Source: Natronorubrum texcoconense (GTDB lineage: Archaea > Halobacteriota > Halobacteria > Halobacteriales > Natrialbaceae). Taken from it: 64,000 bases of DNA. The stretch's first letter is position 1, and each line of letters opens with the position of its first letter. The stretch spans positions 744,001-808,000 of the forward strand of contig NZ_FNFE01000001.1 of the NCBI RefSeq assembly GCF_900100335.1, in the 5' to 3' direction. Both the position numbers and the translations under genes were made by a program. The notes below the pieces were generated by a model. It searched no databases. It was given only the letters and a program-made list of their open reading frames with translations, and had not been told where the DNA came from. This document shows positions 1-64,000 of this stretch, piece after piece.

Positions 1-110
1 TCCCGCTTGCGCTATCTCTGTACCGCCGCTCGCCACTGTTTCCACCGAGTCGACTCGCTCGAGCCGCCGTACTCGTGATTTCGAATCCGTTTGCGCCCCA
101 AATGTCAATC

Positions 111-119
111 TTTACGTAT
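111..119 (+). promoter_or_regulatory. TATA-like box of the AI-2E-family transporter
   Basis: The segment tttacgtat is centred about 25 nt before the ATG at 140. This is the spacing of haloarchaeal leaderless promoters, and it supports that ATG over the upstream in-frame TTG at 119. Confidence 0.5.
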
Positions 120-139
120 TGTTCGCCTCACGTGACAGT

Positions 140-1216
140 ATGGACGCTCGAACCGCATTTTTCGCCCTCCTGCTCGTCGCTCTCGGCGTGATCTGCGCCC
201 TGTTGGTCGCCCCGCTGTTGCAGTACGTGCTGGCTGCGGGCCTCCTCGCGTTCGTTCTCTACCCGGCCCACGAGCGACTCGAGAAGCGACTCGGTGCTCG
301 TCTCTCCGCGCTCGCGCTCACCGCGTTCGCGATCGTCGCCGCCGTCGTCCCGCTGATCTACTTTTCGATCGTCGTGCTCCAGACCGTGTTCTCCTTTCTG
401 GACGATTTCGACGAACTCGCCGCCGTCGAGGAACTCAGGGCCGCAGCCCTCGAACTCGGGATCGAGGCGGAGGTGCTCGACGAACTCGAGTCCGAACTCC
501 TCGCGGAGATCGAAGGCTCGCTCTCCGGTTCCGTCGAGATCGTCCTACAGGAGCTGATCGGGCTTTTGAACGCGAGCATTCGGATGAGCTTCGGGCTCCT
601 CGTGCTGGTGTTTCTCCTGTACTATCTGTTGGTTGACGGCGACCGGTTCGTCGCCTGGGTCAGCGACATCGCACCGCTCGAGGACGACGTTCGAGACGAA
701 CTGTTCGACGAGATCGAGGTCGTCACCTGGGCGGTGATCTACAGTCACGTCCTCGTCGCCGTCGTGGAAGGGCTGCTGGGTGGACTGGGCTTTTACTTGC
801 TCGGCGTCCCGAACGTGGCGTTCTGGACCGTGGTCATGATCGTCGTCTCGTTCCTGCCGGCGGTCGGCGTCTGGCTGGTCTGGGGGCCGGCCGTCGTCTA
901 CCTCGCCATCACGGCAGATCCGCTTACCGCGGCCGTAATGCTCCTGTACGGGATTGCCGTCCTCTCGATCGTCGACAACTACCTGCGGGCGATCTTCGTC
1001 GACCGCGGCTCGGGACTGCATCCGGCGGTGGTCCTCGTGGGCGTCATCGGCGGGATCTACCTGCTCGGCATTATGGGACTGTTCCTCGGCCCGGTTCTGC
1101 TCGCGGTGTTCAAGGCCGGACTGAACGTCTTCAACACGATGAACCTGACCGTCGAAGAGGGTGACTCGCAGCCGGCCGATGCGGAGTCCGACGGACAGCT
1201 CGCGGAGGCGGAGTAG
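140..1216 (+). CDS. AI-2E family transporter (UPF0118 membrane protein)
   Basis: This is a polytopic membrane protein of 358 aa. Two hydrophobic helices lie in the first ~65 residues, followed by an acidic soluble stretch of about 70 residues, then a hydrophobic helix and a dense membrane region to about residue 335. The tail is acidic and non-conserved. That layout and length fit the AI-2E exporter/UPF0118 family, whose members move small molecules or act as Na+/H+ carriers; the substrate here cannot be read from sequence. The frame stays open to a TTG at 119, but the TATA-like box at 111-119 makes the ATG at 140 the better, leaderless start. The gene stands alone; the next gene is on the other strand. 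Confidence 0.8.
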   Translation: MDARTAFFALLLVALGVICALLVAPLLQYVLAAGLLAFVLYPAHERLEKRLGARLSALALTAFAIVAAVVPLIYFSIVVLQTVFSFLDDFDELAAVEELRAAALELGIEAEVLDELESELLAEIEGSLSGSVEIVLQELIGLLNASIRMSFGLLVLVFLLYYLLVDGDRFVAWVSDIAPLEDDVRDELFDEIEVVTWAVIYSHVLVAVVEGLLGGLGFYLLGVPNVAFWTVVMIVVSFLPAVGVWLVWGPAVVYLAITADPLTAAVMLLYGIAVLSIVDNYLRAIFVDRGSGLHPAVVLVGVIGGIYLLGIMGLFLGPVLLAVFKAGLNVFNTMNLTVEEGDSQPADAESDGQLAEAE

Positions 1217-1293
1217 TCGTAGCGAGAATCTGGCGTCGTCGTCAGTCGCGTCTCGAGTCGCGTGCTCACTACCGCTCGTTCTCCCGGTCCCAC

Positions 1294-1488
1294 TCACCGC
1301 CGTTCGTCGTCCCCGCCGACCTGCTCGCCCTCGCTCGCGTCGACCTCCTCGAGGTACTGTTCGGCGTCGAACCGAACGTACGCCGAGAAGACCGCGATCA
1401 CGCCGACGACGAACAGCGGGACCCCGACGAGCAACGCGAGCATCGCGATCACGGTGAGCAGTTCGGTACTGACGAGTGCGAGCCACAT
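1294..1488 (-). CDS. Small two-helix membrane protein
   Basis: This 64-residue protein begins MWLALVSTELLTVIAML and carries two hydrophobic helices (about residues 2-20 and 22-40), then an acidic tail with a DAEQYLEEVDASEG segment typical of haloarchaeal soluble ends. No catalytic motif is visible. The coding bias (acidic C-terminus, hydrophobic N-terminus) argues that it is real, unlike the longer frames overlapping it. It is convergent with the transporter to its left. Function unknown. Confidence 0.6.
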   Translation of the reverse strand: MWLALVSTELLTVIAMLALLVGVPLFVVGVIAVFSAYVRFDAEQYLEEVDASEGEQVGGDDERR

Positions 1489-1628
1489 ACCCGATCGTAC
1501 GGCGCTGGACGGTTTAGAGGCGCGGGTTCTCGACGGCGTGTTTCGAGGAGAATCATCCTGTCAGAGCCACTCGAGGAAGCAAAAGCGGTTCAGATCGAGT
1601 GGGATGGGTGGGCCGCCGGTCGTCGAGA

Positions 1629-2930
1629 CTACCCGCCTCGAGAGAACGCGCTGAGGTTCGACTGCAACCCGGCGGCGAGTTCGGACTTTCGCCGGAGTCG
1701 GGCGTAGGAGACCGGTAACTGCGTCGAAACCTCGGCGACGGCCTCGTGGAACGTCTCGGCCTCGCCGTACTCGCCCTCGAAGGCGTTTCGGACGCTCTCG
1801 CGGACCTGCCAGACGCCGACGGGAGCCCAGTAGTCGTCGCTCACTTCCCGGAGGACCAGACACTTCGCCTGGCGGCCGATCGACTCGAGGTACTCCAAGA
1901 CCCCCAACCGGGCGGCGTAGTAGGCTCCGGCCGTTTCCTCGACGTAGCTCGAGCGCCCTTCGTACCCCTCGCTCGCGCTCTGGAGCCAGACATCGTCGCC
2001 AGGATTGGGGTTCCAGATGCTGCCGGGGGCTTTCATTTCGACGAGCTCGAACTCCCAGTTGCCCGGCGCAAGCACGACCCAGTAGCGGTTTCCCATGTAC
2101 TCGTTGGCCCAGACCTGCACCTCGTCGATGCTTGGTTTGCTTCGGATGCCACCGCGCAGGTACTGGCCGATCGTATCGTCGACGGCGGTGATCGACCAGC
2201 GCGTGGGGACGAGGCGGCGCTGTTTCGTCTCGCCGAGCGCGCCCGCCGAGAGGATCGAGTTGATCTCGTAGACGTCGAAGCCGCGACGATAGAGGTAGGT
2301 CATCGCGCCCTGGGCCTGCCAGTCGTCGTCCTCGAGAGTCTTCTTGACCTGCTTGGGGACGTAGGGATTTTCCCGCAGTTCGGCGTTGCGAGCGTTAGCA
2401 CGGGGGCCGCGGGGCGTCGCGACGTCCGTCCCCGCGTCGAGTCCCAGATCCGGCGCGTCGTCGAGGCCGATCTCGAGGTCGACCGGCTTGCCGGCGATGG
2501 CGATCTCCCGCTGGACGCCAACGAAGCCGTCCCAGGTGTCGTGGACGGAGGGAGCCATCCGGCTCGCGATGCTCGGTGAATCGACGTTCGCGCGCTTGCT
2601 GGAGTTCAACAGCCCCGTGCGGCGCTGGAGCACGTCCGGAATGTCGTACCCCTGCTGGTACCAGTTGCCGTCGGTGACGTACTCCTCGGCCGCGTCCTCG
2701 TCGCCGACCGGCGAGAGGAGTCCCACGGGGATGTCGGGGTAGTTCGACCGGCCGACGAAGATCGACGGCGCCGTCGATCCCACGAGGGAGTCGCCGCTGA
2801 GCGCGCTGTCGAACCGTTGCTCGAACTCCTCGAGATGGTCCGTGATCGCGTAGGACTTCTCCTTCGCGAGGCGGCGTCGCTCGGCCTCCTCGTCGGGCTC
2901 GAGATCCTCGATGTAGTCGTCGAGGCGCAT
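1629..2930 (-). CDS. nreA: DNA repair protein NreA
   Basis: This 433-aa protein matches the archaeal NreA family, which takes part in repair of DNA damage with the sliding clamp PCNA. Recognisable stretches include SIFVGRSNYPDIPVG and LLSPVG near residues 55-75 and the AGALGETKQRRLVPTRWS block in the centre. The extreme C-terminus reads QSNLSAFSRGG, a degenerate PCNA-interacting (PIP) box with Q, L and F in the expected positions. The open frame runs on to 3266, but that extension is Thr/Ser/Arg-rich without haloarchaeal character, so MRLDDYIEDLEP at 2930 is the start. It is divergent from the antiporter gene. Confidence 0.88.
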   Translation of the reverse strand: MRLDDYIEDLEPDEEAERRRLAKEKSYAITDHLEEFEQRFDSALSGDSLVGSTAPSIFVGRSNYPDIPVGLLSPVGDEDAAEEYVTDGNWYQQGYDIPDVLQRRTGLLNSSKRANVDSPSIASRMAPSVHDTWDGFVGVQREIAIAGKPVDLEIGLDDAPDLGLDAGTDVATPRGPRANARNAELRENPYVPKQVKKTLEDDDWQAQGAMTYLYRRGFDVYEINSILSAGALGETKQRRLVPTRWSITAVDDTIGQYLRGGIRSKPSIDEVQVWANEYMGNRYWVVLAPGNWEFELVEMKAPGSIWNPNPGDDVWLQSASEGYEGRSSYVEETAGAYYAARLGVLEYLESIGRQAKCLVLREVSDDYWAPVGVWQVRESVRNAFEGEYGEAETFHEAVAEVSTQLPVSYARLRRKSELAAGLQSNLSAFSRGG

Positions 2931-3030
2931 TCGGTTGCGTGTAGGAACGGACCGGGTTTGAATGTTGAGTTGCGAGCCGACGGTCGGCCCCAATCGGACG
3001 GTTTCAGGGACCGAAATCGTCCGAGTCGTT

Positions 3031-4911
3031 ATGTACTGCTTCGTGGTACACCTCCGCACACCCGTGGATCTTCTGTCAGTCGTGATCGCGATCCTCGCGC
3101 TCGGCGTCGGCGCGCAGGTGCTCGCCAAACGCCTGCAGGTCCCCAGCGTGCTCTTTCTCATCGTCATCGGCGTTATCGTCGGCCCGGAAGGCTTCGGATT
3201 CGTCACCATCGAGACCTTCGGGGACGGACTCTCGACGGTCGTCGGCGTCAGCGTCGCCATCATCATCTTCGACGGCGCCTTTCACCTCCGGCGCGAGAAA
3301 CTCGAGCAGGCCCCACAGGCCGTGGTCCGACTCATGACGATCGGTGCGGCGTTGACGTTTATCGGGACGGCGCTCGCGGTTCGATTCTTCCTCGGCACCG
3401 AGTGGGACGTCGCCTTCCTGATCGGCGCGCTGTTGATCGCGACCGGCCCGACGGTGATCACGCCGCTGCTCGAGGTGCTCACGCTCCGGGAACACGTCGG
3501 CACCGCCCTCGAGGCCGAGGGGATATTCAACGACGTCACCGCCGCCGTGCTCGCGATCGTTATCTTCGAAGTCCTCGTCGTCGGGGACTCGCCGGAGCTG
3601 ATTCCGCCGGCGTTCCTCCAGCGGCTGGCGGCGGGGATCGGTATCGGGATCGTCATCGCGCTTCTCGTCCGCACGATTCTCGTTCACGCGACGACGCCGG
3701 CGGGGAACGCGCCGCAGTTGGCCCGGCTGGTGACGCTCGTCGGCGCGCTCGCCGCGTTCGGTCTCGCCGAGTCGGTGTTCTCCGAAACCGGCGTGGCCGC
3801 AGCCGCGACGGCCGGTTTCGTCCTCGGTAACGTCGACCTGCCCCACCGGGAGGAGATCCTCCAGTTCAACCGCGACCTCACGCTGATCGTGCTCTCGTTC
3901 GTCTTCATCTCGCTCGCGGCGCTGATCGACGTCGACTCGCTGCTCGGACTCGGACTCGGGGGTATCGCCGTCGTCGTGGCGGTCACGCTCGTCATCCGCC
4001 CCATCCTCGTCGCGCTCTCGGCGACCGATCGCCAGTTCAGTCGCGACGAGCGACTCTTCCTCTCGTTCGTCGGTCCCCGAGGGATTATTCCGGCGTCGGT
4101 GGCGACCCTGTTCGCCATCGAACTCGAGGCGGCGGGCCAGTTCGAGGCCGCCCAGACGCTCGCGGGCACCGTCTTTCTCGTCATCTTCATCACAGTCGTC
4201 CTGCAGGCGGGGCTCGCCCGCCAGATCGCGGAGTACTTTCAGGTCATTCCAATGCGCACCATCATCGTCGGCGGCGGCCGGGTCGGCCGGTCGCTCGCCA
4301 CACGACTGGAGAATCGCGGAGAGAACGTCGTCCTGATCGACGAGAACCCGGACATCGTCGAGGATCTCCGACGGGACGGATTCACCGCCCACGAGGGCGA
4401 CGGCACCGACGACGAAACGCTGCGAGAGGCCGGCATCGAGGACGCGAAGATCGCCGTCGCGACGACGGCGGACGACGACACGAACCTGCTGGTCTGTCAG
4501 CTCTCCCGGACGAAATACGACGTCGAGACCGTCGTTGCGCGGGTCAACACGCCCGGAAACGTCGACGCATTCGAGACGCTCGACGTCCGGGCCATCGACG
4601 TCTCGAGCGCGACCGCGTGGTCGCTCGACAATCAGATCGAACGACCCGCGCTCGCCCAGTGGATGACCCAGATCGGGGAGGGCCACGACGCCCAGGAGAT
4701 CTCGGTCACCGCCAGCGATTTGGTCGGTTCGACCATCGCCGAGCTAGACGCCGAGATCCCCGACGGCTGTATCGTCGCCGTCATCGCGCGCGAGGGGGAG
4801 ACGTACGTCCCCGGTGCTGACACGGTTCTCGAGGAGGGAGACAAGGTGACGTTTCTCGGGCGCGAGGATGCGGTGAAAGCAGCCGTCCGGCGGTTTCATC
4901 CGCACGACTGA
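3031..4911 (+). CDS. Cation:proton antiporter (CPA family) with C-terminal TrkA-N and TrkA-C domains
   Basis: A membrane half (about residues 12-400) with around 12 helices shows CPA antiporter features, including ALLIATGPTVITPLL and AEGIFNDVTAAV. It is joined in one frame to a soluble half. This begins near residue 408 with the Rossmann motif IIVGGGRVGRSLA (RCK/TrkA-N, binds NAD or nucleotide) and ends in a TrkA-C-like domain. The protein should exchange Na+ or K+ for protons at the cytoplasmic membrane, with ligand gating by the RCK part. The start is uncertain: ATG 3031 is used here, and GTG at 3064 would also leave the first helix intact. Confidence 0.85.
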   Translation: MYCFVVHLRTPVDLLSVVIAILALGVGAQVLAKRLQVPSVLFLIVIGVIVGPEGFGFVTIETFGDGLSTVVGVSVAIIIFDGAFHLRREKLEQAPQAVVRLMTIGAALTFIGTALAVRFFLGTEWDVAFLIGALLIATGPTVITPLLEVLTLREHVGTALEAEGIFNDVTAAVLAIVIFEVLVVGDSPELIPPAFLQRLAAGIGIGIVIALLVRTILVHATTPAGNAPQLARLVTLVGALAAFGLAESVFSETGVAAAATAGFVLGNVDLPHREEILQFNRDLTLIVLSFVFISLAALIDVDSLLGLGLGGIAVVVAVTLVIRPILVALSATDRQFSRDERLFLSFVGPRGIIPASVATLFAIELEAAGQFEAAQTLAGTVFLVIFITVVLQAGLARQIAEYFQVIPMRTIIVGGGRVGRSLATRLENRGENVVLIDENPDIVEDLRRDGFTAHEGDGTDDETLREAGIEDAKIAVATTADDDTNLLVCQLSRTKYDVETVVARVNTPGNVDAFETLDVRAIDVSSATAWSLDNQIERPALAQWMTQIGEGHDAQEISVTASDLVGSTIAELDAEIPDGCIVAVIAREGETYVPGADTVLEEGDKVTFLGREDAVKAAVRRFHPHD

Positions 4912-4997
4912 CGGCTGCAGTTTCGACCGCAGAATGTCAGAGGCAGAGGTCCGGGCTGGCGTTCACCAACCGAACCTCATCCTTCCCTTTCGGCTGG

Positions 4998-5042
4998 AAT
5001 ATAAAGTACCCAGCCGGGTGTTTTCTGGCTCAGAAAACGCTG
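4998..5042 (+). promoter_or_regulatory. TATA-like box followed by a perfect stem-loop upstream of the zinc-finger/aEF-1 beta genes
   Basis: The TATA-like aatataaag lies at 4998-5006. It is followed by a perfect 8-bp stem (GTTTTCTG 5020-5027, loop GCT, CAGAAAAC 5031-5038) flanked by a second pairing CAGC 5011-5014 with GCTG 5039-5042. A transcript starting about 27 nt after this box would begin inside the hairpin, so the structure may act at the DNA level or terminate upstream transcription. A second AT-rich element (ttaaaaa, 5119-5125) sits about 27 nt before the ATG at 5148. Confidence 0.35.
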
Positions 5043-5147
5043 GGGTGAATCGTCCCATACCACTCGTCAACACGCATCGTGGATAGCGTACCGGTCTCGA
5101 GCCCCCAAAAGACAACCGTTAAAAACGGCGGGCGGAAAGGGAGGGGT

Positions 5148-5327
5148 ATGAGTACGACGGACGACAAGCAGACCCGATCCTGCGTCTCCTGCGGGATCAA
5201 CATCGCGGGCACGAACGCCGCTGCGTTCAAGTGTCCCGACTGTGGCGCCCAGATCTACCGCTGTGCCAAGTGCCGCAAGCAGAGCAACCTCTACGAGTGC
5301 CCCGACTGCGGATTCACCGGCCCGTAA
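5148..5327 (+). CDS. Zinc-finger micro-protein with four CPxCG-like motifs (HVO_2753-type)
   Basis: This 59-residue protein has four cysteine knuckles in order: CVSCG, CPDCG, CAKCR and CPDCG, enough for two zinc ions. Length and motif order match the haloarchaeal HVO_2753 family, described in Haloferax volcanii as a two-zinc micro-protein linked to swarming and biofilm formation. The start [11 protein letters not shown] lies about 27 nt after an AT-rich element, so the gene may be leaderless. It ends 7 bp before the aEF-1 beta gene and is almost certainly co-transcribed with it. Many gene finders would miss it because of its size. Confidence 0.88.
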
Positions 5328-5334
5328 GATACCC

Positions 5335-5601
5335 ATGGGAAAAGTAGCTGCCAAAATCAAGGTCATGCCGGACAGCCCAGAGATCGACCTGGACTCGCTC
5401 CAGGAGCGTCTCGAGAGCGCCCTTCCAGAAGGCGCGAAGATCAACGGCGTCGAACGCGAGGACGTCGCCTTCGGTCTCATCGCGCTCTACCCCACCGTGA
5501 TCGTCCCTGACGGCTCGGGCGGGACGGAGACCGTCGAGGAGAACTTCTCGGAAGTCGAGGGCGTCGAGAGCGTCGGCGTCGAGAACGTCGGCCGTATCTG
5601 A
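5335..5601 (+). CDS. ef1b: Translation elongation factor aEF-1 beta
   Basis: This 88-residue protein starts [19 protein letters not shown] and ends [11 protein letters not shown]. It is the archaeal single-domain elongation factor 1 beta, the nucleotide exchange factor that recycles aEF-1 alpha from GDP to GTP. The alpha-beta pattern (KIKVMP strand, acidic helix, [14 protein letters not shown] strand) and size agree with the family. The longer frame from 5242 reads backward into the zinc-finger gene and is not used. It sits 7 bp after the zinc-finger gene, which suggests a two-gene operon. Confidence 0.93.
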
Positions 5602-5806
5602 TCCGGTCTTCGGCCGAATTCTTCAGCAACCACACACGCCGAGGAGCCGTCGGCATCGCGCCGTTCGTTGCCGCCCCGTGACTCGTGAGTCGCCGTAGCG
5701 TGGCTCGAGAAACAGCCGCTGACGTGACGCTCTGGCCTCGAGTCGCACTCCTCCAGCCGCGCGGATCTCACAATTCTTACCATCCCGCCTGAGAAAGAGT
5801 GTCGAC

Positions 5807-7123
5807 GTGAACGTCCTGTCGGATCCGACGAAACGCCGGTGGCTCGCGTGGGGAGCGCTAGTGATCGTCTTCCTGCTCGTCAATCTTCACCGGCTGTCGA
5901 CGGCCGTGCTGTCGGAACGGCTGACTGCCGACTTCGAGACGACGGCGGCACAGCTCGGCACGCTGCACGCCTCGTTCTTCCTCATCTACGCGGCGATCCA
6001 GATTCCCACGGGCGTCCTCGCCGACCGACTCGGGCCGCGGTACGTCGGCTCGGCCGGTGCCGTCGTCCTGAGCGTCGGGGCCGTGGGCTTCGCGCTCAGC
6101 ACTAGCTACCTCGCGGCGTTCGGGTCGCGCGCGCTCATCGGCCTGGGCAGCGGCGTCATCTTCGTCTCGATTCTGCGATTCTGTGCGAACTGGTATCGCG
6201 CAGACGAGTTCGCGACGATGACCGGATTGACCGGCAGCGTGGCCGGCCTCGGTGCGATTCTCGCGACGACGCCGCTCGCGGTCACCGTCGAACTGCTCGG
6301 CTGGCGGGAGACGATGTTCGGCCTCGCGGGCGTCGGGTTCGTCACGGCCGGAGCCGTCTACGTCCTCGCGCGTCAGTCGCCGGCCGACGCCGGGCTAGAA
6401 CCGATCGAGGGCGTTCCCGAACAGCCGTCGGTCACGCTCGGAGAGATCGGCGGCCACCTGCGGACGCTCGTGCGAGACCTCGATCAGTGGCTGCTCTCGA
6501 TCGTGTTCTTCGCGGGCAACGGCGCGATGCTGACGCTGGTGGGGATGTGGGGCGTCCCCTACATCGTCGTCGTCTACGACCTGAGCGTCACGACGGCGTC
6601 GTACTTCACGCTCCTCGCGTCGATCGGCGTGCTGTTCGGCCCGACGACCATCGGCTGGCTCTCCGACAGACAGGGCCAGCGGCTGCTGCCGATGACCGTC
6701 GGAATCGGGCTGTTCGCGGTTGCACTCGCTGCGGTTCCCGTCTTCGGCCGACCGCCGCTCGCCGTCGTCGCCGTCTCCTATCTGGCGTGTGGCTTCCTCT
6801 TCGGCGCCGCGATGCTCTCGCTGTCGGTCGTCAAGGAACGGTATCCGGCCGGCGCCAGCGGCGTCGCGACGGCGACCGTGAACACGGCGGGGTTCGTCGG
6901 CGGGACGATCCTCCCGACGGTGATGGGGGTAGCCCTCGACGCCTATCAGACCGGAGAAACCGTCGGCGGCACCGTCGCTTACACAGAGTTCGGCTACCGG
7001 ATCGCCTTCGGCATCCTCGCTGGAACCGTCGCCGTCGGCTTCCTGTGCTCGTGTTGGTTGCTCGTCCGAGATCGTAGAGAGGAGGTGTCGCCGCCGAATC
7101 AGGCAGCCTCGAGTTCGGACTAG
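5807..7123 (+). CDS. MFS transporter
   Basis: A 438-aa protein with around 12 hydrophobic helices in two sets of six. The loop between helices 2 and 3 reads PTGVLADRLGPRYVG, the classic MFS motif A (G-x-L-aD-R-x-G-x-R), and a second copy GWLSDRQGQRLLP follows helix 8. It should be a proton- or Na+-coupled carrier at the cytoplasmic membrane; the substrate cannot be deduced. The start is GTG (MNVLSDPTKRRWLAW). The gene is convergent with the next one and has no obvious operon partner. Confidence 0.85.
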   Translation: MNVLSDPTKRRWLAWGALVIVFLLVNLHRLSTAVLSERLTADFETTAAQLGTLHASFFLIYAAIQIPTGVLADRLGPRYVGSAGAVVLSVGAVGFALSTSYLAAFGSRALIGLGSGVIFVSILRFCANWYRADEFATMTGLTGSVAGLGAILATTPLAVTVELLGWRETMFGLAGVGFVTAGAVYVLARQSPADAGLEPIEGVPEQPSVTLGEIGGHLRTLVRDLDQWLLSIVFFAGNGAMLTLVGMWGVPYIVVVYDLSVTTASYFTLLASIGVLFGPTTIGWLSDRQGQRLLPMTVGIGLFAVALAAVPVFGRPPLAVVAVSYLACGFLFGAAMLSLSVVKERYPAGASGVATATVNTAGFVGGTILPTVMGVALDAYQTGETVGGTVAYTEFGYRIAFGILAGTVAVGFLCSCWLLVRDRREEVSPPNQAASSSD

Positions 7124-7235
7124 CGGTATCGGAGACAGTCGGTCGGTTCGATTCGGCCGTTACACCTCGACTCGAGCCGCCAGCGAAAAGCGGTTGCCGG
7201 AGCCGACCTCCCCGAGTCGACCGACCCGACGGACG

Positions 7236-7676
7236 CTACGGTTGTTTTTCGCGATCCGCGCCGAGACCGGCGCTGGAGATGATCTCCGCACCCTTCGGCG
7301 AGAGATCGACGGTGACGTCGCCGGGGACGGCCTTGCTGATCTCGTCGACGTTGCCCGCGAGCACCGTCAGAATGTCGTCGGGGTTCGCGTACAGCAGCAT
7401 GTTTCCGTCCTGGCCCTCCGCGACGAGTTGCGTGTCGTTCAGGACGATCTGGTTGTTCTGGATCGTCGCCGCGACGACCGGCAGCGCCTCGGGTTTTCCC
7501 TGCTCGGTATCTTTGACCTTCCGGATGTGGACGTCCTCGAGGTCGAGGACGTCCTTGTGCTCTTGAATCACTTCGGCACAGGCGACCATATCCTGGAGGA
7601 GTGCCGACTTGTGGTGGCCGCCGTGTCCGTCGTCGCCGTCGAGACAGTGCTGGCAGACGCGAAGTTCGATTCGCAT
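7236..7676 (-). CDS. Conserved haloarchaeal hypothetical protein with N-terminal Cys/His cluster
   Basis: This 146-residue acidic protein starts MRIELRVCQHCLDGDDGHGG. Its Cys8 and Cys11 followed by HGGHH look like a metal site. The rest alternates strands and helices (VVAATIQNNQIVLNDT, GNMLLYANPDDILTVLAG) without a motif I can name. The start was chosen where haloarchaeal composition begins; the 30 residues upstream are low-complexity and the frame there reads like non-coding DNA. It lies 86 bp downstream of the metallo-hydrolase gene on the same strand and may be co-transcribed. Function unknown. Confidence 0.7.
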   Translation of the reverse strand: MRIELRVCQHCLDGDDGHGGHHKSALLQDMVACAEVIQEHKDVLDLEDVHIRKVKDTEQGKPEALPVVAATIQNNQIVLNDTQLVAEGQDGNMLLYANPDDILTVLAGNVDEISKAVPGDVTVDLSPKGAEIISSAGLGADREKQP

Positions 7677-7762
7677 TGTGCGAGCGTTGTCGCTCGAGCC
7701 CGATGAGAATTCCGTTTCGGGGGCCCGGGACCCGAGAGCCGGATGGGGTGAGCCCGAAGCAC

Positions 7763-8452
7763 TCACTCGCGGTGGCTCTCGGCGATCTCTCCGATCGCCT
7801 CGGAGCCGCGGTCGACGTAGCCGCCGTGGAAGCAGACGACGTGTTCGATCTCGAGGGCAGCTAGGTCGGCGACCGATCCGAGCGCGCGGTCCATATCCGG
7901 TGTGAACTCGGCCTTTGGACCGTCTATCGGGCTGCTTCCGTCCGCGACGAGCGCGTCACCGGCAAGCAGTAGGCCGTCTTCGGGGAAGTGTAACGAGACG
8001 TGGCCCGGCGAGTGGCCGGGGGTGTCGACGATGTCCATCGCTCCCGCGAGCGTCGGGATTCGGACGCCGCCGACGAGTTCCAGATCGACGGCCACCGGCG
8101 GATACCGATCGCCGTCGCCCTTGATCGGATCCCGTTCGCCCGTCACGTACGGCGCTTCCTTCCGGTGGGTCGCGACGACCGCGTCGACGTGCTCGAGCAG
8201 CTCCGCGAGACCCCCGGCGTGGTCGCCGTCGTGGTGGGTCAGGAGGACGAGCCAGATATCCGTGAGTTCGTAGCCGAGCGATCGAAGGTGAGTTCGGATG
8301 GCGTCGATCGTCCCTTGCGGGCCGACGTCGATCAGGACCGGCCCGCGATCGGTCTCGACGAGCGTCGGGGTGATCGTTAGCTCTCGGCCGCCGTAGTCGA
8401 CCGTCATCGGAAGCGTGTGAACGCCCGCATCGCGATCTTCGTTCGTTCCCAT
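7763..8452 (-). CDS. MBL-fold metallo-hydrolase
   Basis: This 229-residue protein carries the metallo-beta-lactamase signature THHDGDH at about residues 72-78, the second metal site DTPGHSPGH, and later AGDAL and CFHGG. These bind two metal ions in hydrolases of the glyoxalase II/lactonase type. The substrate is unknown. The start MGTNEDRDAGVHTL (8452) is preferred over the in-frame ATG at 8467. It is divergent from the terpene-synthase-like gene, with an AT-rich region between them. Confidence 0.88.
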   Translation of the reverse strand: MGTNEDRDAGVHTLPMTVDYGGRELTITPTLVETDRGPVLIDVGPQGTIDAIRTHLRSLGYELTDIWLVLLTHHDGDHAGGLAELLEHVDAVVATHRKEAPYVTGERDPIKGDGDRYPPVAVDLELVGGVRIPTLAGAMDIVDTPGHSPGHVSLHFPEDGLLLAGDALVADGSSPIDGPKAEFTPDMDRALGSVADLAALEIEHVVCFHGGYVDRGSEAIGEIAESHRE

Positions 8453-8585
8453 ACGCCAGACGTTCACCGCCAGAACGAAAGCGTTGTTCGTCGCTGACTG
8501 CAGTTCTCTTACCCGAACATATTCTGTGCGTGCGCTGATGCAATGATGAAAAATGATAAGTCCAATACGTTATATTGTTATAGTA

Positions 8586-9581
8586 ATGAAAAATATATCC
8601 GACCGTCCTCTCCTCGAGGTCGAGACAGATCCGTTCGCCGACGCTGCTTCGCAGTCGCTCCCGGAAACCGTTCGGCCGATAGCCGACGCCTACGACGAGC
8701 GCATCGCGGATCGAGACCGCTCCCTCTGGCGCTGGTTCTACCGGGCGACGGCCGAGTTCGGCCTCTCGTGTGTCGATGCAGATTGCGTCCGGCGAACTCG
8801 CAGCGCGAAGACTCTCGCCACGATGTTCATCACCGTCGTCGACGACGTCGCCGAGCGGTACGGCGACCGGGAGACGCTCGCGGAACTGTTGAAAGTCCCC
8901 TTCGAACATCAGGACGCGGATCCGACTCGAGCGGGCGTCGCGGGCGAGTACGTCCGATTTCAACGGGAGCTCTGGGCACAGCTGCGAACCCTGTACGACG
9001 ACGGGCCGCGGGCCGAAGAGTTTGCGGAACTGTTCCGGTTCGATCTCCGGCAGGCGTTCCAATCGGTCGACTACTCCGCGTTGGTGGCCCAGCATCCCGG
9101 GCTCGCCTCCGAGCGCGAACTCTGGACGTACGACGCGCACAACATGATGGTGCTCTGTTTCGCCGATATCGATCTCGCGTACTCGTCGTCGTTCGACGCG
9201 GCCGAACTCGCGGCGGTTCGGGAGGTCGTCACGCGGGCACAGCGGATGGCCCGGGTCGGCAACTGGATCGCGACGTGGGAGCGTGAGCTGGCCGAAGGCG
9301 ACTACAGTTCGGGCGTCGTCGTCCGCGCGCTCGAGTCCGGTGTTATCTCGATCGACGAACTACGGGCACTCGAGGCGCGGCCGACGGACGACGCTGTCGA
9401 ACCGATCGTGACGGCGATCCGCGAGTCCGATATCGAGGCCTATTTCGTCGATCGCTGGCGCTGCGAGTACGACGAGGCGGCGCAGTTCGTCGGCGCGGCT
9501 GAGAGCGTCGATCTCCGCGCGTATCTCGAGGGGTTCGAGACGATCTTTCGGGCGCAGTTAGCGAACCGCCCGTCGAACTAA
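8586..9581 (+). CDS. Class I terpene synthase-like protein
   Basis: This 331-residue, largely helical protein shows both Mg2+-binding motifs of class I terpenoid cyclases. DDVAE at residues 86-90 matches the Asp-rich DDxx(D/E), and NWIATWERE at 226-234 matches the NSE/DTE motif (N-x3-S/T-x3-E). Their 140-residue spacing, the total length and an Arg (R178) 48 residues before the NSE motif all agree with bacterial sesqui- and diterpene cyclases. It is not a prenyl-chain elongase (no second DDxxD) nor phytoene synthase (no DxxxD pairs). It would ionise a prenyl diphosphate and release a cyclic terpene. The start follows a very AT-rich region (8510-8590). Alternatively it may be a catalytically changed relative of unknown function. 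Confidence 0.6.
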   Translation: MKNISDRPLLEVETDPFADAASQSLPETVRPIADAYDERIADRDRSLWRWFYRATAEFGLSCVDADCVRRTRSAKTLATMFITVVDDVAERYGDRETLAELLKVPFEHQDADPTRAGVAGEYVRFQRELWAQLRTLYDDGPRAEEFAELFRFDLRQAFQSVDYSALVAQHPGLASERELWTYDAHNMMVLCFADIDLAYSSSFDAAELAAVREVVTRAQRMARVGNWIATWERELAEGDYSSGVVVRALESGVISIDELRALEARPTDDAVEPIVTAIRESDIEAYFVDRWRCEYDEAAQFVGAAESVDLRAYLEGFETIFRAQLANRPSN

Positions 9582-9738
9582 TCGCGGGGACGAACGGGAG
9601 AACGCTCCCTGGACAGTTGCGGAGTCGATCGACTTCCGTCTGCGACTCTGTGCCATTCATTTCAACGAAACAAAAAGTATATGCCGACAGAATCGAAGGT
9701 TGCTACACTGAATTGGATAGCTGAATGAGGTATCTCGA

Positions 9739-10368
9739 ATGGAATTAATTAGTAACCAGTGCGGTGATACGACGGTCGTAGATGGGATTACACGGCTCTT
9801 CGACGAGGACGGAACGATCTATCTCGTGACCGGCTACTTCACCAACAGCGCGTACCGACTCATCCGCCCCGATATCGAGCGGTTTCTCTCACGGTCCCCG
9901 GAGAACGAACTCGTCGTCGTCGTGAGTCCGACCGCGGATCAGTTCACGCCCTCGATCGCCCGTGACCTCCAGCAACTCGACGACAGGATTCAGCTGTACA
10001 AGTATCCACACGGCTGTCTCCACGCGAAACTCTACGTTCGGACCGGCGACCACCCGACCGCGATGGTCGGCTCGATCAATCTCACGCGGGTCGCGTTCGA
10101 GCAAAACATCGAATTGAGCGTGCTCGTCGAGTCGGACGACGGCGACGCGGATATCGAGCCGTTCGTCGAGTGGACGGACGAACTCCTTTCGATCTGCGAA
10201 CCGTTTCGGAAGCGGGACCTGTTCCGGCCGGTGATGCTCCTGAACACGATTTCGGTGTGGACGAACAAGGCGCGACTGCTCTCGGGACGCACCGTCGTTC
10301 ACCAGCCGTCGGTGTACGTCGTCCTCGCGCTCCTCGGACTGTTCGTGCTCATGTCCTGGACGACCTGA
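9739..10368 (+). CDS. PLD-like protein with C-terminal membrane anchor
   Basis: This 209-residue protein has a single phospholipase D-type half-site: HAK at 95-97 and GSIN at 111-114. The Asp normally four residues after Lys is displaced (D104). Upstream strands ELVVVVSPTAD and IQLYKYPHG fit the fold. A hydrophobic helix at about 188-207 (YVVLALLGLFVLMSW) should anchor it in the membrane. PLD enzymes need two half-sites, so this one would act as a dimer, as a nuclease or phosphodiesterase. It has its own AT-rich promoter (aaaagtatatg near 9675). PAP2 follows after 6 bp, so the two are likely one operon. Confidence 0.7.
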   Translation: MELISNQCGDTTVVDGITRLFDEDGTIYLVTGYFTNSAYRLIRPDIERFLSRSPENELVVVVSPTADQFTPSIARDLQQLDDRIQLYKYPHGCLHAKLYVRTGDHPTAMVGSINLTRVAFEQNIELSVLVESDDGDADIEPFVEWTDELLSICEPFRKRDLFRPVMLLNTISVWTNKARLLSGRTVVHQPSVYVVLALLGLFVLMSWTT

Positions 10369-10374
10369 CCAGCC

Positions 10375-11106
10375 ATGGCACGTGACTTCGGCGAGGTCGA
10401 CGCCCTCCAGGAGATCGTCCCGGAAGCGCTGGCGTTTCCGACTGCGATGGCGACTCAGCTCGGCGCGATCTGGTTCGCGACGCTGCTCATCTGCTGTCTC
10501 TACTGGTTTCACGACCGCAACGACGCAGTTGTGACCGCCGGCCTGCTGGTCACCGGCACGGGGATCTGGCGGACGATCAAGATCGTCGCTCCCGTACCGC
10601 GTCCCGAACAGCCCCTGGTCGCGCTCGAGGCGCTCCCCTCGCTCCTCCGGCCGCTGTACGAACTGGCCGTCGTCGACAGCGGTGCGGGCTTTCCCAGCGG
10701 CCACGCGGTGACGACGACGATCGTCTACCTGTCGCTCGCGAGGTATCTCTCCGTCGGCAGCCGACGACAGCGGTACCTCGGCGCGCTCTCGATCGTCTCA
10801 TTGGTCGGCCTGACTCGGATGACCCTCGGCGTTCACTACCTCGTCGACGTGATCGCGGGCGCGGTGATCGGCAACGCGGTCCTCCTCGTCGGCTTCTGGC
10901 TCTGCTCGAGGTATCCCGAGCGCCGAGTAGCGATCGCACTCGGCGGGGGCCTTTGCTCCGCCTCGGTGTGCTTGCTCGCGAGTCTGTTCGTCGGACCGTT
11001 CAGCTTCTGGGAACTCGGCCTCTTCGTCGCCGGCGTCGGCGGCTTCCTGTGGTGGCACGTCGCCGCAACGGACCGTCGGCCGGTCGGCGTCGGAGATCCC
11101 TCCTAA
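10375..11106 (+). CDS. PAP2-family phosphatase
   Basis: This 243-residue integral membrane protein has the three PAP2 motifs: KIVAPVPRP (K69...R76P77), PSGH (107-110) and TRMTLGVHYLVD (R148, H154, D158). The catalytic histidines are H110 and H154. Family members remove phosphate from phosphatidate, polyprenyl phosphates or diphosphates at the membrane surface. It starts 6 bp after the PLD-like gene and lies close to the terpene-synthase-like gene, so a lipid or isoprenoid substrate is plausible but not shown. It is convergent with the cystathionine gamma-synthase gene. Confidence 0.85.
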   Translation: MARDFGEVDALQEIVPEALAFPTAMATQLGAIWFATLLICCLYWFHDRNDAVVTAGLLVTGTGIWRTIKIVAPVPRPEQPLVALEALPSLLRPLYELAVVDSGAGFPSGHAVTTTIVYLSLARYLSVGSRRQRYLGALSIVSLVGLTRMTLGVHYLVDVIAGAVIGNAVLLVGFWLCSRYPERRVAIALGGGLCSASVCLLASLFVGPFSFWELGLFVAGVGGFLWWHVAATDRRPVGVGDPS

Positions 11107-11124
11107 CGACGCGTCGCGACTGGA

Positions 11125-12309
11125 TCAGTCGAGCGCCGACTCGATCGCCCCGTCGAGGTCGTCGATCAGGTCGTCGACGTGTTCGATGCCGACGCTCACC
11201 CGGATCAGGCCGTCCGTGAGACCGGCGGCGATGCGTTCTTCGCGGGGGATCGCCGCGTGGGTCATCGGCGCGGGCTGTTCGATCAGGCTCTCCACGCCGC
11301 CGAGACTCTCCGCGAGCGTGAAGATCTCGGTGTTCGAGACGACCTCGCTCGCCTCCTCGAGGCTCGCGTCGAGTTCGAAACTCAGCATGCCGCCGAAGTC
11401 GTCCATCTGCTCGGCGGCGATCTCGTGGCCGGGGTGAGAGTCGAGGCCGGGGTAGTACACCCGGTCGACGTCGGGATGGTCGTCAAGCCACGCCGCGATC
11501 GCGCGGGCGTTCTCGCAGTGGCGGTCCATGCGGACGGGCAGCGTCTTGGTGCCCCGGAGGACGAGGAAGGATTCGAACGGACCGGGCGTCGCACCGACGG
11601 AGTTCTGGTAGAAGCCCAGTCGTTCGTCCAGATCCTCGTCGTTCGTCAGGAGGGCACCGCCGACGACGTCCGAGTGGCCGCCGAGGTACTTCGTCAGGGA
11701 GTGGGAGACGATGTCGGCGCCGAGATCCAGCGGTCGCTGGAGGTACGGCGTCGCGAACGTGTTGTCGATGGCACACAGCGCGTCGTGTGCGTGGGCGATC
11801 TCGGACGCGCCCGCGATGTCGACGATCGACATGAGCGGGTTGGTCGGCGTCTCGAGCCACAGCAGTTCCGTATTCTCCTGAAACGCGCCCTCGATCTCGT
11901 CGAGATCGGTCATATCGACGAACGTGAACTCGATATCGTACTCCTCGTACACTTGCGTGAAGATACGGTGGGTGCCGCCGTAGACGTCGGTTCCCGTGAC
12001 GACGTGATCGCCGGCGGAGAGGAGGTTGAGGACGGTGTTGATCGAGGCCATGCCGCTGGCGAACGCGCGGCCGTAGTCGGCGTTCTCGAGGCTCGCGAGG
12101 TTCGCCTCAAGATCGGTTCGGGTGGGGTTCCCCGTTCGCGAGTACTCGTAGCCCCGATGCTCTCCGGGCGCGTCTTGCTCGTAGGTCGAGTTGGCGTGGA
12201 TCGGGGTCATCAGCGCGCCCGTCTCCGCGTCGGGGTCCTGTCCGGCGTGGATCGAACGGGTCTCGAGTCGGTACTGGTCGTCGTCGCCGTCGCGCTCGCG
12301 GTCGTCCAT
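11125..12309 (-). CDS. Cystathionine gamma-synthase/lyase family PLP enzyme
   Basis: This 394-residue enzyme belongs to the Cys/Met metabolism PLP family. The PLP lysine sits in SHSLTKYLGGHSDVVGG, with YEYSRTGNPTR and ETPTNPLMS upstream and the SLGGVESLIEQPAPMTHA block near the C-terminus. It makes cystathionine from an activated homoserine and cysteine, or splits it; sequence alone does not separate the two. The start MDDRERDGDDDQYRLETRS was chosen over an ATG 21 nt upstream. It lies 69 bp after the HTH regulator on the same strand, so control by that regulator is possible. Confidence 0.85.
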   Translation of the reverse strand: MDDRERDGDDDQYRLETRSIHAGQDPDAETGALMTPIHANSTYEQDAPGEHRGYEYSRTGNPTRTDLEANLASLENADYGRAFASGMASINTVLNLLSAGDHVVTGTDVYGGTHRIFTQVYEEYDIEFTFVDMTDLDEIEGAFQENTELLWLETPTNPLMSIVDIAGASEIAHAHDALCAIDNTFATPYLQRPLDLGADIVSHSLTKYLGGHSDVVGGALLTNDEDLDERLGFYQNSVGATPGPFESFLVLRGTKTLPVRMDRHCENARAIAAWLDDHPDVDRVYYPGLDSHPGHEIAAEQMDDFGGMLSFELDASLEEASEVVSNTEIFTLAESLGGVESLIEQPAPMTHAAIPREERIAAGLTDGLIRVSVGIEHVDDLIDDLDGAIESALD

Positions 12310-12378
12310 ACCGGGCCCAACGGACTGCAACGGGGTTACTCTTGCTTTCGGCGGCGATCGGAACGGTGTCGCCGGAAC

Positions 12379-13065
12379 CTACAGTTGCTGGGGTGGCGTC
12401 GACTCGGAGATCGGTTCCGAGACGACGTGATCGACGAGTTTCGCCTCGATCTTCCGGAGGTGCTCGCCGACTGTGCCGCCGGCGATGCCGACCTCGCGGC
12501 CGATCTCGTCGTAGGTCGTCTCCCGGGGCGAGGCATAGTAGCCGAGATCGATCGCGGTCCGAAACAGTCGGCGCTGTTGGGAAGTGAGCGTCGCGAGGAA
12601 GACGTTCTCGTCGGGTTCGAACGGCTGTTTCGTCTCGAGTACGACGTCGACGCCGTCTGGAACGACGGCCATCGCCCGCTGGAAGGACGGCTCCGTCGCG
12701 AGGTAGGTCACCCGCAGGTCGCCGTCGCGGACGTAGGTCATCGGCGGATCGAGGAAGACCTGAAACTCACGGGTAATCCGGAGGAGCGCGCGAACGGTTT
12801 CGTTCGGGACGAACTGCGAGCAGAGCAGAATTCGGTCGCCGAAGGCCTCGAGCCAGTAGTCGAACGAGCCGAGTTCGTCGTCGACGAACGCCTCGACTCG
12901 GTCGAACTCGCCACCCAGTTCGTACAGCATTACCCCGAGTTCGTCGGTCGCCAGGCGGATCCGCTGGATCGCGACGCGTTCGACCCCCTCGCACTCGTCG
13001 ATTCGCTTCTCGAACGGGTGAAACCACCCGTCCGCCGGGGAGAGCCGAACGTCGTAGTGGCGCAT
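12379..13065 (-). CDS. Bat-type HTH (HTH_10) transcriptional regulator
   Basis: This 228-residue protein has a ligand-sensing N-terminal part of about 150 residues without a recognisable catalytic motif. Its C-terminal helix-turn-helix (about 165-215) contains LTSQQRRLFRTAIDLGYYASPRETTYDEIG, characteristic of the bacterio-opsin-activator HTH_10 family common in haloarchaea (written here in two parts of one run only as a landmark: LTSQQRRL and YYASPRETTYDEIG). It probably regulates nearby genes such as the downstream cystathionine enzyme, or stress genes elsewhere. It is divergent from the ribosomal L21e gene. Confidence 0.85.
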   Translation of the reverse strand: MRHYDVRLSPADGWFHPFEKRIDECEGVERVAIQRIRLATDELGVMLYELGGEFDRVEAFVDDELGSFDYWLEAFGDRILLCSQFVPNETVRALLRITREFQVFLDPPMTYVRDGDLRVTYLATEPSFQRAMAVVPDGVDVVLETKQPFEPDENVFLATLTSQQRRLFRTAIDLGYYASPRETTYDEIGREVGIAGGTVGEHLRKIEAKLVDHVVSEPISESTPPQQL

Positions 13066-13305
13066 ATCTTCTCAACTGGAGCCATCACGCATAACTATCC
13101 GTCCACAAACGGGCGGTTAAGTCGTGGTTTCCCGAACCGGCGAAACGATCCGTTTCGATAGCCAGAACGGGAGAGGACGGACGGATATCGGCTCGAATTG
13201 GACCCCCAGTGGGAGCGACGCTGACATGAGAGCGTCTGACCATTCCGGAGCGGCGGGTCCGTGTGAACGAGGGCCGAGGCGGAACTGGTAGCCGAAAGAC
13301 GTGCG

Positions 13306-13314
13306 TTTTATAAC
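13306..13314 (+). promoter_or_regulatory. TATA-like box of the rpl21e operon
   Basis: The segment ttttataac is centred about 33 nt before the ATG of rpl21e, placing the transcript start within a few bases of the start codon. It is the likely promoter of the rpl21e-rpoF pair. Confidence 0.55.
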
Positions 13315-13342
13315 GATCAGCGCTCAAGAGGGCCGTACGACT

Positions 13343-13651
13343 ATGCCACACTCTAATGGCCCTCGTCAGGGAACCCGGAGGAAACTCGCGAACGCTCCTC
13401 GAGACCGCGGCACGTCGCCGCCACAGCGAGCGATTCAGGAGTACGAGAACGGAGAGAAAGTCCACCTGAAGATCGACCCAAGCGTTCCGAACGGACGTTA
13501 CCACCCGCGCTTCGACGGACAGACCGGCGAAGTCGTCGGCAAACAGGGCGACGCCTTCAAGGTGCAGATCAGCGACCGCGGCAAGGAGAAGACGCTGATC
13601 GTCACCGCGGCACACATGCGCGCACAGAACCAGGACAAGAACCGGATCTGA
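13343..13651 (+). CDS. rpl21e: 50S ribosomal protein L21e
   Basis: This 102-residue basic protein matches ribosomal L21e: [20 protein letters not shown] at the N-terminus, [20 protein letters not shown] in the centre and [20 protein letters not shown] toward the end. It is part of the large subunit. It opens the conserved archaeal cluster L21e-Rpb4-DUF655-KsgA, and rpoF follows after 6 bp. The frame upstream of this ATG is not protein-like, and a TATA-like box supports the start. Confidence 0.95.
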
Positions 13652-13657
13652 GTTAGG

Positions 13658-14014
13658 ATGACGATCTTCAAAGAGATCGTCGACGAGGAGTTCCTGACGA
13701 TCTCGGAGACGAAGGAGCTGCTCGCCGACATCGAAGCCGAACGCGCGATGGACGAAGAGCGTGAACTGCGCTACGAACTCGCGCGAGCGATCGAACACGT
13801 CAACCGATTCACCGTCTTGGAGCCGGAAGAGGCCCAAAACCTCGTCGACGACCTGCAGGAACTCGAGAAAGTCGACGAAGCGACTGCGTACAAGATCGCG
13901 AACCTGCTGCCGCGCAACCGGGACGAACTCCGCTCGGTGTACGCCCAGCAGCGCTACACGCTCTCGGGCGACGAACTCGACGAGATTCTCAACGTCCTCG
14001 CGCAGTACGTCTGA
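13658..14014 (+). CDS. rpoF: DNA-directed RNA polymerase subunit F (Rpb4)
   Basis: This 118-residue, mostly helical acidic protein begins MTIFKEIVDEEFLTISETKE. Its core, EEAQNLVDDLQELEKVDEAT followed by AYKIANLLPRNRDELRSV, is the HRDC-like fold of archaeal RpoF/Rpb4. With RpoE (Rpb7) it forms the polymerase stalk that binds the nascent transcript. It follows rpl21e by 6 bp and is co-transcribed with it. Confidence 0.95.
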   Translation: MTIFKEIVDEEFLTISETKELLADIEAERAMDEERELRYELARAIEHVNRFTVLEPEEAQNLVDDLQELEKVDEATAYKIANLLPRNRDELRSVYAQQRYTLSGDELDEILNVLAQYV

Positions 14015-14361
14015 TACTGTCTGCTGTGAGTTATTTTCGGTGGGACTGCGAACCGTCCTGCGGTCCCACCGATACATCGGTACAGCAAACCGTCTGAGCC
14101 AGCGCCGTTCGAAACGTGCGTTTTCTGACGACGACGGTTCAGTACGACTCGACCAGTTGCATCTCGATCCGTTGGCGGCGACCGGAGTCGCTGCCGGTCG
14201 GTTCGATCGCCGCGTCCGCGAGCGCCCGGCGGATCGACCGCGCTGCTCGACTCGATCGGGTGTGCAGTCACGTTCAGTGGCTCCGATAGCCGGGCACGGC
14301 GCTTCCCGTCCCACGATGGCGGGCCGACTCTTTAAGTACGCCCTCGACGTATCCAAAACCA
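14015..14361. other. Intergenic region between rpoF and the DUF655 gene
   Basis: This 347-bp stretch has no convincing gene. Frames crossing it on both strands lack haloarchaeal composition. Its right end holds a TATA-like element (ctttaagtac, 14331-14340) about 26 nt before the ATG at 14362, so DUF655-ksgA has its own promoter. No strong stem-loop was seen. Confidence 0.5.
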
Positions 14362-14958
14362 ATGAGCGAAGCCGACAGCGACGGGACGGATATCCGCCGC
14401 GCAGTCGTGTTGGACTATCTCGCACACGGGCTCTCGGACGACGGCCGGCCACAGTACGAGAAGTCACCAGCAGGGTACGCCCTCGGGATCGACGATTTCC
14501 AGCTCTATCAGGTCGCCTTCGACGAGGAAGAGCGACTCACGATCGGGAGCGAAGTCGTCGTGGAACCACCCAGTGAGCGCGAGATCGTCACCGAAGCCCA
14601 CCGGGTCGACTACGAGGATCTCTCCTCGGGCGCCCAGTCGGAACTCGAGTACGTCGTCGCCGATCTCGTCGAGGAGAACGAGCAGCGATTCGTCGACTTC
14701 TACAACGACGCCCAGCCGATCACGCTGCGTCTCCACCAGCTCAACCTCCTGCCGGGGATCGGAAAGAAACTCCGTAACGGCATCCTCGACGAACGAAAAC
14801 GCAAGCCCTTCGAGAGCTTCGACGAACTCTCGGAACGCGTCTCCGGGCTCCACGACCCCGACGAGGTGTTAGTCGAGCGCATCCTCGAGGAGCTGCGCGA
14901 CGACGACCTCAAATACCAGACGTTCGTCGGGCGGCGCGAGCAGGAACAGAATCAGTAG
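14362..14958 (+). CDS. DUF655 protein (helix-hairpin-helix, predicted RNA-binding)
   Basis: This 198-residue acidic protein belongs to archaeal DUF655: an N-terminal domain of small beta strands (RRAVVLDYLAHGLSDDGRPQ, QLYQVAF) and a C-terminal helix-hairpin-helix region around LNLLPGIGKKLRNGILDERK. Helix-hairpin-helix motifs of this kind bind nucleic acid. Its conserved place between RNA polymerase/ribosomal genes and ksgA suggests a role in RNA handling or ribosome assembly, but no activity is established from this sequence. It lies 64 bp before ksgA. Confidence 0.88.
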   Translation: MSEADSDGTDIRRAVVLDYLAHGLSDDGRPQYEKSPAGYALGIDDFQLYQVAFDEEERLTIGSEVVVEPPSEREIVTEAHRVDYEDLSSGAQSELEYVVADLVEENEQRFVDFYNDAQPITLRLHQLNLLPGIGKKLRNGILDERKRKPFESFDELSERVSGLHDPDEVLVERILEELRDDDLKYQTFVGRREQEQNQ

Positions 14959-15022
14959 CTCATTTTCGCCGCCGAATCCGCGAGACGGTGCGTTTACACC
15001 GCCCCCATCCGTAGCGCCGGCA

Positions 15023-15874
15023 ATGAGAGATCCAGACGGACTGATCGCCCGGGCGGGCGTCCGGGGCGATCCGGACCGCGATCAGCACTTTCTCGTCGAC
15101 GACCGCGTCCTCGATCGACTGCCGACCCACTTAACAGAGATCGACGCCGACACCTCCCACCTGCTCGAGATCGGCGGCGGAACGGGCGCGCTGACGGACC
15201 GCCTGCTCGCGATGGGCGACGAGGACGACGAGGTGACGGTCGTCGAACGCGATCGAACGCTCGCCGCGTTCTTGCAGGAGGAGTTCCGCGAGGAGATCGA
15301 TGCCGGACGGCTGACGGTCATCGAGGGCGACGCCCTCGAGGTCGACCTCCCCGATTTCACCGCCTCTGTCTCGAACCTCCCGTACGGCGTCTCGAGCGAG
15401 ATTACGTTCCGACTCCTGCCCGAAAAACGGCCCCTGGTACTGATGTTTCAACAGGAGTTCGCCGAGCGGATGGTCGCCGAACCGGGGACGTCCGAGTACG
15501 GCCGACTCTCCGTCTCGACCCAGCACTACGCGGACGCCGAACTCGTCGAGTCCATCCCGAAGGAGGCGTTCTCGCCGCCGCCGGCCGTCCAGAGCGCGGT
15601 CGTCAGACTCGAGCCGCGCGACCCGGACTACGAGGTCGACGACGAGGAGTTCTTCCTGCGGTTCGTCAAGGCGCTGTTCACCCAGCGCCGGAAGACGATC
15701 CGGAACGGGATTCGAAACACGGCCCATATTTCGGGGCTCGAGGAGCCCGACGCGGTCGTCGAGGCGGCAGACGAAGCGGTCCTCCAGAAGCGTGCCGGTG
15801 CGATGGCACCGGCGGAGTTCGCGGCGCTGGCCCAGCTCGCAGCCGACGTCAGCGCGGTGGGTGAGGGACAGTAA
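15023..15874 (+). CDS. ksgA: 16S rRNA dimethyladenosine transferase
   Basis: This 283-residue enzyme transfers four methyl groups from S-adenosylmethionine to two adjacent adenines near the 3' end of 16S rRNA during small-subunit maturation. It shows DQHFLVDDRVLDR at the N-terminus, the SAM-binding motif LLEIGGGTGALTDRL near residue 45-60, and the catalytic NLPYGVSSEI. The C-terminal domain includes FFLRFVKALFTQRRKTIRNG. It lies in the conserved DUF655-ksgA arrangement. Confidence 0.94.
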   Translation: MRDPDGLIARAGVRGDPDRDQHFLVDDRVLDRLPTHLTEIDADTSHLLEIGGGTGALTDRLLAMGDEDDEVTVVERDRTLAAFLQEEFREEIDAGRLTVIEGDALEVDLPDFTASVSNLPYGVSSEITFRLLPEKRPLVLMFQQEFAERMVAEPGTSEYGRLSVSTQHYADAELVESIPKEAFSPPPAVQSAVVRLEPRDPDYEVDDEEFFLRFVKALFTQRRKTIRNGIRNTAHISGLEEPDAVVEAADEAVLQKRAGAMAPAEFAALAQLAADVSAVGEGQ

Positions 15875-15982
15875 GGCCGTGACGGCCATTTTCGGACGAC
15901 CGAGAACTGTTGGCAGTGTCGACACCGACCGACGGATACTCGTAGCTACGCGGACGACAGCCTCGAGAGACGACGACTACCT

Positions 15983-17200
15983 ATGTCCGAGATACTGACG
16001 GGGTTCGACTGGCTATCGAACGTCTTCGAGACGACCAACGGCAGGCTCGCGGTCACGTTCGCAGCGGTCGGTCTCCTCCTCATCGTTCTCCTCTCCTATC
16101 GCCAGCTACAGGACTGGCTCACCGAGCGCACGCGACCGCTGTACAGCGATATCATCTCGATGGGCGTGTTGATCTCGACCTGTCTCCTCAGTCTGGCCAT
16201 CGTCCTGGGCGTCTGGGACCAGACCAGCGAAATTCAATCGATTTACACGGATCAGGATCTCGGCAGCGACGTCATCGCGCGCGGTGTGTTCACGTTCGTT
16301 CTCGTTATTGGGACGCTCATCGTCACTCGATTCGTCCGCCGAGTGCTCCGCGAGGTGCTCGGCTCGGCGACGGCCGTGACCGACCACCAGCGAGAGATCA
16401 CGCACCGCCTCTCGCAGGTGCTGATCTGGTCGGTTTCGCTCATCATCGTTCTCGGCGTCTGGATCGACGACCTCGGTGGCCTGCTCGTCGGGGCCGGGTT
16501 CGCCGGTATCGTCATCGGTATGGCCGCCCGACAGACGCTCGGCACGGTTATCGCGGGCTTCGTCCTGATGTTCGACCGGCCGTTCGAAATCGGCGACTGG
16601 ATCGAGGTCGACGACGAGGAAGGGATCGTCACCGACATCTCGATCGTCAACACCCGTCTCCAGTCGTTCGACGGCGAGTACATCATGATTCCCAACGACC
16701 TCATCTCCTCGAGTATGGTGACCAACCGCTCGAAACGCGGGCGACTCCGCGTCGAAGTCGACGTCGGCGTCGATTACTCGACGGACGTCGAGCGAGCCGC
16801 CGAGATCGCGAGAGCGGAAGTCGAGGCGCTCGAGGAGTCGCTGACGGCGCCGTCGCCACAGGTTATCACGAAGGAATTTGCCGACTCGGCGGTCATCCTC
16901 GGCGTGCGGTTCTGGATCGACAACCCAAGCGCCCGCCGATTCTCGAAGTCGAAGACGGCCGCGATTCACGCGATCAAGCACGGCTTCGAGGACGAGGGAA
17001 TCAAGATCCCGTACCCGCAGCGCGAACTGACCGGCCGGGCCGAAACCGGCGGCCTTCGAATCGCGGAGGACGAGAACCGGGACGCGGGAGAATCGTCGCT
17101 GGATCCCCAGGACAACGATGTCGACGACTCGTCAGCGGACGACGAGGCCGAGGAACCGAAACGAGAGAGCCAGGCCGGAACGCCCGCGGAGGACGACTGA
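15983..17200 (+). CDS. MscS-family mechanosensitive ion channel
   Basis: This 405-residue protein has three to four N-terminal helices (about residues 20-170), a pore-lining helix with GVFGI-like small residues (GFAGIVIGMAARQTLGTVIA) and the MscS beta domain (FDRPFEIGDWIEVDDEEG, then IVNTRLQSFDGEYIMIPN). The last ~60 residues are an acidic disordered tail. Such channels open under membrane tension and release solutes after osmotic downshift. Its stop overlaps the ATG of hemK by one base, so it is translated from the same message. That places an osmotic channel inside a translation-maintenance cluster. Confidence 0.9.
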   Translation: MSEILTGFDWLSNVFETTNGRLAVTFAAVGLLLIVLLSYRQLQDWLTERTRPLYSDIISMGVLISTCLLSLAIVLGVWDQTSEIQSIYTDQDLGSDVIARGVFTFVLVIGTLIVTRFVRRVLREVLGSATAVTDHQREITHRLSQVLIWSVSLIIVLGVWIDDLGGLLVGAGFAGIVIGMAARQTLGTVIAGFVLMFDRPFEIGDWIEVDDEEGIVTDISIVNTRLQSFDGEYIMIPNDLISSSMVTNRSKRGRLRVEVDVGVDYSTDVERAAEIARAEVEALEESLTAPSPQVITKEFADSAVILGVRFWIDNPSARRFSKSKTAAIHAIKHGFEDEGIKIPYPQRELTGRAETGGLRIAEDENRDAGESSLDPQDNDVDDSSADDEAEEPKRESQAGTPAEDD

Positions 17201-17832
17201 TGGGGCTCGAGGACCGACGCGGCGTCGACACGGACGTCTACCAGCCAGCGGAAGACTCCCGCCTGCTCGCGCAGGCGGCCTGCGACCGACTTGCGGGGGC
17301 CGACGACGAGACGCGAGACAGCGAACCGCGAGGCGACGAACCACGAGACGGAGATACCGGACCGCTCGTCCTCGAGGTCGGCACCGGCTCCGGCTATGTC
17401 GCGGGTCGGATCGACGCGGAGACGAACGCGCGCGTGATTGCCGCGGATCTGAATCCCCACGCAGTTCGACAGGCCCAGGAGCGAGGCCTCGAGGCGGTTC
17501 GCGCCGATCTCGTCGCGCCGTTCGCCGACGGCGCGTTCGACGCCGTCGCCTTCAACCCGCCGTACCTCCCGACCGACCCGGAAAACGAGTGGGACGACTG
17601 GATGGAGCGCGCCCTGTCGGGCGGGGAGGACGGCCGGGCCGTGATCGACCCCTTCCTCGCTACCGTCGGTCGCGTGCTCGCGCCCGACGGCGTCGTCTAC
17701 CTGCTCGTCAGCAGCCTGACGGGGGTCGACGAGGTCGTCGAAGAGGCCGGCGAACACGGGTTCAGCGCCGTCGCAATCGCGGACGACTCCTTCCCCTTCG
17801 AGACGCTGACGGTGCTCGAGTTAGTTCGATAA
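17200..17832 (+). CDS. HemK2/Mtq2-type protein glutamine methyltransferase
   Basis: This 210-residue SAM-dependent methyltransferase begins with the family's VYQPAEDSRLLAQ, then the SAM-binding LEVGTGSGYVAGRI and the catalytic FNPPYLPT. HemK2/Mtq2 proteins methylate the glutamine of the GGQ loop in the translation release factor (aRF1 in archaea), usually with Trm112. Residues ~38-55 form an acidic insertion of low complexity. The start overlaps the mscS stop (tgATG). It closes the L21e-ksgA cluster. Confidence 0.9.
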   Translation: MGLEDRRGVDTDVYQPAEDSRLLAQAACDRLAGADDETRDSEPRGDEPRDGDTGPLVLEVGTGSGYVAGRIDAETNARVIAADLNPHAVRQAQERGLEAVRADLVAPFADGAFDAVAFNPPYLPTDPENEWDDWMERALSGGEDGRAVIDPFLATVGRVLAPDGVVYLLVSSLTGVDEVVEEAGEHGFSAVAIADDSFPFETLTVLELVR

Positions 17833-17979
17833 GTATCGGATTCGTTCGTCGCTGACTTCTCGTCGAGTCGGCCGATCGATACGGAGAGACGAGACGGTAA
17901 CGCAGCCGGTCGCCACCGACTATCGGGCATCTGTCTACCGTTCGTCGAAATGAGTGGCGACGGAAACCGTCCGAATCGA

Positions 17980-19401
17980 TCAGGCCGGCACGTTCGGAAT
18001 CACCGTCGCCATTGCGATAATGATGATGAACGCCGTCACCGAGATGATCGTGGTCAGCACCGTCCAGATCTTCACCGTCTCGGCCTCCGTGAGCCCACCG
18101 ATCTCCTTGATGAGCCAGAACCCGCTGTCGTTGAACCACGAGCAGATGTTGCCGCCGGCACCGATAATTAGCGCGAGGTAGACCGCGCTCACGCCGAGCT
18201 CCGGTACCTGCGGCGCCATGATCCCCGCCGTCGTGATCATCGCGACCGTCGCGGAGCCCTGTGCGATTCGAATCGCCGCCGCGATGACCCACGCCGAGAT
18301 CAGCACCGAGATACCGGCGCCGCCGACGCTGATGAGTTCGACGATGTGATCACCGATACCGGACGCCGCGAGCAGGGCACCGAACGCACCGCCGGCGGAG
18401 GTGATCGCCGCGATGTGACCGCCGCTTTTGAGCGCCTCGACGAGTTCGTCGTTCCAGACGTCCCGATCGAGGTTCCGAATGCGCAGGTAGGTCAGTGCGG
18501 CCACCAGCGCGGCAGCGGTAAGCGCGAAGTTCGGATCGCCGACGAAGGCCGCGGCCGGCTGTGCCGCCTCGAGTGGTCCGTGGATCAGGTCGAACGGAAA
18601 GACGCCGGCATCGGCCAGATCGATGAAGTAGTCGATCGTCGTGTTCGACGCGACGAGGACGACCGCGAGCAGGATCGGCAGCGAGGCCTCGAAGACGCCC
18701 GGCAGCGCCGAGATGTCTCGTTCCGCGAGTTCGTGTGCCTCCTCGGCGGTCGATCCGACCGTCTCACGGAGCGGGATATCGTCGAGGCGTCGATTGATCC
18801 ACTTACCGTAGAGGATTCCCGAAACGATCGCCGTCGGGATAGCGACGGTCGCACCGATAATCATCGTCCACAGGAGATCGGCTCCGAGCTCGAGCGAGAC
18901 CGCGAGCGGGCCCGGCGTCGGCGGGACGAGGACGTGCGTCGTCGCCGCACCGGCGCCGATGACGGCGATGTACAGCGCGTAGTCGCGGCCGGTGCGGGCC
19001 CGCATCGATCGCGCGAGCGGGGTCAGCAGGAAGAACACGTTGTCGAAGAAGACGGGAATCGACAGCGCGGTACTGCTCCCCCACAGCGCCAGATAGGAGC
19101 GATCCTCGCGGAGCCTCGACTGGAACGCCCGAACGATCCGTTCTGCAGCGCCGCTCTCCATCATCGCTTTCCCGATGATGGCCGCCATCAGAATCGGAAT
19201 CCCGACCCCTTCGAACGTCTCACCGAGGCCGACGGCCAACTCGGACGGGACGTCACCGAGCGGAACCTCGGCCGTCGCGATACCGACGATGAGCCCGGCG
19301 ATAACGAGACCAAGCACGGCGGGTAATCGAAGCCACACGAGTAGCGCGATTACGGCAATCAACCCGATTGCAAAGACAATCAGGGGATTTTCGAACGCCA
19401 T
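17980..19401 (-). CDS. GntP-family permease (gluconate:H+ symporter family)
   Basis: This 473-residue membrane protein has around 12-14 helices and GntP family landmarks: FFDNVFFLLTPLARS, APTTHVLVPPTPGPLAVSLE-like text (seen as TTHVLVPPTPGPLAV), and near the C-terminus GSATVAMITTAGIMAPQ and CSWFNDSGFWLIKEIGGLT. Members import gluconate or related sugar acids with protons. A TATA-like ttattaac (19425-19432, minus sense) lies about 27 nt before the ATG, so the gene is leaderless. No sugar-acid kinase is adjacent; glycerate kinase lies 40 kb away. Confidence 0.9.
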   Translation of the reverse strand: MAFENPLIVFAIGLIAVIALLVWLRLPAVLGLVIAGLIVGIATAEVPLGDVPSELAVGLGETFEGVGIPILMAAIIGKAMMESGAAERIVRAFQSRLREDRSYLALWGSSTALSIPVFFDNVFFLLTPLARSMRARTGRDYALYIAVIGAGAATTHVLVPPTPGPLAVSLELGADLLWTMIIGATVAIPTAIVSGILYGKWINRRLDDIPLRETVGSTAEEAHELAERDISALPGVFEASLPILLAVVLVASNTTIDYFIDLADAGVFPFDLIHGPLEAAQPAAAFVGDPNFALTAAALVAALTYLRIRNLDRDVWNDELVEALKSGGHIAAITSAGGAFGALLAASGIGDHIVELISVGGAGISVLISAWVIAAAIRIAQGSATVAMITTAGIMAPQVPELGVSAVYLALIIGAGGNICSWFNDSGFWLIKEIGGLTEAETVKIWTVLTTIISVTAFIIIIAMATVIPNVPA

Positions 19402-19652
19402 ACGCTGCCATCCAGAACCGGGTTAATAACAACTAGGTAATCGAGACTGTAAAATTAGCTAACCGTTCATATTAATATAACAATGGCTCACGGATCCTCG
19501 TACGCTGCTACGATGTCGATCCCGCGTCGCTGATGGACGACAACGGTGACTGTGGAAGCGATATCGCACTCGATTATCCTCCTGGAGATTACTGCCACGT
19601 ATTTATTGATATGGAAAATATTAAGCGTCGGTATAGCCTAGCCGAATCCACG

Positions 19653-20654
19653 ATGACTGAGTACGTTTCGACCACGCCGGGGCTCTTTCCGCTCCCGGAC
19701 TGGGCGAAAGACGACCTCTCGGACCTGAAAGGACACCAGAAACACGACCTCATCGGCGGCGACGAGGGCGGAGAGATCGCCGCGGCCTACGAGAACGCCC
19801 GCAGCGACGTGATCGAGGACCAACAGAACGCTGGACTCGACCGAATCGTCGAGGGACAGCTCCGGTGGGACGACATGCTCGCCCACCCGCTGGCCGTCCA
19901 CGACGCCGTCGAAACCCGCGGAATCGTCCGCTACTACGACAACAACAACTTCTATCGAGAGCCCGTTGTCTCCGACGACCTCGAGTTCTCCGGTGACGTC
20001 GCGGACGAACTCGAGGCCGCGAGCGAGTTGACCGACGGCGACCTGCAGGCCGTCCTCCCCGGTCCGTACTCGCTGGCCGATCTCGCCACCGACGAGCAGT
20101 ACGGCGACGAGGCGGCGTTCCTCGACGCCATCGCCGACTTCCTCGCGGGCGAGGTCGACGCCTTCCCCGCCCACGAGACGCTGTTCCTGCTCGAGCCATC
20201 CCTCGTCGAGGAGCCGCCCGAAGACGGCGCCGACGAACGAGCGAGCGAGGCGATCGATCGCGTCGCGAGCGCAACCGACGCCGACGTCGTCGTCCAGCCC
20301 TACTGGGGCGCACTCGAGGAGAAGGTCTACGCCCACCTGCTCGACGCGGACATCGACGCGGTCGGCTTCGACTTCGTTGCGAATCAGGACGATAACATCT
20401 ACAACATTCAGGAGTACGGCGCGACCGGCGACATCTCGCTCGGTCTCGCCGACGGCCAGAACACGCTCGTCGAGGATCCCGAAGCGATCCGCGACCGCGT
20501 CGACTGGGTCGAAGACCAGCTGCAGGTGACCGAGTTCGAGACGGTCTACCTGACCACGAACACGGAGACGTTCTACCTGCCGTACGCGAAGTATCAGGAG
20601 AAACTCGAGGCGCTTGCCGAAGCCGCGGACCTCGCGGAGGTGACAGCCGCATGA
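19653..20654 (+). CDS. Methionine synthase-like protein, first of a pair (MetE superfamily)
   Basis: This 333-residue TIM-barrel protein of the cobalamin-independent methionine synthase superfamily starts MTEYVSTTPGLFPLPDWAKD. It keeps family blocks such as GLDRIVEGQLRWDDMLAHPL and VLPGPYSLADLA. It lacks the His/Cys/Glu/Cys zinc set of the catalytic domain, so it is probably the non-catalytic partner, possibly for substrate or methyl-donor binding. Its ATGA overlap with the next gene points to stoichiometric expression of a two-subunit enzyme. A TATA-like tattaag near 19620 favours this ATG over the frame opening at 19533. Confidence 0.82.
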   Translation: MTEYVSTTPGLFPLPDWAKDDLSDLKGHQKHDLIGGDEGGEIAAAYENARSDVIEDQQNAGLDRIVEGQLRWDDMLAHPLAVHDAVETRGIVRYYDNNNFYREPVVSDDLEFSGDVADELEAASELTDGDLQAVLPGPYSLADLATDEQYGDEAAFLDAIADFLAGEVDAFPAHETLFLLEPSLVEEPPEDGADERASEAIDRVASATDADVVVQPYWGALEEKVYAHLLDADIDAVGFDFVANQDDNIYNIQEYGATGDISLGLADGQNTLVEDPEAIRDRVDWVEDQLQVTEFETVYLTTNTETFYLPYAKYQEKLEALAEAADLAEVTAA

Positions 20655-21727
20655 CCACGAACGAAAACCGAGACCAGTTCCGACCCGAGGACCACGAGAA
20701 CGACCACTTCATTATGACGAGCGTCGTCGGCAGCTATCCGAAGCCAAAGTGGCTCAACCGTGCGAAGGAGCTGTACCAGGACCCCGATCACAGCTTCGAC
20801 GAAGACGATTATCAGGAGGCCAAAGACGACGCTGCTCGCCTCATCACGAACGAACACGAGCGTGCGGGGCTCGATACCGTCGTCGACGGCGAGATGCGGC
20901 GCAACGAGATGGTCGAGTTCTTCGCCCACCGCATCGAGGGCTACGAGTTCAACGGCCCCGTCAAGGTCTGGGGGCACAACTACTTCGACAAACCCTCCGT
21001 CGTGTCGGAGGTCGAGTACACCGACTCCTGGCTCGTCGACGAGTACAAATTTACCGCCGAGGCGGCGGACCGACCGGTGAAGGTGCCGATCACCGGGCCG
21101 TACACGCTCGCCAACTGGTCGTTCAACGAGGCCTACGAGGACGACGACGAACTCACCCTCGCGCTCGCCGACCTCGTCAACGAGGAAGTCGAGAAGCTCG
21201 TCGACGCCGGCGCGCGCTACATCCAGATCGACGAGCCCGCGCTCGCGACCACGCCCGACGACCACGCCATCGTCGGCGAGGCGTTAGAGCACATCGTGGC
21301 CGACATCCCCGAAGAGGTTCGCATCGGTCTGCACGTCTGTTACGGCGACTACTCGCGGATCTACCCCGAGATCCTCGACTATCCCGTCGACGAGTTCGAC
21401 CTCGAGCTCGCAAACGGCGACTACGATCAGCTCGACGTCTTCAAAGACCCCGAGTTCACCGCCGACCTCGCACTCGGCGTCACCGACGTCCACGTCGCGG
21501 AGGTCGAATCCGTCGAGCAGATCGAGGAGAACATCAAGAAGGGCCTCGAGGTCGTGCCGCCGGAACAGCTCGTCGTCTCCCCGGACTGCGGTGTGAAGCT
21601 TCTGCCCCGTGAGGTCGCCTACGGGAAGATGGCGAACATGGTCGAAGCAACTCGAAACGTCGAGGCCGACCTCGACGAGGGCAACGTCGATATCGAACGC
21701 GGTGCGCCGACGCCCGCCGACGACTGA
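20651..21727 (+). CDS. Methionine synthase, catalytic zinc protein (MetE C-terminal domain family)
   Basis: This 358-residue protein has the MetE catalytic domain: VGSYPKPKWL at the N-terminus, ITGPYTLANWSF, and the zinc ligands H228, C230, E252 and C313. The spacing (2, 22 and 61 residues) closely matches bacterial MetE. Zinc activates homocysteine for methylation to methionine. The usual fused N-terminal MetE domain is absent and supplied, if at all, by the preceding overlapping gene. Archaeal short enzymes are thought to use methyl-corrinoid or methyl-pterin donors; which one applies is unclear. Confidence 0.88.
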   Translation: MTTNENRDQFRPEDHENDHFIMTSVVGSYPKPKWLNRAKELYQDPDHSFDEDDYQEAKDDAARLITNEHERAGLDTVVDGEMRRNEMVEFFAHRIEGYEFNGPVKVWGHNYFDKPSVVSEVEYTDSWLVDEYKFTAEAADRPVKVPITGPYTLANWSFNEAYEDDDELTLALADLVNEEVEKLVDAGARYIQIDEPALATTPDDHAIVGEALEHIVADIPEEVRIGLHVCYGDYSRIYPEILDYPVDEFDLELANGDYDQLDVFKDPEFTADLALGVTDVHVAEVESVEQIEENIKKGLEVVPPEQLVVSPDCGVKLLPREVAYGKMANMVEATRNVEADLDEGNVDIERGAPTPADD

Positions 21728-22049
21728 ACGCTCGAGCGGTTCGTTCACCGTAGCTTACTTCCCGTTTTTCGGCGGTTCCAGCGGTCAACCTATTTCCATA
21801 GCTTGTTGCATTTCGATCGTTGCCATCTCCATCGGTCACGACGATGGTCGGTGGGCTCTTGGACGGCCCAGTCAGGCGGAGCAAGCCGATCTGGGACGTT
21901 CGATCGACGGGTTCGGATCGGTAATTAGTATTTGAACAGACAGTTACGTACCGGTTGCCAAATGAACACACGGGACGGGGACGTGACCGTTACCTGGTAG
22001 CATCCATGTCTAAAAATAAATATGTAGTGCAGCTGCGAACGAGCGCGTA
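21728..22049. other. Intergenic region before the nitroreductase gene
   Basis: These 322 bp hold no supported gene. The right end is AT-rich: aaaataaata at 22013-22022 lies about 32 nt before the ATG at 22050 and is the likely TATA box of the nitroreductase. Nothing else was recognised. Confidence 0.45.
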
Positions 22050-22667
22050 ATGCAACGAACCGCACCGACGCAACCCGACCTCCGCGAGGAGGCCGCCGAG
22101 CACCGCGACCCCGAACACGACGTCGCTTCGCTCTTCGTCGATCGCTGGTCGCCGTACGCGATGACCGGCGAACCGCTCGAGGAAGCCGACTACCTCCCGC
22201 TGTTCGAGGCCGCTCGCTGGGCGCCCTCGGCGTTCAACAACCAGCACTGGCGGTTCGTCTACGCCGCTCGCGACGACGACGAGTGGGAGACCTTCGTCGA
22301 CCTGCTCACCGAAGGGAATCAGGCGTGGGCAACTGACGCGGCCGTACTCGGCGTCATCGTCTCGAAGACGACGTTCGACCACAACGACGAACCGGCCCCG
22401 ACGCACTCGTTCGACACCGGCGCGGCCTGGCAGAACCTCGCGCTCGAGGGCGCGCGCCGAGGCCTGGCGGTCCACGGAATGGCCGGCTTCGACTACGAGC
22501 GCGCGGCCGACGAACTCGAGGTTCCCGAGGAGTTCGCGGTCGAGGCCATGTTCGCAGTCGGTGAGCACGCACCGCCCGAAACGCTGTCCGAGGACCTTCG
22601 GGAGCGCGAACGGCCGAGCGGCCGCAAGGATCTCGAGGAGATCGTCCACCGCGGACGGTTCGAGTGA
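22050..22667 (+). CDS. Nitroreductase-family FMN protein
   Basis: This 205-residue protein matches the nitroreductase fold: RWSPYAMTGEPL (FMN-binding R at the start), LFEAARWAPSAFNNQHWRFV, then AAWQNLALEGARRGLAVHGM in the helix that packs on FMN. Such proteins reduce nitro compounds, quinones or flavins with NAD(P)H. The physiological substrate is unknown. A TATA-like box ~32 nt upstream suggests leaderless transcription. It stands apart from neighbouring genes. Confidence 0.85.
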   Translation: MQRTAPTQPDLREEAAEHRDPEHDVASLFVDRWSPYAMTGEPLEEADYLPLFEAARWAPSAFNNQHWRFVYAARDDDEWETFVDLLTEGNQAWATDAAVLGVIVSKTTFDHNDEPAPTHSFDTGAAWQNLALEGARRGLAVHGMAGFDYERAADELEVPEEFAVEAMFAVGEHAPPETLSEDLRERERPSGRKDLEEIVHRGRFE

Positions 22668-22758
22668 CAGTCGTCACATCCTGAGGGACTTCCCGTGCCG
22701 TTCCCAGCGACCTCGGCCGAGGGCAATCGTCAAGCGTCCTCGTTCGGTTGTCTCCGGT

Positions 22759-23541
22759 ATGGTCGACGAGACAGCCGACTCGAACAGGTGGGACGCCGAC
22801 GACTACGACGGGAACCACTCGTTCGTCTCCGAGTACGGAACGGACGTGCTCGATCTTCTCGAGCCGACGGCCGACGAACGGATCCTCGATCTCGGCTGCG
22901 GCACGGGCCACCTCACGGCCCGGATCGCGGCCACCGGCGCGGCCGCAGTCGGCGTCGATAGCGCCGCCGAGATGATCGAACGGGCCCGCGAAGCGCATCC
23001 GGACACGCAGTTCGTCCGCGCCGATGCTCGCACGATGTCGTTCGACACTCCGTTCGACGCGGTCTTCTCGAACGCCGCTTTGCACTGGATTCCCGACGAG
23101 GAACAGGACGCTACCCTCCGGGCTGTTCGCGATGCGCTCCGACCCGGCGGTCGATTCGTCGCCGAACTCGGCGGAACGGGGAACGTCGAGCGGATCGTCG
23201 ACGCGACGCTCGCGGAACTCGAGAGCCGCGGCTACGACGCCGAGAGCCCGTGGTACTTCCCGAGCGTCGGCGAGTACGCCGGACGGCTCGAGGACCACGG
23301 CTTCGAGGTCCGCTTCGCGCGCCTGTTCGATCGGCCGACCGAACTCGAGGCGGGCGAAGACGGCCTCCGGAACTGGCTCGAGATGTTCGGCGACAGCCTC
23401 TTTTCGTCGGTGCCAGCCGATGAGCAGGCGGCCGTGATCGGGGCCGTGGAGGATCGACTCGAGGAGCGGCTGTACGATCACGGGGAGGAGACGTGGACGG
23501 CGGACTATCGGCGGCTGCGGTTTCGCGCCGTCCGTCTCTGA
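22759..23541 (+). CDS. Class I SAM-dependent methyltransferase
   Basis: This 260-residue protein has the full class I SAM fold: ILDLGCGTGHLTARIAATGA (motif I), VGVDSAAEMIERAR (motif II acidic residue), FVRADARTMSF, and AVFSNAALHWIPDEE. It resembles trans-aconitate or UbiE-like small-molecule methyltransferases. The acceptor is unknown. The start MVDETADSNRWDADDYDG is where acidic composition begins; the frame runs further upstream into the nitroreductase gene out of its register. Confidence 0.82.
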   Translation: MVDETADSNRWDADDYDGNHSFVSEYGTDVLDLLEPTADERILDLGCGTGHLTARIAATGAAAVGVDSAAEMIERAREAHPDTQFVRADARTMSFDTPFDAVFSNAALHWIPDEEQDATLRAVRDALRPGGRFVAELGGTGNVERIVDATLAELESRGYDAESPWYFPSVGEYAGRLEDHGFEVRFARLFDRPTELEAGEDGLRNWLEMFGDSLFSSVPADEQAAVIGAVEDRLEERLYDHGEETWTADYRRLRFRAVRL

Positions 23542-23625
23542 GCCGTTCTCGCCGGCTCGTCCGACGGTCGCTCGAGCCCGCGATTCAGGCTCAACCGCTT
23601 TTCGGCCGCGTCCCGAACGGCCCGT

Positions 23626-24654
23626 ATGGACGATCCGTTCTCGACCGATACGCTCCGGGGACGAACCGGCGAGAGCCGGGTCGCCCACTGGTTCCTGCTC
23701 GATGCGAACCGATGGCTCCTCGCGGGGCTGCTGTCCGTCGTCACGTTCGCCGCCTTCGTCGGGCTCGGTGCAGTCGCCGTGCCACTTCGCGAGGCGATGG
23801 CCCACGGGACGCCGGTCAACACGGCGTTCCAGGCGCTGATCGCGGCGATTCTGACGGGCGTGACGCTGGTCGTCTCGATCAACCAGCTGGTCCTCTCACA
23901 GGAACTCGGACGGCTGGGCGACCAGCAGCGGTGGATGGACGAGGCCATGGAGTACCGACGCAACGTCGAGAACCTGTTCGGATCGGTCGGCCCGCCCGAT
24001 CCCTCGCAGTTCCTGCAGGCGCTCGTGAAGACGAGCAGCGATCGGGCCGAGGACCTGGAAGCAGCCGTCGCTGACAGCGACGACGACGTCCTCCGCCGCC
24101 GGACCGAGCGACTGGTCGAGAACGTCTGCCGGAACTCCGACGAAATCTACTCGCAGCTCGAGACGTCCGATTTCGGAGAGTTCGACGTTCTCCGATCGGG
24201 GTTGAACTACAACTACTCCTGGAAGATCTACGCCGTTCGGCGGCTCCGCCACGAGCACGAGGACACGCTCGCCGACGACGAACACGTGGCATTCGACGAA
24301 CTGATCGACGTCCTGACGCTGTTCGGACCGGCGCTCGAGCACTTCAAGTCGCTGTACTTCCAGTGGGAACTCGTCCACCTCACGCGGTCGATCGTCTACG
24401 CCGGACTGCCGGGGGTGGTCGTCGCGACGGCGACGGTGCTCTACCTCGATCCGACGTCGGTTCTGGGGGCGACGCTCGGCGTGGACAACATGGTGTGGGT
24501 CGTCAGCGCCAGTACGACCATCGCGCTCGTCCCGTTCTTCCTGCTCGCGGCCTACGTCCTGCGGATCGCGACGATTTCGAAGCGGACCGGCTCGCTCGGG
24601 CCGTTCATCCTCCGCCACGCGGAACGAACGGACGCGATCGACTGGGAGGAGTAG
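23626..24654 (+). CDS. Haloarchaeal integral membrane protein with soluble insert
   Basis: This 342-residue protein has two N-terminal helices (about 28-55 and 63-85), a cytoplasmic, charged and helical insert of about 160 residues (~90-250), and two C-terminal helices (~258-280 and ~290-315). A motif NYNYSWKIYAVRRL lies in the middle. This 2+2 helix arrangement with a large helical domain is seen in unannotated haloarchaeal proteins; I cannot assign a function. It is convergent with the next gene. Confidence 0.72.
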   Translation: MDDPFSTDTLRGRTGESRVAHWFLLDANRWLLAGLLSVVTFAAFVGLGAVAVPLREAMAHGTPVNTAFQALIAAILTGVTLVVSINQLVLSQELGRLGDQQRWMDEAMEYRRNVENLFGSVGPPDPSQFLQALVKTSSDRAEDLEAAVADSDDDVLRRRTERLVENVCRNSDEIYSQLETSDFGEFDVLRSGLNYNYSWKIYAVRRLRHEHEDTLADDEHVAFDELIDVLTLFGPALEHFKSLYFQWELVHLTRSIVYAGLPGVVVATATVLYLDPTSVLGATLGVDNMVWVVSASTTIALVPFFLLAAYVLRIATISKRTGSLGPFILRHAERTDAIDWEE

Positions 24655-24698
24655 GCGGCGGGTTCGATCGGCGGTCGCCGCTCTCGATCACACACTGA

Positions 24699-25535
24699 TC
24701 AGCGCTCGGGGTCCTCGAACGTGTAGAACCGTTCGTCGCAGGCGGGACAGACCAGCTTCTCCGACGGGAGGCTACCGGCCGGCGTCACCTCGCCACAGCA
24801 ACTCGAGCGACTGATGGTCACCGCCTCGTCACAGAGGGGACAGCGCTCGAGGACCGTTCGGAGCGGCCGACCCGCGGCGCGACGGATCGCGTCGGACTCG
24901 ACGCGGGACTCGAGGGCGCGCGCGGCGGCGAGTTCGGCGATGGCGATTCCGCGCGAAAGCGTGACGGGGGCACCGGTCTCGGGCATGAGGACGATCACGG
25001 ACCGGCCCCAACTGCGCCGCGACTGCGCGTCGACCGACGGGTCGGTTTGACGGTCGGCGACACTCGTGAGGTCGGCGAGATCGGTCTCGCGAAGCGTTCG
25101 CATCTCCCGTCGCCAGTCGTCGCGAAAGTCGGGATCGAGGGCGATCTCGTCGCCGTGAAACTCGACGACGCCGGCCTCGACGAGTCCGGCGACGATCTCC
25201 TCGCCGGACGGCTGTGCTCGCGTCGCGTCGTCGGGTTCGCCACCCGCATCCGAGAGCGAGCCGTCGTCGGCCGACACCTCGCGGTGGAACGGGTCGATCG
25301 GGAGCGCAGCGACGAGCCGCGGGGCGAACCGGGGCGTGTACGGCAGGACGTAGCCGCGAAGCGCGATTGCGGCAGCCCCGACGACGGCGACCGCACCGGC
25401 GAGGCGTCGACGCCCCCGGAGCGCGGCGACGGCGACGAGGACGGCGAGCACCACACCGTTGGTGATCGTACACGGCCAACAGCGATTCTCACCGGTGTAC
25501 TCGGGTCGCCGAATCGGCTCGAGCGGATCGGACAT
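24699..25535 (-). CDS. Membrane protein with C-terminal zinc-ribbon-like domain
   Basis: This 278-residue protein starts MSDPLEPIRRPEYTGENRCW with a CWPC motif just before two helices (about residues 25-62). A soluble acidic domain follows. The C-terminus has paired knuckles CPLC (about 230) and CPAC (about 267) with CC between them, a likely zinc ribbon. It could be a membrane-tethered regulator or chaperone; nothing specific supports either. It is convergent with the gene to its left and divergent from TrmB. Confidence 0.7.
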   Translation of the reverse strand: MSDPLEPIRRPEYTGENRCWPCTITNGVVLAVLVAVAALRGRRRLAGAVAVVGAAAIALRGYVLPYTPRFAPRLVAALPIDPFHREVSADDGSLSDAGGEPDDATRAQPSGEEIVAGLVEAGVVEFHGDEIALDPDFRDDWRREMRTLRETDLADLTSVADRQTDPSVDAQSRRSWGRSVIVLMPETGAPVTLSRGIAIAELAAARALESRVESDAIRRAAGRPLRTVLERCPLCDEAVTISRSSCCGEVTPAGSLPSEKLVCPACDERFYTFEDPER

Positions 25536-25593
25536 ACGCCGTGCGTACCGATCGAATCCCCTTCAGTGTACTGTCTCAACAACAAGTTTTTAC

Positions 25594-25606
25594 AACACCT
25601 GTTATA
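25594..25606 (+). promoter_or_regulatory. Candidate operator/promoter of the TrmB gene
   Basis: AACA-cctgt-TATA at 25594-25606 shares ACACCTGTT (25595-25603) exactly with the site before the sugar-binding protein at 27028-27036. It overlaps AT-rich promoter sequence (gtttttac just upstream and ttatattt at 25602-25609). It could be the autoregulatory site of the TrmB protein. Confidence 0.4.
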
Positions 25607-25617
25607 TTTGACTGCAC

Positions 25618-25746
25618 ATGGACGAGTACGCGAAGCGTATCAGAGAACACGTCCCGGCTGTACGCCAACGGCTCCGGCCGGCCCGCCGACGGTGGTCGAG
25701 CGAGTCGCGTGACGGCTTCGGGAGGATGAGAGCCGATGGACGCTGA
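25618..25746 (+). CDS. Possible 42-codon leader ORF overlapping trmB
   Basis: An ATG at 25618 opens a frame of 42 codons beginning MDEYAKRIREHVPAVRQRLR and ending at TGA 25744-25746, eleven bases inside the trmB coding region and out of its frame. The ATG lies about 28 nt after the gtttttac element, so it would be leaderless if that is the TATA box. The peptide is Arg-rich rather than acidic, so it may be a leader or chance. Confidence 0.22.
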   Translation: MDEYAKRIREHVPAVRQRLRPARRRWSSESRDGFGRMRADGR

Positions 25747-26812
25747 GGAACTCGTCGAGACGCTCGAGGACGCGGGGCTGTCGCCGTACCAGGCCGACGC
25801 GTTCGTGACGCTGCTCGAGCTCGGCTCCGCCTCGGCGACCGACATCGCACAGGCGAGTTCGGTTCCCGATCCGCGGATCTACGACGTGCTGCGCGGGCTC
25901 GAGGAGCAGGGGTACATCGAAACCTACGAACAGGACAGTTTGCACGCCCGTGCCCACGATCCGGCGGAAGTGCTCACGGACCTCCGATCCCGCGCCGACC
26001 GGTTCGAGACGGCGGCCGGCGAGATCGAGGATCGCTGGAGCCAACCCGATATCGAGGAGCACAAGGTGAGTATCGTCAAGCGCCTCGACACGGTGCTGGC
26101 GCGGGCCGACGAACTGATCCGCGAGGCCAGCAATCAGGTCCAGATCGGCTTGACGCCCGGACAGTTCGCCGATCTCTCGGACGCCCTCGCGACGGCCCGG
26201 GAGAACGGCGCCGACGTCAAGGTGTGTCTGTTTCCGGAGGTCGGTACCGAGCCGGCGCTGCCGCCGACGGACGCGCTGGCCCACGCCTGTACGGAGGCGC
26301 GCTACCGCGACCTCCCGTCGCCGTTTCTGGCGTTGATCGACCGATCGTGGACCTGCTTTTCCCCCCACGGCGACTCGACGAACGAGTACGGCATGATCGT
26401 CAACGATCGGACCCACGCGTACGTCTTCCACTGGTACTTCCTCACCTGCCTCTGGGAGGTCCACGAGACGATCTACTCGGCCCGGCGCGACGAGCCGCCG
26501 ATCACGTACGTCGATCTGCGGCAGTGTCTGCGGGACGTCGAACCGCTGCTCGAGGCGGGGGTGACGATCGAGGCGACGGTCGTCGGGTTCGAAACCGGGA
26601 CGGGGCGGGAGGTAACGAAACGGGGGACGATCACCGACGTCGCGTACGCCGGCGTCTCCGCCAGTGACGAACGGGTGATGCCCCTTTCACAGCTCGCAGG
26701 GAAGGCAGCGATCACGATCGAGAACGGCGACGAGCGCACCACGATCGGCGGCTGGGGCGCGATGCTCGAGGATCTCGAGGCGATTCGGATTACGATCGAG
26801 TCGCTCGAGTAG
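25736..26812 (+). CDS. TrmB-family sugar-responsive transcriptional regulator
   Basis: This 358-residue protein begins with a winged-helix DNA-binding domain (LEDAGLSPYQADAFVTLLEL, then SVPDPRIYDVLRGLEEQGYI) and a short coiled segment. A PLD-like effector domain (QIGLTPGQFADLS) and a C-terminal sugar-binding domain follow. TrmB proteins sense maltose, glucose or other sugars and control transport and catabolic operons. It lies directly upstream of an ABC sugar transporter, so it is the likely local regulator. Related sites in four promoters support this. Confidence 0.88.
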   Translation: MDAEELVETLEDAGLSPYQADAFVTLLELGSASATDIAQASSVPDPRIYDVLRGLEEQGYIETYEQDSLHARAHDPAEVLTDLRSRADRFETAAGEIEDRWSQPDIEEHKVSIVKRLDTVLARADELIREASNQVQIGLTPGQFADLSDALATARENGADVKVCLFPEVGTEPALPPTDALAHACTEARYRDLPSPFLALIDRSWTCFSPHGDSTNEYGMIVNDRTHAYVFHWYFLTCLWEVHETIYSARRDEPPITYVDLRQCLRDVEPLLEAGVTIEATVVGFETGTGREVTKRGTITDVAYAGVSASDERVMPLSQLAGKAAITIENGDERTTIGGWGAMLEDLEAIRITIESLE

Positions 26813-27026
26813 TTCGTCAGTCGGTTCGATCACTGGTTTTCACGACTCGAATGCGGCTCCAACCCGGCGCTGTACGCGAGTTCTATTAGCGATACCGGCC
26901 ACTAGAGCGGGCGCTAATCGGAACGCTGTGTTCGTATTCCGGGTGGATAAATCCGTCTGAGAGCCTTCGAGACGCACGAAACTCGGAGATAATCGCCTTC
27001 CAGTGAGTGTGTTGGTTGCGATTAAC

Positions 27027-27060
27027 TACACCTGTTGTACACTGACCATTAAATATAAAT
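27027..27060 (+). promoter_or_regulatory. Inverted-repeat operator candidate and TATA box of the sugar ABC operon
   Basis: TACA-cctgt-TGTA at 27027-27039 is an inverted repeat just upstream of the TATA-like taaatataaatag (27050 onward). The spacing puts the transcript start near 27082, favouring the ATG at 27086. The repeat would cover the BRE side of the promoter, a typical position for an archaeal regulator. Confidence 0.5.
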
Positions 27061-27085
27061 AGTAATATCTATCATGTCTCCTTAT

Positions 27086-28555
27086 ATGTCTGGCAAGCAC
27101 TCACAGGGGAGTCGTCGAACCGACTCGAACGTCTCGCGGCGAACGTTCGTCAAGGCAGCAGGTGCAGGCGGGGCCGCCGTCGGCCTGGCGGGCTGTATTT
27201 ACGGGAGCGAGACGTCCGAGGACGCCGTCGTTTGGGGGATCGACCCGAACGCCGAGGAGGCGGTCGGCGACGAAATTCTCGACTTGCTGGCGGAGAACGG
27301 TGCCGACGGGATCGACGTTCGGCTACAGCCCGGCGACGAGGACACGGGCGACCGACGAGATGCCTACACGAACCTGCTTCAGGCCGAAGAAACCCAGCCG
27401 GACCTGTTCCTGATGGACAACGGCTGGGTGAACGTTTTCATCCAGCGCGGACAGATCGCCAACCTGAGCGAGGAACTCGACGACGAGGACCTCTCGCAGG
27501 TCGACGACGAGTACTTCGAGTCGTTCACCGAGACGGCTCGAGATCCGGACTCAGGCGATCTGTACGGGGTCCCGATCTTCCCGGACTACCCGACGATGCA
27601 GTACCGCAAAGACTACGCGCGGGAGGCGGGGTACGACGACGAGGACTTCGACGAGTGGGCCACCGAGCCGATGACCTGGTCGGAGTGGGCCGAGATCACC
27701 GAAGAGATCGTCGAGGCCTCCGACGCCGAGTACGGACTCGCGACCCAGTGGGACCAGTACGAGGGCACCGCCTGCTGTACGTGGAACGAGGTCATGTCCT
27801 CGTTCGGCGGCGCCTACTTCGGCGGCTTCGACAACCTGTTCGGCCCGGTTGGGGACCGCGACGTGACCGTCGACGAACCGGAGTTCGTCGAAGGGCTGGA
27901 GATGATGCGGACGTTCGTCGCCGAGGAGGCGGACGACTATACCCTCGAGGACGAGTACCCCCTCGGACTCGCGACGTCGAACATCACCTCCTGGCAGGAG
28001 GAAGACGCCCGCGAGGCCATCCTCGAGGGCGACGCCGTCATGCAGCGCAACTGGCCCTACGCGATCAATTCGAACCTCGAGAGCGAGGAACACGACCTCA
28101 CGGTGGACGACTACGGCGCGATGCCGATGCCCTACGCCGTGAGCGAGGACGAGGCCGCCCAGCCGGGAACCGGCGGATCGACGTCCGCACTCGGCGGCTG
28201 GCACATCGTCCTCAACCCCAACTCCGAGAACAAGGAGGAGGCCCTCGAGGTCATCCGGGCGACGATGACCGACGAGTTCAACCTCGGCATGTTCGACCTC
28301 TGGGGCTGGATCCCGCCGAAGCCACACCTGTTCGAAACCGAGGAGGCAGAACAGGTCGAGCCGATGGGCAACTACATCGACACCCTTCGCGTGGCCGGTG
28401 AGAACGCCATGCCGCGTCCGGTGACGACGGTGTGGTCGAACCAATCCAGTCGAATCGCCGAGGAAGTCAACCTCGCCGTCGCCGGCGACAAGAGTCCTGC
28501 GGACGCCGCAGCGGATCTCCAGGACGCACTCGAGGACATCGAAGAGCAAGGATGA
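27086..28555 (+). CDS. Sugar ABC transporter substrate-binding lipoprotein
   Basis: This 489-residue protein has a Tat lipoprotein signal: SRRTFVKAAGAGG with AGC lipobox near residue 36, so it should be exported folded and lipid-anchored outside. The mature part matches extracellular solute-binding family 1: DLFLMDNGWVNVFIQRGQIA, GVPIFPDYPTMQYRKD and LGGWHIVLNPNSENKEEA. It binds a sugar for the adjacent permeases; which sugar is not visible. An alternative ATG lies 12 nt upstream (27074). Its stop overlaps the first permease start (ATGA). Confidence 0.9.
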   Translation: MSGKHSQGSRRTDSNVSRRTFVKAAGAGGAAVGLAGCIYGSETSEDAVVWGIDPNAEEAVGDEILDLLAENGADGIDVRLQPGDEDTGDRRDAYTNLLQAEETQPDLFLMDNGWVNVFIQRGQIANLSEELDDEDLSQVDDEYFESFTETARDPDSGDLYGVPIFPDYPTMQYRKDYAREAGYDDEDFDEWATEPMTWSEWAEITEEIVEASDAEYGLATQWDQYEGTACCTWNEVMSSFGGAYFGGFDNLFGPVGDRDVTVDEPEFVEGLEMMRTFVAEEADDYTLEDEYPLGLATSNITSWQEEDAREAILEGDAVMQRNWPYAINSNLESEEHDLTVDDYGAMPMPYAVSEDEAAQPGTGGSTSALGGWHIVLNPNSENKEEALEVIRATMTDEFNLGMFDLWGWIPPKPHLFETEEAEQVEPMGNYIDTLRVAGENAMPRPVTTVWSNQSSRIAEEVNLAVAGDKSPADAAADLQDALEDIEEQG

Positions 28556-29565
28556 GCACCGAAGACCGGACGACCGGCCCGGCTCGACAGTCGAACCGCT
28601 CCGGGCCGGTCGTCGCGATCACGCGCTGGATGGAGAACCTCGGCGAAACCGGGTTCGCGTACCTGCTGTTGACGCCGGTAATGCTCCTGCTCGGTGCGGT
28701 CGCGCTGTATCCGCTCTTGCGGACGTTCGAGCTGTCGCTGTACCAGAACGTCCTCTCCGATCCGGAGTTCGTCGGCCTCGAGAACTACGCGCAACTGCTC
28801 ACGGGGACGGCCGACTCGCGGTTCCCCGGATCGACCACGTTCCTTCCCGGCGTCAGCACCAGCGGGAGTTTCCCGTTCGTCCACTTCGAGGGACTGCTCC
28901 GGAGCGCGCTCGCGGTGACGATCATCTTCACCGTCGTGAGCGTCTTCTTCGAGACGATCATCGGCTTCGGACAGGCGCTCGTTCTCGATCAGGAGTTCCG
29001 GGGCCGCCGATGGGTCCGCGCTGCGATCATCATCCCGTGGGCGATCCCGATCGTCATTCAGGGGATGATCTTCTACCTGATGTTCCATCCGAGCGCCGGC
29101 TTCCTCACGGGGCCGCTGTCCGACTGGGGGATCATCGCCGGATCCAACACGCTCAACGATCCGTTCAGTTCGCTGCTGATCATCACGGTCGCCGACATCT
29201 GGAAGACGACGGCGTTCATGGCGTTGCTCATCCTCGCCGGTCTCCAGAGCATCGACCGAAGCCTCTACGACGTGGCGAAGGTCGCCGGCGCGTCCAAGTG
29301 GCAGCAGTTCAGGTACATCACGTTCCCGCTGGTTCTCCCGGCGCTCGGTATCGCGATCCTGTTCCGAACGATCGACGCGATGCGGATCTACGGGCTCATC
29401 GACTCGGTGTCGGGCTGTACGACCGTCCCGTCGCTGTCGTGTATGGTCGTCGCGACGTTCGACACGAACCGCGGTCTCGCGGCCGCCGTCGCGTTCGTGA
29501 CGGCAGGGATCATCGGCATCGCCGTTCTGGGCGTCATCTACCAGCAGTACAGGGAGGGGTTCTGA
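28552..29565 (+). CDS. Sugar ABC transporter permease (MalF/UgpA-like)
   Basis: This 337-residue protein has six helices and the permease EAA loop near DVAKVAGASKWQQFRYITFP, which contacts the ATPase. The N-terminal ~35 residues are a soluble, polar extension. It forms the channel with the second permease. A Cys-containing external loop (DSVSGCTTVPSLSCMVV) stands out between the last two helices. The start overlaps the binding protein's stop by four bases; the partner permease starts one base after its stop. Confidence 0.9.
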   Translation: MSTEDRTTGPARQSNRSGPVVAITRWMENLGETGFAYLLLTPVMLLLGAVALYPLLRTFELSLYQNVLSDPEFVGLENYAQLLTGTADSRFPGSTTFLPGVSTSGSFPFVHFEGLLRSALAVTIIFTVVSVFFETIIGFGQALVLDQEFRGRRWVRAAIIIPWAIPIVIQGMIFYLMFHPSAGFLTGPLSDWGIIAGSNTLNDPFSSLLIITVADIWKTTAFMALLILAGLQSIDRSLYDVAKVAGASKWQQFRYITFPLVLPALGIAILFRTIDAMRIYGLIDSVSGCTTVPSLSCMVVATFDTNRGLAAAVAFVTAGIIGIAVLGVIYQQYREGF

Positions 29566-29566
29566 A

Positions 29567-30571
29567 ATGACGACCGCATCCGAACCGGCCGAGCAGTCGA
29601 CGGATGAGATGGGGCCGCTCGAACGGTGGACCCACGGCGTCGTCAACGAGCCCGAAAAGCGAAAGCGGCTGTACCGGGCCCTGTTCTACGTCGCGGCGGC
29701 GTTTTTCCTCGTCACGACGCTGTTCCCGTTCTACTGGCTGTTGGTGCTGGCACTGACCCCGAGCGGCGCGATTACGCGTGGCGACTGGAACGTGACCGTC
29801 CCGCTTCTCGGCGAGATCCCGTTCCCGACGCCACAGGGATTCAACGTCGCCTCCTTCGTGGAGGTGTTCCAGCAGGTGCCGTTCCACCTCTACGTGTTCA
29901 ACAGCTTCGTGCTCGCGACGGCGACGACGGTCATCGTCCTGATCCTCGCGAGTCTCGCGGGCTACGTCTTCGGTCGACTCGAGTTCCCCGGCCGCGGGCT
30001 GATGATGCTCGGCATCCTGGCGGTCTCGTACTTCCCGCCGGCGGCGTTCCTGATCCCGCTGTTCGACGCGTTCCTCGGGAACGCGGTCGTCGTTCCGTTC
30101 CTCGGGATCGAACTGTTCGAGCCGCCGCGGCTGGTCAACACGCCGGGCTCGATGATCATGCCCTTCAGCGCGCTGTTCCTGCCGTTGGCAATCTTTATCC
30201 TGACGACGTTCTACGCACAGATCCCCGACGGGTTAGAGGACGCGGCGCGCGTCGAGGGGACGACCCGACTCGGTGCGCTGTTCCGCGTGATCATGCCGCT
30301 GTCGGCACCCGGCGTCGCGACCGCCGCCGTGTTGACGTTCATCGCGGTCTACAACGAGTACTTCTTCAGCTCGATCATGGCGCTCCAGAACCAACCCGAG
30401 CAGTGGTCGCCGCTGGTTGGCGGGATCCTGAGCTACCAGACGCAGTACACGACGGATTTCAACCTGATGGCTGCAGCGAGCATCGTCGGCGTGTTGCCGA
30501 TGTTGATCCTCGTGGTCGTCGCGCAGGAAAAGATCGTCAGCGGACTCACTGACGGAGCACTCAAAGAGTAA
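29567..30571 (+). CDS. Carbohydrate ABC transporter permease (MalG/UgpE-like)
   Basis: This 334-residue partner permease has six helices and the EAA loop GLEDAARVEGTTRLGALFRV, followed by IMPLSAPGVATAAVLTFI. The last helices read MLILVVVAQEKIVSGLTDGA, typical of MalG-type ends. With the MalF-like protein it makes the membrane pore for the imported sugar. It lies between permease 1 and the ATPase with 1- and 2-bp gaps. Confidence 0.9.
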   Translation: MTTASEPAEQSTDEMGPLERWTHGVVNEPEKRKRLYRALFYVAAAFFLVTTLFPFYWLLVLALTPSGAITRGDWNVTVPLLGEIPFPTPQGFNVASFVEVFQQVPFHLYVFNSFVLATATTVIVLILASLAGYVFGRLEFPGRGLMMLGILAVSYFPPAAFLIPLFDAFLGNAVVVPFLGIELFEPPRLVNTPGSMIMPFSALFLPLAIFILTTFYAQIPDGLEDAARVEGTTRLGALFRVIMPLSAPGVATAAVLTFIAVYNEYFFSSIMALQNQPEQWSPLVGGILSYQTQYTTDFNLMAAASIVGVLPMLILVVVAQEKIVSGLTDGALKE

Positions 30572-30573
30572 CA

Positions 30574-31788
30574 ATGGCACGAGTACGACTCAACGACGTT
30601 ACGAAACGCTACGAAGACATCGTCGCCGTCAACGAGATGAACCTCGATATCGAGGACGGCGAGTTCATCTGTCTCGTCGGCCCGTCTGGCTGTGGGAAGT
30701 CGACGACGATGGAGACCATCGCCGGGCTCACGAAGCCGTCCGACGGGACGGTCCACATCGGCGACACCGACGTGACGAAACTGCCGCCGAAAGACCGCGG
30801 GGTCTCGATGGTGTTCCAGAACATCGCCCTGTTTCCGCACATGGACGTCTACGAGAACATCTCGTTCGGCCTCCGACTGCGGAAGTACGACACAGACGAG
30901 ATCGACCGTCGGGTCGACCGGGCGTCCGACATCGTCCAACTCGAGGGGATGTTAGACCGGATGCCGAACGAGTTGTCCGGCGGCCAGCAACAGCGGGTCG
31001 CGATCGCTCGCGCGATCGTCCGCGAGCCGGACGTCTTCCTGATGGACGAGCCGCTGGCGAACCTGGACGCGAAACTCCGCGTCCACATGCGGACGGAACT
31101 CCAGCGACTCCACAAACAGCTGGACACGACGATCATCTACGTCACCCACGACCAGGCCGAAGCGATGACCATGTCCGATCGGATCGCGGTCATCAACGGC
31201 GGGAAACTCCAGCAGATCGACCCGCCGCTGGTCTGTTACAACGAGCCCGCGAACCTGTTCGTCGCGGGCTTCATCGGCTCGCCGTCGATGAACCTCGTCC
31301 GGGGAGAACTCGCCGCTAACGGCTTGCGGACCGATCACTTCGATCTCGAGTTCGCCGCCGACGGCCTCGAGTCCGCCGTCGGGGACGGCGTGACGATGGG
31401 GATCCGACCCGAGGATATCTACCTCACGAAGAACGCGGACTCGGTCGACAGCGCGTCCGAGGTGATCGAGGCGCGAACGGACGTCCTCGAGCCGATGGGC
31501 GACGAGATTTTCGTCTACCTCTCGCTCGACGACACGAGCAGCGAGATGATGACGAGCGAGGAGGTGTCGACGGCCTCGAACCAGTTGCTGATGAGCGTCG
31601 ATCCCGACACCGTCATCGACGCGGACGAATCGGTGTCGGTCGTCTTCGATCGCTCGAAGATCCACCTGTTCGAGACGGCGTCGGGGACGGCGATCACGCA
31701 CGGCATCGCGGACCTGTCGTCTCGGCCGACGGCCGCCGAGGCGGAGCCGACGCCGACGGAAGCGGAATCGGGTGGGCAGCATGAGTGA
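30574..31788 (+). CDS. Sugar ABC transporter ATP-binding protein (MsmX/UgpC type)
   Basis: This 404-residue ATPase has Walker A GPSGCGKST (36-44), Q loop VFQNIALFPHMDVYENI, signature LSGGQQQRVAIARAIVREPD, Walker B VFLMDEPLANLD and the H loop YVTHDQAEAM. A C-terminal regulatory TOBE-type domain follows (MGIRPEDIYL). The acidic tail after ~375 is probably disordered. It powers sugar uptake by the two permeases. Its end overlaps the start of a 67-residue membrane protein. Confidence 0.93.
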   Translation: MARVRLNDVTKRYEDIVAVNEMNLDIEDGEFICLVGPSGCGKSTTMETIAGLTKPSDGTVHIGDTDVTKLPPKDRGVSMVFQNIALFPHMDVYENISFGLRLRKYDTDEIDRRVDRASDIVQLEGMLDRMPNELSGGQQQRVAIARAIVREPDVFLMDEPLANLDAKLRVHMRTELQRLHKQLDTTIIYVTHDQAEAMTMSDRIAVINGGKLQQIDPPLVCYNEPANLFVAGFIGSPSMNLVRGELAANGLRTDHFDLEFAADGLESAVGDGVTMGIRPEDIYLTKNADSVDSASEVIEARTDVLEPMGDEIFVYLSLDDTSSEMMTSEEVSTASNQLLMSVDPDTVIDADESVSVVFDRSKIHLFETASGTAITHGIADLSSRPTAAEAEPTPTEAESGGQHE

Positions 31789-31984
31789 ACTGGTGCCGAT
31801 CGTCTACTACGGCGGACTGACCGTCCTGTTTTTCTTCTGGATCTACGGGATCGTCTCGTTCGCCCTCGACGTGAGGAACACGATCATCCCGGGACTCAGG
31901 CAGTATCGTCGCGGACGAAAAACGCAGAAACAGCAACAACGAGAAGACAATGAACGCAAAGAGAACGAAGAGCAGTTGTACTGA
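31781..31984 (+). CDS. Small membrane protein at the end of the sugar ABC operon
   Basis: This 67-residue protein (MSELVPIVYYGGLTVLFFFW...) has one strong N-terminal helix of about 28 residues, then a highly charged tail rich in Lys, Arg, Gln and Glu. It overlaps the ATPase gene by 8 bases and so is translated from the same message. No family is recognised. A single-helix protein coupled to an ABC operon could modulate the transporter. Being so small and basic-tailed, it is easily missed in annotation. Confidence 0.6.
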   Translation: MSELVPIVYYGGLTVLFFFWIYGIVSFALDVRNTIIPGLRQYRRGRKTQKQQQREDNERKENEEQLY

Positions 31985-32047
31985 GCAGAACGCCATCGCC
32001 CGCCGTCACGCGGCCGCCGTCGACCGAACTCCCCTCACGGAGGACCG

Positions 32048-33124
32048 ATGACGCGGGAATCGACGTCGCCGGCGGTTCCGACCGGAATCGTCGGTCTCGG
32101 AAACATCGGCCACCACCACGCCGAGCGACTCGTCGATCTCGGCGTGCCGCTTGTCGGCGGAATGGACGTCTCCGCGGAGGCGCGAGAGCGGTTCGCGACC
32201 CAATACAGCGCCACAAGCTACGCCGACCACCACGCGCTCTACGACGACGTCGACGCCGTCGTCATCACCACGCCAAACAAGTTCCACGAGGAGTACGCCG
32301 TCGCCGCGTTCGAACGCGACCTTCACGTCCTCCTCGAGAAACCGCTGGGACACACCGTCGAGAGTGCGGCGCGGATCAGCGAGGCCGCAGCGAAAAGCGA
32401 CGGAACGTGCATGATCGGCTTCAACAACCGGTTTATGAACGCCGTGAAACTCCTCGAGAATCGGATCGAGCGCGGCGACCTCGGGAAGGTAACGCACGTC
32501 GAGGCGAACTACGTGCGTCGCCGAGGCATTCCCGGCCGCGGCTCGTGGTTCACTCGCGGAGAGATCTCCGGCGGCGGCGCGCTCATCGATCTCGGCGTGC
32601 ACGCCATCGATCTCTCCCTGTACCTGCTCGGCTACCCCGAGGTCGAGGAGGTCTCGGGCGTCACCCGCTCGGAGTTCGGCTCCCGCGAGGAGTACTCCTA
32701 CCTCGAGATGTGGGGCGACGACCAGGGCGCCGCCGCGTTCGACGTCGACGACTCCGCGAGCGCGTTCGTCCGCTGTGCCGGCGACCGGACGATCTCGCTC
32801 GAGGTCGCGTGGGCGACGAACCGGCCGCCGACCCACGAGTTCGTCGTCCGCGGAACGGAGGCCGCCGCGCGGTTCGACCTCCTCACGAACGAGCTCACCA
32901 TCCACTCCGCGAGCGCGGACGTCACCGACCACATGCTGGATACGACGGTCGAGACCCGCGAGAACGACACGCACGGTGACGAACAGGCTGCGTTCTTCGA
33001 CGCGATCGAGAACGGCGGCGACGCGGGCTCGTCCGTCGAGGAGGCGTTGACCGTCCAGCGGATCGTCGACGGGATCTACCGCTCGAGCGAGAACGGCCGA
33101 TCGGTCGCACTCGACGACGCCTGA
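32048..33124 (+). CDS. Gfo/Idh/MocA-family oxidoreductase (first)
   Basis: This 358-residue protein has an N-terminal Rossmann fold with GIVGLGNIGHHHAERLV and the family signature EKPLGHTVES (residue ~98, catalytic Lys region). A C-terminal alpha/beta domain contains GGGALIDLGVHAIDLSLYLL, with His at the expected active-site position. Family enzymes oxidise or reduce sugars and inositols with NAD(P). It follows the ABC operon by 63 bp and probably acts on the imported sugar. Confidence 0.88.
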   Translation: MTRESTSPAVPTGIVGLGNIGHHHAERLVDLGVPLVGGMDVSAEARERFATQYSATSYADHHALYDDVDAVVITTPNKFHEEYAVAAFERDLHVLLEKPLGHTVESAARISEAAAKSDGTCMIGFNNRFMNAVKLLENRIERGDLGKVTHVEANYVRRRGIPGRGSWFTRGEISGGGALIDLGVHAIDLSLYLLGYPEVEEVSGVTRSEFGSREEYSYLEMWGDDQGAAAFDVDDSASAFVRCAGDRTISLEVAWATNRPPTHEFVVRGTEAAARFDLLTNELTIHSASADVTDHMLDTTVETRENDTHGDEQAAFFDAIENGGDAGSSVEEALTVQRIVDGIYRSSENGRSVALDDA

Positions 33125-33147
33125 CGGTTCGAGGGAGCCATCGCAGA

Positions 33148-33197
33148 CGGCCGACATGGACCGTCGATCGATCGGCCGACAGGGACCGTCGGCCGAT
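33148..33197 (+). repeat. Direct repeat and perfect stem-loop between oxidoreductase and epimerase genes
   Basis: A 19-bp unit occurs twice with one mismatch (33148-33166 and 33173-33191, period 25). The second copy overlaps a perfect 10-bp inverted repeat ATCGGCCGAC (33171-33180), loop AGGGACC, GTCGGCCGAT (33188-33197). It could end the upstream transcript or bind a regulator; no T-run follows. Confidence 0.6.
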
Positions 33198-33236
33198 CGA
33201 CAACGGCGTAGTCGCTACTGCGGATTTGTTTTTTAC

Positions 33237-33259
33237 TACAAACGATGGAAATATATTTG
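33237..33259 (+). promoter_or_regulatory. Promoter and weak operator-like site of the epimerase gene
   Basis: TACA-aacga-TGGA (33237-33249) resembles the sites at 25594, 27027 and 35002 but matches only half. It abuts the TATA-like aaatatatttg (33249-33259), which lies about 30 nt before the leaderless ATG at 33284. Confidence 0.35.
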
Positions 33260-33283
33260 CCAGTGGCGCCGCTACCGATTCGT

Positions 33284-34252
33284 ATGGACATCGGTGTACA
33301 CACGCCACCGCTGGCGGACGAATCGCTCGAGGGTGCCCTCGCCTACCTCTCCGATATCGGCGTCGACGCGATCGAACCGGGCGTCGGCGGCTATCCCGGC
33401 GACGACCACCTCGTTCGACGGGAGTACCTCGACGACGACGACGCACAGGCCGAGTTGGCGGAGCTGCTCGAGACCTACGGGATGCGAATCAGCGCGCTCG
33501 CGACCCACAACAATCCACTGCATCCGGACGACGAGCAGGCAGCCACGGCGGACACCGAACTCCGCGAAGCGATCGAGTTGGCCGACCAGCTCGACGTGAA
33601 CACGGTCACCTGCTTTTCCGGGCTGCCGGCCGGCGGCCCCGACGACGAGGTCCCGAACTGGATTACGGCACCGTGGCCCTCCGAACACGCCGAGGCTCAC
33701 GAGTACCAGTGGGACGTCGCCGTCGACTACTGGTCGGATCTCGCCGCCCACGCCGACGAGCACGGCGTCGACCTCGCCATCGAGATGCACCCGAACATGC
33801 TGGTCTACGAACCCCACGGGATGGCTCGGCTGCGCGAGGAGACGAACGAGCGCGTCGGCGCGAACTTCGATCCCTCACACCTCTACTGGCAGGGAATCAC
33901 GATCAGCGACGCGATCCGGTATCTCGGCGAACGCGACGCAATCCATCACTTCCACGCGAAAGACACCAGAGTCTACGAGGAACAGGCCCGCGAGAAGGGC
34001 GTCCTCGATACGACGGCCTACGACGACGAGCCGAATCGATCGTGGCTGTTCCGGTCGGTCGGCTACGGCCACGGCGAGGGCCACTGGAAGGAGATCGTCT
34101 CGACGCTCCGCATGGTCGGCTACGACGGCGCGTTGAGCATCGAACATGAGGACTCGCTGACGAGTTCGCGCGAAGGACTCGAGAAAGCCGTCGATCTGCT
34201 CGACCGAGCGGTGTTCCGAGAACAGCCCGGCGAGGCGTACTGGGCCGAGTAA
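33284..34252 (+). CDS. Sugar phosphate isomerase/epimerase (TIM barrel, xylose-isomerase-like)
   Basis: This 322-residue protein begins MDIGVHTPPLADESLEGAL and shows the AP-endonuclease-2/xylose-isomerase TIM-barrel pattern: GVDAIEPGVGGY, ALATHNNPLHP, VDLAIEMHPNMLV, GANFDPSHLYWQG and HFHAKDTRVY. Glu, Asp and His residues in the last four blocks are the likely divalent-metal ligands. Such proteins isomerise or epimerise ketoses or dehydrate inosose. The TATA box places the transcript start at this ATG, not the in-frame ATG at 33245. It probably works with the two flanking oxidoreductases. Confidence 0.87.
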   Translation: MDIGVHTPPLADESLEGALAYLSDIGVDAIEPGVGGYPGDDHLVRREYLDDDDAQAELAELLETYGMRISALATHNNPLHPDDEQAATADTELREAIELADQLDVNTVTCFSGLPAGGPDDEVPNWITAPWPSEHAEAHEYQWDVAVDYWSDLAAHADEHGVDLAIEMHPNMLVYEPHGMARLREETNERVGANFDPSHLYWQGITISDAIRYLGERDAIHHFHAKDTRVYEEQAREKGVLDTTAYDDEPNRSWLFRSVGYGHGEGHWKEIVSTLRMVGYDGALSIEHEDSLTSSREGLEKAVDLLDRAVFREQPGEAYWAE

Positions 34253-34343
34253 CTACGGGTGACGCACGTCCTGCCCAGTACGGGGACGGACGTATCGGTC
34301 ACCTCCGGTGAGATTTATCGCCGTGTGGTCGTAAGCCGTGTTC

Positions 34344-34937
34344 ATGGACCGGTTTCGGAACACGAGACAACCCGATTGGGACTGGTGGGGAAAACTGTGG
34401 CCCACACCGGGAGAAACGCTCCGCGAACTCGGCCTCGAATCCGGTGACACGGTTGCCGAGATCGGAAGCGGAAACGGGTATTTCGCGCTCCCGGCTGCTC
34501 GAATCGTCGCGCCCGCATCGGTCTACGCGTTGGACATCGACGAGTCACTATTGGCGGAGCTATCGCACCTCGCCGACCAGCAAGCCATCGAGAACGTCAC
34601 CGTGCTCACTGGTGACGCTCGAGAGCTATCACAGCACCTTCCCGAACCCGCCGATGTCGTCTTGATTGCCAACACCTTCCACGGCATCGACGAGCCGGAC
34701 ACGTTCGTGCAGCAGGCGTACGAATCGCTTCGCTCCGAGGGACGATTCATCGTCATCAACTGGACGGACCGCCCTCGGGAGACGACCCGAATCGCCGGTG
34801 AGCCGCGCGGACCGCCGACCGAGTTGCGGCTTTCTCCCGAAGCAACCGAACGGACGGTTCTCGACGCGGCAGCGTTCGCTCTCGACGAGACCGTCGAACT
34901 CCCGCCGTATCACTACGCGCTCGTGTTCGAACGATAA
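34344..34937 (+). CDS. Class I SAM-dependent methyltransferase
   Basis: This 197-residue protein has a SAM motif VAEIGSGNGYFALPAARIVA (about residue 37), VYALDIDESLLAEL, and VVLIANTFHGIDEP. The N-terminus (MDRFRNTRQPDWDWW) resembles small UbiE-type methyltransferases. The acceptor is unknown. It sits within the sugar gene group but nothing ties it to sugar metabolism. A TATA-like gatttatcg (34313-34321) suggests its own promoter; GTG at 34338 is an alternative start. Confidence 0.8.
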   Translation: MDRFRNTRQPDWDWWGKLWPTPGETLRELGLESGDTVAEIGSGNGYFALPAARIVAPASVYALDIDESLLAELSHLADQQAIENVTVLTGDARELSQHLPEPADVVLIANTFHGIDEPDTFVQQAYESLRSEGRFIVINWTDRPRETTRIAGEPRGPPTELRLSPEATERTVLDAAAFALDETVELPPYHYALVFER

Positions 34938-35001
34938 GTCGAGTGTGCGCGTCTTTCCCGAGTGTCCTGCGGAGAACGCCCCCGCGACGAAAACTTCTAA
35001 C

Positions 35002-35014
35002 TACACTCGTTGTG
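35002..35014 (+). promoter_or_regulatory. Operator-like site before the second Gfo/Idh/MocA gene
   Basis: TACA-ctcgt-TGTG at 35002-35014, preceded by AAC as in the 27027 site, lies between an A-rich promoter stretch (aaaactt, about 34990) and the ATG at 35026. Binding there would block transcript initiation. Confidence 0.4.
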
Positions 35015-35025
35015 AACGAGTACGT

Positions 35026-36153
35026 ATGTCACTCGAAGTCGGGGTTCTCGGCTATCGGTTCATGGGCAAAGCACACGCGAACGCGATGGCGCGGCTGCCG
35101 ATGTTCTTCCCGGACGCGCCGGACGTCGAACGCAGCGTCCTCGTCGGCCGCGACGAGGCGGCGTTGACCGACGCGGCGGACCGACTCGGCTTCGACTCGA
35201 TCGCGACCGACTGGGCCGAGGTCGTCGACGACGTCGACGCCTTCTACAACCTCGGGCCGAACCACGTCCACGCCGAGCCTTCGATCGCGGCGCTCGAGGC
35301 CGGGACGCCGGTTTTCTGCGAGAAGCCACTCGCGCCGACGCTCGAGGAGGCCGAATCGATGGCCGAAGCGGCCCGGAACGCCGGGAGCGACGTGCCCGCC
35401 GGCTGTGCGTTCAACTACCGGTTCGTCCCCGCGATTCGGTACGCAAAACGGCTGCTCGAGGCCGGCGAACTGGGCGAGATCCACCACGTCCGCGGACGCT
35501 ACCTGCAGGACTGGCTGGTCGATCCCGAGGCGCCGTGGTCGTGGCGCAACGACGAGGAACTGGCCGGCTCGGGCGCGCTCGGCGACCTCGGCGCGCACAC
35601 GGTGGACCTGCTTCGATTCCTGGTCGGCGACGACGACCTCGCCGGCGAGATGGTCGGCGTCAGCGGCCACCTGCAGACGTTCGTCGACGAGCGGCCGGTT
35701 CCGGATTCGGACGAGACGCGAGCCGTCACCGTCGACGACGCCTACTCCGCCCAGATCGAGTTCGAAAACGACGCGATGGGGACGCTCGAAGCTTCTCGCT
35801 TTGCTACCGGCCATAAAAACGACCACACGATCGAGATTCACGGCTCCGAGGGGAGTCTGCGGTTCTCGCTCGAGCGACTGAACGAACTCGAGGTGATGCG
35901 AACGGACGCCAATCGCGGCTACGAGACGATTCTGGTCACCGACGAGGACGACCCCTACGTCGACCACTGGTGGCCGCCGGGCCACGTGCTCGGCTGGGAG
36001 CACACGTTCGTCCACGAGAACTACGAGTTCCTGAGCGCAGTCGAGAGTGGTGGCGAGTTCGAGCCGAGTTTCGAGGACGGCCTCGCCGCCCAGCGCGTGC
36101 TCGCGGCCATCGAGGAGAGCGACGAGGCTCGGGAGTGGGTCTCGCTCGAGTAG
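35026..36153 (+). CDS. Gfo/Idh/MocA-family oxidoreductase (second)
   Basis: This 375-residue protein has a Rossmann fold (VGVLGYRFMGKAHANAM), the signature CEKPLAPTLEEAE and a C-terminal domain with GSGALGDLGAHTVDLLRFLV. It is only distantly like the first oxidoreductase (different length and substrate region), so the two are not recent duplicates. It should oxidise or reduce a sugar derivative with NAD(P). The frame opens far upstream, but composition and the operator-like site support MSLEVGVLGYRF as start. Confidence 0.88.
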   Translation: MSLEVGVLGYRFMGKAHANAMARLPMFFPDAPDVERSVLVGRDEAALTDAADRLGFDSIATDWAEVVDDVDAFYNLGPNHVHAEPSIAALEAGTPVFCEKPLAPTLEEAESMAEAARNAGSDVPAGCAFNYRFVPAIRYAKRLLEAGELGEIHHVRGRYLQDWLVDPEAPWSWRNDEELAGSGALGDLGAHTVDLLRFLVGDDDLAGEMVGVSGHLQTFVDERPVPDSDETRAVTVDDAYSAQIEFENDAMGTLEASRFATGHKNDHTIEIHGSEGSLRFSLERLNELEVMRTDANRGYETILVTDEDDPYVDHWWPPGHVLGWEHTFVHENYEFLSAVESGGEFEPSFEDGLAAQRVLAAIEESDEAREWVSLE

Positions 36154-36199
36154 GGCCGTACCGAGAGTGCTTTGGCGCTTCCCATAACCGATACTTGGT

Positions 36200-37036
36200 A
36201 TGGCGCACGACGAAGACGAACGGTACTGGGGTCGGCCGGCCGTGCTCGAGCGTGGCGGCTCGCAGATTCACTACTGGGTCGTCGGACCGGAAGACGGGCC
36301 GCTGGTCGTTTGCACACACGGTGCGACGATGGATCACCGGCTGTTCGATCCGCAGCTAGAAGCGCTGGTCGACGCCGGATACCGAGTGCTGGCGTGGGAT
36401 ATCCGGGGCCACGGGATCTCTAAACCCCTCGGAACGGACTTTACGGTGCCTCTCGTCGTCGACGACCTGATGGCGATCATCGACCGCCTGGGTGACGAGG
36501 AGTTCGTCCTCGTCGGACAGTCGTTCGGCGGGTACGTCTCACAGGAACTCCTCTTTCGGTATCCGGAGCGCGTGACCGCGCTCGGAATCATCGGTTCGAC
36601 GGATCTACTGACCGTTCCGCCGAGGCTCGAGTATCTCGCCCTTCGACTCACGCCGTTCCTCTTTCGGCTCTGGCCCGCCGACCACCTGCGAAAAGTCATT
36701 GCGGAGAACACGGCGGAAACACCGGCGGCGAAACGCTACGCGTACAATGCGACCTGTCAACTGTCGAAGCGGGAGTTTCTCACCGTCTGGAAGGCGGTCG
36801 CCGTCTGCCACCACGCCGAACCCGGCTATCGTATTCGGAGACCGTTCCTGTTGACCCACGGTGAGCACGACGGGACGGGAACCATCGCGCGCGATGCACC
36901 CGCGTGGGCCGAGAGAGAACCCGACTGCCGGTACGAGGTGATCCCCGATGCCGGCCACAACGCGAACCAAGACAATCCCGACGCGTTCAACGAGATACTG
37001 CTCGAGTTCCTCGAGGATGTAGTCGAAACCGGGTAG
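36200..37036 (+). CDS. Alpha/beta hydrolase
   Basis: This 278-residue protein has the alpha/beta hydrolase core: VCTHGATMDHRLFDPQ (oxyanion region), nucleophile elbow GQSFGG with S108, acidic residue in HGEHDGTG and catalytic His in PDAGHNANQD. Substrates range from esters and lactones to epoxides. A lactonase would fit after sugar oxidation to a lactone, but this is only positional inference. It lies 46 bp after the second oxidoreductase on the same strand. Confidence 0.85.
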   Translation: MAHDEDERYWGRPAVLERGGSQIHYWVVGPEDGPLVVCTHGATMDHRLFDPQLEALVDAGYRVLAWDIRGHGISKPLGTDFTVPLVVDDLMAIIDRLGDEEFVLVGQSFGGYVSQELLFRYPERVTALGIIGSTDLLTVPPRLEYLALRLTPFLFRLWPADHLRKVIAENTAETPAAKRYAYNATCQLSKREFLTVWKAVAVCHHAEPGYRIRRPFLLTHGEHDGTGTIARDAPAWAEREPDCRYEVIPDAGHNANQDNPDAFNEILLEFLEDVVETG

Positions 37037-37151
37037 CGCCGCCCGTTACACCGACTCGTCGCATCCCGATTCGTCTCGACGGACCCGACGAAGATCCGAT
37101 CGTGGATACGCAAGCCGCTTCGTTTCTTCGCTGCCCGTCATACCGGCCTCG

Positions 37152-38480
37152 ATGGACGGCTACGACGTCGCGCTCATCATCGTCGCGATTGGACTGCTGG
37201 GTGCGATTCTCTTACCGCGATTGCTGGCGAGCCGCCCGCTCTCGCTGCCGATGTTCTACGTCGGTCTCGGAGTCGCTCTCTTCGCGATACCGGGGACGCC
37301 GTCGATCGATCCCGTCGGCAACTCGGTCGCGACCGAACACCTCACCGAACTCGTCGTGATCATCGCGCTGATGGGCGCGGGACTGAAGATCGATCGCCCC
37401 TTCGGGTGGCGCAACTGGACGGCGACGTGGCGGCTGCTCGCCGTCACGATGCCCCTGACCATCGCAGCTATCGCGGTACTCGGCTGGGCGCTGCTCGGAC
37501 TCCACCCGGCAACGGCGACGCTTCTGGGTGCGGTGCTCGCCCCGACGGATCCCGTCCTCGCCTCCGACGTGGATGCGGGCGCGCCGCTGACGGAACTCGA
37601 GGACGAACGCGCGTCCGTCCACCGATGGGGCTCCGTTCGATTCTCGCTCACGTCGGAGGCGGGGCTCAACGACGGCCTGGCGTTTCCGTTCACGTACCTC
37701 GCGATCGCCATCGCCGCGGCCGACAACGTCGCGGGTCGAACGTGGCTCCTCGAGTGGGCGCTTCTCGACGGACTGTACAGGATCGGTGCGGGGCTCCTGC
37801 TAGGGTACGTAATCGGCCACCTGATGGCCAGGCTCGTCTTCAACGCGCCGGTCGAAACCCATCGTTCGGAAGTGCTGGCGGGCGCGGAGGCGATCGTGAC
37901 GACGCTGTTGGCCTACGGCGTAACGGAACTGCTCGGCGGCTACGGCTTTCTCGCGGTGTTCGTCGCGGCGCTGGAACTCCGACGCTACGAGTGGGAACAC
38001 GACTATTACCGGGAACTCCACGACTTCGCGTCGCTCGTCGAACGGCTGCTGATGGCGGTCGTGCTCGTCCTGTTCGGCGGTGCGATCGCGGACGGGCTGT
38101 TGGCGGCGTTGACCTGGCCCGACGTCGCGGTCGGACTGGCGGCGATACTGCTCGTTCGGCCGCTCGCCGGCCTGCTCGGGTTCGTCGGCTCCGATGCGCC
38201 GCTGGGCGATCGTATGATCATCTCGGCATTTGGCATTCGCGGCATCGGCTCGTTTTACTATCTGGCGTTCGCGCTCGCTCACGCCTCGTTCGCGGAACTC
38301 GAACTCGCCGTCGCCGCCGAACGGCTCTGGGCGATCGTCGGCTTCGTCGTCCTCGCCTCGCTTTTCCTCCACGGCGCGACCGCCAGCGTCGTGATGGGCG
38401 CGTTCGACGCCCGCCGCGACCGAACGCTCGCGACGGACGATGGAACCGGCGACGAACGGACGGACGATCCCGGGCCGTAA
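37152..38480 (+). CDS. NhaP-type cation:proton antiporter
   Basis: This 442-residue membrane protein has about 12 helices and CPA1 landmarks: LGAVLAPTDPVLASDV with the transport-site Asp, TSEAGLNDGLAFPFTYLAI, and a late ISAFGIRGIGSFYYLAFA. It should exchange Na+ (or K+) for H+ across the cytoplasmic membrane. There is no TrkA domain, unlike the antiporter at 3 kb. It is separated from the sugar genes and from the SHOCT protein gene by short gaps with promoter-like sequence. Confidence 0.9.
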   Translation: MDGYDVALIIVAIGLLGAILLPRLLASRPLSLPMFYVGLGVALFAIPGTPSIDPVGNSVATEHLTELVVIIALMGAGLKIDRPFGWRNWTATWRLLAVTMPLTIAAIAVLGWALLGLHPATATLLGAVLAPTDPVLASDVDAGAPLTELEDERASVHRWGSVRFSLTSEAGLNDGLAFPFTYLAIAIAAADNVAGRTWLLEWALLDGLYRIGAGLLLGYVIGHLMARLVFNAPVETHRSEVLAGAEAIVTTLLAYGVTELLGGYGFLAVFVAALELRRYEWEHDYYRELHDFASLVERLLMAVVLVLFGGAIADGLLAALTWPDVAVGLAAILLVRPLAGLLGFVGSDAPLGDRMIISAFGIRGIGSFYYLAFALAHASFAELELAVAAERLWAIVGFVVLASLFLHGATASVVMGAFDARRDRTLATDDGTGDERTDDPGP

Positions 38481-38519
38481 GAACCACTTTATACAGTCCG
38501 GACGAATTGTTTGATCAGT

Positions 38520-38942
38520 ATGGCAACCAGACTGGCGGAGTTCGTCGCCGAGGAGCTCTGGCTCCTGATCGGCGTCGTGACGTTCGCGCTCGTCAGCCTC
38601 GCCGGAATCGCCGGCTTCGCCGGACTTGCCGGGGCGATCTCGGTCGTTGGCTGGTTCCTACTCACACCGATCTTCCTGTTCTGGGGCGAAGAGATCACGG
38701 CGCTGCTGTTCGACGATGCCGACGAGTCGTCGGAGCCGTCGGCTCGAGCGACCGAGCCCGGTGCCCTCGAGGAACTCAAGCGACGGTACGCGGAAGGCGA
38801 GATCGACGACGAGGAGTTCGAGCATCGACTCGAGCGACTCGTGGCGGTCGAGAACCTTCCTGACGACCTCTTCACCGAAGGGGCGTCGACGAACGCCGAC
38901 GAACACGGAGGTCTCGAGCGCGAGTACGAACGGGAACGATAG
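38520..38942 (+). CDS. SHOCT-domain small membrane protein
   Basis: This 140-residue protein has two helices (about 10-55) and a C-terminal SHOCT motif LEELKRRYAEGEIDDEEFEH, which often mediates oligomerisation. The N-terminus begins MATRLAEFVAEELWLL. A TATA-like ctttataca (38487-38495) lies about 29 nt before this ATG, giving a leaderless start. Proteins of this kind are frequent in haloarchaea; the function is not known. Confidence 0.78.
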   Translation: MATRLAEFVAEELWLLIGVVTFALVSLAGIAGFAGLAGAISVVGWFLLTPIFLFWGEEITALLFDDADESSEPSARATEPGALEELKRRYAEGEIDDEEFEHRLERLVAVENLPDDLFTEGASTNADEHGGLEREYERER

Positions 38943-39025
38943 GCGTCCGCCCGCGGGTCGGTCGCGACTTTTCTCGCGAACTCGGATCGATATTTCTTAT
39001 GCGGCGTCGCGAGTACCGAACGTCG

Positions 39026-39721
39026 ATGCAACTCGAGACGAGTTCCTGGACGGACGTCGAGGACGCGGCACCGACGACGGCGCTTCTGCCTGTCGGCAGC
39101 ACCGAACAACACGGCCCCCACGCGCCCGTCGGCACCGATACGATCATCGCGCGGGCGATGGCCGCCGAAGCGGACCGACGGTGTACAGTCGAGTCGGCCG
39201 TGCTGCCGACGCTGCCGGTCGGTATCGCGCCGTACCACGGCCACTTCGCGGGAACGCTGTCGGTCTCTTCGGAGACGCTTCGCCGGTACGTCCGCGACGT
39301 CGTCGAGTCGCTGGAAGACTCGAGCGTCGAGACGGTCGTGTTCGTCAACGGCCACGGCGGCAACGGCGGGACGCTCGGGAATCTGGCCCGCGAGATCGCC
39401 GATTCGCCGGCACTCGAGCTCGAGGCGTACTGCTGGGAGTGGATGCGCGCCGTCGACGAGCACGTCGGTCACGCGGGCGAACTCGAGACGTCGGTTCTGC
39501 TCCATCTCCGTCCCGACGACGTCGGGGAACCGGTCGCAGGCGATGCCGAAGCGTGGGACGATACCGTCGACGGCGGCGTCGTCCACCGATTCACGGAGGA
39601 GTTCAGCGAGAACGGTGCGGTCGGCGACGCGACGGCCGCCTCAGCCGAAACGGGCGAACGGGTGTTCGAGACGGCCGTCGACGCGCTCTGCTCGTTCGTG
39701 AATCGAGTCGAGGGGCGCTGA
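39026..39721 (+). CDS. Creatininase-family amidohydrolase
   Basis: This 231-residue protein carries the creatininase metal-binding pattern: LPVGSTEQHGPHAPVGTDT, the EVPPH-like LPVGIAPYHGHF, NGHGGNGGTLGNLAREI, and HAGELETS at the end of the active site. Members hydrolyse cyclic amides (creatinine) or act in riboflavin/F420 biosynthesis as ArfB-type formamide hydrolases. Which reaction applies cannot be told. A TATA-like element at 38990-39000 sits about 30 nt before the ATG. Confidence 0.87.
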   Translation: MQLETSSWTDVEDAAPTTALLPVGSTEQHGPHAPVGTDTIIARAMAAEADRRCTVESAVLPTLPVGIAPYHGHFAGTLSVSSETLRRYVRDVVESLEDSSVETVVFVNGHGGNGGTLGNLAREIADSPALELEAYCWEWMRAVDEHVGHAGELETSVLLHLRPDDVGEPVAGDAEAWDDTVDGGVVHRFTEEFSENGAVGDATAASAETGERVFETAVDALCSFVNRVEGR

Positions 39722-39784
39722 TCGGACGCCGTCGACGGCGTGCCGGCCGAGTGACGCAAGGGTTTTCGACGGCGGTCCGTCAGC

Positions 39785-41305
39785 TTACTCGGAATCGTAC
39801 TCGAGCGACTCGAGGCCGTATCGCGACTCCGTCGGGTGCGGTTCGTAGCCGCTCACGCCGGCTGCGGTCGCGACGACGTTCGCGTAGTCGGTGAGAACGA
39901 CGATCGGGGCCTCGTCGACGACGATCGATTGAACCTCGTGATAGCGTTCCAGCCGTTCGTCGCGATCGGTGAGTTCGCGACCCTCCTCGAGCAACTCGTC
40001 GACCCTATGGTTCTCGTAGCCGTGATGGAGCGTTGCATCCGTCGAGTGAAACATCTCGGAGAGTCGATCGGGATCGGGATGCCAGAGCGTCCCCCAGGAG
40101 GTGAGATAGGCGTCGAACGCGTCCTGGCCGACGCGGTCGACCATCGCGCTGTACTCCATCGTCGTGATATCGACGTCGAACCCGACGTCGGCGAGTTGGT
40201 CCTGAAGCGTCTGTCCGATCAGCGGGAGACTCCTGGCGTCGAAGGTGACGAATTCGACGGCCAGCTCCTCGCCGTCTCGGCTACGAACGTCGTTCGAGTC
40301 GGCCGACCACCCGGCTTCGGAGAGCAGCGATCGAGCGCGGTCGGGGTCCGAGGAGTGGTCCTCGAGATCCGGGTTCGCCCAGTCGGTGACGGTGGGGGAG
40401 AACGGCCCGACCGCGGGGTCGTCGATCCCGTCGAGGATCGACTCGGTGATCGACTCACGGTCGACGGCGTAGTGGACGGCTCGCCGAACGCGCTCGTCGT
40501 CGAACGGCTCGGTTGTCGTATCGAACGTAAGGAACCTGATTCGCGGAATTTCGGGCGTGTAGACGTCGATATCGTCCTCGGCTTCGAGATCGTCGACCAT
40601 CTCGTTCGGAAGGACACGAGCCATCTCGAGTTCGCCGTTCTCGAGTTTCATCCGCCGCGTCTGGTCGTCGTCGACGACCTCGTAGCGAACGGACTCGAAC
40701 GACGGCGTCTCCCCGTAGTAGTCGTCGTGTCGAACGATTCGAACCTCGGAACCGGACCGAAACGACTCGAGGGCGAACGGTCCGGTGCTGATCGGATCCG
40801 TGATCGAGCCGTCGGCTTCGATCGCGTCAGGACTGAGAAGGACGGCCTCGTTTCGCGAGAGGTGCGACGGGAGCGGCGAGAACGCGGTCTCGGTCTCGAC
40901 GTTGACGGTCGATTCATCGACGGCCTCCACGGTTTCGATCGGGACGGCCGCGAACGCCGACGAGTCGACGGTGCGGCGCAACGACTCGACGGCTGCCGCC
41001 GCGTCGAGGGACGTTCCGTCGTGAAACGTCACGCCCTCGCGCAGGTCGAACTGCCACCGTCGGTCGTCGAGTCGCTCCCAGTCGGTCGCGAGGCCTGGGG
41101 CCGGATTCGCCTCGTAGTCGACGGCGACCAGCGCCTCGGTGATCCCGAGTCGTCGAAGCGAGCTCCCCCCGTCGTGGGGATCCCTGTTGGGCTCCCAGGG
41201 GCCGCCGATTCGAAAGTCGGCCGTTTCGGGCTCGTCGGAGAGACAGCCGGCGACGGCCAGGGCCGTGGCTCCGAGCGTCGTCTTCAGTGCGGTGCGTCGG
41301 TTCAT
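39785..41305 (-). CDS. ABC transporter substrate-binding lipoprotein (peptide/nickel type)
   Basis: This 506-residue protein starts MNRRTALKTTLGATALAVAG with a Tat signal and lipobox AGC. It belongs to the family 5 solute-binding proteins (DppA/NikA/OppA): ITEALVAVDYEANPAPGLAT, WQFDLREGVTFHDGTSLDAA and IRFLTFDTTTEPFDDERVRR. The ligand could be oligopeptide, nickel chelate or other. It is the last gene of the operon (after two permeases and a fused ATPase) and lies 38 bp after the ATPase stop, an unusual order. An ATG at 41329 is an alternative start. Confidence 0.87.
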   Translation of the reverse strand: MNRRTALKTTLGATALAVAGCLSDEPETADFRIGGPWEPNRDPHDGGSSLRRLGITEALVAVDYEANPAPGLATDWERLDDRRWQFDLREGVTFHDGTSLDAAAAVESLRRTVDSSAFAAVPIETVEAVDESTVNVETETAFSPLPSHLSRNEAVLLSPDAIEADGSITDPISTGPFALESFRSGSEVRIVRHDDYYGETPSFESVRYEVVDDDQTRRMKLENGELEMARVLPNEMVDDLEAEDDIDVYTPEIPRIRFLTFDTTTEPFDDERVRRAVHYAVDRESITESILDGIDDPAVGPFSPTVTDWANPDLEDHSSDPDRARSLLSEAGWSADSNDVRSRDGEELAVEFVTFDARSLPLIGQTLQDQLADVGFDVDITTMEYSAMVDRVGQDAFDAYLTSWGTLWHPDPDRLSEMFHSTDATLHHGYENHRVDELLEEGRELTDRDERLERYHEVQSIVVDEAPIVVLTDYANVVATAAGVSGYEPHPTESRYGLESLEYDSE

Positions 41306-41343
41306 GTGGTAGTTCGTGTCGTGAGTCATGTCTCAGTCAGGTC

Positions 41344-43578
41344 TCAGTCAGTGTCGTGAGTCGGTCGTTCGACGGGCGGTTCGCCGGAGCGGTCGAATTC
41401 GGTCTCGGAGCTGTCGCTCTTCGCGGTCGCCTCGAGTCCCGTCCGCTCCGCGTCCGCCAACTCGCCGGCGTACAGACATCGCGAGCGAGCCTCGCCGACG
41501 GACTCGAGCGCCGGCTCGCGACGGGCGCACTCCTCCGTGGCGGCTGGACACCGCGGGTGGAACGCACAGCCCGACGGCGGATCGGTCGGACTCGGCGGCT
41601 CTCCCGCGAGCGCGTCTTGGGTCTCGGTCGCGATCGATCCCGCGTCGAATCGCTCTCCCGGCGTCGAATCCAGCAGCGTCTGCGTGTACGGGTGGGTCGG
41701 ACTCGAGAGCGTTCGACGCGCGGGGCCGACCTCGACGAGTGTCCCGAGATACATCACCGCGACGCGGTCGGCGACGTGGCGGACGACGCCGAGGTCGTGA
41801 GAGATGAACAGGTACGCGAGATCGAGGTCTGCCTGCAGTTCGGCGAGCAGGTTGAGGATCGTCGCCTGCACCGAGACGTCGAGGGCGGCCGTCGGCTCGT
41901 CTAAGACGAGCACTGACGGCTCGAGTGCGAGCGCGCGAGCGATCGCGACGCGCTGACGCTGGCCACCAGACAGCTGGGTCGGGTACCGATCGACGGCGGC
42001 GGGCGAGAGTCCGACGAGCGAGCAGAGATCGTCGACGCGGTCGTTCCGCCGATCGGGCTCCCAGCCGGCCTCGAGCAGCGGTTCGCCGATCGACTCCCCG
42101 ACCGTCCGCTTCGGATTGAGGCTCGCGCCGGGATTCTGGAAGACGACGCCGATCTCGGATAGCTGGTCGGCCGTCCGCGATTCGGCGCCCCCGACGGGGT
42201 GGCCGCGAAGTCGGACCGTCCCGTCGGTCGGCTCCTCGAGTCCGACGGCTACCCGCGCGAGCGTCGACTTCCCACAGCCGCTCTCGCCGACGAGGCCGAC
42301 CGTCTCTCCCGGTCGAAGCTCGAGCGAGACGCCGTCGACGGCCGGGACGCGCTCGTCGGTTCCGAGGAGTCGATCGACCAGCGCGTCCGACCGTCGGAAC
42401 GATTTTTCGACGTGCTCGAGTTCCAGCATCGGTCGGTCGGCAATCGCTTCGCCGTTGCCGTCCGTCGGCGCCTTCGTCGTCGTTTCAGCCTCGCTCCTGT
42501 TGCCGTCCGTCGCCGCCTTCGCCGTCGCTTCCAACTGCTCGACCATCGACTCGAGCGAGGCGTCGCGGGCGTCCGAGACGCCACACCGGACGATGTGGTC
42601 GTCGCCCATCGAGACGATCGGCTGCGCCGTGGCGCGACAGTCGTCCGTCGCGGACGGACAGCGGTCGGCGAAGACACAGCCCGTCGGCGGCGGCGCGCCG
42701 TCCGGCGGCGTGCCACCGATCGCCGGCAGCCGCGACTGGGGCTCCGAGCGGTGGGGGAGACAGCCGAGCAGCGCCTTCGTGTACGGGTGGGCCGGATTCG
42801 AGCGCAGTTCGTCGGCCGGCCCCTGCTCGACGACGACCCCGTCGTACATGACGACGATTCGATCGCACAGCGCCGAGACGACGCCCAGATCGTGACTGAT
42901 CAGCAACACGCTCATGTCGCGCTCGGCGTTGAGTTCGGCGAGTCGCTCGAGGATCGCCGCCTGCGTCGTCGTATCGAGCGCCGTCGTGGGCTCGTCGGCG
43001 ATCAACACCGACGGCTGCCGGGCGAGCGCCATCGCGAGCGCCACCCGCTGGCGCATCCCGCCGCTGAACTGGTGTGGATAGGCGTCGATCCGCTCGTCCG
43101 GACGCGGGATGCCGACCGTCTCCAGCAGTTCGAGGACGTCCGCTCGCAGCGCCCGCGAGCGTAGTCGCGAACCCGCGCCGATCGCGAGCTCCCTGAGGAA
43201 GGGCTGGTGGTCCGGATCGCGGCGGACTCTGAGCGCTTCGGCGATCTGCTCGCCGACGGTGTACACCGGATTGAGCGTCGTCGACGGGTCCTGAAAGACC
43301 ATCGCGAGCTCCCGACCGCGGAGCCGTCGCAGCGTCCGGTCGTCGGCGGTCGTCAGCTCGCGGCCGTCGTATCGGACGCTCCCGCCGACGATCTCGCCCG
43401 GTTCCTCGAGTCGGACGATCGATCTCGCCGTGACGGACTTCCCGCAGCCGCTCTCGCCGACGAGACCGACGATCTCGCCGGGCTCGACCCGGAACGTCGC
43501 GCCGTTGACCGCGTGGACCGATTCCGAACCCGTTCGGAATCGGACGCGGAGGTCGTCGATCTCGAGTCTCGAGTCCAT
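41344..43578 (-). CDS. Fused double ATPase of peptide/nickel ABC transporter (DppD-DppF)
   Basis: This 744-residue protein holds two complete ABC ATPase domains in one chain. The first has Walker A GESGCGKSVTARSIV, signature FSGGMRQRVALAMALARQP and a Walker B ending IADEPTTALD. The second (from ~residue 385) has GESGCGKSTLARVAV, LSGGQRQRVAIARALALEP and LVLDEPTAALD. Each ends with a CPxxxxxC iron-sulfur-like cysteine set (CVFADRCPSATDDC; CAFHPRCPAATEEC), as in DppD/DppF. It supplies energy for the two adjacent permeases. Confidence 0.92.
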   Translation of the reverse strand: MDSRLEIDDLRVRFRTGSESVHAVNGATFRVEPGEIVGLVGESGCGKSVTARSIVRLEEPGEIVGGSVRYDGRELTTADDRTLRRLRGRELAMVFQDPSTTLNPVYTVGEQIAEALRVRRDPDHQPFLRELAIGAGSRLRSRALRADVLELLETVGIPRPDERIDAYPHQFSGGMRQRVALAMALARQPSVLIADEPTTALDTTTQAAILERLAELNAERDMSVLLISHDLGVVSALCDRIVVMYDGVVVEQGPADELRSNPAHPYTKALLGCLPHRSEPQSRLPAIGGTPPDGAPPPTGCVFADRCPSATDDCRATAQPIVSMGDDHIVRCGVSDARDASLESMVEQLEATAKAATDGNRSEAETTTKAPTDGNGEAIADRPMLELEHVEKSFRRSDALVDRLLGTDERVPAVDGVSLELRPGETVGLVGESGCGKSTLARVAVGLEEPTDGTVRLRGHPVGGAESRTADQLSEIGVVFQNPGASLNPKRTVGESIGEPLLEAGWEPDRRNDRVDDLCSLVGLSPAAVDRYPTQLSGGQRQRVAIARALALEPSVLVLDEPTAALDVSVQATILNLLAELQADLDLAYLFISHDLGVVRHVADRVAVMYLGTLVEVGPARRTLSSPTHPYTQTLLDSTPGERFDAGSIATETQDALAGEPPSPTDPPSGCAFHPRCPAATEECARREPALESVGEARSRCLYAGELADAERTGLEATAKSDSSETEFDRSGEPPVERPTHDTD

Positions 43579-43579
43579 C

Positions 43580-44509
43580 TCAGGTTCGCCTCCGTTCGCT
43601 GTCGTCGATGTGGTCTGGATCCAGCACGTCCCGCAGGCCGTCGCCGAGGACGTTGAAGCCGACGACGGTCAACGCGATCGCGACGCCGGGGGCGGTGATG
43701 AGCCACGGCGCCGACCGGAGGTAGTTCCGGCCGTCGGCGACCATCGTCCCCCACTCCGCCGTCGGCGGCTGTGCGCCCAGCCCGAGAAAGGACAGCCCCG
43801 CGGCCGCGAGGACGACGGTCCCGAGGTTGAGCGTCGCGAGGACCACCACGGGTCCGGTGACGTTCGGCAACAGGTGTCGGGTGACGATCCGTCGCCGGGG
43901 CGTCCCGTAGAGCCGAGCCGACTCGACGAACGGTCGATCCTTCACGGCGAGGATGCTCCCGCGAACGACACGGGCGTACGTCGCCCAGCCGACGACCGAG
44001 AGCGCGATCACGACGTTGGTCAGGCTCGGTCCGAGCGTGCCGGCGATCACGAGCGCAAGCACGAGTCCGGGGAACGCCAGCTGGGCGTCGACCAACCGCA
44101 TCAACGCGGCGTCGACCAGCCGGCTGCCGGTCGCCGCGAACAGACCGATCGTCGTCCCGATGCACAGCCGAACGAGCGTCGCGACGACGGCGAGTGCGAG
44201 CGAGATTCGCGCCCCGTAGGCGACTCTCGTCGCGACGTCGCGACCGAGCGCATCCGTCCCGAGTGGATGGGCGAGCGACGGTCCCTCGAGTCGAGCGCCG
44301 AGCGCCTGTGCCGTCGGATCGTACGGCGAGACCAGCGGGCCGACGATCGCGACGACCGCGAGCAGGCAGACGATCCCGCCGCCGAAGCGGAGTTGCGCGT
44401 TCGTTCGGAGTCCGCGGTCGAACCGACGTCGGAGCAGTCGTCGACTGCGCTGGAGGAGCGTCCGCGGCTGACCCGTCGACCTCGCTGGGCCGGCCTCGCG
44501 GTCGCTCAT
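43580..44509 (-). CDS. ABC transporter permease (DppC/NikC-like)
   Basis: This 309-residue protein has six helices and the permease loop ESARLYGTPRRRIVTRHLLP, with the N-terminal PLVSPYDPTAQALGARLEGP of DppC-type proteins. The C-terminal part (VAIALTVVGFNVLGDGLRDV, DPDHIDDS) is characteristic. It pairs with the DppB-like permease, whose stop it overlaps by four bases (start at 44509, stop of partner at 44506). Confidence 0.9.
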   Translation of the reverse strand: MSDREAGPARSTGQPRTLLQRSRRLLRRRFDRGLRTNAQLRFGGGIVCLLAVVAIVGPLVSPYDPTAQALGARLEGPSLAHPLGTDALGRDVATRVAYGARISLALAVVATLVRLCIGTTIGLFAATGSRLVDAALMRLVDAQLAFPGLVLALVIAGTLGPSLTNVVIALSVVGWATYARVVRGSILAVKDRPFVESARLYGTPRRRIVTRHLLPNVTGPVVVLATLNLGTVVLAAAGLSFLGLGAQPPTAEWGTMVADGRNYLRSAPWLITAPGVAIALTVVGFNVLGDGLRDVLDPDHIDDSERRRT

Positions 44510-45453
44510 CGCCGTTCACCCCGTCCGCGTTCGATCCGCGGGTCGAGCGCGACGTACGCGAGGTCGACGAGTTGATTCGTCGCGACGAAGGCGAACGCGG
44601 TCACGAGCACGACGCCCTGCACGATCGGATAATCGCGCGCGAAGACGGCGTCGACGAGCAGCGTGCCGAGCCCCGGTCGCTGGAAGACGACCTCGACGAC
44701 GACGGCCCCGTTCAAGACGAAGCCGAACTGGAGCCCGACGATCGTCACGACGGGAACGAGCGCGTTGCGTAGCGCGTGCTTGTAGACGACGAGCCGTTCG
44801 CGGACGCCCTTCGAGCGTGCGGTCACGACGTAGTCGGCCTCGAGGACCTCGAGCATCGACGTACGCACCAGACGGGTGACGATCGCGGCCATACCGGTGC
44901 CGAGCGTGAGTGCGGGGAGCACGAGGTGGCCGAGCGTACCGACGCCGGAAACGGGCGTCAGCCCCAGCCAGAGCGAGCAGACGAGGATCAGCAGGTAGCC
45001 GAGCCAGAAGTTCGGGATCGAGACGCCGATCAGTGCGGCGAGCTGGCTAGTGCGGTCGATCCACGTATCGCGGTGGACCGCGCTGAGGACGCCCGTCGGA
45101 ACGGCCAGCAGCAGCGAGACGGCCATCGCCGCTAGCGCGAGTTCGAGCGTATTCGGCAGGTACTCGAGCAGCAGCGACGCGACGGGTTCGGACCGATAGT
45201 ACGACGTTCCGAGGTCGCCCCTGAGGACGTCGCCGAGCCAGGAGAGATACTGGACGACGAACGGGTCGTCGAACCCGTGTTCGCTACGGAACGCCTCGAC
45301 TTCGCGCTCCGACGGCGGACTCTGTCGTTGCTCTCGAAGGATCGTGTACGCTGGATCGCCCGGCGTCAGGAAGACGAAGCCGTACGTGACCAGTGAGACG
45401 AGCGACATGACAGCCGCGAACGACCCGAGCCGCGCGAGGAGCGTCCGGATCAT
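44506..45453 (-). CDS. ABC transporter permease (DppB/NikB-like)
   Basis: This 315-residue protein begins MIRTLLARLGSFAAVMSLVS with the first helix, followed by the FLTPGDPAYTILREQ external loop of DppB proteins. Later features are the EAA loop TARSKGVRERLVVYKHALRN and GAVVVEVVFQRPGLGTLLVD. It is the first gene of the peptide/nickel ABC operon, so the promoter lies in the 45454-45948 gap. Confidence 0.9.
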   Translation of the reverse strand: MIRTLLARLGSFAAVMSLVSLVTYGFVFLTPGDPAYTILREQRQSPPSEREVEAFRSEHGFDDPFVVQYLSWLGDVLRGDLGTSYYRSEPVASLLLEYLPNTLELALAAMAVSLLLAVPTGVLSAVHRDTWIDRTSQLAALIGVSIPNFWLGYLLILVCSLWLGLTPVSGVGTLGHLVLPALTLGTGMAAIVTRLVRTSMLEVLEADYVVTARSKGVRERLVVYKHALRNALVPVVTIVGLQFGFVLNGAVVVEVVFQRPGLGTLLVDAVFARDYPIVQGVVLVTAFAFVATNQLVDLAYVALDPRIERGRGERR

Positions 45454-45948
45454 GGCTGGAACGCTCGTCCGTGCGCGTCGCGCCGAAAGGTGGGTCGCCG
45501 TTCGACGCTCGAGTCACCCACGACCGACACCGGCGGGCCGTCGCACGCGCATGAACCATTGGTCGACTCCGGTGGGACCACTACTCGGGCGGCTCGGCAC
45601 GTAGCAGTCGTCTCGATATGCACGGACTCGTACGACACTGACATCAACTCACATTTCATTACTGAAATCGAGTTTGTATATGTTGGGGATTTCGAGCGAT
45701 CGGGACTGTCATTCTGTTGGCGGCGCCGGAGCCACGAACCCTGTCTGCCGGCGCGGTGTTAGTAAAAACTCTAGCCCTATTAATAAATAATGCTATTTGC
45801 GCCCTCTACTACAATAACTGAACGGAGTAAAACCACTCTCGTCGAAGCGGGGCGCGTTCGCGGGACGCCGTTGCTCGTCGGCGATAGGCAACCGAAGAAT
45901 GCGGGACGGCTTAGCGTCGGAACGACGGTTCGAGGCGTCTCGCGTCGG
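45454..45948. other. Long AT-rich intergenic region with a small palindrome
   Basis: This 495-bp gap has no supported gene. It contains the inverted repeat ATTTCA-ttac-TGAAAT at 45653-45668 near an AT-rich stretch (tttgtatatg). The segment 45765-45800 is also AT-rich (ttagtaaaaact, attaataaata). The promoter of the peptide/nickel operon probably lies here, on the minus strand. The AT content is far below the surrounding GC, as in other regulatory spacers. Confidence 0.45.
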
Positions 45949-46206
45949 TTACTTCTCGTCGGCCGTCTTCGCCCTGATGACCGTATCGATCTCGTCGTAG
46001 CGGATGCTCTTGTTCTCCGGCGACTGGCCGTCGATCTCGAGGTATGCCGGCTCGAAACTCGTCACCGCTCCCGAGTGTTCCGGATCGTCGGCGTCCGTCC
46101 GTTCCCGCTTCCAGATTTCGACAACGTCGCCGACGGAAATGTGCTCTCTGACGAGCGCCGCTGCTTCCTCTTCGTCGGCGTCCGGCGGGACAGTGAGTTC
46201 GGTCAT
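45949..46206 (-). CDS. Small conserved hypothetical protein
   Basis: This 85-residue acidic protein starts MTELTVPPDADEEEAAALVR and has beta-rich text (ISVGDVVEIWKRERTD, AVTSFEPAYLEIDGQ, IRYDEIDTVIRAKT). The pattern resembles a small SH3-like barrel, but I recognise no family. It lies alone between the protease gene and the gap upstream of the ABC operon. The acidic composition and clean start support it being real. Confidence 0.65.
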   Translation of the reverse strand: MTELTVPPDADEEEAAALVREHISVGDVVEIWKRERTDADDPEHSGAVTSFEPAYLEIDGQSPENKSIRYDEIDTVIRAKTADEK

Positions 46207-46480
46207 GTCTCCGAAGAGACGACGGCGACGCGGGTAAGTGACTCCGCGTCAGTTGACGGTCGCTTTTATGTCGTCCGGCGGTAGTCGGCGAGTTCCATCG
46301 TCGCGGCGATCCCCTGAGGCAACGGTTACGGACCACCCTCGCCGAGATGGTCGATACGAGGGCGTAGGCGCGGAGAGTCGGCGTGGGGGCGCCGGCCGAT
46401 GTCGTCCGTTTCGTGCCGAACGAACGCGCATCTAGGCACGAGTCGGCTCGAACTGAGGACCGAAACGGTTGCCGGTTCGG

Positions 46481-47692
46481 TTACGTGAGCGAGACAGTTT
46501 CGAGCGCGTCGATCCGCCCGGCACCGGTCTCTGGGTCGCCGCGTCCGCTCCCCTCCGCACCGCGTTCGATCACGTTCTCGACCTGGTTGACGGTGGCGCT
46601 AGGGTCGAGTTCGCGCACGAGCGCGGCGAGTCCGGTGACCTGCGGTGCGGACATCGACGTTCCGGAGGCGCTCGCGTACTCGGCTCCGGGAAGCGCCTCG
46701 TTGTCCGGGTCGAACGTCGAGAGGATACCGGCCCCCGGTGCACCGACCGAAATCTCGTTCGCCCCGTAGTTCGAGAACTCCGCGAGTTCGTCGTCTTCGG
46801 TCGTCGCGCTGATCGAGGAGGCTCGAGGGATACTTCCCCAGAGGCTGACCCACCCACCCTGCTGCAGGTTCTGGCTGTCGTTGCCCGCGCTCACCACTAC
46901 CGACGTCCCTCGCTGGGCGACGCTGCGAACCACTCGCTGGCGAGCGATGCGGTATCCCTCCTGATTGTCTCGCGGCGGCTGCGGCGGGCTTCCGATGCTC
47001 ATGTTCACGACGTCGAGTCCGCGCTCGGCCGCGTAGTCGAGGGCGAGGAGGGAGTCGCCCACGGTGGCGAGAAGGTCACCTTCCGCCGGAAAGACCCGGA
47101 GCGAGACGATCTCGGCGTCCGGGGCGACGCCGGTCACGCCCGACGCTCCGGTCGCCGCCGCGATGCCCGCGACGTGAGTGCCGTGATACTGTACGTCGCC
47201 GGTGTGATCGGACTCCTCCCAGTCGACGAACGTCCGACTGGCGTCCGTGTCGACGTTCCCCAGATCGGGGTGGCCGTCGTAGACGCCGGTATCGATAATC
47301 CCGATACGGGTACCCGATCCGGTCGCGTGCTCGTGTGCATCGAACGCGTTGATCAGCCGCTTGTCCCACTGCTCGTCCTCGAGTTCGCCCTCGGTGTCCG
47401 TCGCTGTCGGGCCTTCGGGGACGTCGAGTCCGTATGCGAAATCCTCGAAGGCGGCATCGACGCCGTTCGCGTTCGACGGGTCCTCGTTTTGGGGCCCCAG
47501 GACGAGGTACACGTTCGCCCCTGTAATCTCGTGGACGACCGTGAATCCCGCTCGCTCGAGCTGATTCGGATTGCCACCGCTGACGACGTATCGGGCTCGC
47601 TCTTCGTCCGCGCTCGCGGTTCCGATCGCCGTGAGGCCGATCGCAGTCGGTATTCCTGCTACCACCGTACGCCGGTTGGGATTGTGTGACAT
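46481..47692 (-). CDS. S8-family subtilisin-like serine protease (halolysin-like)
   Basis: This 403-residue protein begins with a Tat signal (NRRTVVAGIPTAIGLTAIGT, cleavage likely after TASA). A propeptide inhibitor-type domain follows (YVVSGGNPNQLERAGFTVVH). The peptidase domain has the triad IGIIDTGVYDG (Asp), YHGTHVAGIAAA (His) and SGTSMSAPQVTGLAAL (Ser), with SAGND as the oxyanion Asn region. It is exported to the surface or medium. There is no C-terminal PPC extension, so it is shorter than halolysins. An AT-rich promoter (aattatattt at 47721-47731, minus sense) lies ahead of the start. Confidence 0.92.
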   Translation of the reverse strand: MSHNPNRRTVVAGIPTAIGLTAIGTASADEERARYVVSGGNPNQLERAGFTVVHEITGANVYLVLGPQNEDPSNANGVDAAFEDFAYGLDVPEGPTATDTEGELEDEQWDKRLINAFDAHEHATGSGTRIGIIDTGVYDGHPDLGNVDTDASRTFVDWEESDHTGDVQYHGTHVAGIAAATGASGVTGVAPDAEIVSLRVFPAEGDLLATVGDSLLALDYAAERGLDVVNMSIGSPPQPPRDNQEGYRIARQRVVRSVAQRGTSVVVSAGNDSQNLQQGGWVSLWGSIPRASSISATTEDDELAEFSNYGANEISVGAPGAGILSTFDPDNEALPGAEYASASGTSMSAPQVTGLAALVRELDPSATVNQVENVIERGAEGSGRGDPETGAGRIDALETVSLT

Positions 47693-47917
47693 ACGGAACG
47701 GACGATAAAGTTGTCGAAATATAATTATTTACTTGATAACTATTTGTAGTTAGCATCTTCTCTGAACGTGTGTGAAGGTAGACGGGTACAAACGTCATCA
47801 CGGGGTCGTCGCGCGGCGAAAAGCGCGTGTGAACTGCGTTCCTCGGGTCCGTCGAAGGGAGCCGGACCACCGGGATTCAGACGACAGTTTTTGTAGGATA
47901 GCGCCGAACCGGGGGGT

Positions 47918-49150
47918 ATGACCACGATCAAGGACAGCGTCCACGACCACATCCGGGTCGACGGCGTGGCGCGCGACCTCCTCGATACGCCCGCCGTCCA
48001 GCGGCTTCGGAACATCCGCCAGCTCGGAACCGTCTCGCTGGTCTACCCTTCCGCCAACCACACCCGATTCGAACACAGTCTGGGCGTCTACCACCTCGCT
48101 TGCGAGGCCCTCGAACACCTCGGAATCGACGGCCAACAGGCCGAACACGTCCACGCCGCGGCGCTCCTGCACGACGTCGGCCACGGCCCGTTCAGTCACA
48201 ACCTCGAGGCGGTCACCCACCGACGGACAGGTCGGTATCACGACGACGTCCACGGCCTGTTAGCGGAGGGGGACGTCGGCGACGTCCTTCGTAGCCACGA
48301 CCTCGAGCCGGCCGCCGTTGCAGACCTCGTCGCGGGCGAAGGCCGGTTCGGACAGCTCGTCTCGGGCGAACTCGACGTCGATCGGATGGACTACCTGGTG
48401 CGAGACGCCCACCACACCGGCGTTCCCTACGGCACCATCGATCACGGCCGCCTCGTCCGCGAACTCACCTTCACCGACGGCGAACTCGTGCTGGACGAGG
48501 GGAACGTCCAGGCCGCCGAGAGCCTGCTGGTCGCCCGGGCGCTGATGAACCCGACCGTCTACAGTCACAGCGTCGCCAGACTCACCAAGGCGATGCTCCG
48601 GCGCGCGAGCGAACGGTTGCTCGAGTCACCCGAGACCGATGTCGACGCCGGAACGCTCCAGCGGATGGACGATCACGACCTGATCGTCGCCCTGCGGACG
48701 TGTGCGGAGACGACCGAGTTCTCGCGGCGGTTAGACCAGCGTGACCTGTACAAACGGGCGGTGTGGGCTGAGATCGACGACGTCCCCGGCGGGATCATCG
48801 AGTCCGATCACGAATCGATCCGGGAGTTCGAACGCGAGATCGCCGATACGGCGGACGTCGATCCGGAGTGCGTGATCCTCGACGTTCCCGGACGGCCGTC
48901 GATGACGGAGTCGACGACGCGCGTGCTGGTCAACGGCGACATTCGTCGGCTGGGCCAGCAGTCGCCGCTCGTCGAGGCGCTGCGGGCCGCCCAGTACTCC
49001 CAGTGGCGACTCGGCGTCTACTCGCCACCGGAGATGCGCGAGCGCGTCGGCCGCGCGGCCGTCGACGTGCTGGGCCTCGATATCGAGGGGGCGCTCGTAC
49101 GCGAGGTCCGAAACGGGCTGGACGCGACGCTCGATCAGTTCGTCGACTGA
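47918..49150 (+). CDS. HD-domain phosphohydrolase (SAMHD1-like)
   Basis: This 410-residue protein has the HD-domain metal ligands: RFEHSLGVYHLACEAL (H), LLHDVGHGPFSHNLE (HD), and a later YLVRDAHHTGV with Asp near residue 155. It begins with KDSVHDHIRVDGVARDLLDT, the N-terminal signature of dNTPase-like HD proteins. Such enzymes hydrolyse nucleotides, notably dNTPs. There is no SAM domain, and the regulatory site is not obvious. Its long C-terminal half is helical. It is not in an operon. Confidence 0.88.
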   Translation: MTTIKDSVHDHIRVDGVARDLLDTPAVQRLRNIRQLGTVSLVYPSANHTRFEHSLGVYHLACEALEHLGIDGQQAEHVHAAALLHDVGHGPFSHNLEAVTHRRTGRYHDDVHGLLAEGDVGDVLRSHDLEPAAVADLVAGEGRFGQLVSGELDVDRMDYLVRDAHHTGVPYGTIDHGRLVRELTFTDGELVLDEGNVQAAESLLVARALMNPTVYSHSVARLTKAMLRRASERLLESPETDVDAGTLQRMDDHDLIVALRTCAETTEFSRRLDQRDLYKRAVWAEIDDVPGGIIESDHESIREFEREIADTADVDPECVILDVPGRPSMTESTTRVLVNGDIRRLGQQSPLVEALRAAQYSQWRLGVYSPPEMRERVGRAAVDVLGLDIEGALVREVRNGLDATLDQFVD

Positions 49151-49516
49151 GGTCGCCGATGGCGAACGGGGTTCGAACCGCTGCCGAACTCCTCCGCTGA
49201 GTCATCGCTCTGACAATTCAACGAAACGAAAATACGGGATTGACGGACAGTAGTGACCGCCATCCGGATCGTTTCGTCGACGATTCGGCTCCCACAGCCG
49301 TCAGGTCATCGCCGTCTATCCCGGCTACGGTCGCCGAAAACACGACTACGACTGTCGGTTATTAGCGGTCGGCGGTCGAGGCATCTCGAGAACTCTCAGC
49401 CGAGAGTGACCTCCGTTCGTTACGAACTGATTCGCCCACTAACTCCAGAGTAATCGGTTCCTGTGGTAGTGTAACGGTCTGGTAGCTTTTCTACTCTTAT
49501 CGTGGCGAGACCAGTC
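49151..49516. other. Intergenic region before the secreted protein gene
   Basis: These 366 bp have no supported gene. A TATA-like stretch (gcttttctactcttatcg, about 49482-49500) precedes the ATG at 49517. A weak 5-bp hairpin (CTCTC-AGCC-GAGAG) lies near 49390-49410. Nothing else was seen. Confidence 0.4.
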
Positions 49517-50221
49517 ATGGACGAACACAGTCCACAGCGACGAACCGTTCTCAGAGCCGGTGCGGTGGCAGCCTTACTCTCGGTCGGCGGGAGTTCCGCG
49601 ATCGGCGCACAGGAGACGGCTGGCGACAACGAACGAGCTGCGAAGATGCTCCGGGAGTTCTACGACGGCTACCTCGAGGGTATCAGCCAGGCGGTCGCAA
49701 CGGACGTTCAGATGGAGGCCTCGATGATCGAGGACGGCCGTGACGAACCGTGGCCGCTCGCGGTCTGGGACGACGTCGAAGATGCGCGCAGCGAGGGGAT
49801 CACGCTGGGCGCAAGCGAGGGCGGTTCGCAGCCGTTCTGGGACGAGTACCAGTCGTTCGATCGCGACTTCGACGGCGGTGACGGCGGCGATGATACCGAC
49901 GACGATGTCGGCGACGGCGAGATATCGGTCGCCCTGCTCGAGACCAACGACCCCGTCCCCGCGGGTGAGACGCTCGCGGTGACGGCCGAACTCGAGACCG
50001 ACGCTGATTCGGCGACTACGGCCGAGGTCGAACTCGTCGTCGGACACGATCCGACGGTGGTTGATACCGCATCGAGAACGGTCGATCGGACGGAGACGGT
50101 GACGCTCGAGTTCGAGACCGCAACGGTCGCGAACGGGCAGACGTTCCCCGTTCGGGTCGAGGGATCGGACGATTCGGCGGAGACGTCGATCGACGTGATC
50201 GGAACCGACGAGACGGTGTAG
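49517..50221 (+). CDS. Secreted acidic protein with a Tat-like signal and Asp-rich linker
   Basis: This 234-residue protein begins MDEHSPQRRTVLRAGAVAAL with a twin-arginine signal (RR followed by a hydrophobic stretch and AxA-type site near SSAIGA). A helical region (AAKMLREFYDGYLEGISQAV) follows, then a Gly/Asp-rich linker (about 120-140) and a beta-rich C-terminus (VSVALLETNDPVPAGETLAV-like, VELVVGHDPTVVDTAS) resembling a CARDB/Ig-like module. It is probably exported and cell-surface associated. No enzyme motif. The in-frame GTG at 49502 is an alternative start. Confidence 0.65.
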   Translation: MDEHSPQRRTVLRAGAVAALLSVGGSSAIGAQETAGDNERAAKMLREFYDGYLEGISQAVATDVQMEASMIEDGRDEPWPLAVWDDVEDARSEGITLGASEGGSQPFWDEYQSFDRDFDGGDGGDDTDDDVGDGEISVALLETNDPVPAGETLAVTAELETDADSATTAEVELVVGHDPTVVDTASRTVDRTETVTLEFETATVANGQTFPVRVEGSDDSAETSIDVIGTDETV

Positions 50222-50287
50222 ACCGCCCTCGAAACTGGCGAACTTCGGTGGGCGGATCGTCCAAATCCGGCCGAGAACCGTTTCCCC

Positions 50288-51058
50288 TCAGTACCAGGCG
50301 CCGCCGGAGGAGACGTTGATATCCTGCCCCGTCACGTGCCGAGCGTCCGGACTGGCGAGTTGGACCGCCAGCGCGGCGACCTCCTCGGGCGGAACCAGTT
50401 CGCGGATCGCGAGATTGTCGAGCACGTCGTCTTTGGCCTCCTCGAACTCGACCCCCCGTTCGTCGGCCTGTCGCTCGAAGACGCTCCGGATGCGCTCGCC
50501 CTCGACCGGACCTGGACAGATCGCGTTCGCCGTGACGTCGTCTTCGGCGAACTCGAAAGCCAGTGCGCGCGTCAATCCGATGACGCCCATCTTCGAGGCC
50601 GCGTAGGGCGTCCGATTGGGGTAGGGCCGTTTGCCGCCGATCGAAGAGAGGTTGACGATGCTGCCGTGATCGGACTCGCGGAGGTGTGGCGAGGCTTCCC
50701 GAACCGCTCGAGCGATGCCGACGACGTTGACGTCGAGCGTCTCGAGCCACTCCTCGTCGGTCGTTCCCTCGACGGGGGCCGTCGGTCCGGCGATGCCGGC
50801 GTTGTTCACCAGACAGTCCAGCCCGCCGAACTCGTCGACGGTGGCCTCGACGGCGTCGGCGACGGAGTCGGCGTCGGTCACGTCCGTTTCGACCGCCAGC
50901 GTTCGTTCGGGCGCGTCGATCACCGCTTCGGTTTCGTAGATCCCGTCGCTGCGGGCCGCGAGGGCGACGTTTGCACCCGCGTCGGCGAACGCGACGGCGA
51001 TTTCGCGGCCCAGTCCCTGACTCGCACCGGTGACGAACGCTGTGGTATTCTCCAGCAT
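50288..51058 (-). CDS. Short-chain dehydrogenase/reductase (SDR)
   Basis: This 256-residue protein has the SDR motifs: cofactor-binding TGASQGLGREIAVAF at the N-terminus, LVNNAGIAGPT (NNAG), catalytic Ser in VNLSSIGGKR and the active-site YAASK (Tyr and Lys). The NAD(P) preference cannot be settled. Family members reduce ketones or oxidise alcohols; substrate unknown. The C-terminal stretch DVNVVGIARAVREASPHLRE and DINVSSGGAWY is typical. It is divergent from the zinc dehydrogenase gene, 113 bp apart. Confidence 0.88.
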   Translation of the reverse strand: MLENTTAFVTGASQGLGREIAVAFADAGANVALAARSDGIYETEAVIDAPERTLAVETDVTDADSVADAVEATVDEFGGLDCLVNNAGIAGPTAPVEGTTDEEWLETLDVNVVGIARAVREASPHLRESDHGSIVNLSSIGGKRPYPNRTPYAASKMGVIGLTRALAFEFAEDDVTANAICPGPVEGERIRSVFERQADERGVEFEEAKDDVLDNLAIRELVPPEEVAALAVQLASPDARHVTGQDINVSSGGAWY

Positions 51059-51171
51059 ACTCGAGTCGTCGGGTAAGAGCCTCTAAAGCGTTCCTGCCGG
51101 CGAACCGCCACGTCGCTATCGACGTTCCGCGGCCCTCACGGTCTTTACCCTCGAGACCGACTCCTGTACCG

Positions 51172-52185
51172 ATGCGAGCCGCAGCCTTCACCGATCTGAT
51201 CGGCCCGGACGGCGTGAGCGTGATCGACCAGCCGGAGCCCGACCCCGGTCCGGACGAAGCGATCGTCGACGTCGAAGCGAGCGCGATCAACAGACACGAC
51301 CTGTGGATTCTCGAGGGCGACTCGGCGATGGTCGACGCGGCCGATCTCCCGTTCGTCACGGGGCTGGACGTCGCGGGCGTCGTCGAGGACGTGGGCGACG
51401 GCGTCAGGAACGTCGAACCGGGCGACAGGATCGTGCTCTGCCCGAACGAGACCTGTGGCTCCTGTCGATTCTGCAGCGAGGGTCCCGAAAACACGTGCGA
51501 GCGGTTCTCGCTGTACCACGGCGGGCTAGCGGAGCGGGCTCGAGTGGAGGCCGATCGACTCGTCGTCTTGCCGGACGGTGTCGATGCGACCGCGGCCGCC
51601 GCGCTACCGACGGCGTACATGACCGCCTATCACATGCTCCGACGGGCCGACGTCGGGCCGGGCGATCTCGTCTTCGTTCCCGGTGCGACGGGCGGAGTGG
51701 GCGTCGCGACCGTCCAACTCGCCGATATCCTCGGCGCGCGAACGATCGGTACCTCGTCGTCGGAGACGAAACTCGACCGCGTCGCGGAACTCGGCCTCGA
51801 TCACGCGATACAGGCGACGAACGTCGACGTCATCCGGCAGGAACTGGCGGACATCGGCGACCCCGACGCGGTCATCAACCACCTCGGGGGCGAGTACACG
51901 AAACTCGGCCAGCACGTACTGGCCCGCGGCGGAACGATGGTGATCTGCGGCCGCACGGCCGGCAACGAGTCGACCATCGACGTGACGAACCTCTTCCTCG
52001 GACACAAGCGCATCGTCGGCTCGACGATGGGAACCCAGGACGACCTGCGACGACTCGTCGAGTTGACGGCTTCAGGAGAGCTGTCGCCGGAAATCGATCG
52101 CACGTTCTCGCTCGAGGAGACAGCCGACGCCTTCGCGACGATGCAGGATCGCGAAAGCATCGGCAAACTGGTCGTCCAACCGTAG
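51172..52185 (+). CDS. Zinc-type alcohol dehydrogenase (MDR family)
   Basis: This 337-residue protein has the catalytic-domain start RAAAFTDLIGPDGVS and the structural zinc loop CPNETCGSCRFCSEGPENTC. The cofactor domain has VFVPGATGGVGVATVQLAD and AVINHLGGEYTKLG. It should oxidise an alcohol or reduce an enoyl or ketone with NAD(P). A TATA-like gtctttacc (about 51140) lies 30 nt before the ATG, so it is leaderless. Substrate unknown. Confidence 0.88.
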   Translation: MRAAAFTDLIGPDGVSVIDQPEPDPGPDEAIVDVEASAINRHDLWILEGDSAMVDAADLPFVTGLDVAGVVEDVGDGVRNVEPGDRIVLCPNETCGSCRFCSEGPENTCERFSLYHGGLAERARVEADRLVVLPDGVDATAAAALPTAYMTAYHMLRRADVGPGDLVFVPGATGGVGVATVQLADILGARTIGTSSSETKLDRVAELGLDHAIQATNVDVIRQELADIGDPDAVINHLGGEYTKLGQHVLARGGTMVICGRTAGNESTIDVTNLFLGHKRIVGSTMGTQDDLRRLVELTASGELSPEIDRTFSLEETADAFATMQDRESIGKLVVQP

Positions 52186-52225
52186 TTCAGCACCCATCTT
52201 TCAGAGCGTTTCGGCTGCCCGGCCA

Positions 52226-52344
52226 CCCACCGCCGGGTGGGAATGAAAGGGGCTTCCGCTCTGGACGAACCCGGGCGACGTAAGCACGCGACCGACGGGA
52301 GCGCGCGCAGCGAGCCCCGGGAGTCCAGAGCGGAAGGGGCTTTC
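52226..52344. repeat. Long imperfect inverted repeat with an adjacent small hairpin
   Basis: A hairpin CCCACC (52226-52231), loop GCCG, GGTGGG (52236-52241) is followed by a long inverted repeat. GAAAG 52245-52249, TTCCGCTCTGGAC 52254-52266 and CCCGGG 52270-52275 pair with CCCGGG 52316-52321, GTCCAGAGCGGAA 52323-52335 and CTTTC 52340-52344. Small mismatched loops interrupt it. The centre is GC-rich. It lies in the 268-bp gap after the zinc dehydrogenase and could be a miniature transposable element or a structured RNA. Confidence 0.7.
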
Positions 52345-52453
52345 AGGGTGTTCGCGTCCGCGTTCACGCAATCGGTATCAGTTCACATCCCCTCTAGTAC
52401 TAGCCGGAACGCGCTGGCCGGAGCTATTTCCGCCGCCCCGATGTCGACCGTCT

Positions 52454-53221
52454 ATGACCGATATCGCCATCACCGGCGCGTCAGGACGGGTCGGGAGGGA
52501 GGCTATCGAGGCGTTCTCCGACGCAAATCTCACGCTCTTTTCGCACAGCGAGAGCGAGGATCTGGACACGACGCCGATAGACGTCGCGGACCGCGAGACG
52601 TTCGTCGACGCTCTCGAGGGCCAGGACGTCCTGATTCACCTTGCGGCCAACCCGAACCCGCGGGCGGAGTGGGACGAGCTCTCGGGACCGAACGTCGACG
52701 GGGCGTACAACGCGTTCGAGGCCGCAGCGGAGAACGACCTCGAGCGAGTCGTCTTCGCGAGTTCGAATCACGCGGTGAACATGAAAAACACCGTCTCGCC
52801 CATCCGGCCGGAGTCGACGGTCGGCAAGCCCGAGATCGTCCGACCCGACGACGAGATGGATCCGGACACCTACTACGGCGTCACCAAGGTCTTCGGGGAG
52901 GCGATGGGCCACTACTACGCCAAGCGCCACGGGATCGACGTGGTGAACCTGCGGATCGGCTGGCTGCTCTCGGAAGCCGAACTCGAGCAAGAGGTCGCAG
53001 ACCGAGACGGCGCGGGCGAACGTTTCGCTCGCGCGATGTGGCTCAGTGACGGCGACTGCCGCCGGGTGATCGAGGCCGCGGCGACGACGAGCCTCGAGTC
53101 GAATCCGACGACCGCCCACGGTATCTCGGACAACTCCGAGCGGTTTCTCTCGCTGTCGGAGACGATGCTCGAGTTGGGGTATCGCCCGCAGGACGACTCG
53201 GCGAACGTGTTGGGAGAGTGA
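52454..53221 (+). CDS. azf: NAD-dependent sugar dehydrogenase/epimerase-like (Azf-like glucose-6-phosphate dehydrogenase)
   Basis: This 255-residue extended SDR protein has the N-terminal nucleotide motif ITGASGRVGREAIEAF, LIHLAANPNPRAEWDE and the YYGVTK active-site Tyr-Lys. It resembles uronate dehydrogenases and the haloarchaeal NAD+-dependent glucose-6-phosphate dehydrogenase Azf, which opens the oxidative pentose phosphate pathway in Haloferax. The closeness of the two groups limits certainty about the substrate. It follows the structured repeat region and has its own start at ATG. Confidence 0.6.
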   Translation: MTDIAITGASGRVGREAIEAFSDANLTLFSHSESEDLDTTPIDVADRETFVDALEGQDVLIHLAANPNPRAEWDELSGPNVDGAYNAFEAAAENDLERVVFASSNHAVNMKNTVSPIRPESTVGKPEIVRPDDEMDPDTYYGVTKVFGEAMGHYYAKRHGIDVVNLRIGWLLSEAELEQEVADRDGAGERFARAMWLSDGDCRRVIEAAATTSLESNPTTAHGISDNSERFLSLSETMLELGYRPQDDSANVLGE

Positions 53222-53312
53222 GGTGACGGCGGACTCGAGGCGAGTGGGCCGTTCGGTGTCCGCCGATTCGCGGACCGTAAGACCGATTAGCGACTGGTCC
53301 GTACCGAGACAT

Positions 53313-53528
53313 ATGACACGGGTACGCGAGTCGACTGGCTACGGACCGAACACCCAGATGTCCCTGTTCGGGTACATCATGGCGGCAATTCTCGTGATGA
53401 TCGCGCTCCCGTTGCTGCCGGTGCTCATCCCCGCGTACATCATCTGGCGGGTGTTCTACGCCGACGAACCCGAGCACAGCTTCGAGTCGTGGCGAAAGGA
53501 GCGGGGACGACCGCCGAGCAGTTCGTAA
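53313..53528 (+). CDS. Small membrane protein
   Basis: This 71-residue protein (MTRVRESTGYGPNTQMSLFG...) has one long or two short helices in IMAAILVMIALPLLPVLIPAYIIW and a polar tail ending GRPPSSS. It resembles unannotated haloarchaeal small membrane proteins. An ATG at 53358 (MSLFGY) is an alternative start. It is not obviously co-transcribed with the Azf-like gene, being separated by 91 bp. Confidence 0.6.
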   Translation: MTRVRESTGYGPNTQMSLFGYIMAAILVMIALPLLPVLIPAYIIWRVFYADEPEHSFESWRKERGRPPSSS

Positions 53529-53613
53529 GCGGTCAGTACCGTCGCAGTTCTCACGATCTCCGCTGCGATCCGAGAACGGAGGCGAGCGGGACGCTGCTCA
53601 CACTGGCAACTAT

Positions 53614-53773
53614 GAGGGCCACGCCCTCCCCAACCGATTCGCTCGGTCACTTCGTTCTCTCGCTCATCCACAGGAAGACGCTTCGCGTCTTCCACGCCTT
53701 CGCTCACAAGTTTGCGAAGACCTCGCGCAGTGGTATCGCTCCCCCTCGCTATCGCTCGGGCGGAGCGATAGCG
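53614..53773. repeat. Three perfect stem-loops in a gene-free segment
   Basis: Within 160 bp lie three perfect hairpins: GAGGGC-cac-GCCCTC (53614-53628), GGAAGACGC-ttc-GCGTCTTCC (53673-53693) and CGCTATCGCTC-gggcg-GAGCGATAGCG (53747-53773). The stems are 6, 9 and 11 bp. Phrases such as cgattcgctcggtcacttcg recall repetitive haloarchaeal spacers. The segment lies between convergent genes, so bidirectional termination is possible. Confidence 0.7.
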
Positions 53774-53810
53774 TGCGCCACCGTACCGCACGCGGGGCGT
53801 CCACCGAGTC

Positions 53811-54818
53811 TCAGTCGTCCGCGCTCGCGCCAGCTAACGCCGACGGCGGGCCGCCGGGCAGTTCGTCGCGATCGTGTGGGGCCTCGAACGCGAGATCCGG
53901 GCCTCGAGCGATGATCCGGTTCGGATTCACGTCGGGGTGGGTCGTGTAGTAGTGTTCTTTGATGTGGTCCATGTTCACCGTCTCTGCAACGCCTGGCGTT
54001 TGATAGAGGTCGCGCAAATACGGCCAGAGGTTCTCGTACTCGCGGACGTACTGGACGTTACACATGAAGTGCGTGTGGTAGACGTTGTCGAATCTGACGA
54101 GCGTCGTGAACATCGCGATATCGGCTTCCGTCAGCCGATCACCGGCGAGATACCGCTGGTCCGCCAGCACGTCGTCCCAGTGGTCGAGCGCGGCGAACAG
54201 ATCGTCGACCGCGTCGTCGTAGGGTCCCTGTTTCGTCGCGAAACCCGCCCGGTAGACGCCGTTGTTGATCGGCTCGTAGATCTCGTCGATAATTCGGTCC
54301 ACATCGTCCTGCAAGTCCGCCGGGTAGAGATCGACGTCTCGGTCGGCGACCTCCCCGAACTCGGTGTCGAGCATCCGCATGATCTCCTTCGACTCGTTGT
54401 TGACGATCGTGCCCTCCTGGGTGTCCCAGAGGACGGGCACCGAGACGCGGCCGGTGACATCCGAATCGGCCTCGACGTACAGCTCTCGCAGGTAGTCGGC
54501 GTCGAGGACGGGATCGCGCGTACACCCCTCTTTGTCCGGGGTAAACTGCCAGCCGTCTTCGTCGCGATAGGGGTCGACGACCGAGACGGAGATGGCGTCC
54601 TCGAGCCCTTTCAGCGCTCGCACCACGAGCGTTCGGTGCGCCCACGGGCAGGCGTAGGAGACGTAGAGGTGGTACCGGCCCGCTTCGGGCTGGAACCGGG
54701 CGTCCGGATCGTCGCGGATCCGGTCGCGAAACGTCGTCTCCTGGCGTTCGAACGAGCCGTCGTCGTCGGTGTACTCCCCAGCGTCCGTTCGCCACTCGCC
54801 GTCGACGAGCATGTTCAT
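53811..54818 (-). CDS. Glutathionyl-hydroquinone reductase-like GST-family protein
   Basis: This 335-residue protein has the Xi-class GST pattern: YHLYVSYACPWAHRTLVVRA with a CPWA active-site Cys, QFTPDKEGCTRDPVLDADYL, SVPVLWDTQEGTIVNNESKE and the C-terminal helical domain ending NPNRIIARGPDLAF. Haloarchaea have no glutathione and use gamma-glutamylcysteine, so a thiol reductase on quinones or other electrophiles is likely. The start MNMLVDGEWRTDAG was preferred; upstream residues read like non-coding sequence. Confidence 0.87.
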   Translation of the reverse strand: MNMLVDGEWRTDAGEYTDDDGSFERQETTFRDRIRDDPDARFQPEAGRYHLYVSYACPWAHRTLVVRALKGLEDAISVSVVDPYRDEDGWQFTPDKEGCTRDPVLDADYLRELYVEADSDVTGRVSVPVLWDTQEGTIVNNESKEIMRMLDTEFGEVADRDVDLYPADLQDDVDRIIDEIYEPINNGVYRAGFATKQGPYDDAVDDLFAALDHWDDVLADQRYLAGDRLTEADIAMFTTLVRFDNVYHTHFMCNVQYVREYENLWPYLRDLYQTPGVAETVNMDHIKEHYYTTHPDVNPNRIIARGPDLAFEAPHDRDELPGGPPSALAGASADD

Positions 54819-54894
54819 ACGCGTGGTACGGCTCGAAGGTACAAAGCGTCTCGCTGACATCTGTGTTACCACCAGGAAAGGTCACTGCCGGCGG

Positions 54895-55971
54895 TCAGCT
54901 CACGGCAGTCGCGACCCAGTAGCTCACGCCGATAGCGACGAGGAGCGCGCCCTCGAGTCGCGTTACGCGTCTGCCGGTCGCGAGCAGCCCCGTCGCGACG
55001 GCGGTCAGGGCGACCAGCCAGACGACGCCGGGAAAGACGGCGGGATCGACGGTCATCGGGCGCACGACCGCCGCGAGTCCCAACACGCCGAGGCAGTTGA
55101 ACACGTTCGAGCCGATGATGTTGCCCGCCGCGATGGCGACCCCGCCCCGTCGGGTCGCAACGACCGACGTGACGAGTTCCGGTAGCGACGTTCCGCCGGC
55201 GACGATCGTCACGCCGACGAGCCACGGCGAGATCCCGAGCGAGAGCGCGATGGTCGTCGCCGAGGTGACCAGGACGCGACCGCCGACGACGACGAGTGCG
55301 AGGCCGACGAGCAGGCGAACGCTCTCGCGACCGAACCGTACGGGATCGTCGGCTGTTGCGGTCTCGTCGGTGACGGGGCCGTTCTCGTCCGCCGTCCCGC
55401 CGATCGCTTCGATCTCGGGACTCTCGATCGCCTCGATTTCCTCGATCTCCCCATCCTCCTCGATTGCCGCCCCACCGTCCGAACTATCGGCCTCCGTGCT
55501 CGAGTCCGTACCCGACGACCGACGGATCGCCACCCCGAGCGTCACGAGATAGCCGAGCAAGAGGACGAGGAGGAGCGCACCCTCGAGTCGCGACACGGAC
55601 TGATCCGCCAGTACGAGCGCGGCGACGACGGTCGCACCGGCCATCACGAGCGCGTCGCGCCGGAGCAGCGTCGTCGTGACCCGGAACGGGGCGAGGACGG
55701 CGACGAGCCCGAGGATCACACCCAGGTTGAACACGTTCGAACCGACGACGTTCCCGACCGCGACGTCGCTCTGACCCTCGAGCGCCGCGGTCGTCGAAAC
55801 GGCAATCTCCGGCGCGGAGGTGCCGAAGGCGACGACGGTGAGACCGACGACGAGCGGCGAGATCCCGACCGATTCGGCGAGCTTCGAGGCGGCCGCGACG
55901 AGCCACGCGGCACCGAGCCAGAGGGCAGCCGTACCGACGACCAACAGTGCGACGCTCTCGAGAACTCCCAT
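54895..55971 (-). CDS. Sodium/calcium exchanger (CaCA family)
   Basis: This 358-residue protein has about 10 helices in two inverted halves, each with an alpha-repeat. The first reads VAFGTSAPEIAVSTTAALEG (with GNVVGSNVFNLGVILGLVA) and the second VAGGTSLPELVTSVVATRRG (with GNIIGSNVFNCLGVLGLAAV). The acidic loop between the halves (about 170-215) is haloarchaeal. It should exchange Ca2+ for Na+ or K+ at the cytoplasmic membrane. The start MGVLESVALLVVG is where the first helix begins. Confidence 0.92.
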   Translation of the reverse strand: MGVLESVALLVVGTAALWLGAAWLVAAASKLAESVGISPLVVGLTVVAFGTSAPEIAVSTTAALEGQSDVAVGNVVGSNVFNLGVILGLVAVLAPFRVTTTLLRRDALVMAGATVVAALVLADQSVSRLEGALLLVLLLGYLVTLGVAIRRSSGTDSSTEADSSDGGAAIEEDGEIEEIEAIESPEIEAIGGTADENGPVTDETATADDPVRFGRESVRLLVGLALVVVGGRVLVTSATTIALSLGISPWLVGVTIVAGGTSLPELVTSVVATRRGGVAIAAGNIIGSNVFNCLGVLGLAAVVRPMTVDPAVFPGVVWLVALTAVATGLLATGRRVTRLEGALLVAIGVSYWVATAVS

Positions 55972-56156
55972 CAGTTCCTCCCTCTCCCGGAACCGACAAA
56001 AGCACCGGGTCAACTCGATGGCGGCGGTCTGCGGTTCGCCGACGGACGGGCCGGCTCCGCCACCCGGTGGCTTCGGTTCGGATCACGCCGTCTGCGGTCT
56101 ATCGTTCCTCGAGGAGAGACAGGCATTTATGCGGCTGCAATCCTCACTCGAGGTAT

Positions 56157-57230
56157 ATGGCAGACGACGGGGGCCGGCACCGACAGAGTCGCCTGTTCAC
56201 GGACGACGACGGTTCGTTCGACGCCGAACGCGCTCGAGACGAGTCGCTCCCGGTCGAGGGCGGCGAACTGATCGATACCGACGAACTCGCCGACCACCAG
56301 CGCTACGTCGAGGGGCGGGGGATCTACGACGAGCGCAATCGGGTCAACGACCTCACGGGCAAGGAGTGGAAGTACGCGACGAAGTCGGTGATCGCGGAGA
56401 GCTACCCGCCGGACGTCCAACACGACCTGCGCAGCGAACACGGCGGCCAGAAGCCGCCGCGGCTCTGTGCCGACCTGATCGATCGGTTCAGCAAGGCCGG
56501 CGACACCGTCCTCGACCCGTTCGCTGGCGTCGGCGGCACCCTGCTGGGCGCGAGTTTCTGCGAACACGAGGGGACGGGACTGCGCGAAGCGATCGGCTTC
56601 GAGCGCACCGAACGCTGGATCGAGATCTACGAGACGGTCCTCGAGCGCGAGAACGAGGCGCGACGGAGTCGCGGCGAGCCGCCGCTTTCCGAACAGGACG
56701 TGCGCCACGGCGACTGTGGGGAGTTAATCGAAGCGGTTCCGGAGGACTCGGTCGACCTGCTCCTGACCGACGTTCCCTACTGGCACATGGACGAACTCGA
56801 GCAGACGCGAAACGAGCGCGCGACCCGGGAGAGCAAACTCGGCGCGTTCGATGTCGGTGACGACGCTGCGACCGACTCGACGGACGCGGTCGCCGACGCT
56901 GAACGCGACGGCACGCCGGCCGACGAATCGGACACGCAGACCAAAGCCGAGTGGCTGGCCGACATGGCCGCGAAGTTCGACCGCTTCGCCGACGCTGTCG
57001 CCCCCGACGGCCACCTGGTCGTCTTCATCGGCGACATGTATCGCGAGCAGTCCTACGAGTTCCTCTCGGCGGATCTCGCTCGAGCGATCGAGTCGACCGC
57101 GCCGGTGACGCTCGCGGCGAACCTCATCTGGTACGACCCGACGAAGGATCTCCACGTCTACGGCTATCCGTTCTCGTTCGTCCCGTCGATGGTGCACCAG
57201 AACGTCCTCGTCTTTCGGCCGGACGATTGA
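56157..57230 (+). CDS. DNA methyltransferase-like protein with atypical DVPYW motif
   Basis: This 357-residue protein has a SAM-binding segment VLDPFAGVGGTLLGASF (motif I, near residue 120) preceded by motif-X-like QKPPRLCADLIDRFS. A catalytic-type motif LLTDVPYWHMDE lies further on (motif IV, near residue 205). The X-I-IV order is that of permuted (gamma-like) methyltransferases. The Asp-Val-Pro-Tyr-Trp form departs from D/N/S-P-P-Y/W. No restriction enzyme lies nearby, so it is orphan. It may methylate DNA or RNA. The middle (about 225-270) is an acidic insertion. A TATA-like gcatttatg (56123-56131) supports the start. Confidence 0.75.
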   Translation: MADDGGRHRQSRLFTDDDGSFDAERARDESLPVEGGELIDTDELADHQRYVEGRGIYDERNRVNDLTGKEWKYATKSVIAESYPPDVQHDLRSEHGGQKPPRLCADLIDRFSKAGDTVLDPFAGVGGTLLGASFCEHEGTGLREAIGFERTERWIEIYETVLERENEARRSRGEPPLSEQDVRHGDCGELIEAVPEDSVDLLLTDVPYWHMDELEQTRNERATRESKLGAFDVGDDAATDSTDAVADAERDGTPADESDTQTKAEWLADMAAKFDRFADAVAPDGHLVVFIGDMYREQSYEFLSADLARAIESTAPVTLAANLIWYDPTKDLHVYGYPFSFVPSMVHQNVLVFRPDD

Positions 57231-57436
57231 CATTCTCGCGAGCTGACCCGTGTCATTCGGGCGTCTGACGCGGTTTTATTGGCTCTCGAAACCATTGGTT
57301 CAACTGGCGCGCTCTGGCGGAAATCGCTCCCCATCCCACTCCAACCCACCCCATCCGCGCGCCAGCATTCCTCCCCTCTCGCTTTCGTAAGGACGATCGA
57401 CCACTCCAGAGACGGCTGTCTCCGCGACGAAGCCCG

Positions 57437-58099
57437 TCAGGCGCTCGCCGGCAACAGCGCCGACCGAACGTCGTCCGCCCGATCGGTTTCGGTGATGATC
57501 GCGACCTCGTCGCCGCTCGCGAGCTCCGTTCCGGGCAACGGAATCGTCAGCGACTCGCGTTCGCGACCGTGCGCGTAGATTCGCGCGTCTGCGGGTAAGT
57601 CGAGTTCGCTGATCCGCTTGCCGACGGCCGGGGAGTCCTCGGTGATCTCGAGGACGGTCAGTTGGAGGTTCGCGGCGAGGTCCGCGACGACGTTGAAGTC
57701 GCCGCCGAGCATGGCCGTCTTCGCTCCCGCCGCGCCGAGTCGCTCGGGGTAGACGATCTCGTCGACGTCGGCGGCGTACCGCTCGTAGATCTCCTCGCGG
57801 TAGTCCTCGTCGATCCGCAAGACGGTGCGACAGCCGTGGTGTTCGCCCACCATACAGGCCGCGAAGTTGACGTTGAGATCCGGCGTGAACGCGCCGATGG
57901 CGTCGGCGGTATCGATCCCCGCGTCGATCAGGACGTCCTCGTCGGCACCGCTTCCCTGCGTCGTCTCGAACCCGTCGCCTTCCGCGCGCTCGATACGATC
58001 GGGATCGTTGTCCACGATTATCGCTTCGTGACCTTCGTCGCTCAGAATGCGTGCCGTTCGCGAACCGACCCGTCCGTAACCCACGATGACGAATCTCAT
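57437..58099 (-). CDS. TrkA-type K+ channel/transporter regulatory protein
   Basis: This 220-residue protein begins MRFVIVGYGRVGSRTARILS with a Rossmann fold (GYGRVG) for nucleotide or NAD binding (TrkA-N/RCK) and ends with a TrkA-C-like beta domain (LQLTVLEITEDSPAVGKRIS, IITETDRADD). Such proteins gate K+ uptake systems in response to ligands. There is no adjacent K+ channel. The start at 58099 is where the Rossmann fold begins; the 21 residues upstream lack composition. Confidence 0.85.
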   Translation of the reverse strand: MRFVIVGYGRVGSRTARILSDEGHEAIIVDNDPDRIERAEGDGFETTQGSGADEDVLIDAGIDTADAIGAFTPDLNVNFAACMVGEHHGCRTVLRIDEDYREEIYERYAADVDEIVYPERLGAAGAKTAMLGGDFNVVADLAANLQLTVLEITEDSPAVGKRISELDLPADARIYAHGRERESLTIPLPGTELASGDEVAIITETDRADDVRSALLPASA

Positions 58100-58189
58100 G
58101 GTACAGTAGTACACGCCCCGAGGTGAAATACGTTGGCTCGAGGACGGGAAGACCGAACGCAAGCACCGTGTTGTCCGTAATCGCGCCCG

Positions 58190-59548
58190 TCAGTCATCGC
58201 TCGTCGACGCCGACTCGACGACGACCACCCGTAGATCGTTCAGATTCGTACCGGTCGCGCCGGTTCGGATCAGTTCGCCCCGCTCGGCCAGATACGGCGA
58301 GACGTCGTTGTGTCGTAACGCCGCTCGAGCGGTCGCTCGCTCGTCGACGGTCGTCTCGTCGACGAGCGCCCCCGCGGCGTCGGTCGCGCCGTCGATCCCG
58401 TCCGTGTCGACGGCTGCAACGGTGATCCCGCCAGTGAGTTCGATCGCTGCACTCGTCGCGAACTCCTGGTTCGGCCCGCCACTCCCGTCGCCGGTGACCG
58501 TCACGGTGGTCTCGCCGCCCGAGAGGAGGACGGCCGGCGGCGACAGCGGGACTCCCGTGGCCAGCACCTCTTCCGCAACGGCGACGTGAGTCGTGGCCGC
58601 TTCGCGAGCCTCCCCGCGGACGCGCGAGGAGAGGACGAGCGGTTCGTAGCCGCGGTCGACGGCGACGTCGCGGGCCGCCTCGAGCACCGTCATTCCGTCG
58701 GCGACGACGTGCGTCGAGACGGCGTCGAAGGCGGGATCCTCCTCCCCCGGCGTCTCCGGAATATCGCCACCGTCGCCGCGCTCGAGCCGATCGGCGACCG
58801 CTCCCGGAACGTCGATTTCGTACCGCTCGAGCACCGCGATCGCGTCCGCGTACGTCGATCCGTCGGGGACCGTCGGTCCGCTCGCGATCACGCTCGGATC
58901 GTTGCCGACGACGTCGCTCAGGAGCAACGAGACGACGGTCGCGGGGGCTGCGCGACGAGCCAGTTGGCCCCCTTTCAGCGCCGAGCAGTGTTTTCGGACC
59001 GCGTTGATCTCGCGGATGTCCGCACCGCTCTCGAGCAGCGCGGTGGTGACCGTTCGAAGATCCTCGAGCGAGACGTCTCCCGCGGGCGCGGGCATAAGTG
59101 CGCTTCCGCCGCCGGTGATCGCCGCCAGCACGAGCGTTCGTTCGCCCGCGGCGTCGGCGGCCGCGAGCAGTTCGCGCGTGCTCTCGACGCCGCGCTCGCT
59201 CGGCACCGGGTGGTCGCCCTCGAGCACCGCGATGCGGTCGGTCTCGACCGGATCGTCGGTGACGACGACGCCGCCGTCGATCCGATCGCCGAGGACGTCC
59301 TCGAGCGCTACAGCGACGTGTGCGGCGGCGTTCCCGCCGCCGAGCACGGTGATCTCGTCGTACTGGGTGAGGTCGTACTGTGCGAGATCGTCCGTCCCGT
59401 CAGCGACGCGAAGGCGATCGCGTCCCTCGAGCGAGACGCTCTCGCGGATCACTTGCCGCGGATGGCCGGCCGCGATTCCCGCTTCGACACAGTCGAGAGC
59501 GAGGTCGCGAGCGTCGGTCGTCGCCAGCCGGTTTCGGTCCTGGATCAC
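58190..59548 (-). CDS. gckA: Glycerate 2-kinase (GckA-type, MOFRL/DUF4147 family)
   Basis: This 452-residue protein has the family blocks ITVLGGGNAAAHVAVALEDV, GDHPVPSERGVESTRELL, AITGGGSALMPAPAGD and INAVRKHCSALKGGQLARRA. The C-terminal MOFRL domain includes LLSGGETTVTVTGDGSGGPNQEF and DTDGIDGATDAAGALV. It phosphorylates glycerate at C2, the route by which haloarchaea move glycerate toward glycolysis. The start is GTG at 59548 because a stop lies just upstream in frame. This GTG overlaps the TGA of an upstream ORF (GTGA). Confidence 0.9.
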   Translation of the reverse strand: MIQDRNRLATTDARDLALDCVEAGIAAGHPRQVIRESVSLEGRDRLRVADGTDDLAQYDLTQYDEITVLGGGNAAAHVAVALEDVLGDRIDGGVVVTDDPVETDRIAVLEGDHPVPSERGVESTRELLAAADAAGERTLVLAAITGGGSALMPAPAGDVSLEDLRTVTTALLESGADIREINAVRKHCSALKGGQLARRAAPATVVSLLLSDVVGNDPSVIASGPTVPDGSTYADAIAVLERYEIDVPGAVADRLERGDGGDIPETPGEEDPAFDAVSTHVVADGMTVLEAARDVAVDRGYEPLVLSSRVRGEAREAATTHVAVAEEVLATGVPLSPPAVLLSGGETTVTVTGDGSGGPNQEFATSAAIELTGGITVAAVDTDGIDGATDAAGALVDETTVDERATARAALRHNDVSPYLAERGELIRTGATGTNLNDLRVVVVESASTSDD

Positions 59549-59682
59549 GGGCGATCACCAGGCGAACGGTCCGATGGCCGTCGCAGCAAACGGTCCGGTA
59601 ACCGTCGCCGTGGTCGGTCGTCGATGTGGCGCGGTGCGATAGCCGAATCGCCGGCGAACGGCTCGTATACCGTCTCCTCCAT
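59545..59682 (-). CDS. Leaderless 45-codon ORF coupled to glycerate kinase
   Basis: An ATG at 59682 (minus strand) opens a 45-codon frame (MEETVYEPFAGDSAIAPRHI...) ending at TGA 59547-59545, which overlaps the GTG start of the kinase by two bases. A TATA-like tttatc at 59706-59711 lies about 26 nt upstream, the distance for a leaderless start. The ORF could be a short peptide or a translation-coupling leader. Composition is acidic at first, then Arg-rich. It is too short for routine gene calls. Confidence 0.38.
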   Translation of the reverse strand: MEETVYEPFAGDSAIAPRHIDDRPRRRLPDRLLRRPSDRSPGDRP

Positions 59683-59870
59683 AGTCAGGCGTTTCTCCCG
59701 GAGCCGATAAAGCTGATCCCGATCCGGTCCTCTCGAGCCTTCGTCGGAAGCCCGACCGGGAGTCGTCGAACGCGGTTACCGCGGAATCATTGCACGAACG
59801 TGTCTATTAGCTATCGACTTTCGGACGGGAAGCTTTAACTAATCGCTCTTGTTATGCTCGATCGTCCAAT
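59683..59870. promoter_or_regulatory. Divergent promoter region of glycerate kinase and the purine permease
   Basis: This spacer has a minus-strand TATA-like tttatc (59706-59711) for the kinase leader ORF and a plus-strand agctttaact (59831-59840) about 35 nt before the permease ATG. No convincing riboswitch structure was seen. It is part of the 322-bp stretch between the two main genes. Confidence 0.45.
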
Positions 59871-61307
59871 ATGGGGGCTTCCGATACACTCGCGGCCTAC
59901 TTCGGATTCGACGAACACGAGACAGACTATCGAACTGAGACGCTCGCCGGCGTGACGACCTTTCTGGCGATGGCCTATATCATCGTGGTCAATCCCGCGA
60001 TTCTGGCCGAAGCCATCACGATCGACGGCTACACCGACGCCCAGACGCGGGACGTGATCGCGATCGCGACGATCCTCGCCTCCGTCCTGGCGATCGGCGT
60101 GATGGCGTTCTGGGCGAATCGCCCGTTCGGACTCGCCCCCGGGATGGGGCTCAACGCCTTCTTCGCGTTCACCGTCGTGATCATCCTCGGCGTGCCGTGG
60201 GAACTCGCCCTCGCCGCCGTCTTCGTCGAGGGGATCATCTTCATCGCACTGACGGCCGTCGGGGCCCGTAAGTACATCATCGAACTGTTCCCCGAACCCG
60301 TCAAGTTCGCCGTCGGGGCCGGTATCGGTGTCTTCCTGCTCTTTCTGGGACTCCAGGAGATGGAGGTCGTCGTCGGCTACGACGCGACGCTGCTGACGCT
60401 CGGGAACGTCCTCGAGAGCCCCGTCGCGGCGCTCTCGCTCACCGGTCTCGCGCTCACCTTCTTCCTCTACGCCCGGGGCACCCGCGGCTCGATCATCATC
60501 GGGATTCTCACGACCGCGGTCGCCGGCTGGCTGCTGACGCTCCTCGACGTCGTCTCTCCCGGCTCGCTGGTGCCGGAACCCGCCTACGATCAGGCGACGA
60601 ACGACGGGCTTCTCAGCATGCTGCTCTCCGTCGAGTACGACATCACGCCGCTGATTTCGGGCTTCGTCGACGGACTCGGAATGATGGCCGACGATCCGCT
60701 CGTCTTCGCGCTCGTCGTCTTCACGTTCTTCTTCGTCGACTTCTTCGACACCGCGGGGACGCTCATCGGCGTCTCCCAGATCGGTGGCTTCCTCGACGAC
60801 GAGGGTGACCTCCCCGAGATCGAGCGCCCGCTGATGGCCGACGCGGTCGGGACGACGTTCGGCGCGATGATCGGGACGTCGACGGTGACGACCTACATCG
60901 AGTCCTCGACGGGTATCGAGGAGGGCGGCCGAACCGGCTTCACCGCACTGATCGTCGGCGTGCTCTTCCTGGCGGCGCTGCTGTTCGTGCCGCTCATGCG
61001 AGCGATTCCGCAGTACGCGACGTACATCGCGCTCGTCGTCGTCGGGATCATCATGCTCCAGGGCGTCGCCGACATCGACTGGCAGGATCCCGTCTGGGCC
61101 ATCTCCGCCGGTCTGACGATCACGATCATGCCGCTGACCGCCTCGATCGCGAACGGACTCGCCGCGGGGATCATCAGCTACCCGCTCATCAAGGCGGCTA
61201 TCGGTGAGGCACGCGACGTCAGCCCCGGTCAGTGGGTACTCGCCATCCTGTTCGTCGGCTACTTCGCGATCTACTTCGCCGTCGAAGCCGGCCAGATCAC
61301 GTTCTGA
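59871..61307 (+). CDS. Purine permease, NCS2/AzgA family
   Basis: This 478-residue membrane protein has about 12-14 helices and the AzgA/NCS2 landmarks: TLAGVTTFLAMAYIIVVNPA, FAPGMGLNAFFAFTVV (seen as LAPGMGLNAFFAF), DFFDTAGTLIGVSQIGGF and GTSTVTTYIESSTGIEEGGR. Members import adenine, guanine or hypoxanthine with protons. It begins ATG at 59871 with a TATA-like box about 35 nt upstream. It is not next to purine salvage genes. Confidence 0.92.
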   Translation: MGASDTLAAYFGFDEHETDYRTETLAGVTTFLAMAYIIVVNPAILAEAITIDGYTDAQTRDVIAIATILASVLAIGVMAFWANRPFGLAPGMGLNAFFAFTVVIILGVPWELALAAVFVEGIIFIALTAVGARKYIIELFPEPVKFAVGAGIGVFLLFLGLQEMEVVVGYDATLLTLGNVLESPVAALSLTGLALTFFLYARGTRGSIIIGILTTAVAGWLLTLLDVVSPGSLVPEPAYDQATNDGLLSMLLSVEYDITPLISGFVDGLGMMADDPLVFALVVFTFFFVDFFDTAGTLIGVSQIGGFLDDEGDLPEIERPLMADAVGTTFGAMIGTSTVTTYIESSTGIEEGGRTGFTALIVGVLFLAALLFVPLMRAIPQYATYIALVVVGIIMLQGVADIDWQDPVWAISAGLTITIMPLTASIANGLAAGIISYPLIKAAIGEARDVSPGQWVLAILFVGYFAIYFAVEAGQITF

Positions 61308-61406
61308 TCGGCTCGCGCCGTTGCTTTCTGCCCGTTCGTCTTCGATTCCGGCAATTCGACACCCGACCAGTGGTCTCTTAGGGCTCAGTCGACTATCCGT
61401 ATCCAT

Positions 61407-61652
61407 ATGGCCGACATTACGATGTACGAACTTCCCGGCTGTCCGTACTGTGCGAAAGTCCGCACGAAACTCGACGACCTCGAACTCGAGTACGACATCA
61501 TCGAAGTCCCCCGGTCACACGGCGAACGGACCGAAGTCGAGAAAGTCAGCGGCCAGACCGGCGTTCCCGTCATCACCGACGAGGCAAACGGCGTCGAGGG
61601 AATGCCGGAGAGCGACGATATCGTCGAGTACCTCGAAGAAACGTACGCCTGA
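61407..61652 (+). CDS. Glutaredoxin-like protein with CPYC motif
   Basis: This 81-residue protein starts MADITMYELPGCPYCAKVRT and has the CPYC redox motif at residues 12-15, the TGVPVITDE cis-Pro loop and the C-terminal GMPESDDIVEYLEE helix. It should reduce or form disulfides. Haloarchaea use gamma-glutamylcysteine rather than glutathione, so its reductant is unclear. It stands alone, between the permease and the HTH regulator, with a short gap on each side. Confidence 0.88.
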   Translation: MADITMYELPGCPYCAKVRTKLDDLELEYDIIEVPRSHGERTEVEKVSGQTGVPVITDEANGVEGMPESDDIVEYLEETYA

Positions 61653-61771
61653 ATCCTCCCTACCGTTCGATCGTTCGAATCGGGTTCCGGTCTTGTGTCG
61701 ACTCGTGAGCAACGGCTCGCGCGTCGTCTCGAAGCCGCCCATCGAACTCGGACCGCGTCGCAAAAACCGAT

Positions 61772-62743
61772 TCAGGCCGCCTCTTCGCGTTCGGCGCGCT
61801 CCCGGATGACCTTCCGGAGCTCCGCGGCGTCGCGAAGCTCCTCGAGTTCGTCGCGTTCGACCAGCGCGGTGCCGTCGACGGATTCCTGTTTCGCCCGATC
61901 GACGACGTAGACGGACTGCGTGTGGGTGACGTGGCCGATGGAGCTCATGATCCGAGCCCGTTTCTCGGCGGCTTTCGTAAACTCGGAGTGGCCCGTGAGC
62001 ACGACCTCTTCGTCGTCGTCCTCGTCGTCGCGGCTGACGGCTTTGAACGGCGAGCGTAGCGTCGGGTGGACGCTGTAGCCGGCCCGGGTGAGGACGGCGA
62101 CGACCTGTTCGTCGTCCGGATCGGCGTCGGGGTCGTCCGGCGTCGAGTCGCTCTCGTGGACCTCGTCGGCGCCGTCGAGCACGTCGACGGGGCTCGTCAG
62201 CGGCGCGTCGAACAGTTCTTGCAGGGTCATCGCGACCTCGACGGAGGCGTTCATCCCGTCTTCGTACTTCGAGACGGTTCGCCGGGAGACGCCGAGTTCG
62301 GTCGCGAGTTGGCCGAGACTCCACTCTCTGTCCTGGCGTTCGTCGGCGAGTAAGTCGCCGTCGATGTTGACGTAGAGGCCGCCGGGTGCGGCGTAGATCA
62401 GCGGCGGAACCTCCTCGATAAACAGGTTGTACGCGGTATCGGGACTGAGGACGGGGACGCCGTGGCGGAAGTAGGTCACGTCGGGTTTGAGATCCTCGTC
62501 GCGACTTCGGAGACCGATGACCAGCGGCGTCGCCCGAAGGTAGGTCCCCAGACGACGCATCTCGTGGCCCGTGGCCTCGTTGAACGCGTCGATGTTGCCG
62601 AGGATCTTGACCAGAATGAGGTCTTCACCCCGGCGTGCGGCGATATCGAAACTCTTCGGTCGGATCGCACACCGGTCGCTCACCACGAATCCCGCGTCCT
62701 CGAGCATCGCGGTTACGTTGCCGACCAGTGCGGAGCGGGACAT
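61772..62743 (-). CDS. Archaeal HTH-type transcriptional regulator
   Basis: This 323-residue protein has an N-terminal domain ([20 protein letters not shown], then [20 protein letters not shown], resembling a restriction-endonuclease-like fold). A central XRE-type helix-turn-helix follows: [20 protein letters not shown]. An acidic linker and a C-terminal domain follow ([20 protein letters not shown]). This layout is conserved in Euryarchaeota as a putative HTH regulator; its targets are unknown. It is divergent from tiaS, with a palindrome in the shared spacer. Confidence 0.85.
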
Positions 62744-62824
62744 ACGGGGATGTAAGCGATTCCTCGTATAAGACGTTTTCCCCGGGACATCCGGGTGCCG
62801 TGTCGCGGTTCGGATACGTACCGG

Positions 62825-62842
62825 CAGTATACTTTTATACTG
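62825..62842. promoter_or_regulatory. Perfect palindrome in the spacer between the HTH regulator and tiaS
   Basis: CAGTATA-cttt-TATACTG is a perfect 7-bp inverted repeat overlapping a TATA-like ttttatac. It sits between divergently transcribed genes, so it could be an operator of the adjacent regulator and part of a promoter. Confidence 0.5.
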
Positions 62843-62958
62843 GGTATCGGCCCCGCCGGTGATAGGTCGCTTCCGTTGATCGGTTCGATCTATTTCGAGC
62901 GGGCGACTCGAGGAACCATCCCGAAAGCGGTTACTCGCTCCCGTCCCAACTCCGGGCG

Positions 62959-64000
62959 ATGACCGTCGTCGGCCTCGACGATACCGACTCCCGCGAGCGC
63001 GGGATGTGCACGACCTACGTCGCCGCTCAGATCGCAGCGCGACTGCGCCGACAGGGAGCGACGGTTTCGAGACTGCTGCTCGTTCGGCTCAACCCCGCCG
63101 TGCCCTACAAGACGCGGGGCAACGCCGCGCTCGCGGTACACACCGACGCCGATCCCGATCGGGCGTTCTCGATCGCTCGAGGCCGCCTCGAGTCGCTCTC
63201 GGAGACGGCCGACGAGCGCACCAATCCGGGGCTCGTCGTGGCCGAAGGCGGGATCGAGGACGTTTCGGACGACGTGAGCGCGTTTTCCCGTCGAGCGATC
63301 CGCGAACACCTCGAGATTGCAGAGGCGGCGACAGTGGTCGAGCGCCACGGCTACCGCTCGTGGCACGCGGGCGACGGACGCGGGCGGATCGGCGCGCTGG
63401 CCGCGATCGGCAGCCGGCGGGCGCTCTCGGAGTGGACGTACGAACACATCTCCTACAGAGACTCGAGCAGATGGGGAACCCCACGCGACGTCGACCGCGA
63501 GAGCGTCTTCGACGCGGCCGACTGTGGCTACCCCGACGTCTGGGACACCGTGGACCGCGGCGAGAACGAGACCGTCTGCGTGCCCCATACCCCCGGCCCG
63601 ATCCTGTACGGCATCCGGGGTGACGACCCCGGCACCGTTCGCGATGTCGCCGGGATGATCGAGAGCGAACCCGCGGCCTCGAGCCAGCTGTTCGTGACCA
63701 ATCAGGGGACGGACGTCCACCTGCGAGAGGGGGACCTCGAATCGGTCGCGGACGGCCGGGCATATCGCGTCGACGGACGGGTCGCGAGCGAGCCCGAAAC
63801 GCGTCGCGGGGGGCACGTCTTCTTCGATCTGGCGGCTGGGTCGGCCGACGCCTCTCGGCTCGAGTGTGCCGCCTTCGAACCCACGAAACGGTTCCGTGAC
63901 CGCGTGCGAGCGCTACGGGTCGGCGATCGGCTCACCGCCTGCGGCGAGGTGTCGCGGGGAACGCTCAAACTCGAGAAGTTCGCGGTCCGCGAGCTGGTGA
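62959..64000 (+). CDS. tiaS: tRNA(Ile2) 2-agmatinylcytidine synthetase, partial at window end
   Basis: Translation from ATG 62959 begins [20 protein letters not shown] and stays open to the last base (347 codons visible), so the 3' end lies beyond the window. TiaS joins agmatine to cytidine 34 of tRNA-Ile2 so that it reads AUA codons, an archaeal essential modification. The DDTDS motif at the start, [40 protein letters not shown] and [12 protein letters not shown] are family landmarks. Near the visible end an OB-like region begins ([12 protein letters not shown]). Antisense frames here are shadows. Confidence 0.9.

Follow-up and report, generated by a model that had tools for sequence, protein, structure and literature searches.

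The gene at positions 8586 to 9581 (forward strand) of the window, by which we mean the whole 64,000-nt stretch of contig NZ_FNFE01000001.1 of Natronorubrum texcoconense analysed here, very probably encodes a class I terpene synthase: judging from its sequence and its modelled structure, the product is predicted to be a single-domain enzyme with two metal sites, a diphosphate sensor on helix H, and a linear prenyl diphosphate as substrate. Enzymes of this class are behind the scents of plants and the odours of soil. Archaea produce large amounts of prenyl diphosphates for their lipids; to our knowledge, few cyclic terpenes have been credited to them. The assignment draws on the open reading frame and its translation, a match to the Pfam profile PF19086, the fold of an AlphaFold2 model, and the dN/dS ratio of the gene.

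Gene, probable promoter and chromosomal site

The letters of the window and their translation confirm the preliminary description of the gene: the open reading frame of 331 residues carries DDVAE at residues 86-90 and NWIATWERE at residues 226-234, with 140 residues from D86 to N226. Its start at 8586 is backed by the orthologue in a congeneric genome (G003; 89% identical), where the sole start codon lies at the matching place. Between these two genes dN/dS is 0.15 (NG86) or 0.11 (YN00); the protein is under purifying selection. An AT-rich stretch at the start of the gene (8536..8605), probably its promoter, contains the 60-mer with the least GC in the whole window (23%; the mean is 65%), and the sequences upstream of the gene in several relatives, compared by eye, have an AT-rich look as well. 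The preliminary description had already remarked on this promoter, and the stretch is real, but the different history that it was thought to hint at does not hold: the gene has an unremarkable base composition (64.9% GC), which argues for a promoter and not for foreign origin, nor does an AT-rich promoter mean a foreign gene, since the locus is syntenic across the family.

The surroundings of the gene were delimited by Pfam matches and synteny. A metallo-beta-lactamase-fold gene (7763..8467, reverse strand; PF00753) is the conserved neighbour that marks the locus; beyond the synthase gene lie an inserted pair of PLD-like and PAP2 genes (9739..11106, forward strand; PF13091 and PF01569), a cystathionine gamma-synthase-type gene (11125..12330, reverse strand; PF01053), and an HTH_10 regulator gene (12379..13065, reverse strand; PF04967). 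This is a fixed chromosomal site in many Natrialbaceae, with the metallo-beta-lactamase gene on one side and either the cystathionine gamma-synthase gene or the L21e/Rpb4 genes on the other; clean empty sites, their flanks joined without the synthase, are found in G002, G005 to G008, G011, and G017. Shared in this way, whether present or empty, the site marks an old family gene that is neither a recent import nor part of a biosynthetic cluster. A recent horizontal gain in N. texcoconense was accordingly rejected, given that the site is common across Natrialbaceae and the empty-site relatives are clean. The genes flanking the synthase have ordinary functions, and a Pfam survey of them disclosed no isoprenoid genes in this genomic context. 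The PLD-like and PAP2 phosphatase pair has the synthase on one side and a cystathionine gamma-synthase or HTH_10 gene on the other (9739-11106 in the window; 9162-10540 in L077). An operon with this pair was considered as a family feature and discarded, since the window and G028 were the only ones of the compared loci to have both genes.

Profile and fold evidence

The 331-residue protein matches PF19086 (terpene synthase family 2) with 27.9 bits against a curated cut-off of 23.7 (E 2.4e-6), and the same profile is matched by 21 of 22 aligned homologues (E up to 1). PF00348 is absent among its Pfam matches; searches of NCBIfam and of the PDB sequences returned nothing usable, no solved structure being matched by sequence. 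AlphaFold2, run with the 22 aligned homologues, gave an alpha-helical class I fold (pLDDT 91.8, pTM 0.90), for which the top Foldseek matches in the PDB are the diterpene synthase VenA, aristolochene synthase, and T-muurolol synthase (E 4.5e-5 to 6e-5); the prenyl diphosphate synthases rank after the terpene synthases in this list. VIA-align matched the full length of the model to plant, fungal, and bacterial class I enzymes with Z of 20-22 over 250-290 residues, well above the reference level quoted by the tool for unrelated helical models (best Z about 14), and this at an identity of 9-17% to the solved synthases. From the full-length fold match together with residue conservation we infer that DDVAE and NWIATWERE would lie around one cavity. 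The preliminary description had proposed a class I terpene synthase-like protein, and had named a profile search and a structural overlay as ways to check it; the proposal is upheld by a PF19086 score above the cut-off, by a confidently predicted class I fold whose full length matches terpene cyclases, and by the conserved metal motifs. A chain-elongating isoprenyl diphosphate synthase was rejected, as the second motif is of the NSE type and not an Asp-rich DDxxD, and PF00348 is unmatched.

Metal motifs and probable diphosphate sensor

Conservation was counted over 46 homologues: 40 haloarchaeal and 6 methanogen (group A). In the first metal motif (DDVAE, 8841..8855, forward strand) D87 is kept in 46/46 and D86 in 44/46; in the second, of NSE type (NWIATWERE, 9261..9287, forward strand), N226, W231, R233, and E234 are kept in 46/46 and T230 in 45/46. 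Together with R212 and R223, D87 and these four residues are invariant throughout the set, and variation at D86, T230, N186, and M187 is confined to at most three of the 46 homologues. The second position of the NSE motif is W here instead of D. Taken alone, the pair of motifs is only suggestive, because 249 of 100,000 shuffles of the protein (0.25%) yield DDxx[D/E] and N...[S/T]...[E/D] at a spacing of 125-155; in the aligned sequences, it is conservation and the profile scores that make the pair real.

The Arg about 48 residues before the NSE motif, which had been put forward as the diphosphate sensor, is present as R177 (49 residues before N226, with 48 between), but it is kept in only 15 of the 40 haloarchaeal homologues and was rejected in that role. 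Comparison of the sequences most likely places the sensor instead at R223 (9252..9254, forward strand; 46/46), three residues before N226 and probably on helix H. In the actinomycete enzymes Sat1646 and Stt4548, the diphosphate sensor (R220 and R236, respectively) is likewise on helix H instead of helix G, and Sat1646 has N182 as linker and Y183 as effector (PMC9814573). R220 precedes N223 of Sat1646 by three residues, just as R223 precedes N226 here, and N186 with M187 (9141..9146, forward strand; 43/46 and 44/46), the probable linker and effector, has the spacing of N182-Y183 to within one residue. With R223 and N186-M187 placed as in Sat1646, the protein most likely has the sensing machinery in its helix-H form. 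The C-terminal region, which holds the RY pair in canonical bacterial synthases, aligns unreliably with them.

Closest known enzymes

Sat1646 and Stt4548 are class I pimarane-type diterpene synthases (7e4m, 7e4n, 7e4o; PMC9814573) and, like the predicted synthase, consist of a single alpha domain. Sat1646 superposes on the model with an rmsd of 2.7 A over 251 residues (Z 21.5), the lowest rmsd among the matches listed; the NSE motif of the two enzymes, NDLASYERD, resembles NWIATWERE, and in both the Arg that senses the diphosphate sits on helix H, three positions ahead of the NSE Asn. They differ from the N. texcoconense protein in sequence (about 13% identity) and in having D where the archaeal motif has W; they also take copalyl diphosphate from a class II partner, which was undetected in the genome of N. 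texcoconense. With the canonical PF19086 synthases (VenA, T-muurolol synthase, aristolochene synthase) the protein has the Pfam family, the fold, and the metal motifs in common. In these canonical enzymes the Arg that senses the diphosphate belongs to helix G and precedes the NSE Asn by about 46 residues (46 in most of those aligned from a Streptomyces clavuligerus plasmid), a position that is variable in the archaeal family. The nearest bacterial sequence found is a protein of the S. clavuligerus plasmid (L177:1138-3162, reverse strand; NZ_CP027859.1, about 694971-695960), which is linked to the archaeal family by profile (E 9e-8; hhalign probability 97%) and by HNM and ATWRAELEEG stretches in common, but has no Pfam match and lacks an Arg three residues before the NSE Asn.

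Distribution in haloarchaea and methanogens

Homologues occur in 20 of 61 genomes related to N. texcoconense and in 38 of 393 genomes of the phylum. Outside the order, methyl-coenzyme M reductase was found in eight of ten carriers tested, which identifies these eight as methanogens. The homologues of one methanogen group match no terpene synthase profile of Pfam (L114, L115, and L117 to L121, with the synthase near 7600-8900 in most of these loci). The group aligns with the haloarchaeal profile by hhalign with a probability of 99.5% (E 3e-23), and the AlphaFold2 model of a member (pLDDT 90.8) reaches Z values of up to 23.5 against class I synthases; the helix-H Arg is lost in this group. The copies on six haloarchaeal plasmids are annotated as 'hypothetical protein'. 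One replicon entered as a plasmid (L066; CP031304.1, 987 kb, Natrinema thermotolerans) bears genes for L21e, Rpb4, and 16S rRNA methyltransferase A, and may therefore be a second chromosome or a piece of the chromosome. Two carriers, G043 and G291, seem to hold broken or misassembled copies (L090, near 7799-9871; L113 and contigs C55 and C231 of G291), with a likely frameshift in the former and, in the latter, synthase fragments interrupted by in-frame stops.

Sensor and regulator neighbours

Neighbouring genes were scored with targeted profiles, all-versus-all clustering of open reading frames having been swamped by spurious high-GC frames. In nine haloarchaeal loci (L067, L071, L083, L086, L087, L088, L090, L096, and L097) the synthase gene, a FilR1-type regulator gene, and a HalOD1 gene come one after another, in this order, on one strand; in five of the nine, the start of the regulator overlaps the stop of the synthase by 4 bases, an arrangement in the sequence such as might be expected in a translationally coupled operon. 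Of 40 synthase loci, 9 have FilR1 within 4 kb, against none of 40 control regions (Fisher p 0.002); for HalOD1 the counts are 14 and 2, respectively (Fisher p 0.001), both p values being uncorrected for species relatedness. HalOD1 is accompanied by an HTH_10 gene in another five loci, and in the two of these checked for domains the HTH_10 gene encodes a Bat-type protein (PAS/GAF/HTH_10). All seven loci of the Pfam-negative methanogen group have a relative of PAS histidine kinases directly upstream of the synthase gene and in the same orientation (domains checked in two), and two loci of the other methanogen group have one just downstream. The copy in the window is without FilR1 or HalOD1 partners; in the tree, the loci with FilR1 and HalOD1 surround its clade, with low support at several deep nodes; the cassette therefore has the look of an ancestral trait that disappeared from the lineage of the window. 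Recurrent neighbours of this kind suggest that the product of the synthase may act as a signal or be produced in answer to one. We put forward, as a tentative idea that we hold to be rather unlikely, that an old family of haloarchaeal and methanogen synthases makes an isoprenoid that is wired to neighbouring sensors through either its synthesis or its reception (FilR1 with HalOD1, Bat-type regulators with HalOD1, or PAS kinases), and that the lineage of N. texcoconense kept the synthase and lost FilR1 and HalOD1. If true, archaea would have a module for signalling or for sensing stress that is based on terpenes.

Proposed reaction and alternatives

We infer the roles of the residues, the reaction, the substrate, and the product as follows. 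D86, D87, and E90 together with N226, T230, and E234 would form two metal sites for three Mg2+ ions, to which a linear prenyl diphosphate would be bound by its diphosphate. Departure of the diphosphate would be set off by R223, its sensor on helix H, acting with N186 as linker and M187 as effector, and the resulting allylic cation would be cyclised or quenched inside the helical cavity. The enzyme would draw on the pathway to lipids and carotenoids for its substrate, which is likely to be GGPP (C20) or, failing that, FPP or GFPP; the genome of N. texcoconense has three clear prenyl diphosphate synthases. It has no match to the class II or squalene-hopene type cyclases (PF13243), so that a linear prenyl diphosphate is the substrate to be expected; 19 of the 20 synthase-bearing genomes of the set have no such match either, G043 alone having some. 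A neighbour in Halobellus annotated as a prenyltransferase/squalene oxidase repeat protein was dismissed as a class II partner, since its best Pfam match is a GH127 glycosidase and no DxDD was seen in it.

Whether the cation is cyclised bears on the first alternative, in which the same fold and ionisation chemistry give an acyclic alcohol or alkene of the linalool, nerolidol, or geranyllinalool type, the enzyme then being a synthase and not a cyclase. No sequence feature fixes cyclisation, and the structures that the methanogen homologue matches in fold include an acyclic synthase, the linalool/nerolidol enzyme of S. clavuligerus (5nx4); that most fold matches are cyclases is weak evidence to the contrary, because the fold does not fix the product. 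We regard an acyclic product as possible, though rather doubtful. The same matches include the N-prenyltransferase DabA (6vkz), and no known downstream biosynthetic genes lie nearby, so that prenyl transfer to an acceptor by a terpene-cyclase fold was also weighed; DabA is a single row amid cyclases, and the neighbourhood is without a visible acceptor pathway, which makes this improbable. That catalysis was lost, leaving a sensor of isoprenoid diphosphates or a structural part of a regulatory module, would agree with the frequent neighbours of the family being sensors and regulators and not biosynthetic genes, but is very improbable, since few positions are as well conserved as those that bind the metal and the diphosphate. 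A bicyclic copalyl-type substrate supplied by a class II cyclase, as for Sat1646, with its lowest rmsd among the fold matches listed and its helix-H Arg, was rejected as extremely unlikely on the PF13243 results given above. The prediction of a class I terpene synthase acting on a linear prenyl diphosphate is the reading that we retain.

Terpenes in archaea

We found no description of the archaeal synthase family in the open literature. 'Terpene' clusters in haloarchaea have been reported by genome mining (PMC8600319). The title of a preprint by Samusevich et al. (bioRxiv 10.1101/2024.01.29.577750; cited in PMC12797696) claims that terpenoid biosynthesis in archaea was uncovered by structure-enabled prediction. 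The helix-H sensor, the W in the metal motif, and the sensor-linked loci are features worth study at the level of the family, and culturable haloarchaea offer members of it for testing. Since sensors and regulators recur beside the synthase, a function outside pigments and lipids can be tested directly as well. Archaea may thus make, and perhaps sense, terpenes.
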